64,000 nucleotides of DNA, taken from positions 3,296,501 to 3,360,500 of the forward strand of contig NZ_CP033069.1 in the NCBI RefSeq assembly GCF_003669015.1, in the 5' to 3' direction. Below, piece by piece: positions 1-64,000 of the stretch (positions within the stretch are counted from its first letter, which is position 1; each line of letters opens with the position of its first letter). The DNA comes from Acidovorax sp. 1608163 (GTDB lineage Bacteria; Pseudomonadota; Gammaproteobacteria; Burkholderiales; Burkholderiaceae_C). The notes beneath the pieces were generated by a model. It saw only the letters and a program-made list of their open reading frames with translations. It was not told the DNA's origin and searched no databases. Position numbers and translations under genes: made by a program.

Positions 1-1
1 G

Positions 2-454
2 GAATACTTTGTGCTCGGGGCGCTCAGCGGTTTTCCGCTGTTTGTGGTGGGCTGCATCGCGGCCTGGCGGCAGCTGCGCGCGCCCAGCGCAGCCAAGGTG
101 CAGCAAATGCTGGACAGCACCCAGTCCATGCCCTGGAGTGCCTTCTCCCAGGCACTCACCCACGCCTGGGTGGGCCAGGGGTTTGACGTGAATGTGGCGT
201 CCAAAGGGCCGGTGGACCTGCGCCTGACCAAGGGCGAACAGACCATTTTGGTCAGCGCCAAGCGCTGGAAGGCCGCCACGCACGGCATCGAGCCCCTGCG
301 CGAGCTATACAACGCCATGCAGGCCCAAAACGCCCAGGGCGCCCTCTATGTGGCAGGCCAAGGCAGCGTGAGCGAAAGCGCCGCCCTGTTTGCCCGCGAC
401 CACGGCATCACCCTCGTGCAAGGCCCCGCCCTGGCGGCGCTGTTGCTCGGCTGA
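2..454 (+). CDS. Mrr-like restriction endonuclease domain protein, 5' end cut off
   Basis: The reading frame is open to the left edge, so the true start lies outside the window; the GTG at 11 is only the first start-like codon. About 151 residues are visible. A hydrophobic segment comes first (LSGFPLFVVGCIAA), then a basic stretch, then a soluble domain with GFDVNVASKGPVDLRL followed by ILVSAKRWK. A D...(S)xK pattern after a beta hairpin is the core of the Mrr_cat/PD-(D/E)XK fold, so I infer a membrane-anchored nuclease-like protein. The acidic residue usually found two before the catalytic Lys is replaced by Ser (SAK), so activity is uncertain. No partner gene is visible. Confidence 0.6.
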   Translation, partial: EYFVLGALSGFPLFVVGCIAAWRQLRAPSAAKVQQMLDSTQSMPWSAFSQALTHAWVGQGFDVNVASKGPVDLRLTKGEQTILVSAKRWKAATHGIEPLRELYNAMQAQNAQGALYVAGQGSVSESAALFARDHGITLVQGPALAALLLG

Positions 455-589
455 GACAAGGGCCCGCAGCGCCACGGCATCTACGGGTTTTCACAAACCA
501 AAGCGGGGGCCCTGCGCAGCACACTTTAGGCATCCTGTCCGCTGTAACAACCCACGGGCAGACCCGCTTGCACACCCACGGTTTTCGAC

Positions 590-1840
590 ATGCCCCACCG
601 CGACCCGCCTGAGCCCCCTCAAACCCCGTCCACCGGCCTGCTGCTGACCGGCGGCGGCGCCCGCGCTGCCTACCAGGTGGGCGTGCTCGAAGCCATCGCC
701 GACCTGCGCCTGGCCTGCGGCGCGGGGCAGCAGCCCAACCCGTTTCCCATCATCACCGGCACCTCGGCCGGGGCCATCAACGCAGCGGCGCTGGCCTGCG
801 GGGCCGACAACTTTGACCGCGCCGTGCGCCGCATTGCCCGCGTGTGGCGGCAGTTCCACGCCAGCCAGGTGTACGGCGCCGATTCGCTGAGCGTGATGCG
901 CAGCGGCGCGCGCTGGCTCACGCTGGTCTCTCTGGGCTGGGCTCTGGCCCGCTGGCGGCGCATGCGGCCCAAATCGCTGCTGGACAACGCACCGCTCGAA
1001 AAGCTGCTGGTCAAGATGGTGCCCCTGGTGCGCTTGCCGCGCCTCATCCGCAGGGGGCATCTCAAGGCGCTGGCCGTCACGGCGTCCAGCTACAGCTCGG
1101 GCGAGCACGTCACGTTTTTTGAGTCGGCCGAGGCGGTGCAGCCCTGGGTGCGCTCGCAGCGCAAGGCCGCGCGTGACCGCATCACGCACGAGCACCTGCT
1201 CGCCTCCTCGGCCATTCCGTTCATCTTCCCGGCCAAAGGCATCGAGGTGGACGACCACGTCGAATACTTTGGCGACGGCTCCATGCGCCAGTCCGCGCCC
1301 ATCGCGCCCGCCATCCATCTGGGGGCAGAGCGCATCCTCGTCATTGGCGCCGGGCGCATGCACGAGCCCAAGGGCGACACCGCCGCCAACCCCACGACCA
1401 ACTACCCCACGCTGGCGCAAATTGCGGGGCACGCGCTGTCCAACATCTTTCTGGACGCACTGTCGGTGGACGTGGAGCGGGTGCAGCGCATCAACCAGAC
1501 GCTGTCCCTCATCCCCGAGGAAAAACGCACCCACAGCTCCCTTCGCCCCATCGAGCTGCTGGTGATTGCCCCCTCGCAGCGGCTGGACGCCGTGGCAGCG
1601 CGCCACGTGGGCGACCTGCCCACGCCGGTGCGCACCATGCTGGGCGCCTTGGGCGTCACCTCCAACATGGCCGATGTGCGCGGCGCGGCGCTGGCCAGTT
1701 ACCTGCTGTTTGAAGCGGGCTACACCCAGGAGCTGATGGCCCTGGGCCGTGCGGACACCCTGGCCATGCGCGCCGAGGTATGCCAGTTTTTTGGCTGGAA
1801 CGACACCGGCGCAGAAATCAAGACGCGGCTGCACCAGTAA
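590..1840 (+). CDS. Patatin-like phospholipase
   Basis: A 416-residue patatin-family acyl hydrolase. The oxyanion motif GGGARAAYQ lies at about residues 21-29, the nucleophile elbow GTSAG at about 61-65, and the catalytic Asp in the DGS motif at about 228. These give the Ser-Asp dyad of bacterial patatins, which cleave acyl chains from phospholipids or neutral lipids. There is no obvious signal peptide, so a cytoplasmic or peripheral inner-membrane protein is likely. It stands alone on the plus strand between the Mrr-like gene and metG. The ATG at 590 gives a normal short N-terminus before the beta strand that carries GGGARAAYQ. Confidence 0.88.
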   Translation: MPHRDPPEPPQTPSTGLLLTGGGARAAYQVGVLEAIADLRLACGAGQQPNPFPIITGTSAGAINAAALACGADNFDRAVRRIARVWRQFHASQVYGADSLSVMRSGARWLTLVSLGWALARWRRMRPKSLLDNAPLEKLLVKMVPLVRLPRLIRRGHLKALAVTASSYSSGEHVTFFESAEAVQPWVRSQRKAARDRITHEHLLASSAIPFIFPAKGIEVDDHVEYFGDGSMRQSAPIAPAIHLGAERILVIGAGRMHEPKGDTAANPTTNYPTLAQIAGHALSNIFLDALSVDVERVQRINQTLSLIPEEKRTHSSLRPIELLVIAPSQRLDAVAARHVGDLPTPVRTMLGALGVTSNMADVRGAALASYLLFEAGYTQELMALGRADTLAMRAEVCQFFGWNDTGAEIKTRLHQ

Positions 1841-1950
1841 CGCGGGCCCACATCCCGCGCCTCACGTTCCACGTCCTGCGCCCCCATCGGCGGCAGCCGC
1901 TCTGGCACTCGCCTAAAATCGCCGGTTCCGCCTGAGAAAGTGTTCCCCCC

Positions 1951-4050
1951 ATGTCGTCACCCGCACGCAAACTCTTCGTTACCACCGCCCTGCCGTATGC
2001 CAACGGCAACTTCCACATCGGCCACATCATGGAATACATCCAGGCCGACATCTGGGTGCGGTATCAGCGAATGCAGGGCAACGCGGTGAATTTCGTGGGC
2101 GCGGACGACACCCACGGCGCGCCCATCATGATTGCCGCCGAAAAAGCGGGCAAGACACCCCAGCAGTTCGTGGCCGACATCGCCGCGGGCCGCAAGCAGT
2201 ACCTGGACGGTTTTCACATCAGCTTTGACAACTGGCACAGCACCGATGCACCCGAAAACCACGAGCTGGCCCGCCAGATCTACCGCGACCTGCGCGACCG
2301 TGCGGATGGCTCGCTCATTGAAGTGCGCACCATCGAGCAGTTCTTCGACCCCGAGAAGAACATGTTCCTGCCCGACCGCTACATCAAGGGCGAGTGCCCC
2401 AAGTGCCACGCCAAAGACCAGTACGGCGACAACTGCGAGGTGTGCGGCTCGGTCTATGCACCCACCGACCTCATCAACCCGTTCTCGGCCCTGTCGGGTG
2501 CCAAGCCCGAGCTCAAGCACTCCGAGCACTTCTTCTTCAAGCTCTCTGACCCACGCTGCGTCGAGTTCCTGGAAAAGTGGACACAGGACGGCAAGCTGCA
2601 GCCCGAGGTGGCCAACAAGATCAAGGAATGGTTCACCGTCCGCACCAACCCCGACGGCACCACCAGCGAAGGCCTGGGCGACTGGGACATCAGCCGCGAC
2701 GCGCCCTACTTCGGCATCGAGATCCCCGATGCGCCGGGCAAGTACTTCTACGTGTGGCTGGATGCGCCCGTGGGCTATCTGGCCTCGCTGAAAAACCTGC
2801 TGGAAAAGCGCGGAGAAAGCTACGACGCCTACATGGCCGACCCGGCCATGGAGCAGTACCACTTCATCGGCAAGGACATCGTCACCTTCCACACCCTGTT
2901 CTGGCCCGCCATGCTGCACTTCAGCGGCCGCAAGACGCCCAACAACGTGTTCGTGCACGGCTTCCTCACGGTGAACAACGGCGAGAAGATGAGCAAGAGC
3001 CGCGGCACCGGCCTGGACCCGCTCAAGTACCTGAGCCTGGGCATGAACGCCGAGTGGCTGCGCTATTACCTGGCCGCCAAGCTGTCGGCGCGCAACGAAG
3101 ACATCGACTTCAATGCCGAAGATTTCATGCTGCGGGTGAACAGCGATCTGATTGGCAAGTACGTGAACATTGCCAGCCGCGCAGCGGGCTTCTTGACCAA
3201 GCGGTTTGATGGCAAGCTGACCAGCCACTTTGGCGCCACGGGCACAGCCCTGCTGGCCGAGGTGCGCGGTGCGGGCGACGCCATCGCGCAGATGTATGAA
3301 ACCCGCGAGTACAGCAAGGCCACGCGCGAGATCATGCTGCTGGCCGACAAGGTCAACGCCTATGTGGACCAGAACAAGCCCTGGGACCTGGCCAAGGACG
3401 CGGCCAACAACGAGGCACTGCACCAGGTGTGCTCGGTGCTGATCAACACCTTTGCCACACTCACCCGCTACCTCTCGCCCGTGCTGCCCGGCCTGGCCCA
3501 GGCAGTGCAGTCGTTTGTGGGGGTGGACATGCAGCAATGGAATGTGGCGGGCAATGTGCAAGCCATCCAGCCCTACCAACACTTGATGCAACGCGTGACC
3601 CCTGAGCAGCTTGAGGCCTTGTTTGAGGCCCCAGCGCAAGCAGAACAAGCGCCAGCAGCTACAAAAACCGTAGCAACCAGTGCCCACCCCGGCGGCGAAG
3701 AGCTTGCCCCCACCATCACCATCGACGACTTCACCAAGATCGACCTGCGCATTGCGCTGATCGTGAACTGCGAAGCCGTGGAGGGATCGACCAAGCTGCT
3801 GCGCCTGACACTGGACGTGGGCGAGGGCCGCACCCGTAACGTCTTCAGCGGCATCGCCAGCGCCTACAAGCCCGAAGACCTGGTGGGCAAGCACACCGTG
3901 ATGGTGGCCAACCTGGCCCCGCGCAAGATGAAGTTTGGCGTGAGCGAAGGCATGGTGCTGGCCGCCAGCCATGGCGACGAAAAAGCCAACCCCGGCATCT
4001 TCGTGCTCAACCCCTGGCCCGGCGCCACGCCCGGCATGCGCGTGCGCTGA
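1951..4050 (+). CDS. metG: Methionyl-tRNA synthetase
   Basis: Charges tRNA-Met with methionine in the cytoplasm. The 699 residues carry every landmark of the dimeric bacterial type: the HIGH signature near residues 22-25, a CPKC...CEVC zinc knuckle at about 149-165, KMSKS at about 346-350, the anticodon-binding domain, and a C-terminal tRNA-binding (EMAP/Trbp111-like) domain from about residue 590. The linker between the last two domains (about 560-585) is Ala/Gln/Thr rich and is encoded partly by a copy of the family palindromic repeat (positions 3630-3676). A good terminator follows. The gene is single and transcribed alone. Confidence 0.97.
3630..3676 (+). repeat. Palindromic repeat copy inside metG
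   Basis: AGCGCAAG...AAGCGCCAGCAGCTAC...GTAGCAA matches the intergenic copy at 5862-5918 (AGCGCTTG...AAGCGCTAGCAGCTAC...ATAGCAA). It reads in frame through the linker between the anticodon-binding and C-terminal tRNA-binding domains. Confidence 0.6.
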
Positions 4051-4073
4051 ACGCCACGATTGGTACCAACGAC

Positions 4074-4102
4074 AAGGCCCTCGCTCAGAGGGCCTTTTCT
4101 TT
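4074..4102 (+). terminator. Rho-independent terminator after metG
   Basis: A 9-bp perfect stem (AAGGCCCTC / GAGGGCCTT) with a 5-nt loop, followed by TTCTTT. It lies 24 bp after the metG stop. Confidence 0.88.
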
Positions 4103-4158
4103 GGGGGATTGCGTGCGATGTGCAATCCAAGCTCCACGGCCCCTAGGGCCGCGCTCCA

Positions 4159-4800
4159 TCAACCGCCCACGTACCGCCCCGGGCGGTGGCTGATCCACAA
4201 AAACACACCCATCACCACGGCGGCCAGCACCGAATAAAACACCCGCTCCAGCGGCACCACAAACAGGGCCAGCAGCAGCACCACGCAGTCAATCGCCAAC
4301 TGCACCTTGCCTGCGCGCACGCCGTAGCGGTTTTGCATGTACAGCGACACGATGGTGGCGCCCCCCAGGCTGGAGCGGTGCCGCGCCAGGAACAGACAAC
4401 CCGTGCCCAGCAGCAGCCCGCCCAGCAGCGAGGCAAACAGCGGATTGATGTAGCTGACCTGCATCACATGCGGGAACAGCTCGGTCAACAGCGACAGCAG
4501 CGCCACGCAAAGGAAGGTCTTGAGCGTGAACTCGCGGCCCATGCGCGTCCAGGCAAACCAGTAAAACGGCAGGTTCACCACAAAGAACAGCTTGCCGAAC
4601 GAGATGTCGGTGACGTAGTGCAGCAAAAACGCAATGCCCGCCGTACTGCCGATGAGCAACCCCGCCTGGTTGAACAGCATGAGTGCCATGGCCACAAACA
4701 GGGTGCCAGAGAACAGGGCTTGCGCATCTTCGTAAGTGCCGTGGCGCAAAGACACCACGGGGCCCGGGGCGGGCGGAATGCCGGATTCAGCAGGAGACAT
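4159..4800 (-). CDS. YitT-family (DUF161) integral membrane protein
   Basis: A 213-residue inner-membrane protein with about five hydrophobic segments. It has the layout of the DUF161 half of YitT/YczE-type proteins (GLLIGSTAGIAFLLHY near the N-terminus, then INPLFASLLGGLLLGTGC). The C-terminal DUF2179 domain of the Bacillus proteins is absent. Function is unknown; a transporter role has been proposed for relatives. I chose the ATG at 4800 rather than the longer open frame to 4947, because the family homology begins just after it and the upstream codons look non-coding. It converges on metG and stands alone. Confidence 0.7.
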   Translation of the reverse strand: MSPAESGIPPAPGPVVSLRHGTYEDAQALFSGTLFVAMALMLFNQAGLLIGSTAGIAFLLHYVTDISFGKLFFVVNLPFYWFAWTRMGREFTLKTFLCVALLSLLTELFPHVMQVSYINPLFASLLGGLLLGTGCLFLARHRSSLGGATIVSLYMQNRYGVRAGKVQLAIDCVVLLLALFVVPLERVFYSVLAAVVMGVFLWISHRPGRYVGG

Positions 4801-4944
4801 GGAAAAAAACTCTTGATTTTGAAAATGGAGGGCCAGGACCTTGTGAGCCCCAACGCCATTGGCCCCTGTCACGGGAGCACGAGAACACAAGCAAGCAGCG
4901 CGCCAAACGCCAGCTTGCCCAGTGGCATGCAGCGCCCAGCGCCG

Positions 4945-5003
4945 CAATTGCTATCAAATAAATAGCTTCTAGCGCTTATGGTTAAAGCGCTAGAGCCTAT
5001 TTT
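4945..5003. repeat. Comamonadaceae palindromic repeat, full copy
   Basis: ATTGCTATC...AATAGCTTCTAGCGCTTATG, then AAAGCGCTAGAGCCTATTTT: an inverted pair of AGCGCTT/AAGCGCT arms with AT-rich flanks. It fills the gap between the YitT-like gene and the lipoprotein gene. Related copies are at 5862, 19965, 23336, 61228 and 63617. Confidence 0.8.
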
Positions 5004-5037
5004 CTTCTATTTTCAAAATCCAACAGCGCACCGAGCC

Positions 5038-5586
5038 CTATTTGCCGCCACCCTTGAACTCAGGCGCATCCAGGTCGTCACCGGTCTGGGTGCGGACCAC
5101 GCGCAAGTCCGGGCCGTGCACCACGGTGAACACTTTGGGCGAAGGGCTGCCATCGGCAAAGCGCCAGTCCACTGCCGTTTCGTTTTTGAGGGCGTAGTGC
5201 GCCGTCTTGGCAGGCTTGCCCAGCAGGCGGCGCACCTCGGCCATGGGCATGCCGGGCTGCACCCGGGCGAAGTTGTCGGGGGTCAGCACCTGGCGCACAG
5301 CGGCCACCTTGCCATCGGGCCCCAGGGTGATCATGTAGTTGACCTGGCCTGCAGGCTGGCGGTTGTACTCCAGCGTGCGGCCCCCATCGGCCTCGCTCCA
5401 CACGTTTTCAGGCGCGCCAAAGCGGTCGCGCACATCGGCCTCGGTCGATTGACCCGGTTGCAGCTCGCTGATGCGCTGCGGATCGCAGCCGCTGGCAGTC
5501 AGCAAAACCAGGGCCGCGAAGACGGGGGTCAATGCGGCTGAGACTGCGGCGGTGACAGCGCTTTGGGCGCGTCGAAAAAATGGCAT
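5038..5586 (-). CDS. BamE/SmpA-like outer-membrane lipoprotein
   Basis: A 182-residue precursor. From the ATG at 5586 there is a basic start, a hydrophobic stretch and a lipobox ending ASGC at about residue 34, so a lipoprotein is expected. The mature part carries two copies of the SmpA/OmlA fold: LQPGQSTEADVRDRFGAP, then VQPGMPMAEVRRLLGKP. BamE itself has one such domain and helps the BAM complex insert outer-membrane proteins. This double-domain version is probably a relative rather than BamE proper. Longer starts up to 5802 were rejected because they run through the divergent DUF3460 gene and would bury the signal peptide. Confidence 0.72.
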   Translation of the reverse strand: MPFFRRAQSAVTAAVSAALTPVFAALVLLTASGCDPQRISELQPGQSTEADVRDRFGAPENVWSEADGGRTLEYNRQPAGQVNYMITLGPDGKVAAVRQVLTPDNFARVQPGMPMAEVRRLLGKPAKTAHYALKNETAVDWRFADGSPSPKVFTVVHGPDLRVVRTQTGDDLDAPEFKGGGK

Positions 5587-5628
5587 GGCGTCGTCCCGGT
5601 AAAATCCAACAAAAGAGGTTAACAGTCC

Positions 5629-5835
5629 ATGTCCATTTTCCGCCGCCCCGATTACCAATCCGACGCTACCCAGTTCATCAACCAGCTCAAGGCCACCAAG
5701 CCCGAGCTGGACCAGCAACAGCAGACAGGCCGCGCCCTGCTGTGGGACAAGCAGGTCGACCGCACCCTGTGGGGCGACTACCGCCAAGGCCAGGTTGCCC
5801 AAAAGCCCTACGTCTACCAGACCAACGCGGACTGA
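5629..5835 (+). CDS. DUF3460 family small protein
   Basis: A 68-residue soluble protein, MSIFRRPDYQSDATQFINQL..., with a WDK...W-DYRQG pattern. It matches the DUF3460 family of Burkholderiales, small proteins of unknown function about 60-70 residues long, so this is full length. It diverges from the BamE-like gene across 42 bp and precedes scpA, separated from it by a palindromic repeat. Confidence 0.75.
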   Translation: MSIFRRPDYQSDATQFINQLKATKPELDQQQQTGRALLWDKQVDRTLWGDYRQGQVAQKPYVYQTNAD

Positions 5836-5861
5836 CGTCTTGCGGCTGGCAGTTGCAACGA

Positions 5862-5918
5862 AATTGGCACCTAGCGCTTGTACAAAAAGCGCTAGCAGCT
5901 ACACATTTCATAGCAAAT
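5862..5918. repeat. Comamonadaceae palindromic repeat, full copy
   Basis: CTAGCGCTTG...AAGCGCTAGCAGCTAC then CATAGCAAATC. It ends two bases before the scpA start codon, so the scpA leader and ribosome-binding region are made of repeat sequence. Confidence 0.8.
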
Positions 5919-5919
5919 C

Positions 5920-6795
5920 ATGAGCAGCGCCAGCCCCCAGCCCGCCGCCGACGTGGCAGATGCCCTGGCAGCCACGGCGGCCACGGCGGCCAGCGGCATG
6001 CCCAATGTGATCGACCAGGTGGCGCTGGCGCGCCTGTATGGCGAGCCGCTGTTTGCGCTGCCCACCGACCTGTACATCCCGCCCGACGCGCTCGAAGTCT
6101 TCCTCGAAGCCTTTGAAGGCCCGCTGGATTTGCTGCTGTACCTGATCCGCAAGCAGAACTTCAACATCCTCGACATCCCCATGGTGGGGGTCACCAAGCA
6201 GTATTTGGTGTACGTGGACGAGATCCGCAGCCGCAACCTGGAGCTGGCGGCCGAGTATTTGCTGATGGCGGCGATGCTCATCGAGATCAAGTCGCGCATG
6301 CTGCTGCCGCCCAAGAAGCAGGCCGAGGGCGAGGAGCCCGAAGACCCGCGCGCCGAACTGGTACGCCGCCTGCTCGAATACGAGCAAATGAAGATGGCAG
6401 CCGCCCGCCTGGGGCAGCTGCCGCAGTACGGCCGCGACTTCCTCAAGGCCCAGGTCTACATCGAGCAAAGCCTGCAGCCGCGCTTTCCCGATGTGCACGT
6501 GGTGGAGCTGCAAGACGCCTGGCGCGACATTCTGAAACGCGCCAAGCTCGTGCAGCACCACAAGATCACCCGCGAAGAACTGAGCGTGCGCGAATACATG
6601 AGCATGGTGCTCAAGACCCTGCAAGGCCGCCGCTTTGTGGAGTTTGAAGAGCTCTTCGAGCCCGCCAAAGGCAGCACCGTGCTGGTGGTCACGTTCATCG
6701 CCCTGCTGGAGCTGGCCAAAGAGACGCTGATCGAGATCACGCAGGCCGAAGCGTTTGCGCCCATTTACGTGCGCCTCGCTTACACCCCCGTATGA
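5920..6795 (+). CDS. scpA: Segregation and condensation protein A
   Basis: The kleisin subunit of the SMC-ScpA-ScpB complex, which organises and separates chromosomes. Of the 291 residues, the first 50 are a variable Ala-rich leader; the conserved core begins at EVFLEAFEGPLDLLLYLIRKQ (quoted only to Q), followed by the helical kleisin N-domain. The C-terminal winged helix ends ALLELAKE.... The length is normal for betaproteobacteria. No scpB lies beside it. The start codon abuts a palindromic repeat and no strong Shine-Dalgarno sequence is visible, so a later start is possible. Confidence 0.9.
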   Translation: MSSASPQPAADVADALAATAATAASGMPNVIDQVALARLYGEPLFALPTDLYIPPDALEVFLEAFEGPLDLLLYLIRKQNFNILDIPMVGVTKQYLVYVDEIRSRNLELAAEYLLMAAMLIEIKSRMLLPPKKQAEGEEPEDPRAELVRRLLEYEQMKMAAARLGQLPQYGRDFLKAQVYIEQSLQPRFPDVHVVELQDAWRDILKRAKLVQHHKITREELSVREYMSMVLKTLQGRRFVEFEELFEPAKGSTVLVVTFIALLELAKETLIEITQAEAFAPIYVRLAYTPV

Positions 6796-6905
6796 CACCC
6801 CCTGAGCGGCTACGCCGCTTCCCCCTCTCTCGCTGCGCGGGAGGGGGACGCCACCGGTGGCCTGGCAAAGCCAGCTCCACGGTGGCCCCGGCATGGCGCA
6901 GCGCC
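6796..6905. repeat. GC-rich multi-hairpin intergenic repeat
   Basis: The scpA-nadB gap is filled by nested inverted repeats: GCGGCTACGCCGC, then CCCCCTCTC...GGGAGGGGG, then CCACCGGTGG...CCACGGTGG. This is a different type from the AGCGCTT repeat. Only one copy is seen in the window. It may attenuate transcription from scpA into the nadB block. Confidence 0.6.
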
Positions 6906-6931
6906 AGTTTCAACGGCAACTGACACCTTCT

Positions 6932-8521
6932 ATGGCATCCCACGACTTCGACGTTCTCATCGTAGGCAGCGGCCTCGCCGGCCTCTCGGCGGCCCTGCAC
7001 CTGGCGCCCACGCACCGCGTGGCCGTCATCACCAAGCGCACGCTGCAGGATGGCTCCAGCGGCTGGGCCCAGGGCGGTATTGCCGCCGTGCTGGCCGACG
7101 ATGACAGCTTTGCCGCCCACATTGAAGACACGCTGGTGGCGGGTGCGGGCCTGTGCGACCTGGCCACCACGCGGTTTGTGGTGGAGAACGCGCCCGCCTC
7201 CATCGCCTGGCTGCGCCAGCTGGGCGTGCCCTTCACGCTCGAAGGCGACCAGCTGCACCTGACCCGTGAAGGCGGCCACAGCGCGCGCCGCATTGCCCAT
7301 GTGACCGACGCCACCGGCGCCGCCGTGCAGCGCACGCTGATGGACGTGGTGCGCAGCACACCCGGCATCACGCTGTTCGAGCAGCACACGCTGGTGGACC
7401 TGATCACCACGCGCAAGCTGGGCTTGCCGAGCAACCGCTGCCTGGGCCTGTACGCGCTCGACAGTGACACCGACGAGGTCGTGACCTTCCGCGCACCGCA
7501 AACCATTCTGGCCACGGGCGGCGCTGGCAAGGTGTACCTGTACACCACCAACCCAGACACCGCCACGGGCGACGGCATTGCCGCCGCCTGGCGTGCGGGC
7601 TGCCGCGTGGCGAACATGGAATTCATCCAGTTCCACCCCACAGGGCTGTACCACCCGCACGAAAAGTCCTTCCTCATCAGCGAGGCCGTGCGCGGCGAAG
7701 GCGGCAAGCTGCTGCTGCCCCCATCGGCGGGCGGCACGCGCTTCATGCTCGACCACGACCCGCGCGCCGAACTGGCCCCGCGCGACGTGGTGGCCCGCGC
7801 CATCGACTTTGAGATGAAAAAGCACGGGCTGGACTGCGTGCACCTCGACATTTCGCACCAGAGCCCGGAGTTCCTGCAAGAGCACTTTCCGAACATCCTC
7901 GCGCACTGCGCGTCGCTGGGCATCGACATCACCAAGGAACCCATCCCCGTGGTGCCCACCGCCCACTTCACCTGCGGCGGCGTGCTGACCGACCTGGCCG
8001 GCCGCACCGACCTGCCGGGCCTGTACGCCGTGGGCGAAGTGGCCTGCACCGGCCTGCACGGCGCCAACCGCCTGGCCAGCAACTCGCTGCTTGAATGCAT
8101 GGTGTTTGCGCGTGCGGCCGCCCAGGCCATTGCCGCCGCCCCCACCTCCACGCTGCCTGCCGTGCCCGCCTGGGACGACAGCCGCGTGACCGATGCGGAT
8201 GAGTCCGTCGTCATCTCCCACAACTGGGACGAGCTGCGCCGATTCATGTGGGACTACGTGGGCATCGTGCGCACCAACAAGCGGCTGGAGCGCGCCGCCC
8301 ACCGCATTGCCATGTTGCAGGGCGAGATCCAGGAGTTCTACGCGCACTTCCACATCACGCGCGATCTGCTGGAGCTGCGCAACCTGGTGCAGGTGGCCGA
8401 CCTGATCGTGAAAAGCGCCCAGCTGCGCCGCGAAAGCCGGGGCCTGCATTTCAGCCGCGACTACCCCGAGATGGCCGCGCCTGCGGCCCCTACCCTCTTA
8501 GTCCCTCCGGTGGCCCGATGA
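6932..8521 (+). CDS. nadB: L-aspartate oxidase
   Basis: An FAD enzyme that oxidises L-aspartate to iminoaspartate, the first step of de novo NAD synthesis; NadA (23396-24526) uses the product. The 529 residues show the dinucleotide fold near the start (DVLIVGSGLAGLSAAL), the SSGWAQGGIAA flavin motif, GGAGKVY, and a C-terminal helical domain typical of the succinate dehydrogenase flavoprotein family. I chose the ATG at 6932; the open frame runs to 6857 through the hairpin repeat but adds nothing conserved. It overlaps queE by 4 bp (ATGA). Confidence 0.95.
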   Translation: MASHDFDVLIVGSGLAGLSAALHLAPTHRVAVITKRTLQDGSSGWAQGGIAAVLADDDSFAAHIEDTLVAGAGLCDLATTRFVVENAPASIAWLRQLGVPFTLEGDQLHLTREGGHSARRIAHVTDATGAAVQRTLMDVVRSTPGITLFEQHTLVDLITTRKLGLPSNRCLGLYALDSDTDEVVTFRAPQTILATGGAGKVYLYTTNPDTATGDGIAAAWRAGCRVANMEFIQFHPTGLYHPHEKSFLISEAVRGEGGKLLLPPSAGGTRFMLDHDPRAELAPRDVVARAIDFEMKKHGLDCVHLDISHQSPEFLQEHFPNILAHCASLGIDITKEPIPVVPTAHFTCGGVLTDLAGRTDLPGLYAVGEVACTGLHGANRLASNSLLECMVFARAAAQAIAAAPTSTLPAVPAWDDSRVTDADESVVISHNWDELRRFMWDYVGIVRTNKRLERAAHRIAMLQGEIQEFYAHFHITRDLLELRNLVQVADLIVKSAQLRRESRGLHFSRDYPEMAAPAAPTLLVPPVAR

Positions 8522-9153
8522 CCTACAGCGTCAAAGAAATTTTTTACACCTTGCAAGGCGAAGGCGGCCAGGCGGGCGCGCCCGCAGTGTTCTGCCGCTT
8601 TGCGGGCTGCAACCTCTGGACGGGCCGTGAGCAGGACCGCGCGCAGGCCGTCTGCCAGTTCTGCGACACCGATTTTGTGGGCACCGACGGCACGCTGGGT
8701 GGCAAATTCGAGACGGCTGCACTGCTGGCGCAAACCATCGCCGCGCAATGGCCCGTGGGCGCAGGCCACCGCCTGGTGGTGTTGACCGGTGGCGAGCCCC
8801 TGCTGCAGGTGGATGCAGCACTCATCGACGCGCTGCACGCGCAGCAGTTCCGCATCGCCGTCGAAAGCAACGGCACCGTGAAGGCCCCCGAAGGCATCGA
8901 CTGGCTGTGCATCAGCCCCAAGGCAGGCGCCCCCTTTGTGCAGCGCAGCGGGCAAGAGCTGAAACTGGTGTGGCCTCAACCCGGGTTCGACCTGCCTACG
9001 CTGGAGCAAGACACCGACTTTGCCCACCGCTACCTGCAGCCCATGGACGGGCCCCTGCAACGCCAAAACACCGCCCTGTGCATAGACACCTGCATGCGCC
9101 ACCCCGCCTGGCGCCTGAGCCTGCAAACCCACAAGCTGACCGGGATTCGTTGA
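8518..9153 (+). CDS. queE: 7-carboxy-7-deazaguanine synthase
   Basis: A radical-SAM enzyme that turns 6-carboxytetrahydropterin into 7-carboxy-7-deazaguanine on the way to preQ0 and queuosine. It has 211 residues. The cluster cysteines follow a CX14CX2C pattern (CNLWTGREQDRAQAVCQFC), the variant known from the Burkholderia enzyme, rather than CX3CX2C. GEG and LTGGEPLLQ motifs contact SAM. The start overlaps the nadB stop (ATGA), implying translational coupling. The usual partner queD follows at 9220; queC is not in the window. Confidence 0.94.
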   Translation: MTYSVKEIFYTLQGEGGQAGAPAVFCRFAGCNLWTGREQDRAQAVCQFCDTDFVGTDGTLGGKFETAALLAQTIAAQWPVGAGHRLVVLTGGEPLLQVDAALIDALHAQQFRIAVESNGTVKAPEGIDWLCISPKAGAPFVQRSGQELKLVWPQPGFDLPTLEQDTDFAHRYLQPMDGPLQRQNTALCIDTCMRHPAWRLSLQTHKLTGIR

Positions 9154-9219
9154 TCCGACGCCATTGCGGAATCCCACCTTCCTGCTCCCGTTGAACCGGC
9201 CTCTGCCCCCTTTTTTGCC

Positions 9220-9594
9220 ATGCAACTGACCATTCGCCAACGCTTTTTCTTCGATGCCGCGCACACCCTGCGCCGTGAGATCGAGGCCGAGGGCAGCCGC
9301 CGCATCCACGGCCACACCTACCACGCCGAAGTGGCCCTGACCGGCCCGCTCGACCCTGCCACCGGCATGGTGCAAGACCTGGGCCATTTGCGCGCACGCC
9401 TGGCCCAAGTGCGCGAGCAGCTCGACCACCATTTTCTCGACGAAGTGCCTGGCCTGGGCGTGCCCACGCTAGAGCATCTGTGCCTTTTCATCGCCCGTGC
9501 CGTGGCCGACCTGCACCCCAGCCAGGTGCGCGTGTGGCGCGATGCCGTGGGCGACGCGTGCACGCTGGACCTGCCCCAGGCACCCAGCGCCTGA
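9220..9594 (+). CDS. queD: QueD-family 6-carboxytetrahydropterin synthase, catalytic Cys replaced
   Basis: A 124-residue pterin-synthase fold. The zinc ligands are clear: H15 (AAHTL), H30 and H32 (IHGH). The Asp-His pair sits in LDHHFLDEVPGL. The catalytic Cys, four residues before HGH in E. coli QueD (CxxxHGH), is Ser26 here (SRRIHGH), and the usual ET pair near the C-terminus is not evident (WRDAVGD). Position after queE argues strongly for a queuosine role, making substrate for QueE. The chemistry may differ, or another QueD may exist elsewhere in the genome. Confidence 0.8.
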   Translation: MQLTIRQRFFFDAAHTLRREIEAEGSRRIHGHTYHAEVALTGPLDPATGMVQDLGHLRARLAQVREQLDHHFLDEVPGLGVPTLEHLCLFIARAVADLHPSQVRVWRDAVGDACTLDLPQAPSA

Positions 9595-9609
9595 ACCAGC
9601 CTGCACGCC

Positions 9610-10950
9610 ATGACCACGCCCCTTGCATCCCTCGCTGAACGCAGCCTGGCCCACGTGTGGCACCCCTGCACACAAATGAAGCGCCATGAGGCGCAGCCCC
9701 CCATTGCCATCGCCCGGGCCCAAGGGCCCTGGCTGCATGCCGAGGACGGCCAACGCTACCTGGACGGCATCAGCTCGTGGTGGGTGAACCTGTTCGGGCA
9801 CAGCCATCCTCACATCAAGGCCGCGCTGGCCGATCAGCTCGACAAGCTCGACCACGTCATGCTGGCGGGCTTCACGCATGCGCCGGTGGTGGAGCTGTCC
9901 GAGCGCCTGGGCGCCCTCACCGGCCTGGGCCACGCGTTTTACGGCAGTGACGGCTCATCGGCCACCGAGATCGCGCTGAAGATGAGCGCGCACTACTGGC
10001 GCAACTGCGGCGGCCCCAACAAGAGCCGCTTCATCGGCCTGGCAGGGGGCTACCACGGCGAAACCGTGGGCGCCCTGGCCGTCACGGACATCCCGCTGTT
10101 TCGCGAGGCCTACGCACCGCTGGTGCGCTTGGCCGCCACCGTACCCAGCCCCGACGCCCGCCAGGCCCAGCCGGGCGAGACTGCCGCCGACGTGGCCCGC
10201 CGCGCCGCCGACGCGCTGGAGCACTGGCTGCAAGAGCACCATGCCGACACTGCCGCCCTGATCGTCGAGCCCCTGGTGCAATGCGCCGCAGGCATGGCGA
10301 TGCACGATGCCGAGTACCTGCGCCTGGCCCGCGCCCTGTGCAGCCGCTACGAGGTGCACCTGGTGGTGGACGAAATCGCGGTGGGCTTTGGCCGCACCGG
10401 CACGATGTTCGCCCACCAGCAGGCGGGCATCCAGCCTGACTTCATCTGCCTGTCCAAAGGCATCACCGGCGGCACGCTGCCGCTGTCGGCCGTGCTCACC
10501 ACCGATGCGGTGTATGCAGCGTTCTACGACGACAGCGTGGCCCGTGGCTTTTTGCACTCGCACTCGTACACCGGCAACCCGCTGGCCTGCCGCGCAGCGG
10601 TGGCCACGCTGGAGCTGTTTGAGCAACTGGACACGCTGACCGCCAACGCCGCCCTGGCCCAGCGCATCGACGCGGCCTGCGCGCCCCTCACCCACCACCC
10701 CCGCGTGCGCCACGCGCGCCGCCTGGGCATGGTCTGGGCCTGGGATGTAGACACCACGCTGCCCGACTTTGCCCGCCGCTACCACCAGCACGCACTGGCG
10801 CAGGGGCTGCTGCTGCGGCCCATCTCCAACGGCACAGGTCACACCTTGTATGCCATGCCGCCCTATGTCCTGGACGACGAAGCCGTGCAATGCCTGGCCC
10901 AGGGCGCATTCCATGCCCTGCAAGCCACCCTGGCAGAGGAACCAGCATGA
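9610..10950 (+). CDS. bioA: Adenosylmethionine-8-amino-7-oxononanoate aminotransferase
   Basis: A PLP enzyme that uses SAM as amino donor to convert KAPA to DAPA in biotin synthesis. The 446 residues show the class III aminotransferase layout: an N-terminal WHPCTQMK, ISSWWVNLFGHSHP for substrate contacts, YGSDGSSATE, the VVDEIAVGFGRTG segment, and the PLP lysine in LSKGITGG. It is first of a bioA-bioD-bioF run and overlaps bioD by 4 bp. It starts only 15 bp after queD, so the nad/que/bio block may be one transcript. Confidence 0.95.
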   Translation: MTTPLASLAERSLAHVWHPCTQMKRHEAQPPIAIARAQGPWLHAEDGQRYLDGISSWWVNLFGHSHPHIKAALADQLDKLDHVMLAGFTHAPVVELSERLGALTGLGHAFYGSDGSSATEIALKMSAHYWRNCGGPNKSRFIGLAGGYHGETVGALAVTDIPLFREAYAPLVRLAATVPSPDARQAQPGETAADVARRAADALEHWLQEHHADTAALIVEPLVQCAAGMAMHDAEYLRLARALCSRYEVHLVVDEIAVGFGRTGTMFAHQQAGIQPDFICLSKGITGGTLPLSAVLTTDAVYAAFYDDSVARGFLHSHSYTGNPLACRAAVATLELFEQLDTLTANAALAQRIDAACAPLTHHPRVRHARRLGMVWAWDVDTTLPDFARRYHQHALAQGLLLRPISNGTGHTLYAMPPYVLDDEAVQCLAQGAFHALQATLAEEPA

Positions 10951-11624
10951 CCGCCTGCTTTGTGGTGGGCACCGATACCGGCGTGGGCAAAACCCATGTC
11001 TCCTGCGCGCTGCTGCAGGCCCTGGCACAGCACCACAGTCGCGTGGTAGGCATGAAGCCCGTGGCTGCGGGCGTGGTGCCCTGGGGCGAAGGCTGGGCCA
11101 GCGAGGACAGCATCGCCCTGCGGGCGGCGTCCACCATCGCCGTGCCCCCTGAACTGGACACACCAGTGCTGCTGCCCGATCCCCTGTCACCCCACATTGC
11201 CGCCGCACGCGCGGGGGTGCAGATCGACATCGCGGCCATCGTGCAGGCCTACCAGGCACTGTCCCTGCAAGCCGATGCCGTGGTGGTCGAAGGGGCCGGT
11301 GGCTTTCATGTGCCGCTGTCGCCAACCGAGACCGGGGCCGACCTGGCCGTGGCGCTGAATCTGCCCATGGTGCTCGTCGTAGGCCTGCGACTGGGCTGCC
11401 TCAACCACGCCCTGCTGACGGCCGAGGCCATTGCCGCACGCGGGCTGACGCTGGCAGGCTGGGTGGCCAACCGGGTGGACCCAGACATGCTGGCGCCCGA
11501 GGAGAACATTGCCTGGCTGCAGCAGCGCCTGGGCGCCCCGCCGCTGGCCGACATCCCCTGGGGCGAACACACCGCCCACAGCCTGGCAGCCCACTTTCAA
11601 CTGCCCGCAGATTGGACCCGATGA
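10947..11624 (+). CDS. bioD: Dethiobiotin synthetase
   Basis: Closes the ureido ring of DAPA to dethiobiotin using ATP and CO2. It has 225 residues with a P-loop [10 protein letters not shown] at about residues 8-17, MKPVAAG, and [11 protein letters not shown]. The normal length argues for the ATG at 10947, which overlaps the bioA stop (ATGA); the longer frame to 10890 lies inside bioA. It overlaps bioF by 4 bp at its 3' end. Confidence 0.95.
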
Positions 11625-12880
11625 ACACCGCTGCCCCCACCCCTGCCCTCCCAGCCACTTCACCGACGGCATCCTGGCTGGACGAGCTGCCCGGCCGCAT
11701 CGCGGACCTGAAGGACGGGCACCTGCTGCGCGTGCGCCGCACCGTGGCCCCGGCGGGCGGCGCCATGCTGCAAATCGACGGCCAGCCCATGCTGGCCTTT
11801 TGCAACAACGATTACCTGGGCCTGGCCAGCCACCCCGCGCTGGCCACTGCCGCGTGCGAGGCCGCCCACGCCTACGGTCTGGGCTCGGGCGGCTCGCCCC
11901 TGGTCAGCGGGCACAGCACGGCCAATGCGCTGCTCGAGCACGATCTGGCCCGCTTTGTCGGCCTGCCACGCGCGCTGTACTTTTACGCGGGCTATGCCAC
12001 CAACGTGGGCATCATCCCCGCGCTGGTGGGTGCGGGCGATGCCTTGTTCTCGGACGCGCTCAACCACGCCTGCCTGATCGACGGCGCACGCCTGTCGCGG
12101 GCCACCATCCACCGCAACCCACATGCCGACCTGACCGCACTGGAAGCCACCCTGGCCAGCAGCCCCGCGCAGCGCAAGCTGGTGGTGACGGACGCCGTCT
12201 TCAGCATGGACGGCGACGTGGCCGATATCCCTGCCCTGCTGGCGCTGTGTGAGCGCTACGACGCGCTGCTGCTCATCGACGACGCCCATGGCTTTGGTGT
12301 GCTGGGGGCACCCGGCCAGGAAGGGCGCGGCACGCTGGCGCACTTTGGGCTGACGGGCGAGAACGCCTCGCCCCGCATCCTGTACATGGCCACCCTGGGC
12401 AAGGCCGCAGGCGTGGCCGGTGCGTTTGTGGCGGGCAGTGAGGTGCTGGTGGAATGGCTGCTGCAAAAAACCCGCAGCTACATCTTTGCCACCGCCGCCC
12501 CCGCCCTGCTGGCCAAGGCGCTGCAGGCCAGCGTGCAGGTGATGCAGACCGAGACCTGGCGCTACACGCACCTGCAGCAGCTCATCGCCCGCCTGCGCGC
12601 GGGGCTGGCCCCGCTGCTGGCGCGCACGCCGTGGCAGCTCATGCCGTCGCACACACCCATCCAGCCGCTGGTGATTGGCAGCAACGCAGCCGCTCTTGCC
12701 GCCATGGAAGCGCTGCGATCACGCGGCCTGTGGGTGCCCGCCATTCGCCCGCCTACGGTGCCCGAGGGCACTGCGCGGCTGCGCATCGCGTTGTCGGCGG
12801 CCCACACACCGTTTGACGTAGACCGGCTGGTGCAAGCCCTGGCCGAGCACGCGGACTCTCTTCTTGCCCCAGCATCCTAG
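11621..12880 (+). CDS. bioF: 8-amino-7-oxononanoate synthase
   Basis: Condenses pimeloyl-ACP/CoA with alanine to KAPA, the first ring-forming step of biotin synthesis. It has 419 residues in the alpha-oxoamine synthase family: [11 protein letters not shown] near residue 60, [25 protein letters not shown], and the PLP lysine in [12 protein letters not shown]. The ATG at 11621 overlaps the bioD stop (ATGA); the TTG at 11612 is less likely. bioB and bioC are not in the window, so the pathway is split in this genome. Confidence 0.95.
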
Positions 12881-12910
12881 ATTCTGTTCCATACCGAAAG
12901 CGAGACACAC

Positions 12911-13273
12911 ATGCCCCATCTGGTTATCGAAACCACCGCCAACCTCGGCACCTACCCCAAGGCCCAGGTTCTCAAGGAGCTGGCCGCGTCGCTCACCGCG
13001 CATCCGCAGATTCCAGTAGAGGCCGATCTCAAGATCCGCTTTGTGGATGTGAGCGACTTTGTGATGGGGACTGCCCCTGAGCTGCGTGGCTTCGCGCATG
13101 CCGAACTCCGGCTGATGACAGGGCGCACGCCCGAGGCCAAGACCGAGCTGGCCGGGCGCGTGTTGGAAGTACTGCAGCGCAACACGCCACGCCCCGAAGG
13201 CATGTCGGTGCAGCTGAGTGTGGAGGTGCGCGACATGGACCGCGCCACCTACGCCAAGGCACGGCTCGAATAA
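12911..13273 (+). CDS. 5-carboxymethyl-2-hydroxymuconate isomerase (CHMI) family protein
   Basis: A 120-residue tautomerase-superfamily protein. After removal of Met the N-terminus is Pro (MPHLVIE), the catalytic residue of the family, as in E. coli HpaF, and the length fits. HpaF acts in homoprotocatechuate breakdown. No other hpa genes are nearby, so this may be a stray pathway gene or a paralogue with a different substrate. It follows bioF by 30 bp on the same strand. Confidence 0.75.
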   Translation: MPHLVIETTANLGTYPKAQVLKELAASLTAHPQIPVEADLKIRFVDVSDFVMGTAPELRGFAHAELRLMTGRTPEAKTELAGRVLEVLQRNTPRPEGMSVQLSVEVRDMDRATYAKARLE

Positions 13274-13357
13274 AAGCCGCTGCGGGGGCTGCCCTGCCCC
13301 ACGCCAGTAGTCCAGCGGGCAAAGCGGATGAAGCGGACAAGGAGCCCGCCCAGCCCC

Positions 13358-14971
13358 TCAATACCCCGCAGCCAACCCGTCGCGGCGCGGATCGCTCGCT
13401 GCCACGTAGCCTTCTACAGCCGGGTTGCCCGCACGCCAGATGAACTGGCCCGCGCCAAAGTCCTGGTACGAGTCGTTGATCACATCGATCTCGTGCCCCA
13501 GGTCTTGCAGGCCCTGCACGGTGGCCGCGTTCATGGCCGCTTCCACATTGATGTTCAGGCCCTTGTTGAAGCGCCAGCGCGGCGCATCGCAGGCGGCCTG
13601 CAGGTTCTGGCGGTAGTCCAGCATGCGCACCAGCGTTTGCATGTGGCCTTGTGGCTGCATGTTGCCGCCCATCACGCCGTAGCTCATCACGGGCTGGCCA
13701 TCCTTGGTCAGGAAGGCCGGGATGATGGTGTGGAACGGCCGCTTGCCGGGCGCCACCACGTTCGGGCTGGCAGCGTCCAGGCTGAAGCCATGGCCCCGGT
13801 TTTGCAGGCTGATGCCGTAGGTAGGCTCCACGCAGCCCGAGCCAAAGCCCATGTAGTTGCTCTGGATGAAGCTGACCATCATGCCGTTCTCGTCGGCCGC
13901 CGTGAGGTAGATGGTGCCGCCCTTGACCGGGTTGCCCGCCTTGAAGTCTTGTGCACGGCCCAGGTCGATCATGCGGGCGCGCGATGCCAGGTAGGCGTCA
14001 TCGAGCATCTGCTCGGGCGCCACCTCCATGGTCGATGGCTCGGACACATAGCGGTACACGTCGGCAAACGCGAGCTTCATGGCCTCGATCTGCAGATGCT
14101 GCGAGGCCACCGAATCCACCGGCAGGCTGGCCATGTCGAACTTCTCCAGAATGCCCAGCGCTATCAGCGCAGCAATGCCTTGGCCGTTGGGCGGAATCTC
14201 GTGCAGCGTGTAGCCCCGGTAGTCGCGGGCCAGGGGCTTGACCCACTCGGGCTGGTAGCTGGCGAGGTCTTTCACCGTCAGGGCACCGCCCTGCTCTTTG
14301 GCAAAGGCCGCCAGGGCCTCGGCGATTTCGCCCTCATACAACGCATCGCCGTGGGTGGCGGCAATGGCCTTGAGCGCACGCGCTGCGGCGGGGAAGCGGA
14401 ACAGCTCCCCCACCTCGGGCGCGCGGCCCCAGGGCAAGAAGGTGTCGGCAAAGCCCGCCATACCCTGCAGCACGGGGGTGGCAGCCGCCCACTTTTGCTG
14501 CACCACGGGCGGCACCAGGTAGCCGCGCTCAGCCACTTCAATCGCAGGCGCCATCAGATCGGCAAACGGCAGCTTGCCAAAGCGCTGGCTCAGCGCCACC
14601 CAGCCGCGCACCGCGCCGGGGATGGTCACCGAATCGATGCCGCGCATGGGTGGCGTGGTGGCGTCTGCGCCGTACTTGGTTTTGAAGTATTCGGGCGTCC
14701 AGGCCTGCGGCGCGCGGCCCGAGGCATTGAGGCCGTGCAGTTGCTGCCCATCCCACAAGATGCAGAACGCATCGCTGCCCAGGCCATTGCTCACCGGCTC
14801 CACCAGCGTCATCACGGCGGCGGTGGCCACAGCGGCGTCCACCGCATTGCCGCCCTGCTGCAGGATGCGCAAACCGGCTTGCGCTGCCAGCGGGTGCGAG
14901 GTGGACACCACATTGCGCGCAAACACCGGGATGCGGGTGGAGAGGTAAGGGTTGTGGTAGTTGAACTGCAT
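13358..14971 (-). CDS. Gamma-glutamyltransferase family protein
   Basis: A 537-residue Ntn-hydrolase that should self-cleave into two chains. The N-terminal part has STSHPLAAQAGLRILQQGGNAVDAAVA. The nucleophile region is GGTIYLTAADENG, with Thr at the expected new N-terminus, although the TTH of classical GGT reads TIY here. A glycine-rich YGVMGGNMQPQ follows. There is no signal peptide, so this is likely one of the cytoplasmic GGT-like hydrolases rather than periplasmic Ggt. The ATG at 14971 was chosen over the longer frame to 15064, which lies in the Bug gene. It follows the Bug gene by 50 bp, implying one operon. Confidence 0.88.
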   Translation of the reverse strand: MQFNYHNPYLSTRIPVFARNVVSTSHPLAAQAGLRILQQGGNAVDAAVATAAVMTLVEPVSNGLGSDAFCILWDGQQLHGLNASGRAPQAWTPEYFKTKYGADATTPPMRGIDSVTIPGAVRGWVALSQRFGKLPFADLMAPAIEVAERGYLVPPVVQQKWAAATPVLQGMAGFADTFLPWGRAPEVGELFRFPAAARALKAIAATHGDALYEGEIAEALAAFAKEQGGALTVKDLASYQPEWVKPLARDYRGYTLHEIPPNGQGIAALIALGILEKFDMASLPVDSVASQHLQIEAMKLAFADVYRYVSEPSTMEVAPEQMLDDAYLASRARMIDLGRAQDFKAGNPVKGGTIYLTAADENGMMVSFIQSNYMGFGSGCVEPTYGISLQNRGHGFSLDAASPNVVAPGKRPFHTIIPAFLTKDGQPVMSYGVMGGNMQPQGHMQTLVRMLDYRQNLQAACDAPRWRFNKGLNINVEAAMNAATVQGLQDLGHEIDVINDSYQDFGAGQFIWRAGNPAVEGYVAASDPRRDGLAAGY

Positions 14972-15021
14972 GCGGTCTCCTGGCGATTTTTTGAAATGGA
15001 TAAGGTGCTTGAATAGGGTGC

Positions 15022-15993
15022 TTATTCGTTGACGATCTTGCGTTCGCTGATGATCTTCTTCCACTTGGCCAGGTCGTCCGCCACCATCTTGCTGAACTGG
15101 GTGGGCGTGCTCGTCACGGGCTCAATGCCCAGCGTGGTGAGCTTGTTGCGCACCTCGGGGTCGTTCAGCGCCTGGTTGGCGGCGGTGTTCACCCGGGTCA
15201 CGATGTCAGCACCCAAGCCCTTGGGGCCGTACAGGCCAAACCAGGTATTTGACTCGTAGCCGGGCAGCGTGTCGGCAATGGGCGGCAAGTCGGGCGCCAG
15301 CGGGCTGCGCTTGAGCGTGGTGACGCCCAGTGCACGCAGGCGGCCATCGCGCACGTGGGGCATGCCGGTGGGCAATGAATCAAACAGCACATCAAGTTGG
15401 CCGCTCACCAGGTCTGGAATCGCCAGCGCCGTGCCCTTGTAGGGGATGTGCGTCACATACAGGCCCGCCTGCGCCTTGAAGAGCTCGGCCGTCAGCTGCA
15501 CGATGGTGCCGTTGCCGCTGGAGGCGTAGTTGAGCTTGCCGGGGTTCTTTTTGGCGTACTCGATCCACTCTTTGACCGTCTTGGCGGGCGAACTGTTGGG
15601 CACCAGCATGATGCTGGGCGCATTGCCCACGTGGGCAATCGGTGTGAAGTCGCGCACGGTGTCGTAGGGCAGCTTGCCGCCCATGGCGGGGCCAATCGAA
15701 TGCGTGCTGGTGGTGGCCAACAGCAGCGTGAGGCCATCGGCCGGGGCCTTGGCCGCCAGGTCTGACCCGAGGCTTCCGCCCGCGCCGGGCTTGTTGTCCA
15801 CCACGATGGAGGTGCCCAGCTTTTCTCCCATCTTCTGCGACAGGGTGCGCGCAAACAGGTCGGTGGCACCGCCCGCTGGGAAGGGCACGATCAGGCGGAT
15901 GGGTTTGCTGGCCTGGGCCAGCGCTGCAGGCACGGTGGCGCCCAGTGCCAGGGCGGCGGCCAGGCCGCGCAGAAAGTGGTGGCGACGGATCAT
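15022..15993 (-). CDS. Bug/TctC-family periplasmic solute-binding protein
   Basis: A 323-residue tripartite tricarboxylate transporter receptor. It has a signal peptide (RRHHFLRGLAAALALG... cleaved after ALAQA), then the family hallmarks LIVPFPAGGATD, DNKPGAGGSLG, and a C-terminal FSKMVADDLAKW. Bug proteins are greatly expanded in Burkholderiales and often lack dedicated membrane partners, as here. It heads the minus-strand pair with the GGT-like gene and diverges from a LysR regulator. I infer uptake or sensing of the substrate hydrolysed by the GGT-like enzyme. Confidence 0.92.
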   Translation of the reverse strand: MIRRHHFLRGLAAALALGATVPAALAQASKPIRLIVPFPAGGATDLFARTLSQKMGEKLGTSIVVDNKPGAGGSLGSDLAAKAPADGLTLLLATTSTHSIGPAMGGKLPYDTVRDFTPIAHVGNAPSIMLVPNSSPAKTVKEWIEYAKKNPGKLNYASSGNGTIVQLTAELFKAQAGLYVTHIPYKGTALAIPDLVSGQLDVLFDSLPTGMPHVRDGRLRALGVTTLKRSPLAPDLPPIADTLPGYESNTWFGLYGPKGLGADIVTRVNTAANQALNDPEVRNKLTTLGIEPVTSTPTQFSKMVADDLAKWKKIISERKIVNE

Positions 15994-16106
15994 GGATCGA
16001 TTCCTTGCAAGAGGGGGGGAGCGGAAACAACGAAAAGAAGGCGCCTTCAACGTCCCCAATGTAGGCGCTGGCCATCCATCAAAACAGATAATCAAAATTA
16101 TTTCGC

Positions 16107-16123
16107 TATGACGTCATGTCATA
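16107..16123. promoter_or_regulatory. Candidate LysR operator
   Basis: A perfect inverted repeat TATGAC-N5-GTCATA, containing the 10-bp palindrome ATGACGTCAT. It sits 10 bp before the LysR start and 114 bp before the divergent Bug gene. The position suits an autoregulated LysR site. Confidence 0.5.
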
Positions 16124-16132
16124 CATAACGCC

Positions 16133-17065
16133 ATGAAACCCTCTGCCGCCCCTGCTGATGAAGTCTCTTTGCAGCAGTTCCGCGCCCTGGCCGCCATTGC
16201 GCAGACGGGCAGCTTCACGCTGGCGGCCGACGCGTTGCAGCTGACGCAGCCCGCCGTCAGCCACCTCATCAAGCGCATGGAGCAGCAGCTGGGCCAGCCG
16301 CTGGTGGTGCGCGGGCGGCGCATTCGGCTCACCGATGCCGGGCAGATGATGGCCGACACGGCCCAGCGCGCGCTGCGCATGATCGACGAGTCGGTACACG
16401 CCTGTCGCTCGCAAGCACAGCTGCAGGAGGGCCGGGTGGTGGTGGCCGTGGGGCACCTCACGGCAGGGGCGCTGCTGCCCGCGCTGCTGGCGCGCTTTTC
16501 GAAGGCGCACCCCCAACTGGTGGCCACGCTGCACGACAGCAATGCCGCGCAGATGGTGGCGCAAGTGCTCTCACGCGAGGCGGACTTGGCCCTCGGCTCG
16601 GACATCGGGCAGACGCATTCAGAGCTGGCCACCGAGCGCCTGTTCAGCGAGCGCATGGCGCTGTTTTTGCGGCACGACCACCCCTTGGCCCAGCGCGCCA
16701 GCGTGCAAGGGCGCGACCTGGATGGCCTGCCCCTGGTGCATGTGAACCCCGATGCCGTGGTGTGGCGCGCCATCAGCCGCGAGCTGAGCGCCGTGGCCAA
16801 TGTGTACCCGCAGGTGGTGCACCATGTCTCGATGCTGACCACGGCCTTTGGCATGATCCAGGCGGGCGCCGGGGTGGCGCTGCTGCCGCGCTATGTGGCG
16901 CGCCTCATGCCGCCCGATCTGCGCGCCGTGCCCATCGTGCGGCCGGTGCTGGAGTTTCCGGTGGTCGCCATCCGCCTGGCCAAACAGCCGCTGAGCCCAG
17001 CGGCCATGGCCTTCTTGGCCATGGCACGGCAGCACCTCAAGCCCTTGGCCACAGGTGCATCGTGA
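16133..17065 (+). CDS. LysR-family transcriptional regulator
   Basis: A 310-residue activator/repressor. The N-terminal winged helix-turn-helix reads QQFRALAAIAQTGSFTLAADALQLTQPAVSH (only the part up to TGSF defines helix one), and an effector-binding domain starts near residue 100. It diverges from the Bug-GGT pair over 139 bp, which contains a dyad at 16107-16123. By the usual LysR rule it probably controls that pair in response to the transported compound. It converges on the carbonic anhydrase gene. Confidence 0.9.
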   Translation: MKPSAAPADEVSLQQFRALAAIAQTGSFTLAADALQLTQPAVSHLIKRMEQQLGQPLVVRGRRIRLTDAGQMMADTAQRALRMIDESVHACRSQAQLQEGRVVVAVGHLTAGALLPALLARFSKAHPQLVATLHDSNAAQMVAQVLSREADLALGSDIGQTHSELATERLFSERMALFLRHDHPLAQRASVQGRDLDGLPLVHVNPDAVVWRAISRELSAVANVYPQVVHHVSMLTTAFGMIQAGAGVALLPRYVARLMPPDLRAVPIVRPVLEFPVVAIRLAKQPLSPAAMAFLAMARQHLKPLATGAS

Positions 17066-17075
17066 CGCAGGCCGC

Positions 17076-17828
17076 TCAGGTGCTTTCTTTGATTACCCGG
17101 CCGTTCAGGGGCTGCACGGGCCGTGCATTGGCGTTGTAGACCTTGCGGAACGACTTGATTTGCTGCGGGCTCAGCTTCACGGGGTCTTTGAGCACCATCC
17201 ACTGCACCCCTTCGGAGCATGGTGGCGTGGTCAGCGAGCCTTCAAAGCTGTAGTAACCCTTCTTGGCAGGCAGCAAGGCGCCCAGGTCCAGCGTCAGGCC
17301 ATCGACCGTCACCTGCTCGCCCACGCGTGGCAGGTGGGCAAAGATAGGTGCCCATGCGGCGTTGGCCTTGCCCGGCTGAATCAGCACCGCCACCACGCCC
17401 AGCCTGCCGTCTTCGCCCTTGTGCACAAAGTGCGCCACCATGGCAGTGTGCTTGCCCGCCACGGCTTCTTCGCTGGGGGTATGGAAGTGGAACTGCAGCA
17501 GCTCCAGCTTCTTGCCATCGACCACCAGGCTGTTGCCCGCTGGCAGGTTTACCTGCACGGTGTGGCCGTTGTTGACCAGCGTGGGGGCTGATGCCGTGTA
17601 CTGAAAGTCCAGCGCAGGCAGGTCCGCCTTCACGGCGTTGCGGATGTCAATGGGGCTTTGCGATACGCCCCGGGCGCAAGCCTCAAAGCCCGCTTCCAGC
17701 TCGCCCCAGTGGGCTGCGCCGTGTTTGCCCTTGTATTCCCAGTGTGGGGCATGTTGTGCAAAAGCCAGCGAGGCGCACAGCGCCACCGAAGCCAGGGCGA
17801 TTTGTCGAATCCAATGATGGTGTGTCAT
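17076..17828 (-). CDS. Alpha-class carbonic anhydrase, periplasmic
   Basis: Interconverts CO2 and bicarbonate. The 250-residue precursor has a signal peptide (hydrophobic core ALASVALCASLAFA, cut before QH). The mature domain begins HWEYKGKHGAAHWG, with QSPIDI, and the zinc ligands in LLQFHFHTPSE and the following HTAMVAHFVH. It ends with the LTTPPCSEGVQW segment of the active-site wall. All three zinc histidines are present. It stands alone. Confidence 0.95.
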   Translation of the reverse strand: MTHHHWIRQIALASVALCASLAFAQHAPHWEYKGKHGAAHWGELEAGFEACARGVSQSPIDIRNAVKADLPALDFQYTASAPTLVNNGHTVQVNLPAGNSLVVDGKKLELLQFHFHTPSEEAVAGKHTAMVAHFVHKGEDGRLGVVAVLIQPGKANAAWAPIFAHLPRVGEQVTVDGLTLDLGALLPAKKGYYSFEGSLTTPPCSEGVQWMVLKDPVKLSPQQIKSFRKVYNANARPVQPLNGRVIKEST

Positions 17829-18086
17829 GGTTTTTGGTGATGATCAGACAAAGGACATGCCCCTCCTCAAGCAGCGCACGCGTTCACCCCACGACCATTG
17901 GAAAGATCAAACAAGGAAGGGCTGAAACAACAAACCGTGGAGCTTTGTGCTGCTGCAGCAAGGCGCGATGGCCTCGCCGGTGCACATGATGATCGCAACA
18001 GCGTGTACAGAGCAAGAGCCAACAGGCATGAACGCCCACCCACCCCCAAAAAAAAGATCGCAGGGGTGCCGACCGCAGAGCGGCGC
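17829..18086. other. Gap between carbonic anhydrase and pabB-pabC
   Basis: About 260 bp. It should hold the carbonic anhydrase promoter. No credible gene, repeat or terminator is visible apart from a run of A residues near 18048. Confidence 0.5.
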
Positions 18087-19955
18087 TTACGCCACGGGCA
18101 GGTCCGACGGTAAAACACGCGCCGCCAACCAGCCCCGCAAGCTGTTTACAAAGGCCCATTCGCGCACCTGCGGCACATCGCTCACGCGCAGCACGGCCTC
18201 CACCACGCGGCCTTCGCGCAGGGCCACGGCGCGGCCCACGCCGGGTAGCAGGCCGCTGGCCAGGGGCGGGGTCACCCAGCGGCCATCGGGCAGCAGCGCG
18301 GCGATGTTGCCGCGTGTGCATTCGGTGATCTCGCCCGCCCCGTTGTAGAGCAAGGTGTCAAACACCCCAGGCTGCGTGGCCGCGTCGGGTGTGAAGGTGT
18401 CGTAGTGGGCGCGGCGCGTGGTTTTGAAGCGGGTGAACTCGCTGTGCGCCTCGGCCAACGGCTGCCCAGCCAGTTGCAGCAACACGGGCACGGCGGTGGG
18501 CTGCGTGGCGAAGGCCTCGGCACGCGGCTGGCCCGTGGCGTTGAGCAGCAAGCGCACGCGCCACAGCCCCTCGGGGTGCTGCGCGGCCAGGGCCTGCAGG
18601 CATTGCTGCACACGGGCAGCATCCCAGGCAAAGCCAAAGTGCTGCGCCGCCCCGGCCATGCGGGCCAGGTGCTCGCCCACGTGGCGCAATTGCCCAGCGT
18701 CCAGCGCCAGGGTTTCCAGAATCTCAAACGGCATGCTCGCCCTTTCCACAAAGGCGCGCTTATGGCGCCACTCGTTCCACTCGGCCTCAGCCTCGGCCCC
18801 CGAGGTGATGCCACTGCCAATACCGCACACCGCCTGCGGTGCGCTGCCCGGCCCCTGCGTGCGCAGCACCACGGTGCGGATGGGCACATTGAAAGTGGCC
18901 GCCACTGGGTGCAAGCCCTGGACAAGGCCTGGGCCCGCTGCGCGGTCAGTGGCCGGGCCCGCAGGCCGCACCACGCCCACCGCGCCGCAATACACGCCAC
19001 GCGGCCCGGCCTCCAGCGCGCGGATCATCTGCATGGCCCGCACCTTGGGCGCACCGGTGACGGAGCCGCAGGGGAACAAAGCCGCAAACACATCGGCCAG
19101 CGTGGTGCCGGGGCGCGTGCGGGCCACCACGTCCGAGGTCATCTGCCACACCGTAGGCAACGCCTGGGTGGCAAACAGCGCAGGCACCCTCACGCTGTGG
19201 GGCAAGGCCACACGCGATACGTCGTTGCGCAGCAGGTCCACGATCATCACGTTCTCGGCACGCTCCTTGGGGGCGGTGCGCAGGTGTTCGGCATGGGCTG
19301 CGTCTTGCTCAGGGGTCGCGCCGCGCGGGGCCGTGCCCTTCATGGGGCGGGCCAGCAAGGGCCCCTCTCCTGCCGGGCTGTCCAGCCCTTCCTGCCAGTC
19401 AAAAAAAAGCTCAGGCGACACGGACAGCACCTGCTCAGGCCCCGCGTCGATGCAGGCCGCGTAGCCCTGTGGCTGGGCGCGGTGCAAGGCGGCAAACAGG
19501 TCTGCCGCATGCCCGTGCAGCATGCCCTGCAGCGGCGCGGTGTAGTTCACCTGGTACAGCTCGCCGTTGCCAATGGCCTGCTGGATGCGGGCAATGGCGG
19601 CATCAAAGTCCTGGCGCGCCATGCCTGCTTGCCAATCCACGCTGGGGGCATCGCCGGTTACGCCGAGGGGCGGCGCGTCCGCAGCCCAGGGCTCGGCGTG
19701 GTCGTACACGGCGAACCAGGCCAGGGGGCCATCGGCCGCATGGGTCTGCAAGGCGGCATCGAACGCGGCAGCCGCTTCGTAGCGCACATAGCCCACGCAC
19801 CATGATCCCTGCCGTGCGGCGGCGTGCACAGCGTCCAGCACCGCACGCACCTGGGTGGGCGCATCGGCGCGCAGCACCTGGCGTGGCACGCCAAACTGGC
19901 AGCGCAGGCGCGGCGCGTCAGGCAGCAGGGGCTGGGTGAAGTCGATGCAGGACAT
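18087..19955 (-). CDS. pabB: Aminodeoxychorismate synthase component I / aminodeoxychorismate lyase fusion
   Basis: A 622-residue fusion for p-aminobenzoate (folate) synthesis. Residues about 1-365 form the chorismate-binding domain, with MKGTAPRG, NVMIVDLLRNDVSR and GSVTGAPKVRAM, and make 4-amino-4-deoxychorismate. Residues about 390-622 are a class IV PLP lyase (PabC) that releases p-aminobenzoate, with the PLP lysine probably in FKTTRRAHYD. The glutamine amidotransferase PabA is not in the window. The fusion ensures equal dosage of two consecutive steps. The gene stands alone. Confidence 0.92.
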   Translation of the reverse strand: MSCIDFTQPLLPDAPRLRCQFGVPRQVLRADAPTQVRAVLDAVHAAARQGSWCVGYVRYEAAAAFDAALQTHAADGPLAWFAVYDHAEPWAADAPPLGVTGDAPSVDWQAGMARQDFDAAIARIQQAIGNGELYQVNYTAPLQGMLHGHAADLFAALHRAQPQGYAACIDAGPEQVLSVSPELFFDWQEGLDSPAGEGPLLARPMKGTAPRGATPEQDAAHAEHLRTAPKERAENVMIVDLLRNDVSRVALPHSVRVPALFATQALPTVWQMTSDVVARTRPGTTLADVFAALFPCGSVTGAPKVRAMQMIRALEAGPRGVYCGAVGVVRPAGPATDRAAGPGLVQGLHPVAATFNVPIRTVVLRTQGPGSAPQAVCGIGSGITSGAEAEAEWNEWRHKRAFVERASMPFEILETLALDAGQLRHVGEHLARMAGAAQHFGFAWDAARVQQCLQALAAQHPEGLWRVRLLLNATGQPRAEAFATQPTAVPVLLQLAGQPLAEAHSEFTRFKTTRRAHYDTFTPDAATQPGVFDTLLYNGAGEITECTRGNIAALLPDGRWVTPPLASGLLPGVGRAVALREGRVVEAVLRVSDVPQVREWAFVNSLRGWLAARVLPSDLPVA

Positions 19956-19964
19956 AAAGAGTCA

Positions 19965-20021
19965 AACTGGCCCCTAGGGCAATCCAATCAAGCGCAAGCA
20001 GCTATTCTTTTCATAGCAAAC
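19965..20021. repeat. Comamonadaceae palindromic repeat, eroded copy
   Basis: One arm is damaged (CCCCTAGGGCAATCC); the other is intact (CAAGCGCAAGCAGCTATTC...CATAGCAAAC). It lies just before the pabB-pabC start, so it is in that gene's leader. Confidence 0.7.
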
Positions 20022-20202
20022 CAGCCAGCACGCCGGGCCTTGCGGCCCCACGTTGCCAGCTACCTGCGCCAAGGCAAAGGTGGCAAGGATAGCCACATTG
20101 CGCCCACCCCTGCAGCGCAACCCCTTGACCACCCGCCTTGCGACATTGCCTTCATCTCGGCCCGGCAAGGGGCTTCACGCCCTCCATCAAGCCCTCAAAC
20201 CC

Positions 20203-20759
20203 TCATTGGCCGCTGTAGGGCAAGGAGGAGTGGTGGACCACGATGCGCAGCTTGCCCGCATCGTCCTTCACATACGACCAGGTTTTGTCCACGGTCGTCA
20301 CCTTGCCGTCCTTGCCGGTCATCACCACGTTGCCCATGCTGGAGGCCGAGTCGCCCGCGACAAACACAGCGGCATTCGTGGCTTCGCAGCGCGTCCAGCC
20401 CTTGAGGGCAAAGCCCGTGTCCTTGGGGAAGTTGCTGTCGCCCCCACAAAGTAGGCCAGCGCGCCCGCGCGGGTAATGCGGAAAGTTTGCGGCGCGGCCG
20501 CCAGGGTGGGCTTGAACAGCACGGCCCCCAGCTGGTAGCCGTAGGCGGCGTCGATGACTTTCTCGGCCAAGGCCTTGGCGGCGGGCTGTCCGCCCTTGTC
20601 GTTAGCAGCGCTGATGTCCACCAGCGCCTGGCACCAGGCCGCCTGCGCGGCGGTGACTTCGGATTCGGTGATGGCCCGGTTCACCACGGTGGCATGGCCC
20701 AGGGTGCTGAGCCCGGCAAGAACGAGGGAAGCAAGAGGAGCGAGGTGGCGTGCTTTCAT
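20203..20759 (-). pseudogene. Secreted SnoaL-like protein (often labelled phosphoribosyl-AMP cyclohydrolase), frameshifted
   Basis: From the ATG at 20759 comes a signal peptide (LASLVLAGLSTLGHA) and a domain running to ALAYFVG, where the frame breaks in a run of five C (20441-20445). Restoring one base gives an uninterrupted 185-residue protein continuing GDSNFPKDTGFALKGW and ending HHSSLPYSGQ at the stop at 20203. Such secreted proteins are common in Comamonadaceae and are labelled by databases as phosphoribosyl-AMP cyclohydrolase, but they look like SnoaL/NTF2-fold proteins and I see no cyclohydrolase motif. The perfect restored frame suggests a sequencing error or a very recent mutation. 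Confidence 0.75.
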
Positions 20760-20945
20760 TTCAGGGGTTCTTTCACAAGCAAGTGTTGGATTGGCAGTGG
20801 ATGCACGGGATGTGCAACCACAGCTCTGCATTGGAAAAGGCTGGCATGAAACACCGATGGACGCCACATGAACGGTGCCTGAGGCGAACATTAACGCCGG
20901 ATGAACACGGGCTGCGGCGCAGGCTTTGCAGCGACAATCCCGGCC

Positions 20946-22601
20946 ATGTTCCGCCGCCGACTCAGCCTCGTCCTCGTCCTGCTGGCCGCCGCCGTCACAC
21001 TGCAGGGCCTGGCGGCCGTGGTGGCCGTGCGCGAGGCCGAACGGCAGGTGGTGCGGGGCCGCGTGGCCAGCGACACCCTGCAGCGCTTTGTCGAGCTGTC
21101 CTCCACCAAGCAACGCCTGCGTGCCTGGGCCACGCAGCACCAGATTGGCGCAGGCGGCGCCCCTTCCGAGCGCGACACCCTGGTCGAGCGCATGCAGGCG
21201 CAACTGCAGTCGCTGGTGGCGCTGGCGCGCGATGCCGAAACCATGGGTCTTGCCGAGGAGGCGCCAGAAGAACACGCGGCCCGCCTGGACGCCCTGCGCG
21301 TGCTGACCCACAGCGTGGCCCAGCTGGGCGCAGCGGTGCGCGAGATGCAGCCCCTCTCGCCCGAGGTGCAGGCCAGCGCCGTGTGGAACGCGCTGACGGC
21401 GGTGTTCGAGCAGTCCGAAGGGCGCGACCTGCGCGAATTGGTGGCCCAGAGCATTGCACGCGAACAGGCCGCCATGCAGCGAGAGCGCGCCGCTGCCGAT
21501 GCCTCTTTGGCCCGCATGCGGGCGCTGTGGATTGGCACCGCCCTGGCCCTGGCGCTGGGTGCCTTGGCGGCCACGCTGTACTTTGGGCGCGCCTTGCGCC
21601 GCCCCCTGCATGCGCTGGCAGACGGCGCACGGGCACTGCAGCAGGGGCAGCTGCACCACCGCATCAACCTGCCGGGCCGCAACGAGTTTGCCGATGCCGC
21701 GCGCAGCATGAACGCCATGGCCGACGAGCTGGAGCGCCACCGCCAGCGCGAGCAGCAGCAGCGCCAGGTGCTGGAAGCCACCGTGCGTGAGCGCACCGCC
21801 GACCTGCACCAGGCCAACGAATCGCTGCAGCGCACCGACGTGCGGCGGCGCCAGCTGCTGGCCGACATCAGCCATGAACTGCGCACGCCCACCACCGCGA
21901 TCCGTGGCGAGGCCGAAGTGACCCTGCGCGGCGGCGAGCGCCCCGCCACCGAATACCGCGAGGCATTGGCCCGCATCGTCGACATCTCACGCCAGCAGGG
22001 CAAAGTGATTGACGACCTGCTGGCCATGGCCCGCACCGACATGGAGACCTTCAGCGTGGCCCGCGAGCCCGTGGCGTTGCAGCAGCCGGTGCTGGACGCC
22101 CTGGGGCTGGCCACGGCCCTGGCGGCCGAGCAGGGCGTGCGCCTGCAGGCAGAGGGCGCCCTGCCCGACACCCTCACGGTGTTTGGCGATGCCCAGCGCC
22201 TGACGCAGTTGGTGCTGCTGTTGCTGGACAACGCCATCCGCTACTCGCACCCGGGGGGCACCGTATCCTGGCGTCTGCTGGCAAAAGACGGCTGGGCCGA
22301 GTTGCAGGTGCGCGACGAGGGCATTGGCATCCCGGCGGCCGAGCTGCCCCAGGTGTTTGAGCGGCATTTCAGGGGCAGCGCAGCGCGCCAGCACCGTGCC
22401 AGCGGCAGCGGCCTGGGCCTGCCCATTGCCCGCGCCCTGGCACAGGCCCATGGCGGCGCGCTGCAGCTGCACAGCCCCTGGCCCCCAAGCACCGAAAGCA
22501 GCACCGATGGCGGCACCTGCGCCGTGCTGCGGCTGCCGCTGTGGCATGGCGCCGAGACAGACACCCCACGGAACGCGGGCACCACCCCAGACACGGCATG
22601 A
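20946..22601 (+). CDS. Two-component sensor histidine kinase
   Basis: A 551-residue inner-membrane kinase. TM1 is at about residues 5-27, then a periplasmic helical region of about 165 residues with no recognisable fold, then TM2 at about 194-214, HAMP, a coiled coil (RHRQREQQQRQVLEATV), an H-box ISHELRTP with His near 311, an N-box LLLDNAIRYSHPGG, and G-boxes DEGIGIP and GSGLGLP. The ATG at 20946 was chosen over 20901, since the membrane segment follows it directly. It overlaps the response regulator by 4 bp (ATGA) and diverges from the broken secreted-protein gene. The signal is unknown. Confidence 0.93.
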   Translation: MFRRRLSLVLVLLAAAVTLQGLAAVVAVREAERQVVRGRVASDTLQRFVELSSTKQRLRAWATQHQIGAGGAPSERDTLVERMQAQLQSLVALARDAETMGLAEEAPEEHAARLDALRVLTHSVAQLGAAVREMQPLSPEVQASAVWNALTAVFEQSEGRDLRELVAQSIAREQAAMQRERAAADASLARMRALWIGTALALALGALAATLYFGRALRRPLHALADGARALQQGQLHHRINLPGRNEFADAARSMNAMADELERHRQREQQQRQVLEATVRERTADLHQANESLQRTDVRRRQLLADISHELRTPTTAIRGEAEVTLRGGERPATEYREALARIVDISRQQGKVIDDLLAMARTDMETFSVAREPVALQQPVLDALGLATALAAEQGVRLQAEGALPDTLTVFGDAQRLTQLVLLLLDNAIRYSHPGGTVSWRLLAKDGWAELQVRDEGIGIPAAELPQVFERHFRGSAARQHRASGSGLGLPIARALAQAHGGALQLHSPWPPSTESSTDGGTCAVLRLPLWHGAETDTPRNAGTTPDTA

Positions 22602-23320
22602 ACATCCTTTTGGTGGAAGACGATCCCCGGATCGCAGACTTTTTGATGCGCGGCCTGCGGGCCGAAGGGCACAGCGTGCAGCGCGCGGCCCACGGCGTGG
22701 AGGGGCTGGCGCTGGCGCAAGAGGCCGCCCGCACCGCCCAGCCCAGCGACGCGCCCACCGTGCTGGTGCTGGACTTGATGCTGCCCGGCATGAACGGCAT
22801 GGAGATTTGCCAAACCCTGCGCGCCGCAGGTGTGGCGCTGCCCATCCTGATGCTGACGGCGCTGAGCACGCTGGAAGACCGCGTGGCAGGGCTGCGCATG
22901 GGTGCGGACGACTACCTGTGCAAGCCCTTTGAATTTGAAGAACTGCTGGCCCGCCTGGAAGCCCTGGCCCGCCGCGCCCGCCCCTTGCTGCCGGGCCGCG
23001 CCAGCCGCCTGCAGGTGGACGACCTGGTGCTGGACCGCGAAAGCATGAAGGCCACGCGCGCCGGCCAGGCCCTGACGCTGACAGCCCGCGAGCTGGCGCT
23101 GCTGGAGCTGCTGATGAGCGCCCCGGGCCGCCTGTTCAGCCGCGAACGCATCCTGGCCAGCGTGTGGGGCCACAGCGAAGACCCGCTGACCAACGTGGTG
23201 GACGTGTACATCCGCCGCCTGCGCAGCAAGATCGACGACGGCCACGCCACCGCGCTGATCCACACCGTGCGCGGGCTGGGCTACCGGATGGAGGCGCAAG
23301 CACCTTCGGCGGCGACATGA
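22598..23320 (+). CDS. OmpR-family response regulator
   Basis: A 240-residue partner of the kinase upstream. The receiver has an acidic pocket (EDD near residue 8), the phospho-acceptor Asp59 in VLDLMLPG, and Lys in the CKPFEF turn. The C-terminal winged helix ends with VVDVYIRRLRSKID and TVRGLGYRM, which places it in the OmpR/PhoB class. It is the last gene of the pair; a palindromic repeat follows. No target gene is obvious nearby. Confidence 0.93.
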   Translation: MNILLVEDDPRIADFLMRGLRAEGHSVQRAAHGVEGLALAQEAARTAQPSDAPTVLVLDLMLPGMNGMEICQTLRAAGVALPILMLTALSTLEDRVAGLRMGADDYLCKPFEFEELLARLEALARRARPLLPGRASRLQVDDLVLDRESMKATRAGQALTLTARELALLELLMSAPGRLFSRERILASVWGHSEDPLTNVVDVYIRRLRSKIDDGHATALIHTVRGLGYRMEAQAPSAAT

Positions 23321-23335
23321 GTCAATTCTTTGAGT

Positions 23336-23396
23336 AAAAATCACTGCCAGCGCTTGACTCACAAGCGCTGGAAGCTACATTTTTAATAGCAAATAT
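23336..23396. repeat. Comamonadaceae palindromic repeat, full copy
   Basis: CCAGCGCTTGACTCACAAGCGCTGGAAGCTAC...TAATAGCAAAT lies between the convergent response regulator and nadA. It abuts the nadA stop and may serve as a bidirectional terminator-like hairpin. Confidence 0.8.
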
Positions 23397-24526
23397 TAAG
23401 CAGCGCCCAGGTGCGGCACCAGGCCCGCCGTGGGCTGCCCATTTTTAAGCGCAGCGGTGAAGGCCAGCATGCGGTCAATCGGCTGGCGTGCACGGGGGAT
23501 GAGCGCGGGCTCTACGTGCACGGCGTTGGCCCCAGTCTCCAGCACGCGGGCCACATCGGCCAGGCCATTCATCGCCATCCACGGGCAATGCGCGCAGCTC
23601 TTGCAGGTGGCGCTGTTGCCCGCCGTGGGGGCTTCGTAGAAGGTTTTGCCGGGGTTGAGCGTGCGCAGCTTGTGCATCATGCCGTTGTCGGTGGCCACGA
23701 TGAACTCGGTGGCATCCATCTCGCGCGCGGCCTTGAGGATCGCGCTGGTGGAGCCCACGGCATCGGCCAGGGCCACCACGTCGGCGGGGCTTTCGGGGTG
23801 CACCAGCACCTTGGCATGTGGGTGCTCTTTTTTGAGCAGCTCCAGCTCCAGTGCCTTGAACTCGTCGTGCACGATGCAGGCACCGTTCCAGAACACCATG
23901 TCCGCGCCCGTTTCGCGCTGGATGTAGGCGCCCAGGTGGCGGTCTGGCGCCCACAAAATCTTCTGGCCTGCGGCCTTGAGGGCGCTCACGATCTCCAGCG
24001 CGCAGCTCGATGTCACCAGCCAGTCGGCCCGTGCCTTCACGGCTGCGCTGGTATTGGCGTACACCACCACGGTGCGGTCGGGGTGCTGGTCGCAAAACGC
24101 GCTGAACTCGTCGATGGGGCAACCCAAATCGAGCGAGCAGGTGGCGTCCAGATCGGGCATGAGCACGGTCTTTTCCGGGCTCAAAATCTTGGCCGTCTCG
24201 CCCATGAAGCGCACACCGCTCACCACCAGGGTCTGTGCGGCGTGGTCGCGGCCAAAGCGGGCCATCTCCAGCGAATCGCTGACCAGGCCGCCGGTTTCCT
24301 CAGCCAGGTCCTGCAAGTCCGGGTGCACGTAGTAGTGCGACACCATGACCGCGTTCTTTTCCTTGAGCAGGCGGCGGATCTTGTCTTTCAGCGCGGCACG
24401 CTCGGCCTGCGATGGCTCGGGCGGCACGCGCGCCCAGGCGTGTTTGGTGGAGCAGACGGCGCCAGATGCAGCCTCTTCGGGCTTCTCGTACTCAACGTCA
24501 ATACGGTTCAGGGCTACGGTGCTCAT
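23396..24526 (-). CDS. nadA: Quinolinate synthase
   Basis: A [4Fe-4S] enzyme that condenses iminoaspartate (from NadB) with dihydroxyacetone phosphate to quinolinate. It has 376 residues. Cluster cysteines are visible in CSLDLGCP and [10 protein letters not shown], and [10 protein letters not shown] and [14 protein letters not shown] are family segments. Its start overlaps the nadC stop by 4 bp, so nadC-nadA are co-translated in the order nadC first. nadB lies 15 kb away on the other strand. Confidence 0.96.
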
Positions 24527-25401
24527 GCCAGCTCCTGTAGACGCATCGAAAAATCGGTGGCCTTCACATCCTTGGTCAGCGTGCCAATCGAGATGCGGTC
24601 CACGCCCGTCTCGGCCAGCTCACGCAGGCCCGCCAGCGTCACGCCACCGGAGATTTCAAGGATGGCACCACCGCCCGCGTGCGCAGCATTGATGCGCACC
24701 GCCTCGCGCAGCATGGGCAGCGGCATGTTGTCCAGCAGCACCATCTTGGCGCCCGCATCCAACGCTTCGGCCAGTTGCTCCAGCGTCTCCACTTCGATCT
24801 CGATGAAGCTGGCCTGCGCGGCCACAGCCTGCGCAGCTTTCAGCACCGCCGTCACGCCACCGGCGGCGGCAATGTGGTTCTCTTTGATGAGCACGGCGTC
24901 GTGCAGGCCAATGCGGTGGTTGGTGCCGCCGCCCACGCGCACGGCGTACTTTTGCGCCAGGCGCAGGCCGGGGATGGTCTTGCGCGTGTCCACAATGTGG
25001 GCGCGGGTGCCTGCCACCACGTCCACATAGGTGCGCGTTTTGGTGGCCACAGCCGACAGCAGTTGCAGAAAATTCAGCGCGGTGCGCTCGGCACTCAGCA
25101 GAGCACGGGCATTGCCCTCCAGCTCCAGCACCACCTGATCGGGCGTGCAGCGCTGGCCCTCTTGCACGTGCCAGGTGATCTGCACCGTAGGGTCCAACGC
25201 GCGCAGGGCGGCTTCGGCCCAGGGGGCGCCGCAGATCACGGCGTCTTCGCGCGCCAGGATGCGCGCACGGGCACGGCAGGCGGGGTCAATCAGGCCAGCC
25301 GTGAGGTCGCCAGTGCCCACATCTTCGGCCAGGGCGCGGGCTACGTCGGCCTGGGCCAGTGCGGCCAGGGCCGCAGCGGTTTCATCGTCTCGATTTTTCA
25401 T
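24523..25401 (-). CDS. nadC: Nicotinate-nucleotide pyrophosphorylase (carboxylating)
   Basis: Converts quinolinate and PRPP to nicotinate mononucleotide, the third NAD step. The 292 residues show [13 protein letters not shown] near the N-terminus, [21 protein letters not shown] for PRPP/quinolinate binding, [10 protein letters not shown], and a C-terminal [19 protein letters not shown]. The ATG at 25401 fits the family length better than the open frame to 25440. It is the first gene of nadC-nadA. Confidence 0.95.
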
Positions 25402-25581
25402 GGAGGGCAAGCATAGCGGCATCGCACAGACGCGCGGCACTTTTTGACGGATGCCGTGGCGCCTGTTTGCGATCTCGCAGCGGCATTGGCAGGACTTGAT
25501 GCCAAGCGGGGTGCACCATGGGCCATGAGCAACGGCCCAGTGCAGCCAAGGATGCCCGCCCGGTGGACGACGGCAAGGCCG

Positions 25582-26928
25582 TCAGTCCGCCTCGTCAGCG
25601 GGACCGTGCGGGCGGCGGCTGGCAAGCAGATCGGCAGGCGTTCTACCGGCCACATTGCGGGCGCCATCGTCCGCACCGTGGCTGCGCAGCAGGTCGATGA
25701 CCTTCGGGTTGTCATCCAGCGCGAACCAAAGCGTCCCCCCGCCCGGCTCGTTCACCCACGTCTGGCCGCTGCAGTAATGCAGCGCCGTGTTGCCGTACGC
25801 GTCTGCCGCGTGCAGGTCGGCCCCGGCGGACAGCAGGTACTGGACAAGCGCCAGGTCGTCTGTCAGCGCGGCCGCCATCAAGGCCGTGCCAAGGCGGCCC
25901 ACCGGCCCCTTGAACGCGCTGGCGACCTTTGTCGCGCGGGCATTCACGTCGCAGCCCAGTTCCTCTACCAGATAACGCACCATCTCCAGCTTGCCGGGCA
26001 CGATGCTATAGGCAGAGCAAGCGCCAACCAGCAGATCAGGCCCCGCGAGGTGCGCGTGGTGCTGGGCGAGCTTGCGCACCATGTCCAGCGAAAGGCTGCG
26101 GACTGCGCCCTGCAGCGCGCCCGCGTTGACCGTTGCGCCGTGTGCCATGAGCAGATCGACGAACTCCACGCTGCCGGACTCTGCCGCCAGGCCCAGGGCG
26201 TCCGAGCCATCCCTGTTGCGCGCGCCCATGTCCGGACGGCGTTGCAGCACGGTGTGCAGGTTGTGCACGTTCCTTTCCCACTCTTGTGCCGCGTAGGCTT
26301 CTTCTTCCGGGTCGTCGTCGTCGTCGCCCTCGTCGCCGTCGGTATCGGTGTCGCCGTCCATCTGCGCATCTGCACGCGCCGAAATGGCCCAGCGGTAACT
26401 CGTGCTCGCCGCAAGCAACGGCGTGTCGCCGTTGTAGTCGCAAAAGTCCACGCTGCCTTCGCTGGCGATCACGGCATCGAGTTCGGCCAAGGTGATCTTG
26501 CGATCTCCCATCTCGCTGATGAAGTCATCGGCCGCTTCGCTGGCGTGGTGGCGAGCGTCCTGCTCGTCGTCCACATCCTCACCGGCTTCGATCATCGCCA
26601 ACTTGGTCCCCTCGGACAGGGAGCCCGGGTTCTCTTCGTGCGCCAACGTTTCAATGAAGTCCCAGTAGTAGACCGAGAGGTCCGCGCTCTCGCTGCTTGC
26701 AAAAGGCACCAGCACCAGATCGCCGCCATCCACATCGCATTGCGTGCCCAGCAGCTCAAACGCCCGCGCAAGATAGCGCGTGCTGGCGAACTCTTCGGGG
26801 TTCTGCAGGTAGTCCGCAATCACCATGTGCTTGGGGCACCCGCGCTGCAAGCTCTTCAAAGCGGCGGCATGGTCGGCCGCACGGATTCGGAAGGCTCCGG
26901 GTTCACTGACAAATGCGTTGGTTTGCAT
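25582..26928 (-). CDS. Ankyrin-repeat protein with acidic tract
   Basis: A 448-residue protein with no signal peptide. Residues about 1-185 are an unrecognised N-terminal domain. At about 189-212 lies an almost purely Asp/Glu stretch (DTDTDGDEGDDDDDPEEE). From about 220 to the end, ankyrin repeats are clear: GSDALGLAAESGSVEFVDLL, ALMAAALTDDLALVQYLLSAGADLH (only these short units quoted) and a last repeat with NTALHYC. Ankyrin repeats mediate protein binding; the partner is unknown. The ATG at 26928 begins the best-coded part. It stands alone; the gap to nadC (25402-25581) holds nothing I recognise. Confidence 0.75.
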   Translation of the reverse strand: MQTNAFVSEPGAFRIRAADHAAALKSLQRGCPKHMVIADYLQNPEEFASTRYLARAFELLGTQCDVDGGDLVLVPFASSESADLSVYYWDFIETLAHEENPGSLSEGTKLAMIEAGEDVDDEQDARHHASEAADDFISEMGDRKITLAELDAVIASEGSVDFCDYNGDTPLLAASTSYRWAISARADAQMDGDTDTDGDEGDDDDDPEEEAYAAQEWERNVHNLHTVLQRRPDMGARNRDGSDALGLAAESGSVEFVDLLMAHGATVNAGALQGAVRSLSLDMVRKLAQHHAHLAGPDLLVGACSAYSIVPGKLEMVRYLVEELGCDVNARATKVASAFKGPVGRLGTALMAAALTDDLALVQYLLSAGADLHAADAYGNTALHYCSGQTWVNEPGGGTLWFALDDNPKVIDLLRSHGADDGARNVAGRTPADLLASRRPHGPADEAD

Positions 26929-27221
26929 GGTTTCGCGCTCTCGTCTTAGCTGGGTTAGGTTTGAAATGGTTACTTGGCCCTCAGCGGGCCCAGCGGGCAC
27001 TGCGATGGAGCACAGGGGGCGAGCAATGCAGCGGGGTTGTTCCAGGGCTCGCTCACCACCCAGTCGCCACAGCGGCCGGTTGCGGTGGATGTTAGCCAGA
27101 GCATTGCGTTGTGCACTGGACAAGTTGTCCGGTGGTGCCTTTCAGCGGCAACGGGCTGCACAACACCAGCCTGAATATCAGCACTGCGGGGCACAACAGG
27201 GATCAGGCAGGGCTCCTGCGA
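26929..27221. other. Gap upstream of the ankyrin gene
   Basis: 293 bp that should hold the ankyrin promoter and the end of the cyclase transcript. Short open frames here lack coding character. No repeat or strong hairpin is visible. Confidence 0.45.
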
Positions 27222-28220
27222 TCAGCGCTGCGCCAGGTGCTCCTTGGCCGTCACCTGCAATTCGTAGCTGAAGAAGTGGTTGCGCCCCAGCGCCTTGGCG
27301 GCGTACAGCGCTTCGTCTGCCCGGGTGATCACCCCCAGGTACGTGGTGGCCTCGTCGGGCACACAGGTGGAGATGCCCCCAGACACCGTGACGAACTCGG
27401 ACACTGACGACGCTGGGTGCACCAGCTTGCGCCCCGCCAGCACCTCCGTCAGCGCCCGCGCAAACATCATGGCGCCAGAGCGCGGGGTGTTGGGCAAGAT
27501 CAAGCCAAACTCTTCGCCGCCCACGCGGCAGGCCACGTCTCCCGGGCGCTGGCAAATGCTGGCCAGCAGGCGCGCCACGGTCTTCAGACAAATGTCCCCT
27601 TCGGGGTGCCCGAGCGCATCGTTGTACTGCTTGAAAAAGTCGATGTCGCACATCATCAGAGTAAGGGGCTTGCCCTCGCGCCGGGCCATGCGGATCTGCT
27701 CGTGCAGCACCCGGTCAAAACCGCGGCGGTTCACCAGTCCGGTCAGTGCATCGCGCTCGATGAGCGAATTGAGTTGGCGATTGGCTTCGTACAACTCCTC
27801 CGTCACCGTCACCAGACGCCGCTGCATGGTCAACAGGCGCTGCATGGCGCGGATCTTGGCGGCCAGCACCGTGGAGCGCACGGGCTTGACCAGGTAGTCA
27901 TCACCCCCAGCCCGAATGCCCTCCCAAAGGTCTTCGTCGCGGTCCATCCCGGTCAGGAAGATGATGGGCGTCCAGCGGCCATCGTCCAGGTCGCGGATGC
28001 GCTCTGCAATCCAGTAGCCATTGTGGCCGGGCATCATGATGTCCAACAGCACCAGGTCGGGCCGGTGCTGCCCAAAGGCCGCCAGCGCCTCATCGGCCGA
28101 AGCGGCCTCGATCACCTGCTCGGCCCCCATGCGCAGCAGCTCCAGGCACAGGTGCTGGCGCACCGAGTCCTGGTCATCCACCACCAAAATCCGCAAGTCG
28201 GTGTTTTGAAGAATTGTCAT
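27222..28220 (-). CDS. Response regulator-GGDEF diguanylate cyclase
   Basis: A 332-residue cytoplasmic protein. An N-terminal receiver has DD near residue 15, phospho-acceptor Asp60 (VLLDIMMPG) and K in VKPVRS. A helical linker (AMQRLLTMQRRLVTVTEELY) leads to a GGDEF domain with RDALTGLVNRRGF, DIDFFKQYND and the active-site signature GGEEF. It should make cyclic di-GMP when phosphorylated, as WspR/PleD do. The ATG at 28220 was chosen; the open frame extends to 28508 but runs into panB. No kinase lies beside it. Confidence 0.93.
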   Translation of the reverse strand: MTILQNTDLRILVVDDQDSVRQHLCLELLRMGAEQVIEAASADEALAAFGQHRPDLVLLDIMMPGHNGYWIAERIRDLDDGRWTPIIFLTGMDRDEDLWEGIRAGGDDYLVKPVRSTVLAAKIRAMQRLLTMQRRLVTVTEELYEANRQLNSLIERDALTGLVNRRGFDRVLHEQIRMARREGKPLTLMMCDIDFFKQYNDALGHPEGDICLKTVARLLASICQRPGDVACRVGGEEFGLILPNTPRSGAMMFARALTEVLAGRKLVHPASSVSEFVTVSGGISTCVPDEATTYLGVITRADEALYAAKALGRNHFFSYELQVTAKEHLAQR

Positions 28221-28488
28221 CGGCCGCCTTTCCTGCAGCTTGCGCTCGTGGGCCTGCGCACCTGCATGTCTCTGTGCATTCGTTGGCAGCCCCTCCACGG
28301 GAGGCTGCATCTCTGTGGGCCATTGTGCGTCCAAAAATGTGAGGCTCTGGCACTTGCCCCTAAGGGCTTGCTTCGCGTTCGGGACCGCTTTCCTTTGGAG
28401 ACCAAGGTCTGTTTGAAAGAAATCCCCCTGTCTGACATAGACTCTCGGCAATTTTTTGGAGACAACGCCCCCACGAGGGCGAGCCTGC

Positions 28489-29361
28489 ATGAACCAACCC
28501 AGCACCACCCCCTACGGCACCCTGCCGCCCGCATCGCCCCTGCCCCAGCGCCGCCCCGTGAGCCTGCCGCGCCTGGCGCAAATGCGCGAGGCTGGTGAAA
28601 AAATCACCATGCTCACCGCCTACGACGCCACCTTTGCCGCCGTGGCCGATGCGGCGGGCGTGGACTGCATCCTGGTGGGCGATTCGCTCGGCATGGTGTG
28701 CCAGGGCCTGCCCAGCACCGTGGGCGTGGCGCTCGACACCATGGCCTACCACACGGCCAGCGTGGCGCGCGGCCTGCAGCGCGTGCAGGGCACCGCCTGG
28801 CTGGTGGCCGACCTGCCCTACGGCACCTATGCCGAAAGCCGCGAACAGGCCCTGCGCAGCGCCTGCACGCTGATGCAGGCGGGCGCGCACATGGTCAAGC
28901 TCGAAGGCGGCGGGTGGACCGCACCGACGGTGGAATTTCTGGTGCAGCGCGGCGTGCCCGTGTGCGCCCACCTGGGCCTGACGCCCCAGACCGTACACGC
29001 CCTGGGCGGCTACCGCGTGCAAGGCAAAACCGACGAGGCCGCCCGCACCCTGCGCAAAGACGCCCACGATTTGCAAGACGCCGGAGCCACCATGCTGGTG
29101 CTGGAGATGGTGCCCACGGCCCTGGCCGCCGAGCTGACGGTCGAGCTGCCCCACTGCCACACCATCGGCATTGGCGCGGGCAACGGCACCGCTGGCCAGG
29201 TGCTGGTGTTGCACGACATGCTGGGCATGAACCTGGGCAAGATGCCCAAATTCGTCCATAACTTCATGCAGGACGCGGGCAGCGTGCGCGGTGCCATGGA
29301 GGCCTACGTGCAGGCCGTCAAGCAAGGCCGCTTCCCCGACAACGCACTGCACGCCTGGTAA
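28489..29361 (+). CDS. panB: 3-methyl-2-oxobutanoate hydroxymethyltransferase
   Basis: Transfers a hydroxymethyl group to ketoisovalerate to give ketopantoate, the first step of pantothenate synthesis. It has 290 residues: [25 protein letters not shown], the KLEGG metal/substrate loop, CAHLGLTPQ and [19 protein letters not shown] at 28456 in the same frame is possible, but the ATG at 28489 has a GAGGGCGAG ribosome-binding region just upstream. It is followed after 33 bp by panC. Confidence 0.95.
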
Positions 29362-29394
29362 GCCCTTTTGGACACGAATACGAAGCCCCACCCC

Positions 29395-30255
29395 ATGCTC
29401 ATCACCCACACCATCGACGAACTGCGCCAGGCCCTGGCCCCCCACCGCCGCCCCGCCTTTGTGCCCACCATGGGCAACCTGCACGAGGGGCACATCAGCC
29501 TGGTGCGCCAGGCCAAGCCCCTGGGCGACGTGACAGTGGCCAGCATCTTTGTGAACCGCCTGCAGTTCTTGCCGCACGAAGACTTTGACAGCTACCCCCG
29601 CACCTGGGAGGCCGACTGCGCCGCCCTGCAAGGCGCGGGCTGCGATGTGCTGTTTGCCCCGCGCGAGGCCGACCTGTACCCCCAGCCGCAAACCTTCAAG
29701 GTGCACCCCGACGCCGCACTGGCCGACCTGCTCGAAGGCCACTTTCGCCCCGGCTTTTTCACGGGCGTGGCCACCGTGGTGATGAAGCTGTTTGCCTGCG
29801 TGCTAGGCCAAACCGGCGGCGTGGCCGTGTTTGGCAAGAAGGACTACCAACAGCTCATGGTGATCCGCCAGATGGTGCAGCAGTTTGCGTTGCCCATCAC
29901 CATCGTAGCGGGCGACACGGCCCGCGCGCCCGATGGCCTGGCCCTCAGTTCGCGCAACGGGTATCTGAGCCTGCACGAGCGGCAAGAAGCCGTGGCCCTA
30001 GCCCACGCCCTGCAGCAACTGAGCGAGCGCTGGCTGGCCGCCCACAGCGCCACGCCGCTCACCGCCCCAGCCCACGCGCTGGAGCAGCAGGCCATGGACG
30101 TGCTGCGTGCCCGTGGCTGGCAGCCCGACTACCTCACGGTGCGCCGCCGCGCCGACCTGCAACCCGCCACCGCCCACGACGGCGCAGGCACCCTGGTGGC
30201 CCTGGGCGCCGCGCGGCTGGGCAGCACGCGGTTGATTGACAACCTGGAGTTTTGA
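29395..30255 (+). CDS. panC: Pantothenate synthetase
   Basis: Joins pantoate and beta-alanine using ATP. It has 286 residues in the nucleotidyltransferase fold: [18 protein letters not shown] contains the HxGH motif, then [17 protein letters not shown], and [11 protein letters not shown] near the KMSKS-like site. The ATG at 29395 fits the family start ([11 protein letters not shown]). It is co-transcribed with panB; panD and panE are not in the window. Confidence 0.95.
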
Positions 30256-30286
30256 CGACGAGGCAGGGGCGGTCTGCAGGCAGCAG

Positions 30287-30715
30287 CTACCCAAGCGAGC
30301 GACTGATTGCCTGCCAGGCTTGGCGCAAAGAGCCCTGGTACAGCCACCCCAGCCTACACATGCCGTACAGCGACAGCGATGCGGGAAAGTTCACATCCCG
30401 CATCAACGCCAAAACGGCGGGGTCCTTCAAAGACCAGTAGAGGACGTAGCAGCCGTCCACGGTCAACCAAGCCAGAAACAGCGCCAGTGGCACAGCGCGC
30501 CAATGGCGCCGCACAAGCACCCGCAAGCTCCAGGGAGCGGTGGCGTAGGCCAGCAGGCCCATGATGAAGCTGATGGGAATGTCCCAGTCCGGCGCGGGCG
30601 TCAGCTCTGCCCCCAGCAGCAGCAGGCCAATGCCCAACGCCAGCGTGGCCAGTTTCCAGCGCCGCTGGCATTCACGCCACTGCGTGCGCCATTGCAGATC
30701 GGGCGGAAGTGCCAT
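30287..30715 (-). CDS. Small membrane protein of unknown function
   Basis: 142 residues with about four hydrophobic segments: LATLALGIGLLLLGA, ISFIMGLLAYATAPW, AVPLALFLAWLTVDGCYVLYW, and a weaker last one. The N-terminus is basic and Trp/Arg rich. I do not recognise the family. It converges on panC and lies 25 bp after the UvrD-type helicase on the same strand, so the two may be co-transcribed. Confidence 0.55.
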   Translation of the reverse strand: MALPPDLQWRTQWRECQRRWKLATLALGIGLLLLGAELTPAPDWDIPISFIMGLLAYATAPWSLRVLVRRHWRAVPLALFLAWLTVDGCYVLYWSLKDPAVLALMRDVNFPASLSLYGMCRLGWLYQGSLRQAWQAISRSLG

Positions 30716-30740
30716 GCCTGTCGGGTGCCTTCTGCGGGCG

Positions 30741-33194
30741 TCAGTCCACCACCGTCAACTTCGCCACGCTCAGCGCCAGCCACTTGGTGCCGTGGCGCGG
30801 GAAGTTGACCTGGGCACGCGCGTCGTCGCCCGTGCCTTCAATGGCCAGCACCTTGCCTTCGCCAAACTTGGTGTGAAACACGGCAATGCCTGCGCGCAGG
30901 CCGTGCGAGGGGGCGGCCTTTTGCGGGGGCACCGGGGGGCTGGCAAAGGTTTCAGACTTGAAGCCAAAATTGCCTCTGGCGCTTGATCCATAAGCGCTAC
31001 CAGCTCCCGAATTAGGAGCATAGGCACCAAAACCTTGCTGCTTGGGCGTGATCCACTTGAGGCACTCTTCGGGCAGTTCGTCAAAGAAGCGGCTCTTGAC
31101 GTTGTAGCGCGTCTGGCCGTGCAGCATGCGCGTTTGCGAGTGGCTGAGGTACAGGCGCTTGCGCGCACGGGTGATGGCCACGTACATCAGGCGGCGCTCT
31201 TCCTCCAGGCCATCGCGGTCGCTGGAGGCGTTGTCGTGCGGGAACAGGCCCTCTTCCATGCCGCCGATGAACACGCCGTCGAACTCTAGGCCCTTGCTGG
31301 CGTGCACGGTCATGAGCTGCACGGCGTCTTGCCCGGCCTGGGCCTGGTTGTCGCCAGCCTCAAGCGCAGCGTGGGTGAGGAAGGCGGCCAGGGGCGAGAG
31401 GGTTTCGCCCGTGTCGGCGTCGACGATGCCCGCTACGGCGGGCTTCAAAGGCTCGTCGAGCATGGGGGCGTTGGGGTTGATCCCTTGGCTGACCACACTT
31501 TGGGTGAGCGGTGTGCCATGCTCGTCCAGCGGCAGCGCCACCGCGTCGCGGCCAAAGCCTTCCTGGGTGACAAAGCTCTCGGCGGCGTTAACGAGTTCCT
31601 GCAAGTTCTCGATGCGGTCGGCGCCTTCTTTTTCGGTGCGAAAGTGCTCTACCAAGCCGGTGGTTTCGAGCACCTGTTCGATGATGCTGCGCAGGTTCTG
31701 CCCTTCGGTCTGCTCACGCAGCACATCCACCATGGCGACGAAAGCCTTGAAGTTGGTTCCGGCCTTGCCGGGCACGGCGCTCACGGCGTCGTGCAGCGAG
31801 CAGCCTGCGCTGCGGGCAGCGTCTTGCAGCACCTCGATGCTGCGCGCACCGATGCCGCGCGGCGGAAAGTTGACGACGCGCGTGAAGCTGGTGTCGTCGT
31901 GCGGGTTCTCCAAAAGGCGCAGGTAGGCCAGTGCGTGCTTGATTTCAGCGCGCTCAAAAAACCGCAGGCCGCCGTACACGCGGTAGGGCACGCTGGCATT
32001 GAACAGCGCAGATTCGATCACCCGGCTTTGCGCATTGCTGCGGTAGAGCACGGCGATTTCCTTGCGATCAAAGCCGTCGCTGCGCACCAGTTGCTTGATC
32101 TCATCAACCATCCACTGCGCCTCGGCCAGGTCAGAGCTGGCCTCGTACACGCGCACGGGCTCGCCCGCGCCCTGCGTGGTGCGCAGGTTCTTGCCCAGGC
32201 GGCGGCTGTTGTGGCTGATGAGGGCGTTGGCCGAATCAAGAATGTTGCTGTAGCTGCGGTAGTTTTGCTCCAGCTTGATCTGGCGCTGCACATCGAACTC
32301 GCGCACGAAGTCGGTCATGTTGCCCACGCGCGCACCACGGAAGGCGTAGATGCTCTGGTCGTCGTCGCCCACCGCAATCACACTGCCACGGGCTTCAAAG
32401 CGCCCGCCCACTTCGTTGCCCGCCAGTTGCTTGAGCCAGGCGTACTGCAGCTTGTTGGTGTCCTGAAACTCGTCCACCAGGATGTGCTGGAACCGGCGCT
32501 GGTAATGCTCGCGGATGGGGTCGTTGTCGCGCAGCAGCTCGTAGCTGCGCAGCATCAGCTCGCCAAAGTCCACCACGCCTTCGCGCTGGCATTGTTCTTC
32601 GTACAGCTGGTAGATCTCGACCTTCTTGCGCGCATCGCTGTCGTGGGCTTCTACGTTGGCGGGGCGCAGGCCTTCTTCCTTGCAGTTGGCGATGAAGTAC
32701 GCGAGCTGCTTGGGCGGGAAGCGCTCATCGTCCACGTTGTGCTGCTTGCACAGGCGCTTGATGGCCGAGAGCTGGTCTTGCGTGTCGAGGATCTGGAAGG
32801 TCTGCGCCAGCCCGGCCGCCTTGTGGTGCGCGCGCAAGAGGCGGTTGCACAGGCCGTGGAAGGTGCCAATCCACATGCCGCGTACGTTGACCGGCAGCAT
32901 GGCCGACAGGCGGGCCACCATCTCCTTGGCCGCCTTGTTGGTGAAGGTGACGGCCAGGATGCCGCCAGGGGTGGCGTGCCCGTTTTGCAGCAGCCAGGCG
33001 ATGCGGGTGGTGAGCACGCGCGTCTTGCCAGACCCCGCGCCCGCCAGGATCAGCGCGTGGCCTGCGGGCAGCGTGACGGCAGCGAGCTGTTCGGGGTTGA
33101 GGTTGTGCAACAGGGGCGAGACGCCAGCCGCAGCGGCCGGGGCAGCGGGCGCGCCGCTATCGGGCGCGTCCGAGAACATATCTTGTGGGAACAT
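30741..33194 (-). CDS. uvrD: UvrD/Rep-family DNA helicase
   Basis: An 817-residue superfamily 1A 3'-5' helicase. Residues show the Q-motif LNPEQLAAV, Walker A AGAGSGKT at 51-58, motif Ia VTFTNKAAKEM, the DEFQDTNKLQ box, GDDDQSIYAFRGA, NYRS, VQLMTVHASKGLEF and VAITRARKRLY. A C-terminal tail includes a Ser/Gly linker (about 727-743) made from a palindromic repeat, then a DNA/RNA-polymerase-binding Tudor-like end (KFGEGKVLAIEG). It acts in mismatch and nucleotide-excision repair if it is UvrD; Rep cannot be ruled out. The open frame runs on to 33623, but the ATG at 33194 gives the family start. Confidence 0.85.
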   Translation of the reverse strand: MFPQDMFSDAPDSGAPAAPAAAAGVSPLLHNLNPEQLAAVTLPAGHALILAGAGSGKTRVLTTRIAWLLQNGHATPGGILAVTFTNKAAKEMVARLSAMLPVNVRGMWIGTFHGLCNRLLRAHHKAAGLAQTFQILDTQDQLSAIKRLCKQHNVDDERFPPKQLAYFIANCKEEGLRPANVEAHDSDARKKVEIYQLYEEQCQREGVVDFGELMLRSYELLRDNDPIREHYQRRFQHILVDEFQDTNKLQYAWLKQLAGNEVGGRFEARGSVIAVGDDDQSIYAFRGARVGNMTDFVREFDVQRQIKLEQNYRSYSNILDSANALISHNSRRLGKNLRTTQGAGEPVRVYEASSDLAEAQWMVDEIKQLVRSDGFDRKEIAVLYRSNAQSRVIESALFNASVPYRVYGGLRFFERAEIKHALAYLRLLENPHDDTSFTRVVNFPPRGIGARSIEVLQDAARSAGCSLHDAVSAVPGKAGTNFKAFVAMVDVLREQTEGQNLRSIIEQVLETTGLVEHFRTEKEGADRIENLQELVNAAESFVTQEGFGRDAVALPLDEHGTPLTQSVVSQGINPNAPMLDEPLKPAVAGIVDADTGETLSPLAAFLTHAALEAGDNQAQAGQDAVQLMTVHASKGLEFDGVFIGGMEEGLFPHDNASSDRDGLEEERRLMYVAITRARKRLYLSHSQTRMLHGQTRYNVKSRFFDELPEECLKWITPKQQGFGAYAPNSGAGSAYGSSARGNFGFKSETFASPPVPPQKAAPSHGLRAGIAVFHTKFGEGKVLAIEGTGDDARAQVNFPRHGTKWLALSVAKLTVVD
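30964..31012. repeat. Palindromic repeat copy inside the helicase gene
   Basis: TCTGGCGCTTGATCCATAAGCGCTACCAGCT: both arms and the loop of the intergenic repeat are recognisable. It is read in frame as the low-complexity linker NSGAGSAYGSSARGNFG before the C-terminal Tudor-like domain. Confidence 0.75.
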
Positions 33195-33222
33195 GTGCCC
33201 ATTGTAGAAAGCCACTCGCACC

Positions 33223-33948
33223 ATGGCCCACATGAAGCCCCTTGCCTTTGTTACCAGCACGTTTGCCGCAGCCGCATTGGTATGCCACGCCCCCCACGCA
33301 GCGGCACAGGCCAGCTGCAGCAGCGATGGCACAGCGCGCCCTACCGCACTGTTCGAGCGCTTCATCAGCGCTGACTGTGAGGCATGCTGGGCCGACCCGG
33401 CCACGCCAGCGCCCTCCGCACCGTCCACCGTGGTGCTGGACTGGATCGTTCCCAGCGCGCAAGGGGATGAGGCGCCGTTGTCTGCGGCAGCGACCAACGA
33501 CGCCGCACTGCGACTGCAGGCGCTGGGCCGCCAAGCCCCAGCGGGCACCGATGTGGCACTGTCTACCGTAGAGCCCCCTGCCCGCCCCCTGCGCTTGCGG
33601 GTGGCCCATGGCCTGCCGATCAATGACTATCTGGGCACGGGCATTGCGCTGGCCCGCACACACGGCGTGACACCGCCCCCACAGGGCTGGCAGTACCACC
33701 TTGTGCTGGCAGAAGCCGTGCCCGCAGGCAACGAGGGCACGTTGGTGGCTCGCAATTTGGTCAGAAACATGCTCTCAGGCACATGGAATAAGCGCGAGCA
33801 GCTATCAAAAAATGAGCTTTTCTGGTGGATGGACAACCGCCCCATGCGCATTCCCCCCGGCGCGCAGCCACAGCGGCTGCACATGGTGGGCTGGGTGCAG
33901 GATGCCGAGGGCCGCGTGCTGGCGGCTGTGCAGTCTGTATGCAGGTAA
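33223..33948 (+). CDS. Secreted protein with a CxxC motif, function unknown
   Basis: 241 residues. A hydrophobic stretch (LAFVTSTFAAAALVCHA) followed by HAAAQA predicts export. The mature part begins with ELF-like TALFERFISADCEACWA; a CxxC after a beta strand is reminiscent of thioredoxin-fold DUF1223 proteins, but the rest does not convince me. The segment at about 188-198 (NKREQLSKNEL) is encoded by a fragment of the palindromic repeat. It diverges from the helicase gene across 28 bp. Confidence 0.6.
   Translation: MAHMKPLAFVTSTFAAAALVCHAPHAAAQASCSSDGTARPTALFERFISADCEACWADPATPAPSAPSTVVLDWIVPSAQGDEAPLSAAATNDAALRLQALGRQAPAGTDVALSTVEPPARPLRLRVAHGLPINDYLGTGIALARTHGVTPPPQGWQYHLVLAEAVPAGNEGTLVARNLVRNMLSGTWNKREQLSKNELFWWMDNRPMRIPPGAQPQRLHMVGWVQDAEGRVLAAVQSVCR
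33786..33818. repeat. Palindromic repeat fragment inside the secreted-protein gene
   Basis: AATAAGCGCGAGCAGCTATCAAAAAATGAG matches one arm and flank of the intergenic repeat (AAGCGCAAGCAGCTAT...). Confidence 0.6.
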
Positions 33949-33995
33949 TACGGCCGACGTTATGACAAGCACGCCATAGGCGCCTAGAATCAATC

Positions 33996-34028
33996 ACCGG
34001 GCCCAAGTTTCTTGACGCCCGGTTTTTT
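33996..34028 (+). terminator. Terminator-like hairpin upstream of guaC
   Basis: ACCGGGC, a 12-nt loop, GCCCGGT, then a run of seven T. It lies 48 bp after the secreted-protein stop and 125 bp before guaC. A -10-like TAGAAT sits just before it (about 33985), so it may end the upstream gene or attenuate guaC. Confidence 0.7.
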
Positions 34029-34152
34029 TGTGCCTGTGCAACCAGGGTTCGGTGGCAGCTTTCACGCTGACACCCACAAAGCCGGTCCCAAGCCAAGCGC
34101 CCACCGTGGCAAAAATCCTTTTGCTGCGTCCTTTGATGGAGCTTGGAATCTC

Positions 34153-35130
34153 ATGGAAATCTTCGACTACGACAACGTTTTGCTGCTGCCCCGCAAGTGC
34201 CGTGTGGAAAGCCGCTCGGAGTGCGACGCCAGCGTGGAGCTGGGCGGGCGCCGCTTTCGCCTGCCGGTCGTGCCTGCCAACATGAAGACGGTGGTGGACG
34301 AAACCATCTGCACCTGGATGGCGCAAAACGGCTACTTCTACGTGATGCACCGCTTTGACTTGGATAACCTGCAATTCGTCAAAGACATGCACGCCAAGGG
34401 CTGCTACGCGTCGATATCACTGGGCGTAAAAAAGCCCGACTACGACACGGTGGACCAGTTGGTGGCCCAAGGCATCACGCCCGAGTACATCACCATCGAC
34501 ATTGCCCACGGGCATGCCGACAGCGTGAAAAACATGATTGGCTATCTCAAGGAAAAGCTGCCCAAGTCCTTCGTGATCGCAGGCAATGTGGCGACCCCCG
34601 AGGCCATCATCGACCTGGAAAACTGGGGCGCGGACGCGACCAAGGTGGGCGTGGGCCCGGGCAAGGTGTGCATCACCAAGCTCAAGACGGGGTTTGGCAC
34701 GGGTGGCTGGCAGCTCAGCGCGCTCAAGTGGTGCGCCCGCGTGGCCACCAAGCCCATCATTGCCGATGGCGGCATCCGCAGCCACGGCGACATTGCCAAG
34801 AGCATCCGCTTTGGCGCCAGCATGGTGATGATCGGCTCGCTGTTCGCAGGCCATGAAGAATCGCCCGGCAAGACGGTGGAGGTGGATGGCGCGCTGTTCA
34901 AGGAGTACTACGGCTCGGCCTCAGACTTCAACAAGGGCGAGTACAAGCACGTGGAGGGCAAGCGCATTCTGGAGCCCGTCAAGGGCAAGCTGGCCGATAC
35001 GCTGATTGAGATGGAGCAGGATGTCCAAAGCTCCATCAGCTACTCGGGTGGCACCAAGCTCATGGACGTGCGCAAGGTGAACTACGTGATTCTGGGCGGA
35101 GACAACGCGGGCGAGCATTTGCTGATGTAG
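34153..35130 (+). CDS. guaC: GMP reductase
   Basis: Reduces GMP to IMP with NADPH, returning guanine nucleotides to the purine pool. The 325 residues match the GuaC2 type of Gram-positive bacteria: [12 protein letters not shown] near residue 40, the catalytic Cys in [10 protein letters not shown] (about 173), [31 protein letters not shown], and the loop [11 protein letters not shown]. There is no CBS domain, which separates it from IMP dehydrogenase. The ATG at 34153 begins at the conserved [10 protein letters not shown]; the open frame to 34012 crosses the hairpin and is unlikely. Confidence 0.93.
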
Positions 35131-35288
35131 CGCACCGCCGGTGCCGGGGCCTGTGCGACGCCAGGGCGCGTGCAGCGGTCCCGTGCCAAGCGGCGGCACA
35201 AGGGCCGCCGCGCTGGCGGCATCTCTTGTCCGGGCTCAGCGCACGTAAAAGGAAAAGGCGTGCAACTCCGCAGGAGGTGGCCCCTGCT

Positions 35289-36170
35289 TCACGCGCGCAG
35301 CAGGTTCAGCGCCATGTGGTGCAGGTCATGCCCCGGCTTGGCCAGCGCGTCCACAATGCTGAAGTGGTGCAGCCCCGGCAGGATCTGGCAACGCGGCACG
35401 ATGTGCGTGCCCCAGGCATCCTGGATCAAGCGGGCTTGGCGGGCAAACTCTTCGCTCTCGTCACCACCCGCCACGCTGTAAAGCAAGCCCTGCGCCGGGG
35501 CTTGCAGCCGCGCCGGGCTTGCCAGCAGCACATGCTGCTCGGTCAAGCGCAAGGTTTGCTGCAGAAACGGGGCGTACATCACGGGCTCCAGATCGTGCAC
35601 CCCCGAGATGGACAGCACCTTGCGCACCAGGCTATCTGGCAAGCCATTGCCAATGAGTGGCCACACACTGGTGAGCAACAGGGCCGCCAGTTGCCCACCT
35701 GCGGAGTGCCCCGCCACGGTGATCCGCTGCGGATCACCGCCATGCTGGGCGATATTGCGCCACACCCAGGCCAGGGCTGCCTCGATCTGTCTGCCGATGT
35801 GGGGAACGGTGATGGGAAACTCTGGCGTGCCAGGGCACAAGGCGTAATTGACCACCACCACACAGCAGCCCGCCTGGGTGAACGGCGGCGCAATGAAGGA
35901 ATGCTCAGACTTGTCGAGCGAGCGCCAGTAGCCACCATGGATGAACACCAGCACGGGCGCCCCCGCGGGGCTGGGCCGCAGCGGCGGGAACACATCCAGC
36001 GTCTCGCCAGGCTCTGCGCCATAGGCCACGTCCAGCACACAGGGCATGTTGGCACGCACTTGGGCAGAATCCTGCGCCCAGCGCTGCAGGTAATCCATGT
36101 GGTCAGGCACCAAAGCGCGGTTGTTGTACATGCGCTCTAGCCAGGCGGGGTCGTGCAGCGGGAGAGACAT
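35289..36170 (-). CDS. Alpha/beta hydrolase (esterase / kynurenine formamidase-like)
   Basis: A 293-residue hydrolase. The oxyanion motif is VFIHGGYWRSLDK, the nucleophile elbow GHSAGG, the acid probably in SVAGGDESEEF, and the base in LPGLHHFSIVD. HGGYW followed by GHSAGG is typical of bacterial arylformamidase-like esterases of the hormone-sensitive lipase branch. No tryptophan-degradation genes are nearby, so the substrate is open. I chose the ATG at 36170 over 36188. It diverges from the dehydrogenase gene. Confidence 0.85.
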   Translation of the reverse strand: MSLPLHDPAWLERMYNNRALVPDHMDYLQRWAQDSAQVRANMPCVLDVAYGAEPGETLDVFPPLRPSPAGAPVLVFIHGGYWRSLDKSEHSFIAPPFTQAGCCVVVVNYALCPGTPEFPITVPHIGRQIEAALAWVWRNIAQHGGDPQRITVAGHSAGGQLAALLLTSVWPLIGNGLPDSLVRKVLSISGVHDLEPVMYAPFLQQTLRLTEQHVLLASPARLQAPAQGLLYSVAGGDESEEFARQARLIQDAWGTHIVPRCQILPGLHHFSIVDALAKPGHDLHHMALNLLRA

Positions 36171-36301
36171 GGCGTGTGGCTCCTTCAAAACAGGCTCCCA
36201 TCATCTTGCCAACGCCCCAAAGCTGCAAGCTACGTGACAGGCTGAACGCACCAAAACGGAACATCATGCGTGCAGAGACAACTCCGCGCGAGATCAAAAC
36301 T

Positions 36302-37186
36302 ATGACCCCTCCTTCGCTCCGCATCGCCGTTTTGGGCATTGGCAACATGGGCGACCCCATCGCCCGCCGCCTGCACCAGGCAGGGCACCAGGTGCACGCC
36401 TGGAACCGCACCCGCACGAAGGCAGAGCCGCTGGCAGCCCTGGGCATTGCCGTGCACACCACGGCGGCAGAGGCCGTGCAAGGCGCAGACCGGGTGGTGA
36501 GCCTGCTGGAAAACGGCACGGTGGTCGAGCAAGTGCTGTTCGAGCGGGGTGCAGCACAGGCCATGCGCCCTGGCGCACTGTTGATCGACATGGCATCCAT
36601 CCAGCCCCGCGAGGCCCGCGACCATGCCGCCCGGCTCGATGAAATGGGGCTATCCCATGTGGACGCGCCTGTCTCTGGAGGCACCGTAGGTGCAGAAAAC
36701 GGCACGCTGGCCATCATGGCAGGCGGGCGGCCAGAGGACTTTGCGCGCGCACAGCCTGTGTTTACCGCACTGGGCCGCGCAACCCATGTGGGCCCTCACG
36801 GTAGCGGGCAATTGGCCAAGCTGGCCAACCAGATGATCGTGGGCATCACCATTGGCGCCGTGGCCGAGGCCCTGCTGTTCGCCGCCAAAGGCGGCGCCGA
36901 CATGGCCAAGGTGCGCGAAGCCATCCAAGGCGGCTTTGCCGACAGCCGCATCCTGCAGTTGCATGGGCAGCGCATGGTCGAGCGCGACTTCGCTCCCAAG
37001 GGCCGCATGGCCGTGCAACTCAAGGACATGCGGAACGCGCTCGCCACCGCGCAAGAGATTGGATTCGACGCTCCCGTCACCGCGTTGTTTGAAGCCCTCT
37101 ACGCCGAGGGCGTGGAGCACGGCCTGGGCGAGCTGGACCACAGCGGACTGTTTGTAGAGCTGGCCAGCCGCAACGCGATGCAATAA
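36302..37186 (+). CDS. Beta-hydroxyacid dehydrogenase (3-hydroxyisobutyrate / tartronate semialdehyde reductase family)
   Basis: 294 residues. Rossmann motif VLGIGNMGDPIARRL at the N-terminus, WNRT for NADP choice, the substrate motif DAPVSGGTVGAENGTL near 120, and the catalytic Lys in LAKLANQMIVG. The C-terminal helical domain has LKDMRNALATAQE. This is the family of GarR and MmsB; the exact substrate cannot be told. The ATG at 36302 was preferred, with 36266 possible. It is the last backbone gene before tRNA-Lys. Confidence 0.88.
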   Translation: MTPPSLRIAVLGIGNMGDPIARRLHQAGHQVHAWNRTRTKAEPLAALGIAVHTTAAEAVQGADRVVSLLENGTVVEQVLFERGAAQAMRPGALLIDMASIQPREARDHAARLDEMGLSHVDAPVSGGTVGAENGTLAIMAGGRPEDFARAQPVFTALGRATHVGPHGSGQLAKLANQMIVGITIGAVAEALLFAAKGGADMAKVREAIQGGFADSRILQLHGQRMVERDFAPKGRMAVQLKDMRNALATAQEIGFDAPVTALFEALYAEGVEHGLGELDHSGLFVELASRNAMQ

Positions 37187-37199
37187 TTTTTAACCTGAT

Positions 37200-37229
37200 T
37201 TGCAAAGTGCCTAAAAAGTAGTGCATAAT
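37200..37229 (+). promoter_or_regulatory. Possible tRNA-Lys promoter
   Basis: TTGCAA at 37200 and CATAAT at 37224 with an 18-bp spacer, 37 bp before the tRNA. Confidence 0.4.
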
Positions 37230-37266
37230 ACGAGTCTCTGCTGCGATGCAGACAAATAAAAAGTTT

Positions 37267-37342
37267 GGGTTCTTAGCTCAGTTGGTAGAGCAGCGGACTC
37301 TTAATCCGTAGGTCGAGTGTTCGAGTCACTCAGGACCCACCA
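37267..37342 (+). tRNA. tRNA-Lys (anticodon CUU)
   Basis: A 76-nt cloverleaf. The acceptor stem is GGGTTCT with AGGACCC, followed by an encoded CCA. The D-arm contains AGCTCAGTTGGTAGAG. The anticodon stem GCGGA/TCCGT closes the loop CTCTTAA, giving anticodon CTT. The T-arm is GAGTG-TTCGAGT-CACTC. Its 3' 48 nt and the following 17 bp recur exactly at 47426-47490, marking it as the integration site of an island. Confidence 0.95.
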
Positions 37343-37359
37343 AACAAAGCCGCAAGGCA
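37295..37359 (+). repeat. attL: 65-bp direct repeat at the tRNA 3' end
   Basis: Identical to 47426-47490, starting in the anticodon stem (GGACTCTTAATCCG) and ending 17 bp past CCA (CGCAAGGCA). The offset is 10131 bp. Confidence 0.93.
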
Positions 37360-37363
37360 CAAG

Positions 37364-37401
37364 AAGCCGATGCTATACAAAATGTAGCGTCGGCTTTTTT
37401 G
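37364..37401 (+). terminator. Terminator after tRNA-Lys
   Basis: AAGCCGATGCTA pairs with TAGCGTCGGCTT, followed by six T. A sister hairpin with a different stem follows the attR copy. Confidence 0.85.
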
Positions 37402-37413
37402 TTTCTGGCGCAA

Positions 37414-37439
37414 ATGTGACGTTTTATGTGACGTGTCAC
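37414..37439. repeat. TGTGAC repeats near attL
   Basis: ATGTGACGTTTTATGTGAC followed by the inverted GTGTCACA. The 12-mer GTTTTATGTGAC (37421-37432) recurs at 47361-47372 near attR. The sites could be integrase arm-type binding sites. Confidence 0.5.
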
Positions 37440-37529
37440 ATATACAGTGCTTGGCGCAGCCCGGACACTGGCCGCAACCGGCCAGGAGCGGTCTCTGGCA
37501 GTGCAGGGCCGATGCTAAGCTCGATATCT

Positions 37530-38204
37530 ATGCCCTTCATGAATTGCCGCGTCTGCGCCATCCTTTTGGCCATTGCATTTGTCGCTACCCAGGCAATCGC
37601 TGAGGAACTGAGCAATGGTCATCCTCGGCTACGGACGATTGCGTTGCAGGAGCGTGATCACTACGTTCGCAATTTGAAAGAGGCCTACGAGCGGTGGTGC
37701 AACGAAAAGGCCAATGTTTGCGTCAACGAACTATTGATTCGGCCCGGCGGCATGGCCGTCCCACCTCCCTACGATCAGATTCGGATGGACCTAGTGTCGA
37801 ACCTCAACGGAAAGTTCGAGGTGTCTCGGTATGAGCACGAAAAGCCGTTCAAGACTTTCAAGCCTGAAACTATTCAGTATTCAGCGAAGCTGAAAGTGAC
37901 TATCCACCCGTTCGTTTGGAATCGAGTTGAGGTTCGCTCGAAGCAGCGGCCGACCACAGACAGACCTCTGACCGAATGGGCTGAGCAATGGATGGACATC
38001 TCTGACACAAAGAGCGTGCAGAAGGGCGAGCTGCTGGGAGTTGTTCACAGCGTCTTTTATCCCTCGACCAGTCGTGGCTACTGGCAAACGATGGTTGACC
38101 TAGGTTCGGCCGAACTCAAGTCGCTGGAAAATCTACTGTCAGTGCTCGAAGAGATGGGCTTCACGCAAGTTGAGATCGGGTCGTTCTCCCCCATTCAGCG
38201 GTAG
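37530..38204 (+). CDS. Exported protein of unknown function (island)
   Basis: 224 residues from the ATG at 37530. A hydrophobic segment (ILLAIAFVATQAIA) with cleavage before EEL predicts export; another ATG at 37512 is possible. The mature part is hydrophilic, with paired Cys (WCNEKANVCVNEL) and a C-terminal DLGSAELKSLENLLSVLEEMG. I do not recognise the family. The codon use and lower GC differ from the backbone. It is the first gene inside the island. Confidence 0.6.
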   Translation: MPFMNCRVCAILLAIAFVATQAIAEELSNGHPRLRTIALQERDHYVRNLKEAYERWCNEKANVCVNELLIRPGGMAVPPPYDQIRMDLVSNLNGKFEVSRYEHEKPFKTFKPETIQYSAKLKVTIHPFVWNRVEVRSKQRPTTDRPLTEWAEQWMDISDTKSVQKGELLGVVHSVFYPSTSRGYWQTMVDLGSAELKSLENLLSVLEEMGFTQVEIGSFSPIQR

Positions 38205-38254
38205 GTAACAACTCGTCCTGCGACCGCTTTGAAGGGGCGTGACCAGCGGCTTTG

Positions 38255-38496
38255 GGCCCTGAGCTGCCATTGATCTGCTGTCCACAGCCGCAAATTTAGT
38301 GCTGGGTTTCTGATTACGGGAAAGCTGTAGGTTGAGAACTTACCGCTTGCCAGATTTCGCGGAGTTTTTATATCTGTGTTTTTCAGAGTTCATTGGTCGC
38401 AACCCAAACCCGCAAGCTCCTTCCCGGAGGCGGGAATGTCCAAAATGTCCCGCACAATTCAGCTTGTCCCGCGTGGTTTGCGGGGGATATCACGTT
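38255..38496 (+). repeat. Island leader element, copy 1
   Basis: The gap 38205-38506 holds no gene. It carries GGGCCCTGAGCTGCC (38255), a promoter-like TTTTTATATCTGTG (38365) and, 69 bp after its TATA, a core of GTCCAAAATGTCCCGCA with an imperfect second unit (CAGCTTGTCCCGC), the inverted TTTGCGGG and a terminal ATCACGTT. The DUF2262-like start codon follows 10 bp later. Copies 2 and 3 are at 39880-40166 and 42235-42371. Confidence 0.75.
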
Positions 38497-38506
38497 TTAG
38501 GAAGTT

Positions 38507-38983
38507 ATGAGCTACCCTGCCGAGTATGCCGGTCTAGGTAGGTTGGTGCTGAGCAGCCAATTTTCGGCTGCATTGGTTGGTCAACTTTCCTACGGAACTG
38601 GCCATGTTGATTTCGTCATCGATCCGGATGGCGAACCCATTGAAGATTCGCTTGCACTCGCTGCATCTGCGGCGGGCGCTCTGACCGACCTTGATCGTAG
38701 GTGCAAAGAACTTGTGGCGGCGGAGTATCTAGATTCGTACAACACAGGTTGGCGCATTGGCGAGGTGATGCGTCCTGATGGTAATTTCGAGCGATTTGAG
38801 AAACCCGCGCTGTCGCCAGCGGAGTTCTGCGAAAAACTGGAGCTGAAGTCCTTTGAGGCCACCGGTGGAACTTTGCTCACATTTTGGTATGACGACGATG
38901 GGATGTTTTGGGGTCACAGCCTGTACGTGGACTCCTTTGATGGGGCATTGCTCGGTGACACGCATGTTGCAATGTTCGGTTGA
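38507..38983 (+). CDS. DUF2262-like protein, cassette gene
   Basis: 158 residues. The C-terminal half resembles DUF2262 (LTFWYDDDGMFWGHSL, ending VAMFG); the N-terminal half is a small alpha/beta region I cannot place. There is no signal peptide. The gene sits between leader copy 1 and a follower block (39041-39072) that matches the sequence after the attC site at 40712, so it occupies the same kind of slot as the cassette at 40177. The function of DUF2262 is unknown. Confidence 0.6.
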   Translation: MSYPAEYAGLGRLVLSSQFSAALVGQLSYGTGHVDFVIDPDGEPIEDSLALAASAAGALTDLDRRCKELVAAEYLDSYNTGWRIGEVMRPDGNFERFEKPALSPAEFCEKLELKSFEATGGTLLTFWYDDDGMFWGHSLYVDSFDGALLGDTHVAMFG

Positions 38984-39072
38984 GACGCCGCATAGCATGT
39001 CAATCTATCCGACCGCCTATTGTGGTCGCTGCCATTAACCTTGAGCATCCGCCACCGACTGCTTCTGGCCGA
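38984..39072 (+). repeat. Degenerate attC-like end and follower block A
   Basis: A short hairpin CGACC...GGTCG (about 39010-39028) leads to TTAACCTTGAGC, then CATCCGC and CACCGACTGCTTCTGGCCGA. The last part matches follower block B at 40799-40843. The R' core reads CTTGAGC instead of GTTGAGC, and no R'' complementary to the cassette start (GTTTTAG) is found, so any attC here is decayed. Confidence 0.45.
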
Positions 39073-39426
39073 CTAAAGCCGCTCGATGGAGCGAGCCAGT
39101 ACCTCGGCAGGAAACGCTGAAAAGTGGCCACACCCCCCCAAATTCGCATCCGGGCTGAGCAAGGTGCCCAGCACCGTGACTCTCTTGCCATGCCACCGCC
39201 GAAGCTGCTCTTCGTTGAACCGCAAAGAGCCTAACCCAACGCTCAGCCAAACGCTTGAGGCTTCGAACGGGCCGTCATCTTGCGGGTCACGGCGTTCAGA
39301 CTTGGGAAAGTGGTCAAGTGCAGTTCCCTCAAACTCGAAGCGCAGAACGCCCTCCAAAGCAACGTCCTGGCCGACCAAGGTCGGTAGTTCATCAAGCGCG
39401 GTATTGACGGAAAGTGCAGTCTTCAT
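39073..39426 (-). CDS. Unknown small protein (island, opposite strand), possibly OB-fold
   Basis: 117 residues from the ATG at 39426. The order of likely beta strands (LVGQDVALEGVLRFEFE..., KRVTVLGTLLSP, GHFSAFPAEVLA) suggests an OB-like barrel, but that is a guess. The length and soluble nature are typical of island or cassette hypotheticals. It lies 52 bp after the gene at 39479-39811 on the same strand, so the two are probably a pair. Its stop codon abuts follower block A. Confidence 0.55.
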   Translation of the reverse strand: MKTALSVNTALDELPTLVGQDVALEGVLRFEFEGTALDHFPKSERRDPQDDGPFEASSVWLSVGLGSLRFNEEQLRRWHGKRVTVLGTLLSPDANLGGCGHFSAFPAEVLARSIERL

Positions 39427-39478
39427 CGAACTTGGAAGCGGAGGTTGAGCGTCTGGTCTTGGCCGATTCTGCATTTGC

Positions 39479-39811
39479 CTACGAATGGCCCATCTCATCA
39501 AGCCGCCTAAGCTCTTCGGCAGAGTCCTCGGACGCTTGAAAGATGTTTCGCAGGACCTCCGGCGTGATTCGCCTTTCCCCCTCTACGACAACAGGTTGAT
39601 GCCCGCCTTGCTCCAAGGCAGATAGCAGCGCACGCGCTTTCGCGAAGACGTCTTCTGTTCGGTTGCCAAAAAGCTCTTGGTCAAAGAGTGGCTTCCCTGC
39701 CGAGAGACGGTCACGCACGTCGAGAATACCCAGTTTCGTAATACGGCGAACAGAGCTCACCAGCGAGGCAGAAGCGTCGCACGGCGCGGTTGAAATAGTC
39801 ACGCGACTCAT
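39479..39811 (-). CDS. Unknown small protein (island, opposite strand)
   Basis: 110 residues from the ATG at 39811; the open frame continues to 39931 but only into leader-related sequence. Helical throughout: SSVRRITKLGILDVRDRLSAG is loosely like the L7/L12 C-terminal fold used in some small regulatory or immunity proteins, then a second helical part (ITPEVLRNIFQASEDSAEELRRL). I do not assign a function. It is first of the minus-strand pair and diverges from leader copy 2. Confidence 0.5.
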   Translation of the reverse strand: MSRVTISTAPCDASASLVSSVRRITKLGILDVRDRLSAGKPLFDQELFGNRTEDVFAKARALLSALEQGGHQPVVVEGERRITPEVLRNIFQASEDSAEELRRLDEMGHS

Positions 39812-39879
39812 CTTCGTCTTGGGTTGATAGTGAATGACGGGTTTTGGCCGGATTCTGCCCCACGGTGAGGGACGCTGGC

Positions 39880-40166
39880 GGGCCCTGAGCCGCCGTGGGA
39901 CAAAAGTACCCCAAAGCTGCCGTTGATTCACTACCCGCTGGCTTGACGTCCAAACCGCGCTGTCTCAGTGCCCGGTGCCTGCCTACTGGCAAGCTATAGT
40001 TTGCCGAGTTGACGCGTGCCGGGTTTGTCGGAAATTTTATACCTGTGCTTTTGAACAGCGCACTGACCGCAAGCCCAATCTGCAAGCCATTTTCAGAAGG
40101 AATCAGTGTCCAGAATATCCCGCAAGGTCCAGTTTATCCCGCAGGTTTTGCGGGATACATCACGTT
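39880..40166 (+). repeat. Island leader element, copy 2
   Basis: GGGCCCTGAGCCGCC (39880), AAGCTGCCGTTGATT (39914), a promoter-like TTTTATACCTGTGCTTTT (40035), then the core at 40108: GTCCAGAATATCCCGCAA, a second GTCCAGTTTATCCCGCAG, the inverted TTTGCGGGAT and CATCACGTT. The two 18-nt units are direct repeats, and the second forms an 8-bp hairpin with the inverted arm. The core is nearly identical to copy 3. The final GTT begins the cassette heptamer GTTAGAG (40164-40170). Confidence 0.8.
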
Positions 40167-40176
40167 AGAGCTACTT

Positions 40177-40707
40177 ATGCCGAGCCGCGCAACCGAGTTG
40201 AAGTACGTTCGCCGAGTGCTTGACGCCCATGCCACCCGTTTTCTTGAAGAAAGTGGCATGGATTTCTATCACGATCAGTTTTTCTACAAATACACCGATG
40301 AGGCCATCTACTTTGCAGAGGTCGGCGTCTCGGGAGCATTTCGCGGTGAGCACTGGAAGAGCTTGAGTTGTACCTTGCATATCTACTACAAAGACTTGCC
40401 GGGCTTTGGTAAGCCACCACTGCACGAATCGGGCAATCCGATACCAACCTATCGACAGTCTCGTCTTAGGTTCATCCAGGAGCGAACCATTGCCCAGAGC
40501 GAAATCTACGAGAAACTGAGCAACACAACTTTGGCATTCGATCGCAACTTCTGGCACGTTCTAGATGACGAATCCAATATTCCAGAGGTCATCTCTGATA
40601 TGGCCACTGTTCTCCGCGAAAAGGGGCTGCCGCTTGTCCAGAGGGAAACTTACTCCCGAGCGTCCATGCTCGAAAGAGAAGTCCTCGCAAAGCAGCGCGC
40701 CAAGTGA
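40177..40707 (+). CDS. Integron-cassette protein of unknown function
   Basis: 176 residues, soluble, aromatic-rich N-terminus (MDFYHDQFFYKYTDEAIYFAE), and a C-terminal helix (VISDMATVLREKG). I do not recognise the family. The start codon lies 6 bp after GTTAGAG, and the stop lies 4 bp before an attC whose first heptamer CTCTAAC is the exact reverse complement of GTTAGAG. That is the layout of a mobile gene cassette: short leader, one ORF, attC. The GC content is well below the backbone. Confidence 0.7.
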   Translation: MPSRATELKYVRRVLDAHATRFLEESGMDFYHDQFFYKYTDEAIYFAEVGVSGAFRGEHWKSLSCTLHIYYKDLPGFGKPPLHESGNPIPTYRQSRLRFIQERTIAQSEIYEKLSNTTLAFDRNFWHVLDDESNIPEVISDMATVLREKGLPLVQRETYSRASMLEREVLAKQRAK

Positions 40708-40711
40708 ATAG

Positions 40712-40804
40712 CTCTAACAATTCCGTCGAGAGGGACGGCCCAAAGCTGCGCTTTGGGTTCCCTCCGCCTTCGGCTCCGGCCGCCCCTCACGTCAAACGTT
40801 GAGC
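40712..40804 (+). repeat. attC recombination site
   Basis: R'' CTCTAAC (40712-40718), spacer AATTC, L'' GAGAGGGACGGCC, an inner stem CAAAGC-TGC-GCTTTG and a GC-rich variable loop, L' GGCCGCCCCTCAC, spacer, and R' GTTGAGC (40798-40804), which fits GTTRRRY. L'' and L' pair at 11 of 13 positions. The length of 93 bp is normal. Confidence 0.8.
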
Positions 40805-41199
40805 GTCCGCTTTCATTTGCCGCCACCGGCTGCTTCTGGCCGAAATCTGTCGGCCATTCATCATAGGCCCGTAACGCAGCCTCGTTTTCCATACAGCGCA
40901 CGCGCGCACCGACAGAAGCCGTCAAATCCCGTCATGCGGAAGGCTCACAAAACGGGCCGTGAGGCCGCGCCGGGCCTTGCGCGGTATAGGGTCGGCAGGG
41001 TCGGCAAAAACGGCCTATCAAGAGGGCGGGCGCGGCGGGGTCTCGACTGCGCGCCGCCGGGTTGAATGGGGTGGGTGCGGGTCGGGTGGGGGCGGGGGCG
41101 CCCTCCCCCTCTGGCGCCCCCCGCACAGGGCCAGCGAGGCGCACAACAGGGCGCGGGCATGGCCTGGGGTGGGTGAAGCGGTGCGCACGCTGTAGGGGC
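40805..41199. other. Non-coding stretch between attC and the methyltransferase
   Basis: It begins with follower block B (to 40843), then mixed sequence, then an extreme G-rich run (about 41068-41105) and matching C-rich run. Several open frames cross it on both strands, but all look like composition artefacts. It may be the remnant end of a prophage segment. Confidence 0.45.
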
Positions 41200-41227
41200 A
41201 AAAAAAAGGCCACCGCATGGGTGGCCT
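41200..41227 (-). terminator. Terminator of the methyltransferase gene
   Basis: On the minus strand AGGCCACC-CATGC-GGTGGCCT is followed by seven T. It lies 31 bp after the methyltransferase stop. Confidence 0.85.
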
Positions 41228-41258
41228 GGTTTGCACGATGGGGCGCCGGGTCGGGTTG

Positions 41259-42065
41259 CTAGGCCGCTGCCTGCCGATCCTCTGGCAGCAGCGCCTGCAG
41301 GCGGGCCGCAGCCACGTCGAAGTAGTGCCGGTCTTGTTCTATGCCGATGAAGCGGTATCCGGCCTGGACTGCCGCCACGCCCGTGGATGCGCTGCCCATG
41401 AACGGGTCGAGGATGACGCCGCCGGGTGGCACCGCCTGAACCAGCTTGTGCATCAGCTCCACCGGCTTGCCTGTCATGTGCAGCTTCTTGCGGTGGTCCA
41501 CCCGTTCACGCACGACGCCAGGCCAGGGGCCGCCATGCTCTGCGATGGCCAGGGGGCCGTTGCTGCCCCAAACCACGTATTCGCACTGGTGCCGAAAGTA
41601 GCCCTTGTGTGGCGCGCGTGATGCCTCGGTCTTGTCCCAGGGCACCAAGCCGCGCCACACCAAGCCACCGGCCTGGAAGGCATCGGTCAACGCTGGCAGC
41701 TGGCGCCAGTCGGTGAACACCATGGCATAGCCACCCGTGCGCAAAGTTTGGCGAGCGATGGACACCCAGCAGCTCACCCAAAACGCCCAGCTGCGCTGGT
41801 CTCGGTTGTCGCCGCTGAAGTCCACGTTGTGCGCGGCCGCCAGTGCTGGCCCACTCTGCACATACTTGGCAGAGGTGGATTGCATCCTGTCGCCCCGCAC
41901 CATGCCACCGCTGCTGTAGGGCGGGTCAGTAATGAGGGCGTCCACCTGCAGGCCCAGGTGCTGCAGTATCTGCATTGCATCGCCGTGGTAGATCGTGGCG
42001 TTGCCGATGTGGCGGCACCAGGGTGCGTCCGGGGTTGTGATTGAGTTGTCGTTCGCTTGCGTCAT
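41259..42065 (-). CDS. Phage-type site-specific DNA methyltransferase (N6-adenine or N4-cytosine)
   Basis: 268 residues. The catalytic motif DPPYSSGG (47-54) precedes the SAM-binding DPFMGSASTG (about 220), the order of the beta class. The middle holds the target-recognition region. No restriction partner is present, so it is probably an orphan enzyme, as in prophages where it protects DNA or alters regulation. It overlaps a com-like open frame upstream, the arrangement seen in Mu-like and related phages (com with a modification gene). The target sequence is not predictable. Confidence 0.82.
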   Translation of the reverse strand: MTQANDNSITTPDAPWCRHIGNATIYHGDAMQILQHLGLQVDALITDPPYSSGGMVRGDRMQSTSAKYVQSGPALAAAHNVDFSGDNRDQRSWAFWVSCWVSIARQTLRTGGYAMVFTDWRQLPALTDAFQAGGLVWRGLVPWDKTEASRAPHKGYFRHQCEYVVWGSNGPLAIAEHGGPWPGVVRERVDHRKKLHMTGKPVELMHKLVQAVPPGGVILDPFMGSASTGVAAVQAGYRFIGIEQDRHYFDVAAARLQALLPEDRQAAA

Positions 42066-42228
42066 GGTCAGTTGTGTTTGACGCTCGCTGGCGTTCTGGC
42101 TGGGGACTCGCGGCCCTCAAGTTGTTCAGTGTCCCGCAGCGGGGGCACTTGATTTCAATCACCTGGAACACTGCGCGCGCCAGCAGGCGGTTGGCTTTGG
42201 GGCAGTTCGTGTTCAGCCTGGCTTCATG
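41926..42228 (-). pseudogene. Com-family zinc-finger regulator, N-terminus lost
   Basis: The frame reads NCPKANRLLARAVFQVIEIKCPRC then GTLNNLRA and SPQPERQRAS, clearly Com, the Mu translational activator family. The second Cys of the first CxxC knuckle is gone (CPKA), and no ATG exists between the in-frame stop at 42229-42231 and the motif; the only start-like codon is GTG at 42171, which would delete half of the finger. The break falls just after leader copy 3, so the leader replaced the original 5' end. The frame runs on into the methyltransferase, as in phage com genes. Confidence 0.7.
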
Positions 42229-42234
42229 TTACAT

Positions 42235-42371
42235 AACGTGATGTGTCCCGCAAAACCTGCGAGATAAACTGGACCGTACGGGATATTCTGGACATTGATT
42301 TCTCTTGGAAGTGGCGTGCATCAAATCAACGGCAGCTTACGGGCGGCATTCCCAAAAGACAGCTCAGGGCC
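42235..42371 (-). repeat. Island leader element, copy 3 (cut by IS1182-family insertion)
   Basis: On the minus strand: GGCCCTGAGCTGTC, AAGCTGCCGTTGATT, then the core GTCCAGAATATCCCGTA, GTCCAGTTTATCTCGCAG, TTTGCGGGAC, CATCACGTTA (42235-42294). Core identity to copy 2 is about nine in ten. It points at the com-methyltransferase genes. Its upstream part continues on the far side of the IS (45286 onward, CGCTTTGGGCC). Confidence 0.8.
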
Positions 42372-43005
42372 GAGGCTGTGTGAAAACCCAACCCACAACA
42401 GCTGCTAAAAACTAAAATAACGGCACCCGATTCAAGCGAGGTGCTCCATGAAGCGATTCATCGAAGGCGAAGACCGACAACAGGTCACCCTGCTGCCTGA
42501 GTGCCTGGACGACTACATCTGCGAGGACAACCCAGTGCGGGTTGTCGATGTCTTTGTCGAAGAGTTGGATCTTCGGGCACTCGGTTTCGATGGGGCCCAT
42601 CCTGCTGTCACTGGCCGGCCTGCGTACCACCCAGCCGTACTGCTCAAGCTCTACATCTACGGGTACTTGAACCGCATCCAATCGAGCCGCCGCTTGGAGC
42701 GTGAAGCCCAGCGCAATGTCGAGCTGATGTGGCTGACCGGGCGCCTTGCACCAGACTTCAAGACCATCGCGGACTTCCGCCGAAGCAACGGCACGGGCAT
42801 CCGCAACGTCTGCAAGCGCTTCATCGCCATGTGCCGACAGTTGAACCTCTTCTCGCAGGCCATCGTGGCGATTGACGGCAGCAAATTCAAGGCCGTCAAC
42901 AGTCGCGACCGCAACTTCACACCCGGCAAGATCGAGGCTCGCCAGCAGCAGATCGAGCAAAGCATCCAGCGTTATCTGGACTTCACCCGGTTTCGTAGAC
43001 ATATT

Positions 43006-43866
43006 TCAACTTCCGTTTCGAAGTTGTTCGAATGCCAGCGGACTCAGTTGGTCTAGGTGACTGTGCCGACGGATTCGATTGTAAAAACCTTCGATGTAGT
43101 CAAACACATCTGACTTGGCGTCTTGCCTGGTGGCATAGATATGGCGTTTGATTCTCTCCTTCTTCAAGCTGCTGAAGAAGGACTCTGCTACCGCGTTGTC
43201 CCAACAGTTTCCACGTCGGCTCATGCTTGGCACCAATTGGTTGTCCTTGCACCAGCGGGCGAAGTCGTCACTGCCAAACTGACTTCCTTGGTCGGAATGG
43301 ATCATCACTGGACCCGTTGGGCGCCTGCGCCACACTGCCATCGTGAGCGCATCCAACACCAACTCTGTAGCCATGCTGGAGTTCATCGCCCAGCCGACCA
43401 CCATGCGCGAGTACAGGTCAATTACGGCCGTTAGGTACAACCAGCCCTCATGGGTTCGGATATAGGTAATGTCGGTGACCCACACTTGGTTCGGTAGCGT
43501 GACCGTGAACTCACGTTGCAACCGGTTCGGTGCGGCAGTCGCAGGAAGACCGACTCGGTAGCGTGGCCGCTTGTAACCACGCACTGAGCGCAGTTGGGCC
43601 TGGCGCATCAGGCGTGCTACACGTTTTTGACCGCACGCCATACCGTCCTCTCGCAAGTCCCGCAGGATGCGTGGGCTTCCATAAATCCCGTGGCTGTCGT
43701 CAAAGGATTGCCGAATGCTTGCCAGCAAGACATCGTCGGCTAAGGCGCGTTTGGACTTTGGATTGGCCTTCCAAGCGTAATAGCCACTGCGCTGTACGCG
43801 CAGAACGCGGCACATGCTGCTGAGCCGGAACTGGCCTTTATGTTCGGCCATGAATGCGCACTTCAC
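43006..43866 (-). CDS. IS3-family transposase OrfB
   Basis: 286 residues in the frame open from 43866. HTH_21-like start (SSMCRVLRVQRSGYYAW), then the DDE integrase core: VWVTDITYI (first D), IHSDQGSQFG (second D) and SFFSSLKKE (E). It is normally made as an OrfAB fusion by -1 frameshifting at the A6G run (43896-43902) inside orfA; the GTG at 43866 is not necessarily used. Confidence 0.93.
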   Translation of the reverse strand: MKCAFMAEHKGQFRLSSMCRVLRVQRSGYYAWKANPKSKRALADDVLLASIRQSFDDSHGIYGSPRILRDLREDGMACGQKRVARLMRQAQLRSVRGYKRPRYRVGLPATAAPNRLQREFTVTLPNQVWVTDITYIRTHEGWLYLTAVIDLYSRMVVGWAMNSSMATELVLDALTMAVWRRRPTGPVMIHSDQGSQFGSDDFARWCKDNQLVPSMSRRGNCWDNAVAESFFSSLKKERIKRHIYATRQDAKSDVFDYIEGFYNRIRRHSHLDQLSPLAFEQLRNGS

Positions 43867-44144
43867 CCGGACAGCTTGGCAAAGTACGTTGCGGCCTTTT
43901 TTAGGATGTCGCGCTCCTCATTGGCCCTTTTGAGCTCCGCTTTGAGCCGGGATACCTCGGCCTTGAGCTGGCTTGTCTCTGCCCCCCCTGCGCTCGATTG
44001 CTCTTTGGCAAGCCGCACCCACAGGTACAGGCTTTTGTCCGACATGCCCAATCGCTTGGCTACATCCACTACCCCATGACCACGCTCGGTCACCTGTTTG
44101 ACGGCTTCTGCCTTGAACTCAGCCGGGTATCGCACTCTCTTCAT
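43863..44144 (-). CDS. IS3-family transposase OrfA
   Basis: 93 residues: an HTH_Tnp_1 domain (KRVRYPAEFKAEAVKQV, VVDVAKRLGMSDKSLYLWV) and a leucine-zipper coiled coil (LKAEVSRLKAELKRANEERD) ending at DILKKAATYFA, where the slippery A6G sits. It overlaps the OrfB frame. Confidence 0.93.
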   Translation of the reverse strand: MKRVRYPAEFKAEAVKQVTERGHGVVDVAKRLGMSDKSLYLWVRLAKEQSSAGGAETSQLKAEVSRLKAELKRANEERDILKKAATYFAKLSG

Positions 44145-45346
44145 TTCTCACTCTCCAGTTCAATTTCGACCTTGATAGGTGTCTATTGAACCGGGTGAAG
44201 TCCAATCTGGACGCGCTGGAGACTGCCGATCGCACGCAGCCTACAGAGATTGAAGCCAAGACAGAACGACTGCAGGAGAAGCTAAAGAAGTTGCGCGATC
44301 AGATGCGGCGACTCGATGGTCTCAAGGAGCGGCTAAAGAGCCTGCCCGATGGCCAGATCTCCCTCACTGATCCCGATGCGCGTTCGATGGCCACCCAGGC
44401 CAAGGGATCGGGCCTGGTGGGCTACAACGTGCAGACCGCTGTCGATGCCAAGCACCACCTGATCGTTGCGCACGAGGTCACGAACGTCGGCAATGACCGT
44501 GCACAGCTGCACAACATGGCCTGTGCCGCAGACCAGGCTATGGGGAGCCAGGACTTGCAAGCCTTCGCCGACAGAGGCTACTTCAGTGGCCCGCAACTCA
44601 AGGCCTGCGAAGACTCTGGCATCACGACCTTCGTACCCAAGCCGAAGACGTCCAACGCGAAAGCCGAGGGGCGCTTCGACAAAGGCGACTTCATCTACAT
44701 CGCCAAGGATGACGAGTACCAATGCCCCGCAGGTGAGCGTGCGATCCATCGGTTCAACACGGCCGAGAAGGGCCTTAGCCTGAGCATCTATTGGACCAGT
44801 GCCTGTCCGCACTGCCCGCTACGTGAGCAATGCACGACCAGCAAATACAGACGTATCCGACGATGGGAGCACGAAGAGGTTCTGGAGCGCGTGCAGCAAC
44901 GGCTGGACAGCAACCCCGAGGCTATGACGTTGAGAAGGTCAACGGTAGAGCACGTCTTCGGCACGCTCAAGCATTGGATGGGCTCGACGCACTTCTTGAT
45001 GAAGACCCTCAAGCATGTGAGTACAGAGATGAGCCTTCATGTGCTGGCCTACAACCTCAAGCGGGTGATGTGCGTGATGGGCATCACGCAGATGATGCAA
45101 GAGATGCGGATGGCGAAGGCGTGAGGCCTTTGTTGGCTTTTACCGGCTGGCAAGGGCTTCAGGAAGGCGTCAGAAGGCCCCAGGTGCGCCAAAACCGGCT
45201 CTGCACCAGCACTGGTGGAAAATGCGGTGTAAGGATGCGGGACAGGGCTGGCCCACATGCTCGTTGAGCGTTTCCACACAGCCTCGGCCCAAAGCGGACT
45301 TTCGACCAGGTTCAGCCCAATGCAATTGGACATGGTCAAGTCAAAC

Positions 45347-47029
45347 TCATCGTGCGGAGGCGACGGTCCGCTCCATGCTGGCAATCAAGACCGCATCGAC
45401 CTCGTCCGGATCCTGCGCCTGCCGTTGCCGGAGGCGTTCAAGCACCGTGCCTTTTGCGGCATGGTCTCGCCACGCTTCGATGGTCCAGTCGCCACGCAGA
45501 TGGACTACCCAGTTTGTCTCGTTCTTCATGGCGTCGAGCAACTCGCCTTCGGTATCCGGGTTGGCTCCGTGGCTCAACAGCAGCTCGACAAGTGGCAGGC
45601 AGATCGAACGCATCTCCGTGCCTCGACCGCACAGGAGCAACGCGACGGCACCGAGAAGAGGGCCGCGCCAACGCAGGCTCTTGTAGCTACCCGCCGCGCC
45701 TCTGCCTTTGCTCGACAGCTTTTCCACGCACAGGCGCACCGTCATGTTTGCGTCCAGGCCTCGGGCAAGCAGCCCGCCAATGAAGTTGGCGACCAGGTTG
45801 GCATCGCGCTGCGGTACAAAACGGCGCTCGTCGCTTAGCGTGGCATCGGTTATCCAGGCCAGATTATCGGTATCGAAAAGGCCCTTTAGCACCTGGTCCT
45901 GAAACGCATCTGGCTCCATCCAGAATGCAGCGCTCGCACCGCTTGCGAGAAGTTCGTTGGCCAGGGTCAACGGTCTGCATCCCATCGTGGGGTGACGAAA
46001 CAAGTTGCGCAGCAAGGAGATGGGGCGGTCATCCCACAGAGGAGTGTCCAGGTCCACCCCCGCGGCGACCAGCTCGGCAACGGTGTCGGCGTCGCGTTCC
46101 TGAAAGTACATTCGCTCGAGGCGGCGTTGATCACTCATGGTCGGCGGCGGTACGGAGCGCGCCCCCAATGCCTCCAACACGGCCAGTACGCCTGGCCGGT
46201 TGTCGAATAGAAATCTGCTGTTGAAGAGCAGACTCCCCTCCAGTTGGCCCTTGTGGGCCCAGCGGATCTGCGCGTTGACGTCAACGCCCTCGCGCGACGC
46301 CAGCAAGGCCAATAGCTCAGGATACACGCAGAGCACAAGCAGCACATTTGCGGAACGCCACAGCGCCGAGGGATCGGCCTGCGGCGCCTCGACGAGCGTG
46401 CGCAGCAGTGCGGGTGCCGCCTTACCGCCGTGGCGCTGAATCGCCCCAGCGATCTCGTCGACCCAAGCAAGGCAAGCGATCACGTCAGCTCCGGCGTTCA
46501 ACAAGGCCGACACCGCCTTGCCAAGGCTGGCCTTGGCCGCATGTACCAGTAGCGGCGCGCCATCGACGAGCGCGTCCTTCGGTGCGCCGCCCTTGATGGC
46601 CTTGGCGAAGGCTGCTTCCTTGCCCTCGAGCAGCAACTCCAGCAGCTCCTCCTCCTCGGTCAGCGTCGGCGCCGGGAAGGCCTTGGCCGCAACCTTCTTG
46701 CCGCCCTGGTAGTGCAGCGTTCGCGTTTCGCCGACCTGCCCGTACCAGATGCGTACCCGGATGTGCGTCGCGCCAGCGTCGTGCAATGCCTGGATGTGCG
46801 CTTTCTCCAGTTCGTCGCCGGATGAGCTGTCGACCACGAAGCGCAGCGTCTCGCCGCGCAGCGACGCACTGGCCAAGAAGGGCTTCTCCCAGTCGTCGAA
46901 GCAAACCTGCAGTGGCGCGGGCCACTGGTCAGCAAACTTGCCGACGGCGATCTGAAGGTGATCGTGCAGCGTGGAAAGCTTGAGAGCGTCTGCACCTACG
47001 CAAGTAAAAGTCAGGATGTTGGAAGACAT
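45347..47029 (-). CDS. Large ankyrin-type protein (island)
   Basis: 560 residues, no signal peptide. The first ~130 residues form an alpha/beta domain (LTFTCVGADALKLSTL, then a strand-rich part with LHYQGGKKVAAKAF). The rest is helical with ankyrin-like units: GAPLLVHAAKASLGKAVSAL, LNAGADVIACL, LVAAGVDLDTPLWDD, LLARGLDAN, LVELLLSHGANPD. It is unrelated in its N-terminal part to the ankyrin gene at 25582. The higher GC than the cassette genes suggests a different source. It lies between the IS1182-family element and attR; the function is unknown. Confidence 0.7.
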   Translation of the reverse strand: MSSNILTFTCVGADALKLSTLHDHLQIAVGKFADQWPAPLQVCFDDWEKPFLASASLRGETLRFVVDSSSGDELEKAHIQALHDAGATHIRVRIWYGQVGETRTLHYQGGKKVAAKAFPAPTLTEEEELLELLLEGKEAAFAKAIKGGAPKDALVDGAPLLVHAAKASLGKAVSALLNAGADVIACLAWVDEIAGAIQRHGGKAAPALLRTLVEAPQADPSALWRSANVLLVLCVYPELLALLASREGVDVNAQIRWAHKGQLEGSLLFNSRFLFDNRPGVLAVLEALGARSVPPPTMSDQRRLERMYFQERDADTVAELVAAGVDLDTPLWDDRPISLLRNLFRHPTMGCRPLTLANELLASGASAAFWMEPDAFQDQVLKGLFDTDNLAWITDATLSDERRFVPQRDANLVANFIGGLLARGLDANMTVRLCVEKLSSKGRGAAGSYKSLRWRGPLLGAVALLLCGRGTEMRSICLPLVELLLSHGANPDTEGELLDAMKNETNWVVHLRGDWTIEAWRDHAAKGTVLERLRQRQAQDPDEVDAVLIASMERTVASAR

Positions 47030-47425
47030 GAGGGTGGTGTAGAAAAGCGAAAAGGCGTCTGAGGCGCCATTGTGTCCAGGCGCGGTGCCCGCTGGCTTGA
47101 CAAATTGTCCACTGACCCATATCTAGCCTTTGCGACCTTCAATCGACTCTGCAAATTCGGCTTTAGGTCTGTTTGTCAGAGAAAAGCAAAGTCCGCTCTT
47201 GGCCGACAGCGGCCGGTTCATAGAGGATAACGTTACCTCGCCCAGAGGCTTAAAGCCGTCTATGTTCTCAAAAGTGGCCAACGCTCAACCGAGATTTGAG
47301 TCACATATCCAGTTGCCTCAGACAAGTGCTACGAGGGGAGGAGTCGAAATGCTGGGCCGGGTTTTATGTGACACCATGGGGGGTAGAATGGCGTAGACAA
47401 ACTACGCGCGGCGCGTTTAGTGTTT
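47030..47425. other. Island right end without a gene
   Basis: About 400 bp. It holds the ankyrin promoter region, the 14-mer CCCGCTGGCTTGAC (about 47088-47101) also present in leader copy 2 (39935-39948), a GGCCGACAGCGGCCGGTTCAT block like that after the attC, and GTTTTATGTGAC (47361-47372) shared with the left end. An 88-codon open frame here has no recognisable motif. Confidence 0.5.
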
Positions 47426-47490
47426 GGACTCTTAATCCGTAGGTCGAGTGTTCGAGTCACTCAGGACCCACCAAACAAAGCCGCAAGGCA
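47426..47490 (+). repeat. attR: partial tRNA-Lys copy
   Basis: Exact 65-bp copy of 37295-37359. It lacks the acceptor 5' strand, the D-arm and the 5' part of the anticodon stem, so it is not a functional tRNA. Confidence 0.93.
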
Positions 47491-47494
47491 GAAA

Positions 47495-47526
47495 AAGCCG
47501 AAGCTACATCGTAGTTTCGGCTTTTT
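47495..47526 (+). terminator. Terminator after attR
   Basis: AAGCCGAAGCTAC-ATC-GTAGTTTCGGCTT followed by TTT. It is similar in position to, but different in stem sequence from, the hairpin after the intact tRNA. Confidence 0.8.
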
Positions 47527-47577
47527 GCTTTGGCGCACGCAAAATCCCTTTCTGCGCCCCCAACATCCACCCAGGCA

Positions 47578-48843
47578 ATGAACCCACAAGCCGACACGCT
47601 CTGGACTGGCCCCAAATGGGCACTGGCCGTTCTCCTCGCCATTCTGGGCATGCTGGGACCCTTCTCCATTGACACCTATATTCCCGCGTTTTCAGGCATT
47701 GCTACGGCGCTGGGGGCCACCCCCATCCAGATGCAGCAAACGCTGTCAGCCTATCTGTTCGGCTTCGCCTTCATGAACTTGTTCCATGGCGCGCTAGCAG
47801 ACAGCTTCGGGCGCAGGCCAGTGGTGCTATGGGGCATTGCGCTGTTCACCCTAGCGTCCGCCGGGTGCGCTCTGTCGCAAAACATTGGGCAGCTGGTTTT
47901 TTTCCGCGCAGTGCAAGGGCTGTCTACAGGGGCGGGCATCGTGGTGTCTCGCGCCGTCATCCGCGACATGTTCCCACCCGCACAAGCCCAGCAGGTGATG
48001 AGCCAAGTCACCATCTACTTTGGAGTGGCCCCCGCCATCGCGCCCATTGTGGGCGGCTGGCTGTTTGTGCACGCGGGTTGGCAAAGCATTTTCTGGTTTC
48101 TGACCCTGGTGGGGGCCACCCTGTGGATCACCAACTTCAGGCTGCTGCCCGAAACACTGGCCCACCAACACCGCCAGCCGTTCAATGTGCAGCACCTGAT
48201 GCGCGGGTATTGGGCATTGGGCGCCAGCCCCAAGTTTGTGCTGCTGGCCTTTGCCAGCGGCATTCCGTTCAACGGCATGTTTTTGTACGTGCTCTCTGCC
48301 CCCGCCTTTTTGGGAGAGCACCTGCAACTCGCGCCCACGCAGTTTTTCTGGTTCTTTGTGCTGACCATCTCCGGCATCATGGGCGGCGCATGGCTGAGCG
48401 GACGACTGGCCGGGCGCATTGCCCCCAAGCGCCAGATCAGGCATGGGTTCGTCATCATGTTCAGCGTGGGCATCGTGAACGTTGCGCTGAATTTTCTGAT
48501 CCCACCCCACCCTGCCTGGGCACTGCTTCCCATCGCCGTTTTTGCCTTCGGCTGGGCCCTGATGGTGCCTGTGGTCACCCTGCTGGTGCTGGACCTGGTG
48601 CCCGAACGCAGAGGCATGGCGTCGTCCTTGCAGGCCTTCGTCGGCTCCACCGCCAACGGCATTGTCGCAGGGGTGATTTCTCCGATGGTCATGCACTCCA
48701 CGCAAGGCCTGGCACTGGCATCCTTGTCGATGCTGGGCATCGGGCTCGTGGCTTGGCTTTATTTGCACCACCGCTGGCCTGAGATCGGAGCCCAAGCCAG
48801 CCATCCGCCAACCCTCGCACCAACCCCAGCAGAAAAATCCTAG
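47578..48843 (+). CDS. Bcr/CflA-family multidrug efflux transporter (MFS)
   Basis: 421 residues, twelve predicted membrane segments. Family marks: PFSIDTYIPAFSGIA in TM1, GALADSFGRRPV as the MFS loop 2-3 motif, FRAVQGLSTGAG in TM4, and SQVTIYFGVAPAIAPIVGG (motif C-like) in TM5. It exports drugs such as bicyclomycin or small metabolites by proton antiport. The ATG at 47578 was preferred to 47530, which falls in the terminator region. It is the first backbone gene after the island and converges with a 4-bp overlap on the PAS-GGDEF gene. Confidence 0.92.
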   Translation: MNPQADTLWTGPKWALAVLLAILGMLGPFSIDTYIPAFSGIATALGATPIQMQQTLSAYLFGFAFMNLFHGALADSFGRRPVVLWGIALFTLASAGCALSQNIGQLVFFRAVQGLSTGAGIVVSRAVIRDMFPPAQAQQVMSQVTIYFGVAPAIAPIVGGWLFVHAGWQSIFWFLTLVGATLWITNFRLLPETLAHQHRQPFNVQHLMRGYWALGASPKFVLLAFASGIPFNGMFLYVLSAPAFLGEHLQLAPTQFFWFFVLTISGIMGGAWLSGRLAGRIAPKRQIRHGFVIMFSVGIVNVALNFLIPPHPAWALLPIAVFAFGWALMVPVVTLLVLDLVPERRGMASSLQAFVGSTANGIVAGVISPMVMHSTQGLALASLSMLGIGLVAWLYLHHRWPEIGAQASHPPTLAPTPAEKS

Positions 48844-50300
48844 CGCCTGCGCTCTGCACCAATGTGCTGGTAGTAGCGCCTCTTTTCCTCGTACATGGCC
48901 TGGTCGGCCTTGTGCAAGGCAGCCTCAACCCCCTCCCCCGACTGGCAACAGGCAATGCCTATGGCAAAGCCCAAAGGCTGGCCTGAGTAAAACTGGTTGT
49001 TCAGCTCAATCAACGACTGGATGCGCTCGCGCACGACCTGGGCCGCGCGCTCGTCCAGGCCGGGCAGCAACACCGCAAACTCATCTCCCCCCACCCTGGC
49101 AGCACAGGCGGGCGCATCCACCGCTTTGGCCAGTACCTCGCCCGCACGGCGCAGCATGGCATCGCCCGCGGCATGCCCCTGCTCATCGTTGATGGCCTTG
49201 AGACCATTCAAATCAATGGCGATCACCGCAAAGGGCCATGGCCCTTTGCGGGTCAGGCGGTTGAGCTCTTCCGCATAAAACGCACGGTTGCGCAGCTGAG
49301 TGAGGACATCGTGCTTGCCCAGATACTCCAGGTAGGCCTCCGCCTTCTTGCGCGCGGTAATGTCCACCAACGACAGCAACACCAGACTCCAATCATCCAG
49401 GTGGCTGCCCAGCACCGAGAACTGCATGTGGATGTGCACCACATCCCCCGACAGGGAATAGTTCGTGACCTCGCGCTGCTGCACCGTCTTGCCATCCCAC
49501 AGGTCCTGCAACTGCTCCGCAAAAGACTCTTGCATCTCCCCCCGAAAAACGCGGCCGATGTTGTTGAGCAAATGCTCTTTGGAGGTAGCGCCAAACATCT
49601 GCAGCGTCTGCTGGTTCACATCGATCACGCGGATTTCTTGCATGCACCGCGAAACGAACTCCGGGTGCACCTTCAAGAAGGTTTTGAAATCGACAATACC
49701 CTGCGCACGCACCCCCTCCAGCAACAACTTGATGGCGCTGAAGTCCTCCACCCACAAAGAGACGGGTGAGTATTCGAACAAATCGCGGGCGTAGTGCTCG
49801 CTGCGCTGCAAACGGGCAGCCCCCTGCACCTGCTGCGTGATGTCCTCCAGGGAGACCAAGACCCGCCCCCAATCCGCCTCATGGCCCGGCAAGACACGGA
49901 TGCTGATGCGCACATCAAGCCGCCGACCGTCCAGGGCGTAATTCACAGTCTCATTGGTGAACTCCAGCCGCCCCTCCCACAGCTGGACCATTTCGCGCAC
50001 CATGGCCGTGTGCATATCGCCCCGGAACACCAGGGCAAGCTGGCCCAGCAACTCCGACTGGCTGGCAGCGGAGAACAAGTCCAGCGTGCGCTGGTTCACA
50101 CGCAGCACCTTGAGAGACGCGCTGCACTGCGAGAGCAGCAATGGATCAGACTGCAAGTGGGCCTGCAAGTCCTCCACCCCCTGGGCACGCCAGCGCTCAA
50201 ACAGCGCCTTCAAGGCGCTGTAATCCTCCAACCACAGCGAGACAGGCGCCAGATTGAACATGTGCTCGAAAGCAGCATCAGAAGAGTCGGTGGGCAGCAC
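48840..50300 (-). CDS. Tandem PAS-GGDEF diguanylate cyclase
   Basis: 486 residues, no membrane segment. Two homologous PAS-type units: one with APVSLWLEDYSALKALFE and VFRGDMHTAM, the second with SPVSLWVEDFSAIKLLLE and VFRGEMQESF. Then comes a GGDEF domain with HDVLTQLRNRAFY, AIDLNGLKAINDEQGH and an intact GGDEF signature in RVGGDEFAVLLPG. It should synthesise cyclic di-GMP in response to a cytoplasmic signal. The internal duplication of the sensor module is clear by eye. The downstream end overlaps the efflux-pump stop. Confidence 0.92.
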   Translation of the reverse strand: MLPTDSSDAAFEHMFNLAPVSLWLEDYSALKALFERWRAQGVEDLQAHLQSDPLLLSQCSASLKVLRVNQRTLDLFSAASQSELLGQLALVFRGDMHTAMVREMVQLWEGRLEFTNETVNYALDGRRLDVRISIRVLPGHEADWGRVLVSLEDITQQVQGAARLQRSEHYARDLFEYSPVSLWVEDFSAIKLLLEGVRAQGIVDFKTFLKVHPEFVSRCMQEIRVIDVNQQTLQMFGATSKEHLLNNIGRVFRGEMQESFAEQLQDLWDGKTVQQREVTNYSLSGDVVHIHMQFSVLGSHLDDWSLVLLSLVDITARKKAEAYLEYLGKHDVLTQLRNRAFYAEELNRLTRKGPWPFAVIAIDLNGLKAINDEQGHAAGDAMLRRAGEVLAKAVDAPACAARVGGDEFAVLLPGLDERAAQVVRERIQSLIELNNQFYSGQPLGFAIGIACCQSGEGVEAALHKADQAMYEEKRRYYQHIGAERRR

Positions 50301-50389
50301 AAGGATTCCTTTCTGCGCCCATTATGCGAGGGTCCAGACCCATCATGCGGGCACAGGCTGGTGCATCTTGTGGATGGTGGGGCCATGAA

Positions 50390-50423
50390 AAAAGGCCGCC
50401 TCTCTTGCGAGAGGCGGCCTTTG
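50390..50423 (-). terminator. Terminator of the DEAD-box helicase gene
   Basis: On the minus strand AAAGGCCGCCTCTC-GCAA-GAGAGGCGGCC followed by TTTTTT: a very strong 14-bp stem located 41 bp after the helicase stop. Confidence 0.9.
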
Positions 50424-50463
50424 ACCCAAAGCAACCCAGGACCAATGCCTGGGCTACAAAAAA

Positions 50464-52317
50464 TCAACGCGCAGGGCGTGCAGGACGCTTGCGTGCATCG
50501 TGGGGCGCAAACGGCTTGCCACCAGCAGGCTTGGCGAAAGCGGGCTTGCGTGGAGCGAAGTCACCACGGTCACCACCACGGGGGGCACCCATGTCGCCTC
50601 GGGGGGCAAAGCCACCACCACGCGGGGCATTGTCACCAAAGCCAGGCTTGCGGCCATAGCCCTCACCATCACGGCGCGGAGCGAAGCCACGGTCTTCGCG
50701 AGGGGCATAACCATCGCCACCACGGGGCGCGGGAGCACCACGACCAGCAAAACCGCCACCAAAGCCGCCGCCGAAACCACCACGGTCGTTTCCACCACGA
50801 TCATTGCCGCCGCGTGCTGGACCACCAAAACGGCGGTCACGGGACTGGTTATCGCGGCCTTCAAAACCACCCGAACGGCCACGGCCACCGAAGTCGCCAC
50901 GGGGTGCTTGAGGAGCGCGCTGCGCAGGCTCCAGGCCAGGAATCACTTCCGACTTGAATTGCTGACGGCTGTAGCCTTCAATGTCAAAAATCTTGCGGCG
51001 GTCACGGAACTCAGCAAACGTGACAGCCAGACCATCACGCCCCGCACGGCCCGTACGGCCAATGCGGTGGGTGTAATCCTCAGCCTTCATGGGCAGGCCA
51101 AAGTTGAACACGTGGGTGATGGTAGGCACATCGATACCACGCGCCGCCACATCGGTGGCCACCAGGATCTGCACTTGACCACTGCGCAGCGCCATCAGGC
51201 GGCGGTTGCGCAAACCTTGGCTCAGGGCACCGTGCAGGGCCACGGCCGAGAAGCCGTCTTGCTGCAGGTCGTTGGCCAAACCGTCACATTCCACCTGGGT
51301 GCTCGCAAAAACGATGGCCTGGTTGATCGATGTGTCGCGCAGCCAGTGATCCAGCAGCTTGCGCTTGTGCTGTGCGTTGTCAGCCCAGTACAGCATCTGC
51401 TTGATGTTGGTGTGCTTCTCTTGCGGCGAATCAATGGTCACCTTTTGCACCGACGAACCACCGTCGTGCATCACACGCATGGCCAGTTGCTGGATGCGCG
51501 GCGCGAAGGTGGCGCTGAACATCATGGTCTGCTTGCGCTGGGCTGTGAGCTGGTTCAACTCGGCCAGATCGTCCGAGAAGCCCAGGTCCAACATGCGGTC
51601 AGCCTCGTCCACCACCAAAAACTGCACCTTGTCGAGCTTGATTTGCATCGAGCGCTGCAGGTCCAGCAGACGGCCAGGGGTGGCGACCACGAGGTCGGCG
51701 TTCTGCAGCTTGGCGATCTGCAGCTGGTAGGGCATGCCGCCCACCACGTTGGCCACGCGCAGGCCACGGCAGTGCTTGACCAAGTCGATGGCATCGTGTG
51801 CCACCTGCTGGGCCAGTTCACGCGTGGGGCACAGGATCAGGGCGCCAGGGGTGGCAGCCTTGAAATTGCGCGAGCTGGTGGGATCCTTGCGCTTGGCGCG
51901 CTTAGGAGCAGGCTCGCCGCGCTCAGCAGCTTCGGCCACGGCGCGCTCGAAAGCAGCGCGCTCTTCGGCTTCTGCAGCGGCTTGCTGGTTGATCAGCGTG
52001 TGCAGCACAGGCAGCAGGAAAGCTGCTGTCTTGCCGCTACCGGTCTGGCTGGAGACCATCAGGTCGATGAACTTGGAGGCATCGCTGCCCATGGCCAGAG
52101 GGATGGCCTTGCGCTGCACGCTGGTGGGCTGGGTGTAGCCCAGGTCAGCCACGGCTTGCACGAGCTCAGGCGCCAAGCCCAGTTCGACGAAGCCATTGGG
52201 CTCGGCAGTGACGGCATCCACAGGCGCATCGGCCACGGCAGCGACAGCCGAAATTTCAGCGGCAAAAGAAGATTCAGCAGGCGCGAATTCGCCCTGCACT
52301 TGCAAAGTGTCGGTCAT
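50464..52317 (-). CDS. DEAD-box RNA helicase, RhlE-like, with RGG tail
   Basis: 617 residues. An N-terminal Ala-rich extension (about 40), then the Q-motif (PTSVQRKAIPLAM), SSQTGSGKTAA (motif I), PTRELAQQ, TPGRLLDL, VVDEADRMLDLGF (motif II DEAD), FSATF, and HRIGRTGRAGR (VI). A charged insert EAEERAAFERAVAEAAERGE follows motif I. The tail from about 470 is almost wholly Arg/Gly/Phe repeats (GGFGGGFGGGF, APRGG). Such helicases unwind mRNA structure and mature ribosomes in the cold. The leader is long and structured. Confidence 0.92.
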   Translation of the reverse strand: MTDTLQVQGEFAPAESSFAAEISAVAAVADAPVDAVTAEPNGFVELGLAPELVQAVADLGYTQPTSVQRKAIPLAMGSDASKFIDLMVSSQTGSGKTAAFLLPVLHTLINQQAAAEAEERAAFERAVAEAAERGEPAPKRAKRKDPTSSRNFKAATPGALILCPTRELAQQVAHDAIDLVKHCRGLRVANVVGGMPYQLQIAKLQNADLVVATPGRLLDLQRSMQIKLDKVQFLVVDEADRMLDLGFSDDLAELNQLTAQRKQTMMFSATFAPRIQQLAMRVMHDGGSSVQKVTIDSPQEKHTNIKQMLYWADNAQHKRKLLDHWLRDTSINQAIVFASTQVECDGLANDLQQDGFSAVALHGALSQGLRNRRLMALRSGQVQILVATDVAARGIDVPTITHVFNFGLPMKAEDYTHRIGRTGRAGRDGLAVTFAEFRDRRKIFDIEGYSRQQFKSEVIPGLEPAQRAPQAPRGDFGGRGRSGGFEGRDNQSRDRRFGGPARGGNDRGGNDRGGFGGGFGGGFAGRGAPAPRGGDGYAPREDRGFAPRRDGEGYGRKPGFGDNAPRGGGFAPRGDMGAPRGGDRGDFAPRKPAFAKPAGGKPFAPHDARKRPARPAR

Positions 52318-52642
52318 ATTTTTCTCACACGAAGCCTGCCGCTGGCAGGCGCCAGCGGTGGTTCCGTCAATGGTTAAAAAACATCAACCATCAAACGAAA
52401 CCTGCCTTGGCTATACCCGAGGCGGGTGGGCAAAGATCGCAAAGCTCGCGTTGCAATTTGCAACGGGCTTGCAAGCCCAGTGTGTGAGGGGAGATGCACA
52501 ATCTGCGTCAGAAAACTGCGCAGCCATCGATTATTGCATGGTTGAGGGTTTTCCCGCAATAGGGGAAAGGCAAATTACCTGCAATCGCCCCAGGAGTCCA
52601 AGCGAATCGCAGGGCCTCGCCATTCGCCCGGCAGGCCTGCCA
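52318..52642 (-). promoter_or_regulatory. Long leader of the DEAD-box helicase gene
   Basis: 325 bp with no gene. On the minus strand a possible promoter (TTGCGG, 18 bp, AATAAT at about 52530) would give a leader of about 200 nt. A perfect 7-bp hairpin GCCTGCC-AGC-GGCAGGC (52334-52350) lies 16 bp before the start codon and could mask initiation. This layout resembles cold-shock helicase mRNAs. Confidence 0.45.
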
Positions 52643-53221
52643 TCACACCGAAAGCAAATGGGTGCGGTAGTGGGCCAGCTCTTCGATCGATTCATGCACA
52701 TCCGCCAGTGCCGTGTGCTTTTGCGCTTTCTTGAAGCTGCTGTAGGCCTCGGGCTTCCAGCGCTTGGCCAGTTCCTTGAGGGTGCTCACATCCACATTGC
52801 GGTAGTGAAAAAATCGCTCCAGCTTGGGCATGTAGCGAACGAGAAAACGGCGGTCTTGCCCAATGCTGTTGCCACACATCGGGGCCACGCCCTTGGGCAC
52901 GTATTTGCTCAAAAACGCAAGAATCTCCTGCTCAGCCTGGGCCTCCGTCACCTGGGACGCCTTGACTTTGTCGGTCAGGCCACTGCGGCCATGCGTGCCA
53001 CGGTTCCAAGCATCCATCTTGCCAAGTTGCTCATCAGACTGGTGAATCACAATCACCGGGCCTTCAATGCGCGGCTCCAAATTGGGGCCAGTGACCACCA
53101 CGGCAATTTCCAGCAATCGGTCGTTTTCAGGGTCCAGGCCGGTCATCTCACAGTCCAGCCAGACCAGATTTTGGTCTGATTTGGAGAGCGCGGCGGGGAT
53201 AGGGGTGTTAGCTTCTGACAT
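52643..53221 (-). CDS. orn: Oligoribonuclease
   Basis: Degrades 2-5 nt RNAs and pGpG, the end product of cyclic di-GMP turnover; essential in many proteobacteria. 192 residues of the DEDDh exonuclease family: [13 protein letters not shown] (Exo I D-E), [15 protein letters not shown] Exo II region, and [14 protein letters not shown] (Exo III with His and Asp). The ATG at 53221 gives the family length; the open frame further upstream crosses the divergent M48 gene. Confidence 0.95.
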
Positions 53222-53258
53222 GGGGCGCATTGTCGCCGATGACCTAAACTCGCCGCAC

Positions 53259-54565
53259 ATGGCAGCCCTTGACACCCCCTCCCCCTCCCTGCTTCTGACC
53301 CTGCTGTTTGCCTTGGCCGTCAGTGCGGGCATGCTCCTCAAGCTGTGGCTTGCGTCCAGGCAAATCCGCCACGTAGCGCGACACCGCAGCGCCGTGCCAC
53401 AGGCCTTCGCCGCACGCATTGGCCTGGCAGCCCACCAAAAAGCCGCTGACTACACCCTGTCCAAAACACGCCTGGAGTTGCTGGAGCTGGCCTTGGGCAC
53501 GGCCGTGCTGTTGGGCTGGACCTTGCTGGGCGGACTGAGCCTGCTCAACCAAGCCCTGCTGCAGTGGCTGGGGGTGGCATGTTGCAACAACTGGCGCTGC
53601 TGGCGACCTTTGTGCTCATCAGCGGGCTCATCGATCTGCCGCTATCGCTGTACAAAACCTTCGTGCAAGAAAAGCGGTTTGGGTTCAACCACATGACCCC
53701 CAAACTTTGGCTGATTGACCTGTGCAAATCCACGCTGCTGGGCGCCGCCATTGGCCTGCCGATTGCCGCAGCCATTTTGTGGCTGATGGGCCAGGCAGGC
53801 GCCTACTGGTGGGCTTGGGCCTGGGGGGTGTGGATAGGTTTCAATCTGCTGCTCATGGTGATTTTCCCCACCTTCATTGCGCCGCTGTTCAACCAGTTCA
53901 AGCCCCTGGAAGACGACGCCCTGAAGCAGCGCGTATCTGAGCTGATGCGGCGCTGCGGCTTTGCAGCCAAGGGCCTTTTTGTCATGGATGGCAGCCGCCG
54001 CAGTGCCCACGCCAATGCGTACTTCACGGGCTTTGGCGCGGCCAAGCGGGTGGTGTTTTACGACACCCTGCTGCGACAGCTCACCCCCGGTGAAGTGGAG
54101 GCCGTACTCGCGCACGAGCTGGGCCACTTCAAGCACCGCCACATCGTGCAGCGCATCGTGAGCCTGTTCGCCTTCAGCCTGGTGGGCTTCGCCCTGCTGG
54201 GCTGGCTGTCCACCCAAGCCTGGTTCTACACCGGGCTGGGGGTACTGCCATCCATGGGGCTGCAGGCCGATGGCACAGCGGCGCCCAACGACGCGTTGGC
54301 ACTGCTGTTGTTCATGCTGGCAACACCGGTGTTCACCCAGTTCATCTCTCCCCTGTTTTCACAGCTCTCGCGCAAGCACGAGTTCCAGGCCGATGCCTAT
54401 GCCGCATTGCAAACACAGGCGGCAGACCTGTCATCGGCTTTGCTCAAGCTGTATGAGGACAATGCGTCCACACTGACGCCCGACCCCATCTACGTGAAGT
54501 TCTACTACTCCCACCCACCCGCTTCCGAGCGGCTGGCCCGACTCCCTCTCACCACCACACCATGA
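53259..54565 (+). pseudogene. M48-family membrane protease (Ste24-like), frameshifted
   Basis: The N-terminal part (from the ATG at 53259) holds the first membrane segments and ends NQALLQWLG; the rest continues in another frame from GGMLQQLALLATFV. The break is in a run of five G at 53570-53574; adding one G restores 435 codons. The catalytic HELGH (in VLAHELGHFKHRH) and the downstream Glu in RKHEFQAD are intact. The family cleaves membrane or prenylated proteins. The intact motifs and overlap with phhB (ATGA) suggest an assembly error rather than a dead gene. Confidence 0.8.
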
Positions 54566-54903
54566 CCTCCATGCTGAAGAAAAAAGACTGGTCAACGCAG
54601 ACCCGTCGGGCGCTGAAAGCTCCTGAAGTTGTAGCAAAACTGGCCCAACTCGAAGGCTGGAGCCTGAGTGGCGATGGCGCCGATGTGGCCATCGAAAAGA
54701 CCTACCGCTTTGCCAACTATTACGAAACCATCGCGTTCGTGAACGCGGTTGCCTTTATCGCCAACGCGCAAGACCACCACCCCGACCTGTCGGTGCACTA
54801 CAACCGCTGCGTGGTGCGTCTTAACACCCATGATGTGCAGGGCATTTCGATCACCGATATCGAATGCGCAGCGCAGTTTGACGGCCTGCTGGTGCTGGCA
54901 TGA
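54562..54903 (+). CDS. phhB: Pterin-4a-carbinolamine dehydratase
   Basis: 113 residues. Dehydrates 4a-hydroxytetrahydropterin, regenerating the cofactor of aromatic hydroxylases such as PhhA. The active-site signature is DHHPDLSVHYNRCVV, with three histidines, preceded by YYETIAFVNAVAFIA. The start overlaps the M48 stop by 4 bp. No phenylalanine hydroxylase is nearby. It is followed by rsgA after 18 bp, so the three genes probably form an operon. Confidence 0.93.
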   Translation: MTSMLKKKDWSTQTRRALKAPEVVAKLAQLEGWSLSGDGADVAIEKTYRFANYYETIAFVNAVAFIANAQDHHPDLSVHYNRCVVRLNTHDVQGISITDIECAAQFDGLLVLA

Positions 54904-54921
54904 CCCGCACCGGCTTGAACC

Positions 54922-55869
54922 ATGGCTGAGCGCAGCGCCCTGATGCAAGGCACCGTGGTAGCCAGCCATGGTCGCCACTGCGTGGTGGAAACACCCGACG
55001 GCCAGCGCCGCATTTGCCACCCTCGGGGCAAGAAAAGCCAAGCGGTGGTGGGCGACCACGTGCTGTGGCAGGCCGCCCCAGCCGGGCAAGGAGACGAAGG
55101 GACCATCGAGAAAGTACAGGAGCGGCGCAACCTGTTCTATCGCCAAGATGAGATCCGCACCAAGTCTTTCGCCGCCAACATCGACCAGGTGCTGATCCTG
55201 ATCGCTGCAGAGCCCGTGTTTTCAGAAAGCCAGTTGGCCCGCGCACTGATCACAGCAGAAGCCACCCACATCACACCGCTGATTGCACTGAACAAAAGCG
55301 ATCTGGTGGAGCCCTTTGCACGCGCCTGGGCGCGGCTGCAGCCCTATCGCCACATGGGTGCAGAGGGCAAGCACTACGGGGTACTCCCTCTGTCGCTGAC
55401 GCAATCCAGCGACGTGGACCGCAATGCCCTCATGGGACACCTGAAGGGCAAGACCACCTTGGTGCTCGGCCCCTCTGGCTCCGGCAAAAGCACCTTGATC
55501 AACCTGCTGGTGCCCGGCGCCACGGTGCTGACAGGCGAAATCTCCCAGGCGCTGAACTCTGGCAAACACACCACCACCAGCACCCACTGGTACTGGGTGG
55601 ATGCAGAGCGCACCACCGCACTGATCGATTCACCAGGGTTTCAAGAGTTTGGGTTGCACCACATCGCACCCATGCAACTCGCCAGTTGCATGCCCGATAT
55701 TGCAGCCCATGCCACAGACTGCCGGTTCTACAATTGCACCCATTTGCACGAACCGGGTTGCGGTGTTTTGGACACGTTGAAAAAGCCCACTGAGCAAGGC
55801 GGAATCAGCGCGACACGCTACAAAATATATAGCGATTTATTTGCAGAGCTGAGCCAGCCACGGTACTGA
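54922..55869 (+). CDS. rsgA: Ribosome small subunit-dependent GTPase A
   Basis: 315 residues. A circularly permuted GTPase that checks late 30S maturation. An N-terminal OB fold (residues about 8-75), G4 motif NKSDLV, then G1 GPSGSGKSTL, the switch region with GKHTTT, G3 DSPGFQEFG, and a C-terminal zinc motif (CRFYNCTHLHEPGC). It belongs downstream of orn in many betaproteobacteria; here orn is divergent and the M48-phhB pair intervenes. Confidence 0.95.
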   Translation: MAERSALMQGTVVASHGRHCVVETPDGQRRICHPRGKKSQAVVGDHVLWQAAPAGQGDEGTIEKVQERRNLFYRQDEIRTKSFAANIDQVLILIAAEPVFSESQLARALITAEATHITPLIALNKSDLVEPFARAWARLQPYRHMGAEGKHYGVLPLSLTQSSDVDRNALMGHLKGKTTLVLGPSGSGKSTLINLLVPGATVLTGEISQALNSGKHTTTSTHWYWVDAERTTALIDSPGFQEFGLHHIAPMQLASCMPDIAAHATDCRFYNCTHLHEPGCGVLDTLKKPTEQGGISATRYKIYSDLFAELSQPRY

Positions 55870-55920
55870 TACCCAGAGCACAACGCCCGCCCTGGGCTGG
55901 GCAAGCGCTAGCAGCGACCT

Positions 55921-56910
55921 TCAGCCCAGCAGGCGGGCCAAGGTCAACAGGGCCAGCAGCAGCATCCACACCACCACCGAGCGCCACACCAAGCCCACGA
56001 CGCTGCGCAGATGGCCCACTTCGGGCGCCACGCCCGGGGTGGAGTCGCTGTCGCCCAGGTCGGCATCCATCTCCAGCCCCTGCTGTGCAGCCATCGCATC
56101 CACGCGGGCCTTCAAAGCCTCACCGCCCAGGCGGACATTGATGGCCCCCGCCGTGGCAGCCAGCACCACCCCATCGTTGTCGTTGGGGAAGCGCTGGGCA
56201 TGGAAGCGCCAGCCCTCAATCGCCTCCTCAAAACTGCCGACCACCGCGAAGCTCAGCGCCGTCAGCCGCGATGGCAACCAGTCCATGGCCCACCAGGCTT
56301 TGGCCGAAGCCTGTTGCAGCGCCTCGCTGGCCGACTGGCCAGCCGCATGGTGGCGCGGGTGCCAGTACCGGGAGACAAACTCCGCCATGCGGTACAACAC
56401 CGCGCCAGTAGGGCCAAGCCCCACAGCCGCCAGAATCGAAAACCAGGCCAGAACGCCAAACACGTGCCGGTGGGCCGCAATGACCGAATACTCAATCACA
56501 TGGCGCACGATCTCGCTGCGCGGCAGCATGCCGACATCCACCTGCTGCCAATGCGCCAAACGCTCCCGAGCAGCGTCTTCCTGCCCTTCCTCCAGGGCAT
56601 CACGAATGCCCGTGAAGTGGTGGCTGAACTGGCGAAACCCCAGCGTGATGTAAAGCACCGCCACGCTCCAGAGTACGGCGAAAGGCCAGCCCAGCCCCCA
56701 CAGCAGCGCCCAATGGATGGCCAGGGTAATCAGCGCCGGTAAAACCACGGCCAGGCTCCAGGCCACCCAGCCGTGGTGGGTCTTGCCCGCATCGAAGTTG
56801 CGACTCACAGACAGTGCCCACGCGCGCAGCCCGGCGTGGATGGGATTGCTTCTGGACAGGGGGCGTGCCTGCTCGATCAGCAGAGCGAACAGGATGGCAA
56901 AGAAACTCAT
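55921..56910 (-). CDS. CobD/CbiB-family membrane protein
   Basis: 329 residues with several membrane segments, including SFFAILFALLIEQ at the start, ALITLAIHWALLWG and the end VVVWMLLLALLTLARLLG. The middle has the CobD/CbiB-type layout (HVIEYSVIAAHRHVFGVLAWFSILAAVG in part, AVLYRMAEFVSRYW). True CobD makes cobinamide from cobyric acid, but this divergent betaproteobacterial branch is found without cobalamin genes, as here, and may do something else. The ATG at 56910 was chosen over 56961. It lies 43 bp after the Nudix gene on the same strand. Confidence 0.72.
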   Translation of the reverse strand: MSFFAILFALLIEQARPLSRSNPIHAGLRAWALSVSRNFDAGKTHHGWVAWSLAVVLPALITLAIHWALLWGLGWPFAVLWSVAVLYITLGFRQFSHHFTGIRDALEEGQEDAARERLAHWQQVDVGMLPRSEIVRHVIEYSVIAAHRHVFGVLAWFSILAAVGLGPTGAVLYRMAEFVSRYWHPRHHAAGQSASEALQQASAKAWWAMDWLPSRLTALSFAVVGSFEEAIEGWRFHAQRFPNDNDGVVLAATAGAINVRLGGEALKARVDAMAAQQGLEMDADLGDSDSTPGVAPEVGHLRSVVGLVWRSVVVWMLLLALLTLARLLG

Positions 56911-56953
56911 GGGACCAATGATAACGGGCCGCCAGCCACGCCATCCACCATGG

Positions 56954-57669
56954 TCAGGCACTCAAGAATCGGTACAGATTGCGCAGCATGCCCGCTGTCG
57001 CGCCCCAGATGAAGCGGTGCTGCTCCCCATCGTCATACGGCATGGAGAACCACTGCCGATGAATACCGCCAGCCTCAAAGACATGGTGGCGGTGGTGGGC
57101 CGGGTTCATCAAAAACGCCAAGGGCACCTCAAACACATCGGCCACTTCGTGGGGATTGGGCTGCAACTCAAAATCTGGCGCCACCAGCGCCACCACCGGC
57201 GAGATGATGAAAGAAGAGCCCGTGACGTAGGTGGGCAGCACGCCGAGCACTTCGGCATAGGCAGCGGCCAGCCCAACCTCCTCATGCGCCTCCCTCAGGG
57301 CAGTGTGAGAGGGGCTGGCGTCTTCAGGATCGGTCCGCCCCCCGGAAATGCCACCTGCCCCGAATGCGTGGACAGGTGCGCTGTGCGCTCCGTCAGCAAC
57401 ACCATGGGCTGCTCACGCTGCACAATGCCCACCAACACAGCCGCCTGCGCTGGCGCGCGATTGGCATAGGGCTTCTCCAACACCACTTCGGGCGCCCACA
57501 CGGGCGGGTTTGCAAACCGCTGGCGCAAGGCGGTTGCCGTCAACGCTGCCGCATTGACAGAGGGCAAATGGGCATCCACCTGAGTGACAGGCACCTTGCG
57601 CGGATCAAAGCCAGGGATCGCACTCAGCGCAACAGCAGCAGGGGGTTCAGAGCGATGGGGTGTGTTCAC
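56954..57669 (-). pseudogene. Nudix hydrolase, CoA pyrophosphatase type, frameshifted
   Basis: The N-terminal part has [22 protein letters not shown], the NudL/UPF0035 signature. Immediately after, in a run of six C on the plus strand (57338-57343), the frame is lost. One added base restores the Nudix box ([20 protein letters not shown]) and continues into LGVLPTYVTGSSF to the stop at 56954, about 238 residues from the GTG at 57669 (a GTG at 57762 is also possible). It would cleave CoA to phosphopantetheine and ADP. Conservation past the break again suggests a base-calling error. Confidence 0.78.
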
Positions 57670-57784
57670 AGCAAGCAAAAGCCAAGACAGAGAGGGCGCA
57701 GGAAAGCGGATGCGGCACAACCCCAGTCGGCGCGAAAAAATCCGGGGGCCGCGCCGCCGCACATTGATTCAGAGGCAGAAATGA

Positions 57785-57819
57785 AAAAACCGCTACAGGC
57801 CAAGGCACTGTAGCGGTTT
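57785..57819 (-). terminator. Terminator after rplS
   Basis: A 12-bp perfect stem, AAACCGCTACAG...CTGTAGCGGTTT, followed on the minus strand by TTTTTT. It ends the rpsP-rimM-trmD-rplS operon. Confidence 0.9.
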
Positions 57820-57844
57820 GCAGCATCCGAGAATGCCTGGCGCC

Positions 57845-58225
57845 TTATGCGGCGACAGCTGCAGCCTTGCGCGAAGGCAGCTTTTCCTTGATACGTGCCG
57901 ACTTACCGCTGCGGTCACGCAGGTAGTACAGCTTGGCACGGCGCACGTCACCACGGCGCTTGACTTCGATGCTGGCGATCAGCGGGCTGTAGGTTTGGAA
58001 CGTACGTTCCACGCCTTCGCCGCTGGAGATCTTGCGCACGGTGAAGCCGCTGTTCAGGCCGCGATTGCGCTTGGCAATCACCACGCCTTCGTAAGCCTGC
58101 ACGCGCTTGCGGGTACCTTCCACCACGTTCACGCTCACGATGACGGTGTCACCAGGGGCGAATTCGGGGATGGTCTTGTTCAAGCGGGCGATTTCTTCCG
58201 CTTCCAGGGTCTGGATCAGGTTCAT
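57845..58225 (-). CDS. rplS: 50S ribosomal protein L19
   Basis: 126 residues: [12 protein letters not shown] start, [22 protein letters not shown], the conserved [22 protein letters not shown] (quoted to conserve order only in part), [10 protein letters not shown] and the C-terminal [11 protein letters not shown]. It sits at the 30S-50S interface. I chose the ATG at 58225 over 58255. Last gene of the rpsP operon. Confidence 0.97.
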
Positions 58226-58354
58226 GTTGATATCCAACGATCTTGTCCGCGCCAAAAATGGCTGCGTCGGGATTGACGTTCAGGGTTTTGCCAAGGTTTG
58301 CATCTTGCACAAAACGGCCGGCCAGAGGATCGAAAAGCCCTCCATTATAGCCAG

Positions 58355-59113
58355 TCAGCGCAATTTGGCCAATACCGCTTCGTCTGCAGGCTTGAGCGAG
58401 CCTGCGGCGCGTGCCGCGTCAATCAGGTCCGGGCGATGCTGGGCGGTGGTCAGCAGCCGCTGGTCACGGCGCCAGCGCTCGATCTGAACGTGGTGACCCG
58501 ACATCAAAGGCGCCGGCACCGCCCTGCCCGCCCACTCCTCGGGGCGGGTGTAGTGCGGGCAATCCAGCAAACCATCCAACGCAGGATTGAAGCTGTCGAG
58601 CTGGTGGCTGCCTTCGTCATTGAGCACACCAGGCTGCAGCCGGGTAACCGCATCCAGCAGGGCCAGGGCCGCAATCTCCCCCCCAGACAACACGAAATCG
58701 CCCAGGCTCAGTTGCACCCCCACATAGGCATCGATGAAGCGCTGGTCAATGCCTTCATAGCGACCGCACAGCAAAACAGCCCCGGCGCTGGCAGACCAGC
58801 CCTCTACTTCGGCATGGTTGAGCCTGCGACCAATGGGAGAAAACAGCACCAGGGGCACTTGGGCTTCTGGCGCCTCGTTGCGCTGCGCGCGAATGTCTGC
58901 CAGGCAGCGCTCCAAGGGCTCGGCCATCATCACCATGCCGGGGCCACCGCCAAAGGGGCGGTCGTCCACCCGGCGGTAATTGCCCTGCGCGTAGTCACGC
59001 GGGTTCCACAAGCGCACATCCACTTGGCCAGTGCTGTAGGCACGACGCGTCACACCGGCCGCAAGGAAAGGCGCAAACAGCTCCGGGAACAGGGTGATGA
59101 CATCAAAGCGCAT
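58355..59113 (-). CDS. trmD: tRNA (guanine37-N1)-methyltransferase
   Basis: 252 residues of the SPOUT knot family. Methylates G37 of tRNAs with G36, preventing +1 frameshifts. FDVITLFPELF start, DDRPFGGGPGMVMM, the SAM knot LLCGRYEGIDQRFI and LGDFVLSGGEIAAL, and the C-terminal SGHHVQIERWRRD. Third in the rpsP operon. Confidence 0.97.
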   Translation of the reverse strand: MRFDVITLFPELFAPFLAAGVTRRAYSTGQVDVRLWNPRDYAQGNYRRVDDRPFGGGPGMVMMAEPLERCLADIRAQRNEAPEAQVPLVLFSPIGRRLNHAEVEGWSASAGAVLLCGRYEGIDQRFIDAYVGVQLSLGDFVLSGGEIAALALLDAVTRLQPGVLNDEGSHQLDSFNPALDGLLDCPHYTRPEEWAGRAVPAPLMSGHHVQIERWRRDQRLLTTAQHRPDLIDAARAAGSLKPADEAVLAKLR

Positions 59114-59151
59114 GAAAGACCACCTCAGAGGGACAAGGCAAAGCGGTCGCT

Positions 59152-59721
59152 TCAGTAGTCCGGCTGCCAGTCCACGGTGATGCGCTTCTCGGGCAGCTCC
59201 ACCTTGTCCACAAAGGCCGATACAAAGGGAATCATGCGCTCCTGCGCCTTGCCGTCTTGCTCATAAGCCAGCACCAGCACGGTTTGCGGGCCTGTGGAGA
59301 GCAGCTCACGCACTTCACCCAGGGCAATACCCTCGCGGTTGATGACCTGCAGGCCAATCAAATCCACCCAGTAATACTCATCACTGCCGGTAGACGGAAA
59401 ACTGGAACGCGGCACAAACACGCGCGCGCCGCGCAATGCCTCTGCGGCATCGCGGTCATCCACACCTTCCGCCCAGGCCACCACGGTGTCGGAATGGTCC
59501 TTGGCTTGGCGGATCTTGAGCAGTAACGTGCCAGAGAATGTTTTGGCTCCGCGCTCTGAGGGCTGCAGAAACCAGCGTTTGGCCGAAAACAGGGCCTCAG
59601 GGCTGGTGCTGTGGGGCAAAACCTTGAACCAGCCCTTGACCCCCCAGGCGTCGGCAATGCGCGCAACCTCGACGGCATCTTCGGGCAGGTCAATCGGTTC
59701 GAGCGTGAGGGAGGTGGCCAT
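59152..59721 (-). CDS. rimM: 16S rRNA processing protein RimM
   Basis: 189 residues from the ATG at 59721 (a TTG at 59736 is less likely). N-terminal domain VARIADAWGVKGWFKV and a C-terminal PRC barrel (YYWVDLIGLQVIN, PFVSAFVDKV). Needed for maturation of the 30S head with S19. Second in the operon, 73 bp after rpsP with a hairpin between them. Confidence 0.95.
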   Translation of the reverse strand: MATSLTLEPIDLPEDAVEVARIADAWGVKGWFKVLPHSTSPEALFSAKRWFLQPSERGAKTFSGTLLLKIRQAKDHSDTVVAWAEGVDDRDAAEALRGARVFVPRSSFPSTGSDEYYWVDLIGLQVINREGIALGEVRELLSTGPQTVLVLAYEQDGKAQERMIPFVSAFVDKVELPEKRITVDWQPDY

Positions 59722-59744
59722 GTTGGGATCAGACAAAAAGAAAA

Positions 59745-59781
59745 GGGCGGGATCCGCCGGGAAAACCCACGGAGCCCGCCC
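59745..59781 (-). terminator. Attenuator-type hairpin between rpsP and rimM
   Basis: On the minus strand GGGCGGGCTCCG...CGGCGGATCCCGCCC followed by TTTTCTTTTT. It probably lets extra rpsP transcript end before the lower-level rimM-trmD part. Confidence 0.75.
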
Positions 59782-59794
59782 TCGTCAGGGGACT

Positions 59795-60046
59795 TTAAGC
59801 AGCCTTCTTGGCGGCTTGCTTGATCAGACGGTCCACGGTAGGCGAGGACTGGGCGCCCACGCTCTGCCAGTACGTCAGGCGGTCTTGCACGATGCGCAGG
59901 CCTTCTTCGGTTTCCTTGGCTGTAGGGTTGTAGAAGCCAATGCGCTCGATGAAGCGACCATCGCGACGAACGCGCTTGTCAGCCACAACGATGTTGAAGA
60001 AAGGACGGCCCTTAGAACCGCCGCGGGAGAGTCGAATGACGACCAT
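59795..60046 (-). CDS. rpsP: 30S ribosomal protein S16
   Basis: 83 residues: [25 protein letters not shown] (start quoted in part), [15 protein letters not shown], and a Lys/Ala-rich end. Normal length. First gene of the operon; its promoter lies in the 136-bp gap to the divergent acetyltransferase. Confidence 0.97.
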
Positions 60047-60182
60047 GATTTATCCTTCGGGTGGTGAGCCAGCGTCAAAATGCGCAGGCCACGGAAATTT
60101 CGCAACGTTTGAGACACGCGACATGACCACCCGGCCAGCGACACGCTGCAAAGCCTGCAATTATATCCACAACCCTCTCCGT

Positions 60183-60704
60183 ATGCCCACCATCCGCCCC
60201 AGCACTGACGCCGATATCGCCGCCATCACCGCCATTTACACCCACCACGTCCTGCACGGGACAGGCACCTTCGAGATCGATCCCCCCTCCGAATCCGACA
60301 TGGCGACGCGCCGAGCCGACGTGCTGGCGCGCCAACTGCCCTGGATCGTGGCGGAAAAGAACGGCGAAGTTCTGGGCTTTGCCTACGCCAACTGGTTCAA
60401 GCCCCGCCCGGCGTACCGCTTTTCGGCCGAAGACTCGATTTACGTGGCCGAAACCGCTCGCGGCATGGGCGTAGGCCGCAAATTGCTGGCAGAGCTGACC
60501 GTGCAGGCAGAGGCGGCCGGTGTGCGCAAACTGCTGGCAGTGATTGGCGACTCGGCCAACGCGGGCTCCATCGGCGTACACCGCTCGCTGGGCTTCACGG
60601 ACGTGGGCATCATGCGATCGGTGGGCTGGAAGTTTGGCGCCTGGCGCGACATCGTGCTCATGGAAAAGGTGCTGGGCGTTGGCGACACGACTGCACCCGA
60701 GTGA
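60183..60704 (+). CDS. GNAT N-acetyltransferase (phosphinothricin / methionine sulfoximine type)
   Basis: 173 residues: IRPSTDADIAAITAIY at the start, the substrate loop GTGTFEIDPPSESDM, and the acetyl-CoA motif ARGMGVGRKLL with SANAGSIGVHRSLGF. The layout is that of the Pat/MddA group, which acetylate phosphinothricin or methionine sulfoximine/sulfone. Physiologically it may detoxify methionine sulfone. The ATG at 60183 fits the family. It is followed by the TM2 protein after 7 bp. Confidence 0.88.
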   Translation: MPTIRPSTDADIAAITAIYTHHVLHGTGTFEIDPPSESDMATRRADVLARQLPWIVAEKNGEVLGFAYANWFKPRPAYRFSAEDSIYVAETARGMGVGRKLLAELTVQAEAAGVRKLLAVIGDSANAGSIGVHRSLGFTDVGIMRSVGWKFGAWRDIVLMEKVLGVGDTTAPE

Positions 60705-60711
60705 AGCCCGC

Positions 60712-61158
60712 ATGAAAAACAAAACCCTGGCCGCCTGGCTGGCCTTCCTGGGTGGGCCGCTGGGCCTGCACCGTTTTTACTTGCGCGGTCTGTCGGACAC
60801 GCTGGGCTGGATGCTGCCCATCCCCACGGCGCTGGGGCTGTACGGTATTCAACGGGTACAGCAGTTTGGCCAGGACGACCAGTACAGCTGGGTGCTGATC
60901 CCGCTGCTCGGGTTCACCATTGCGGGCTGCGCGCTGCAGGCCATTTGGTATGGCTTGCAAACACCCGAGAAGTGGAACGCCCGCTACAACCCCGCCGCCC
61001 CCGCAGAAGCCGCCCCCGGCCAAACCCGCTGGCTCACCATTGGCGCCATTGTGGTTTCGCTGCTGGTGGGCACCACAGTGCTGATGGCCAGTTTGGCATT
61101 CAGCTTTCAGCGCTACTTTGAATACCAGATCGAGGAAGCGCGAAAGATATCGCAGTAA
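60712..61158 (+). CDS. TM2-domain membrane protein
   Basis: 148 residues. The N-terminal TM2 motif is plain: AAWLAFLGGPLGLHRFYLRG, followed by a turn and a second hydrophobic helix. Another membrane segment (LTIGAIVVSLLVGTTVLMA) precedes a short cytoplasmic end. The function of TM2 proteins in bacteria is unknown. It is probably co-transcribed with the acetyltransferase. Confidence 0.8.
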   Translation: MKNKTLAAWLAFLGGPLGLHRFYLRGLSDTLGWMLPIPTALGLYGIQRVQQFGQDDQYSWVLIPLLGFTIAGCALQAIWYGLQTPEKWNARYNPAAPAEAAPGQTRWLTIGAIVVSLLVGTTVLMASLAFSFQRYFEYQIEEARKISQ

Positions 61159-61195
61159 CCGCCAGCGGCAGCCCAGACGCTGGAGCCCCAGACAA

Positions 61196-61230
61196 AACGC
61201 CCTGTTCGGCGATCAGCCAAACAGGGCGTT
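61196..61230 (-). terminator. Terminator between the TM2 gene and pit
   Basis: An 11-bp stem AACGCCCTGTT / AACAGGGCGTT. On the minus strand it is followed by TTTTG, so it mainly serves the pit operon; on the plus strand a weaker T run follows. Confidence 0.75.
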
Positions 61231-61276
61231 AGCGCTTTATTTATAAGCGCAAGCAGCTATTATTTCAATAGCAATC
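61228..61276. repeat. Comamonadaceae palindromic repeat, full copy
   Basis: GTTAGCGCTTTATTTATAAGCGCAAGCAGCTATTATTTCAATAGCAAT. It overlaps the terminator and the last bases of the pit gene. Confidence 0.8.
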
Positions 61277-62288
61277 AGAACAACTGCAAGCTGATCCAGT
61301 ACGCAATGGCCGCCACGAACGCGCTGGCCGGTATCGTCAAAATCCAGGCCCAGATGATGTTGCCCGCCACGCCCCAACGCACGGCGCTGGCACGCTGGGT
61401 GGAGCCCACACCCACGATGGCACCGGTGATGGTGTGCGTGGTGGACACTGGGATGCCAAGCGTGGTGGCCAGGAACAGCGTGAGCGCCCCGCCCGTCTCG
61501 GCGCAAAAGCCGCCCACCGGCTTGAGCTTGGTGATCTTCTGGCCCATGGTCTTGACGATGCGCCAGCCGCCAAACATCGTGCCCAGGCCAATGGCCACGT
61601 AGCAGCTCACGATGGTCCAGGTCGGTGGCGCCGCATCGGTGGCCGAAGCGTAGCCGGTAGAGATGAGCAGCAGCCAGATGATGCCGATGGTCTTTTGCGC
61701 GTCGTTACCCCCATGCCCCAGGCTGTAGGCGCCAGCAGACACGAGCTGCAGACGGCGGAACCATTTGTCCACCTTGCTCGGGCGCACCCGGCGGAATATC
61801 CAGGCCACCGCCACCATCATCAGCGATCCCAGCAAGAAGCCCAGCAATGGCGAGATAAAGATGAAAGCCACAGCCTTCAGAATGCCCGCTGCCACCAGCG
61901 CACCGGCCCCCGCCTTGGCAATCACCGAGCCCACAATGCCCCCGATGAGCGCATGCGAAGAGCTGCTGGGAATGCCGTAGTACCAGGTGATCACATTCCA
62001 GGTGATGGCCCCCACCAGGGCACCAAACACCACGTGCACATCCACGATGCCAGGCTGCACAATGCCCTTGCCCACCGTGGCCGCCACGGTCAGGTTGTGG
62101 AAGACAAAAATCGCCACGCAATTGAAAAAGGCGGCAAAAAGCACTGCCTGCGCAGGCTTGAGCACCCCGGTAGACACCACGGTCGCAATCGAGTTGGCCG
62201 CATCATGAAACCCGTTCATGAAGTCGAACAAAATCGCCAGCGCGACGAGCAGCATCACAACCCACAGGGCCGTTTGTACGGTTTCCAT
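61275..62288 (-). CDS. Inorganic phosphate transporter, PiT family
   Basis: 337 residues with about ten membrane segments. The duplicated PiT signature is clear: DFMNGFHDAANSIATVVSTG near residue 24 (quoted without extension) and the second half GNDAQKTIGII with GGNDAQK. Moves metal-phosphate with protons at low affinity. It follows the DUF47 gene by 18 bp, the classical pairing, and probably shares its promoter and Pho box. Confidence 0.93.
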   Translation of the reverse strand: METVQTALWVVMLLVALAILFDFMNGFHDAANSIATVVSTGVLKPAQAVLFAAFFNCVAIFVFHNLTVAATVGKGIVQPGIVDVHVVFGALVGAITWNVITWYYGIPSSSSHALIGGIVGSVIAKAGAGALVAAGILKAVAFIFISPLLGFLLGSLMMVAVAWIFRRVRPSKVDKWFRRLQLVSAGAYSLGHGGNDAQKTIGIIWLLLISTGYASATDAAPPTWTIVSCYVAIGLGTMFGGWRIVKTMGQKITKLKPVGGFCAETGGALTLFLATTLGIPVSTTHTITGAIVGVGSTQRASAVRWGVAGNIIWAWILTIPASAFVAAIAYWISLQLF

Positions 62289-62306
62289 GTTGGTCCGCCC
62301 GGTGGA

Positions 62307-62954
62307 TCAGGAGTTCTCGAGGACGATGCCCTCGATGCAGTTGGCGACGTCCTCACACTTGTCGGTGATGGTTTCCAGCAGCTCGTAGATGGCCTTGAGC
62401 TTGATGACTTCACGCACATCGGGCTCTTCGCGAAACAGCTTGCTCATGGCGCTGCGCATCACGCGGTCGGCGTCGGATTCGAGCCGGTCGATCTCTTCGC
62501 AGGTCTTGAGAGCGGCCTCGGCCACAGCGGGGTCGGCAATCTTGTCGAGCAGCTTCACGGCATCGCGCAGGCGCTCGCAGCACTTGAGGCTCAGGTCCGT
62601 GAGGCGGGTGATTTCTTCGGTCATGTGGCGCACGTCGTACAGCGCCATGGTTTCTGCCGAGTCCTGGATCAGGTCGGCCACGTCGTCCATCGTGTTGATG
62701 AGCGTGTGGATCTGCTCTCGGTCAATGGGGGTGATGAAGGTCTTGTGGATGGCCTTGTTCACGTCGTGCGTAACACGGTCGGCCGCGCGCTCGGCGTTGT
62801 CCACATCCTGGTTGTATTTGTCCCGCAGATGGGGGTCGTTGTAGTTGGCCACCAGTTGCGAAAAGGCGCGAGCCGCTTCCACGATGCGATCAGCATGCTG
62901 GTTGAACATTTCAAAAAAATTGCCTTCGCGTGGCAACAGCTTGGCAAACAGCAT
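62307..62954 (-). CDS. DUF47 (PhoU-like) phosphate transport regulator
   Basis: 215 residues, wholly helical: FFEMFNQHADRIVEAARAF at the start, ERAADRVTHDVNKAIHKTF and ETITDKCEDVANCIEGIVLENS (last part) are family segments. The EXXXD-type metal motifs of PhoU-like proteins are visible. It is the usual partner of PiT transporters and is thought to control their activity. First gene of the pair. Confidence 0.92.
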   Translation of the reverse strand: MLFAKLLPREGNFFEMFNQHADRIVEAARAFSQLVANYNDPHLRDKYNQDVDNAERAADRVTHDVNKAIHKTFITPIDREQIHTLINTMDDVADLIQDSAETMALYDVRHMTEEITRLTDLSLKCCERLRDAVKLLDKIADPAVAEAALKTCEEIDRLESDADRVMRSAMSKLFREEPDVREVIKLKAIYELLETITDKCEDVANCIEGIVLENS

Positions 62955-63008
62955 GGAAGCTCCTGGTGGGAATTCAAAGATACAAAAGAACGAACGCCAC
63001 GGGGTACC

Positions 63009-63026
63009 GTGACGGTTTTGTGACGG
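63009..63026 (-). promoter_or_regulatory. Candidate Pho box upstream of DUF47-pit
   Basis: On the minus strand CCGTCAC-AAAA-CCGTCAC: two perfect 7-bp direct repeats 11 bp apart, close to the PhoB consensus CTGTCAT-N4-CTGTCAT. It lies 55 bp before the start codon with an AT-rich -10-like segment in between. Confidence 0.65.
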
Positions 63027-63192
63027 CGGATTTTAACCGTGCGTGTCTGCCCATCGGTGGCGGCAACCACTCACTTCCAGGCGATGGCAGGCGAAAACAC
63101 ACCCCGCGCCGGTCGCACGACAAGCACCAACCCCAGCCAGGCAGGCCTTTGAGCGACGTTAAGCGCCTTTGTGCGCCGTTGCAGCCTGCAGC

Positions 63193-63555
63193 TCAGGCAC
63201 TGCGAAAGATGAAATACACCGCCCCTACCAGGCACAGGCCAGCCCACAGGTAGTCCAGCTTGAGGGGCTGATCGAGGTAGAACACCGCAAACGGCACAAA
63301 CACCGCCAAGGTGATGACCTCTTGCATGATCTTGAGCTGCCCCACATTGAACTGGGTGAAGCCAATGCGGTTGGCTGGCACCTGCAGCAGGTACTCAAAC
63401 AGCGCAATGCCCCAGCTGACCAGTGCGGCGATGTACCACGGCGACGTGGCCAAGTTCTTGAGGTGCCCGTACCAGGCAAAGGTCATGAAGACATTGCTGG
63501 CCAGCAGCAACAAGACGGTCTGTAGCGAAATCGGCAGAGATTGCAAGGCAGTCAT
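63193..63555 (-). CDS. DUF486 family small membrane protein (DMT-like)
   Basis: 120 residues, four membrane segments: TVLLLLASNVFMTFAWYGHL, ALVSWGIALFEYLLQVPANRIG (in part), MQEVITLAVFVPFAVFY and LDYLWAGLCLVGAVYFIF. DUF486 is a small relative of the drug/metabolite transporter fold; function unknown. The ATG at 63555 gives family length. The 238-bp gap to DUF47 holds that operon's promoter. Confidence 0.85.
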   Translation of the reverse strand: MTALQSLPISLQTVLLLLASNVFMTFAWYGHLKNLATSPWYIAALVSWGIALFEYLLQVPANRIGFTQFNVGQLKIMQEVITLAVFVPFAVFYLDQPLKLDYLWAGLCLVGAVYFIFRSA

Positions 63556-63616
63556 GGCGAAGGCGCACAGGCTAGCCCGGCGCAAAGGTGAATGCAGAGC
63601 CGTAAATTATGAACAA

Positions 63617-63671
63617 AATTCCACCCTCGCGCTTGACAGATAAGCGCAAGAAGCTATCAAAAACATAGCAC
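63617..63671. repeat. Comamonadaceae palindromic repeat, eroded copy
   Basis: CCCTCGCGCTTGACAGATAAGCGCAAGAAGCTATC...CATAGCACC between DUF486 and livF, just after the livF terminator on the minus strand. Confidence 0.75.
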
Positions 63672-63690
63672 CAAGAATGGAGCGAGCAAC

Positions 63691-63720
63691 AAAAAAGGCA
63701 CGGTGTTGCCACCGTGCCTT
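63691..63720 (-). terminator. Terminator of livF
   Basis: AAGGCACGGTG-GCAA-CACCGTGCCTT followed by TTTT on the minus strand, 46 bp after the livF stop. Confidence 0.9.
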
Positions 63721-63765
63721 CCATCTGTCTCGGCCACCCCGCGCACAGCGCCAGGGGCCATGGCT

Positions 63766-64000
63766 TCACTCGCCCAGGTAGGCTGCACGCACCTTGGGGT
63801 CGTTCAGCAGTTCCTGGCCAGGGCCGGTCATAGTGATCAAGCCCGACTCCATCACGTAGCCACGGTCAGCCAAGGCCAGCGCACGGCTGGCGTTCTGCTC
63901 GACCAGCACGATGGTCACGCCCAGGGCGTACACATCGCGCACCACTTCAAAGATCTTGTCGACCATGATGGGCGACAGGCCCATGGAAGGCTCGTCCAGC
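63766..64000 (-). CDS. livF: Branched-chain amino acid ABC transporter ATPase LivF, C-terminal part
   Basis: The frame is open to the right edge; about 77 C-terminal residues are visible. LDEPSMGLSP is the Walker B/D-loop region, followed by LVEQNASRALALADRGYVMESG (the H-loop region, Q in place of the usual switch His) and the typical LivF end DPKVRAAYLGE. LivF powers LIV-type uptake of branched-chain amino acids or related amides. The rest of the operon lies beyond the window. Confidence 0.9.
   Translation of the reverse strand, partial: LDEPSMGLSPIMVDKIFEVVRDVYALGVTIVLVEQNASRALALADRGYVMESGLITMTGPGQELLNDPKVRAAYLGE

Follow-up and report, generated by a model that had tools for sequence, protein, structure and literature searches.

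In the window, that is, the whole 64,000-nucleotide stretch of the Acidovorax sp. 1608163 genome that was analysed, a segment with the features of an integron gene cassette probably occupies one of the many attI-type modules dispersed over the chromosome, into which, as we infer from sequence comparison, it was loaded by an integron integrase (IntI) acting in trans. An earlier note on this DNA had recognised the cassette, and had overlooked both the module that heads it, one of many, and the common tail at its end.

The cassette opens with the 5' core GTTAGAG (40164-40170, plus strand), continues with an open reading frame (ORF) for 176 amino acids without a known domain (40177-40707, plus strand) and ends in an attC site (40712-40804, plus strand) with the boxes R'' CTCTAAC (40712-40718) and R' GTTGAGC (40798-40804). 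These heptamers, the ORF and the hairpin all lie where the earlier note had placed them, and its central observation, that R'' is the exact reverse complement of the GTTAGAG before the ORF, is borne out by reading the sequence; two letters, the initial C of R'' and the final G of the 5' core, depart from strict RYYYAAC/GTTRRRY. The attC covariance check proposed there was performed with R2, a model whose nine seeds are attC sites found elsewhere in this genome, the window site being excluded; it differs from the published IntegronFinder model and yields rough E-values. R2 picks out 40711-40804 well above the rest of the window, with 41.2 bits (E 7e-8 in the 64-kb window) against 12.9 bits (E 0.74) for the runner-up among the 14 matches listed, and genome-wide the site ranks ninth among the 14 R2 matches listed (E 6e-6). 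The proposed fold of the bottom strand gave a divided answer: in isolation it beats shuffled sequences (z = -2.84), but its minimum-energy structure is not a clean R/L hairpin. At Rfam gathering scores, tRNA was the sole match in the window. From R' onward runs a tail, GTTGAGCGTCCGCTTTC...CTGGCCGAA (40798-40846, plus strand, right edge set by eye), that is common to other units and to the array beside intI.

The claim that the 176-residue protein is the product of a mobile cassette gene agrees with its patchy distribution, since no match was obtained in the other 398 of the 399 family genomes searched, and with the exchange of contents, described below, where sister loci carry modules of this family. 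Ten relatives, 54 to 97% identical, were present in the protein database, one of them named as a Pseudomonadales MAG. The protein gave no match among known domains, and a likeness to beta-2-microglobulin, based on three weak matches to solved structures (best E 0.009), was taken as chance. Plasmids yielded no match to either the module (blastn) or the cassette protein (tblastn), and among viral contigs 24 stretches fit a pattern, none of which encodes a relative of the protein. Taken together, the attC model, the identity of core and R'', the patchiness and the sister-locus exchange support the reading of the segment as an integron gene cassette.

Immediately upstream, and ending at the cassette junction, lies the attI-type module (39988-40170, plus strand), delimited as positions 1-182 of R1, a sequence-only model of 12 aligned dispersed copies, nine of 181-183 bp and three shorter; similarity within the genus extends leftward to about 39880 (blastn), and inside the genus the similarity of such modules, which are about 180 bp long, spans up to about 290 bp. 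They are called attI-type modules, not attI proper, because no integrase stands beside the dispersed copies. In the window the module carries a leader ORF, GTG...CGT (40106-40168, plus strand), whose TAG stop lies inside the GTTAGAG of the cassette and which is preceded by a Shine-Dalgarno-like AGAAGGAA at 40095-40102. The leader region contains two direct-repeat copies of TATCCCGCA spaced 19 bp, the first at 40116-40124 (plus strand) and the second, which has an inverted partner, as TATCCCGCA...TGCGGGATA adjoining the core (40135-40157, plus strand), as read from the sequence with the pairing counted. Alignment of 89 module matches from own, genus and family loci revealed conserved blocks, among them GCAAGCTATAGTTTGC close to the left end, TGCC.GGGTTT, CTGCAAGCC, the Shine-Dalgarno block, repeats around GCAGGTTTTGCGG, and ACGTT.

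Most module copies keep the Shine-Dalgarno sequence, the start codon and the repeats: among 85 anchored modules, 68 retain the start codon and open frame of the leader and 62 a GGAG Shine-Dalgarno sequence. The leader comprises 20 codons up to the core, and in 37 of the 85 the next codon is a TAG within the cassette core. A conserved leader peptide was considered and rejected, as pN/pS is 1.15 and third-position variation is not in excess (P 0.86). A consensus scan found no consensus sigma-70 promoter in 39880-40180; a TGCCGG...TATACC-like pair, seen by eye, is putative. In two family modules (L105, L111) the repeats appear, by eye, to be altered in concert, an impression that would fit putative protein-binding sites. 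Matches outside the genus often start near model position 25-29. A further conserved stretch, GGCCCTGAGC...GCTGCCGTTGATT, occurs left of modules and forms an inverted pair in the window (39881-39928 and 42324-42371); this stretch could represent either a repeat of its own or an older left-hand portion of the module.

Two more copies are found nearby. One (38318-38500, plus strand) heads a DUF2262 gene (38507-38983) behind which attC and tail look decayed, the attC match scoring 12.4 bits at a window-wide E of 1, and the other, of which R1 recognises the right half only (42231-42320, minus strand), heads a DNA methyltransferase gene (41259-42065, minus strand), with no attC shown by R2. The window module and its cassette, together with these two copies, sit in a 10 kb genomic island in a tRNA-Lys gene, bounded on the left by the 3' end of the tRNA gene (37267-37342) and the following bases (37295-37375, plus strand) and on the right by a repeat of 81 bp that matches them at 96% identity (47426-47506, plus strand), where both sides are joined in the relatives G029 and G046, from which the island is missing (blastn). 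No integrase gene was seen among the island ORFs examined. Within 41259-42171 (minus strand), the methyltransferase gene behind the half module faces the cassette and is preceded by a small ORF that may resemble phage Mu Com. At 42448-45124 an IS1182-type transposase gene is interrupted by an IS3-type element, 1228 bp of which recur, 99.9% identical, in another cassette unit of the same genome, 2148199 (L032 5647-6874).

Across the genome R1 has 14 matches, namely its twelve seeds, a thirteenth dispersed copy at 1119837 (minus strand) and the attI next to intI, so that 13 dispersed copies lie outside the intI locus. Behind these 13, attC was found at E <= 0.05 in six cases, weakly (E 0.3 to 3.6) in three and not at all in four; the R2 seeds were chosen by eye within own units, which makes the nearness of attC to modules in this genome partly circular, a circularity from which the attCs of relatives are free. 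The arrays hold one to several cassettes, and the common tail closes many of them. Its pattern, with up to three mismatches allowed, has nine genome matches and the reversed pattern none; eight of the nine close such arrays, including the intI array and the module-less unit 2603195. The ninth (G000:C1:3070164-3070187, minus strand, L036), with three mismatches, remote from units and without attC in the surrounding 6 kb, is probably due to chance. Unit 2603195 itself (G000:C1:2603195-2603271, minus strand, L033) is a cassette with attC and tail and without an upstream R1 module, the exception among the ten strongest attCs of the genome.

The earlier note had described the cassette as far from any visible integrase, which holds for the window. 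The search for IntI that it suggested returned a single full-length integron integrase: across the whole 5.05-Mb single-contig genome, TIGR02249 has one match over its cut-off (461.3 bits, cut-off 265), an open frame of 350 amino acids at L023:9956-11008, about 90 kb left of the window cassette. The neighbours of this intI on the other strand are an attI, an ORF of 110 aa and an attC. R1 detects this attI, which was absent from its seeds, with 24.5 bits (E 6e-5), a match that stops at the core (model position 181); the attI itself is related to the dispersed modules only distantly.

R1 was also run on 23 loci around intI matches in 19 genus genomes. In eight of these genomes (G015, G024, G040, G012, the own genome, G031, G006 and G030) a match lies beside the intI start on the opposite strand and ends at position 181, scoring 122.7 bits in G015, 66.3 in G024 and 22.8 to 26.3 in the other six. 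The intI locus of G007, near a contig end, gave a partial match (18.9 bits, positions 18-108), and in G016 an R1 piece of 32.1 bits abuts a truncated intI; the intI loci of the remaining nine genomes had no R1 match at E <= 1. These matches beside intI starts make the dispersed modules relatives of attI, and an attI next to intI need not belong to the module type.

Modules are widespread among relatives. They are found in 39 of 47 genus genomes, the own included, by an R1 search whose stricter filters lose weak matches, and in at least 81 of 299 family genomes and at least 50 of 141 genera, numbers that are lower bounds because at most eight candidates were scored per family genome. Exact matches to the module pattern occur in 14 stretches from A. 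delafieldii, A. facilis, A. defluvii, other Acidovorax, Simplicispira, Giesbergeria and MAGs, the latter carrying only the names Burkholderiales or Gammaproteobacteria. When the attI beside intI is included wherever R1 detected it, modules are present in 10 of the 12 genus genomes whose intI exceeds the cut-off (44 in all, about 3.7 per genome) and in 29 of the 35 that have no recognisable intI (128 in all, about 3.7 per genome). Divergent module pairs were observed at L122 (G035), L130 (G017) and L118 (G030), and tandem same-strand modules about 1.2 kb apart at L116 (G009) and L148 (G020), arrangements that may bear on how modules spread.

The order and strand of module and attC are highly regular. 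In 40 loci of relatives, selected for high module scores and hence unbiased with respect to order and strand and biased with respect to nearness, attC follows 37 of 48 modules, and each of the 67 attCs of at least 20.1 bits has a module upstream on the same strand; this count omits the 10 weakest of 77 attC rows (E 0.084 to 0.74), five of which are downstream on the module strand and five not. A stricter tail motif follows 14 of the 48 modules, 12 of them with attC, and in all 12 it starts at the R' of the last listed attC. Genus-wide, 94 strong attCs (E <= 0.001) were compared with an incomplete module list of 151 rows, own attI included, from genomes many of which are fragmented: 45 follow a listed module on the same strand at no more than 5 kb, 11 have only intI in their vicinity, and 35 have neither. 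The expected order and strand thus hold for 45 of the 48 with a listed module within 5 kb, and the other three comprise two in the G030 array, whose head is its own attI, next to intI, and one in the own unit 2603212.

It has also been possible to follow the contents of modules at orthologous sites, and in the three pairs compared in detail the module stays and the contents differ. Orthologous modules are alike up to the GTT core and different beyond it, which places the junction with the first cassette at that core. Between G015 and G016 the flanks are about 95% identical, whereas the contents, 2180 and 601 bp from module core to last attC core, have no mutual blastn hit and show GTT at both breakpoints. 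Similarly, G033 and G010 have flanks 87% and 93% identical around contents of 1574 and 2404 bp with no mutual blastn hit and the core at both breakpoints. In the third pair, the own genome and G029, the left breakpoint is the core and similarity on the right restarts 9 bp past the own attC; at the right end of the G029 counterpart neither attC nor tail was recognised. At a fourth site (own 3774083, G029 2880441) the content differs and the module alignment covers just 90 bp.

Sharing of cassettes between different places was observed as well. An 853 bp segment of two cassettes is 98.4% identical between the own unit 4592350 and unit 1284595 of G029, a sister species, and the surroundings of the two units have no further match of at least 250 bp; the identity is bounded by AACGTT at either end, with the tail directly after it in G029. 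This would be the expected trace of site-specific exchange between dispersed modules. A further candidate for sharing, G012 with G010 (1539 bp, 77%), was dropped because its 5' end misses the clean core position.

Based on these data, the following sequence of events can be proposed. The module is related to the attachment-site region of the chromosomal integron in the genus, and is furnished with a leader ORF and its ribosome-binding site, paired repeats and a GTT core. Cassettes would enter through attC x attI recombination at this core, and each module would thereby come to head a small array closed by the common tail. The integrase, encoded once and elsewhere (about 90 kb away here), would work in trans, and the first cassette would probably gain translation from the leader ORF, often supplying its stop codon, as in ORF-11 of attI1. 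Transcription may likewise proceed from the module, and the present IntI may act, and may still act, at this place. Since modules are equally common in genomes without intI, the own attI is distant and four of the 13 own modules lack attC, the enzyme that moved the cassettes could be the present, an earlier or a visiting IntI. A broader view, which we favour with less assurance, is that the modules form, in Acidovorax and related genera, a distributed integron, in which the module is a dispersed conserved repeat and one integrase, resident or transient, loads a dozen chromosomal places, each with a leader ORF serving expression, the modules outliving the integrase and being reusable. Counted against loading at dispersed modules in trans are the equal frequency of modules without a recognisable intI, the nine of 19 genomes whose intI loci have no R1 match, the 35 of 94 attCs near neither module nor intI, the lack of a sigma-70 consensus and the leader's pN/pS of 1.15.

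Other explanations can be weighed against the same observations. The units might be relics of many complete integrons, each of which lost its own intI, with no action in trans. This would fit the intI or intI piece adjoining a strong module in G015, G024 and G030, the broken intI pieces present in several genus genomes and the persistence of modules where intI is absent. However, tblastn with the own IntI (E <= 1e-3) revealed no remnant in the window or in L026-L035, the stretches that surround the 13 dispersed own modules, and, leaving known intI loci aside, a single short one near the modules of relatives, and the 98.4% identical cassettes at different places require recent movement, so that the relic account appears unlikely, without being negligible. 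The single remnant (L196 4076-4261, 58.7% identity over 63 aa) lies some 4 kb from a module of G029, a genome without an intI match at E <= 1e-40, in which the loss of intI may be recent, given that it still shares the 98.4% identical cassettes.

Landing of cassettes off target in ordinary, attG-like sequence has been proposed for integrase-less attC clusters, and insertion by an IntI encoded elsewhere is one published origin of CALIN in the accessible text of PMC8618304; this could apply to the 35 genus attCs without a listed module or intI near them. Yet the same attI-related module of about 180 bp precedes each site and stays constant while contents change in three orthologous pairs, and we regard off-target landing as quite improbable here. 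The module could also be conceived as an unrelated dispersed repeat, such as a promoter or transposon end, standing before cassettes by coincidence. It is indeed a dispersed repeat, and four of 13 own copies are without attC, but its homology to the attI beside intI, the expected side and strand of all 67 counted attCs, and the replacement at the GTT core make coincidence very hard to accept. Almost no credence can be given to the idea that the window hairpin is a chance palindrome behind an ordinary chromosomal gene: it could invoke the initial C of R'' and the imperfect minimum-energy fold, against which stand the distance between 41.2 bits and the 12.9 bits of the next place in the window, the match of 5' core and R'', and the module and tail at the two ends. 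Cassettes loaded into dispersed attI-type modules in trans therefore remain the preferred reading.

In the usual description an integron has a single attI next to a single intI, and cassette clusters that lack an integrase are regarded as debris or as the result of off-target insertion. The present system resembles a sedentary chromosomal integron in its attC-ended cassettes, its GTT core, its attI-related array head and the TIGR02249 IntI in the genome, and differs from it in that head sites are many, dispersed and without an adjoining integrase, whereas a typical integron, as outlined in the accessible text of PMC9024848, has one attI close to the integrase. CALIN and SALIN (attC clusters or a single attC without integrase) likewise place cassettes away from intI, and multiple CALIN loci are known in Xanthomonas (PMC12444791, available text); the clusters reported here, in contrast, are preceded by a conserved attI-type module and followed by a common tail. 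The window unit, with one clear attC, falls short of the default CALIN definition of IntegronFinder 2.0, two or more attC with no intI nearby (PMC9024848, same text), while other own units hold two to four (e.g. L026, L032). Insertion at attG shares with our case the use of places other than the resident attI; attG sites are, as cited in the available part of PMC12444791, consensus sites distinct from both attC and attI, unlike the modules, which are a homologous family related to attI.

A close parallel to the leader is ORF-11 of attI1, a short ORF with a Shine-Dalgarno sequence over the attachment site that takes its stop from the cassette core (PMC8876359, text as accessible). The module likewise has a short leader ORF, a Shine-Dalgarno sequence and a stop codon supplied by the cassette core; it differs in having 20 codons instead of 11, another sequence and many copies per chromosome, and it is known at the level of DNA sequence. 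In the delta-attI-type cassettes of mobile integrons, displaced attI sequence takes part in IntI recombination (PMC12901181, in its available part), and attI sequence is there, as here, outside its usual place; those are attI pieces in unusual cassettes of mobile integrons, whereas here whole modules head dispersed arrays. Among the matches listed in the open full-text literature there was no paper on dispersed attI sites, which is weak evidence as it leaves subscription papers mostly outside its scope.

In conclusion, a module family of this kind would expose a gap in detection software, since attI is ignored outside class 1, to which its detection by IntegronFinder 2.0 is limited according to the accessible text of PMC9024848. 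Dispersed attI-type modules with exchanged contents would give integrase-less clusters a defined entry point and perhaps expression, and they make testable the question of whether one IntI can serve many attachment sites in trans.
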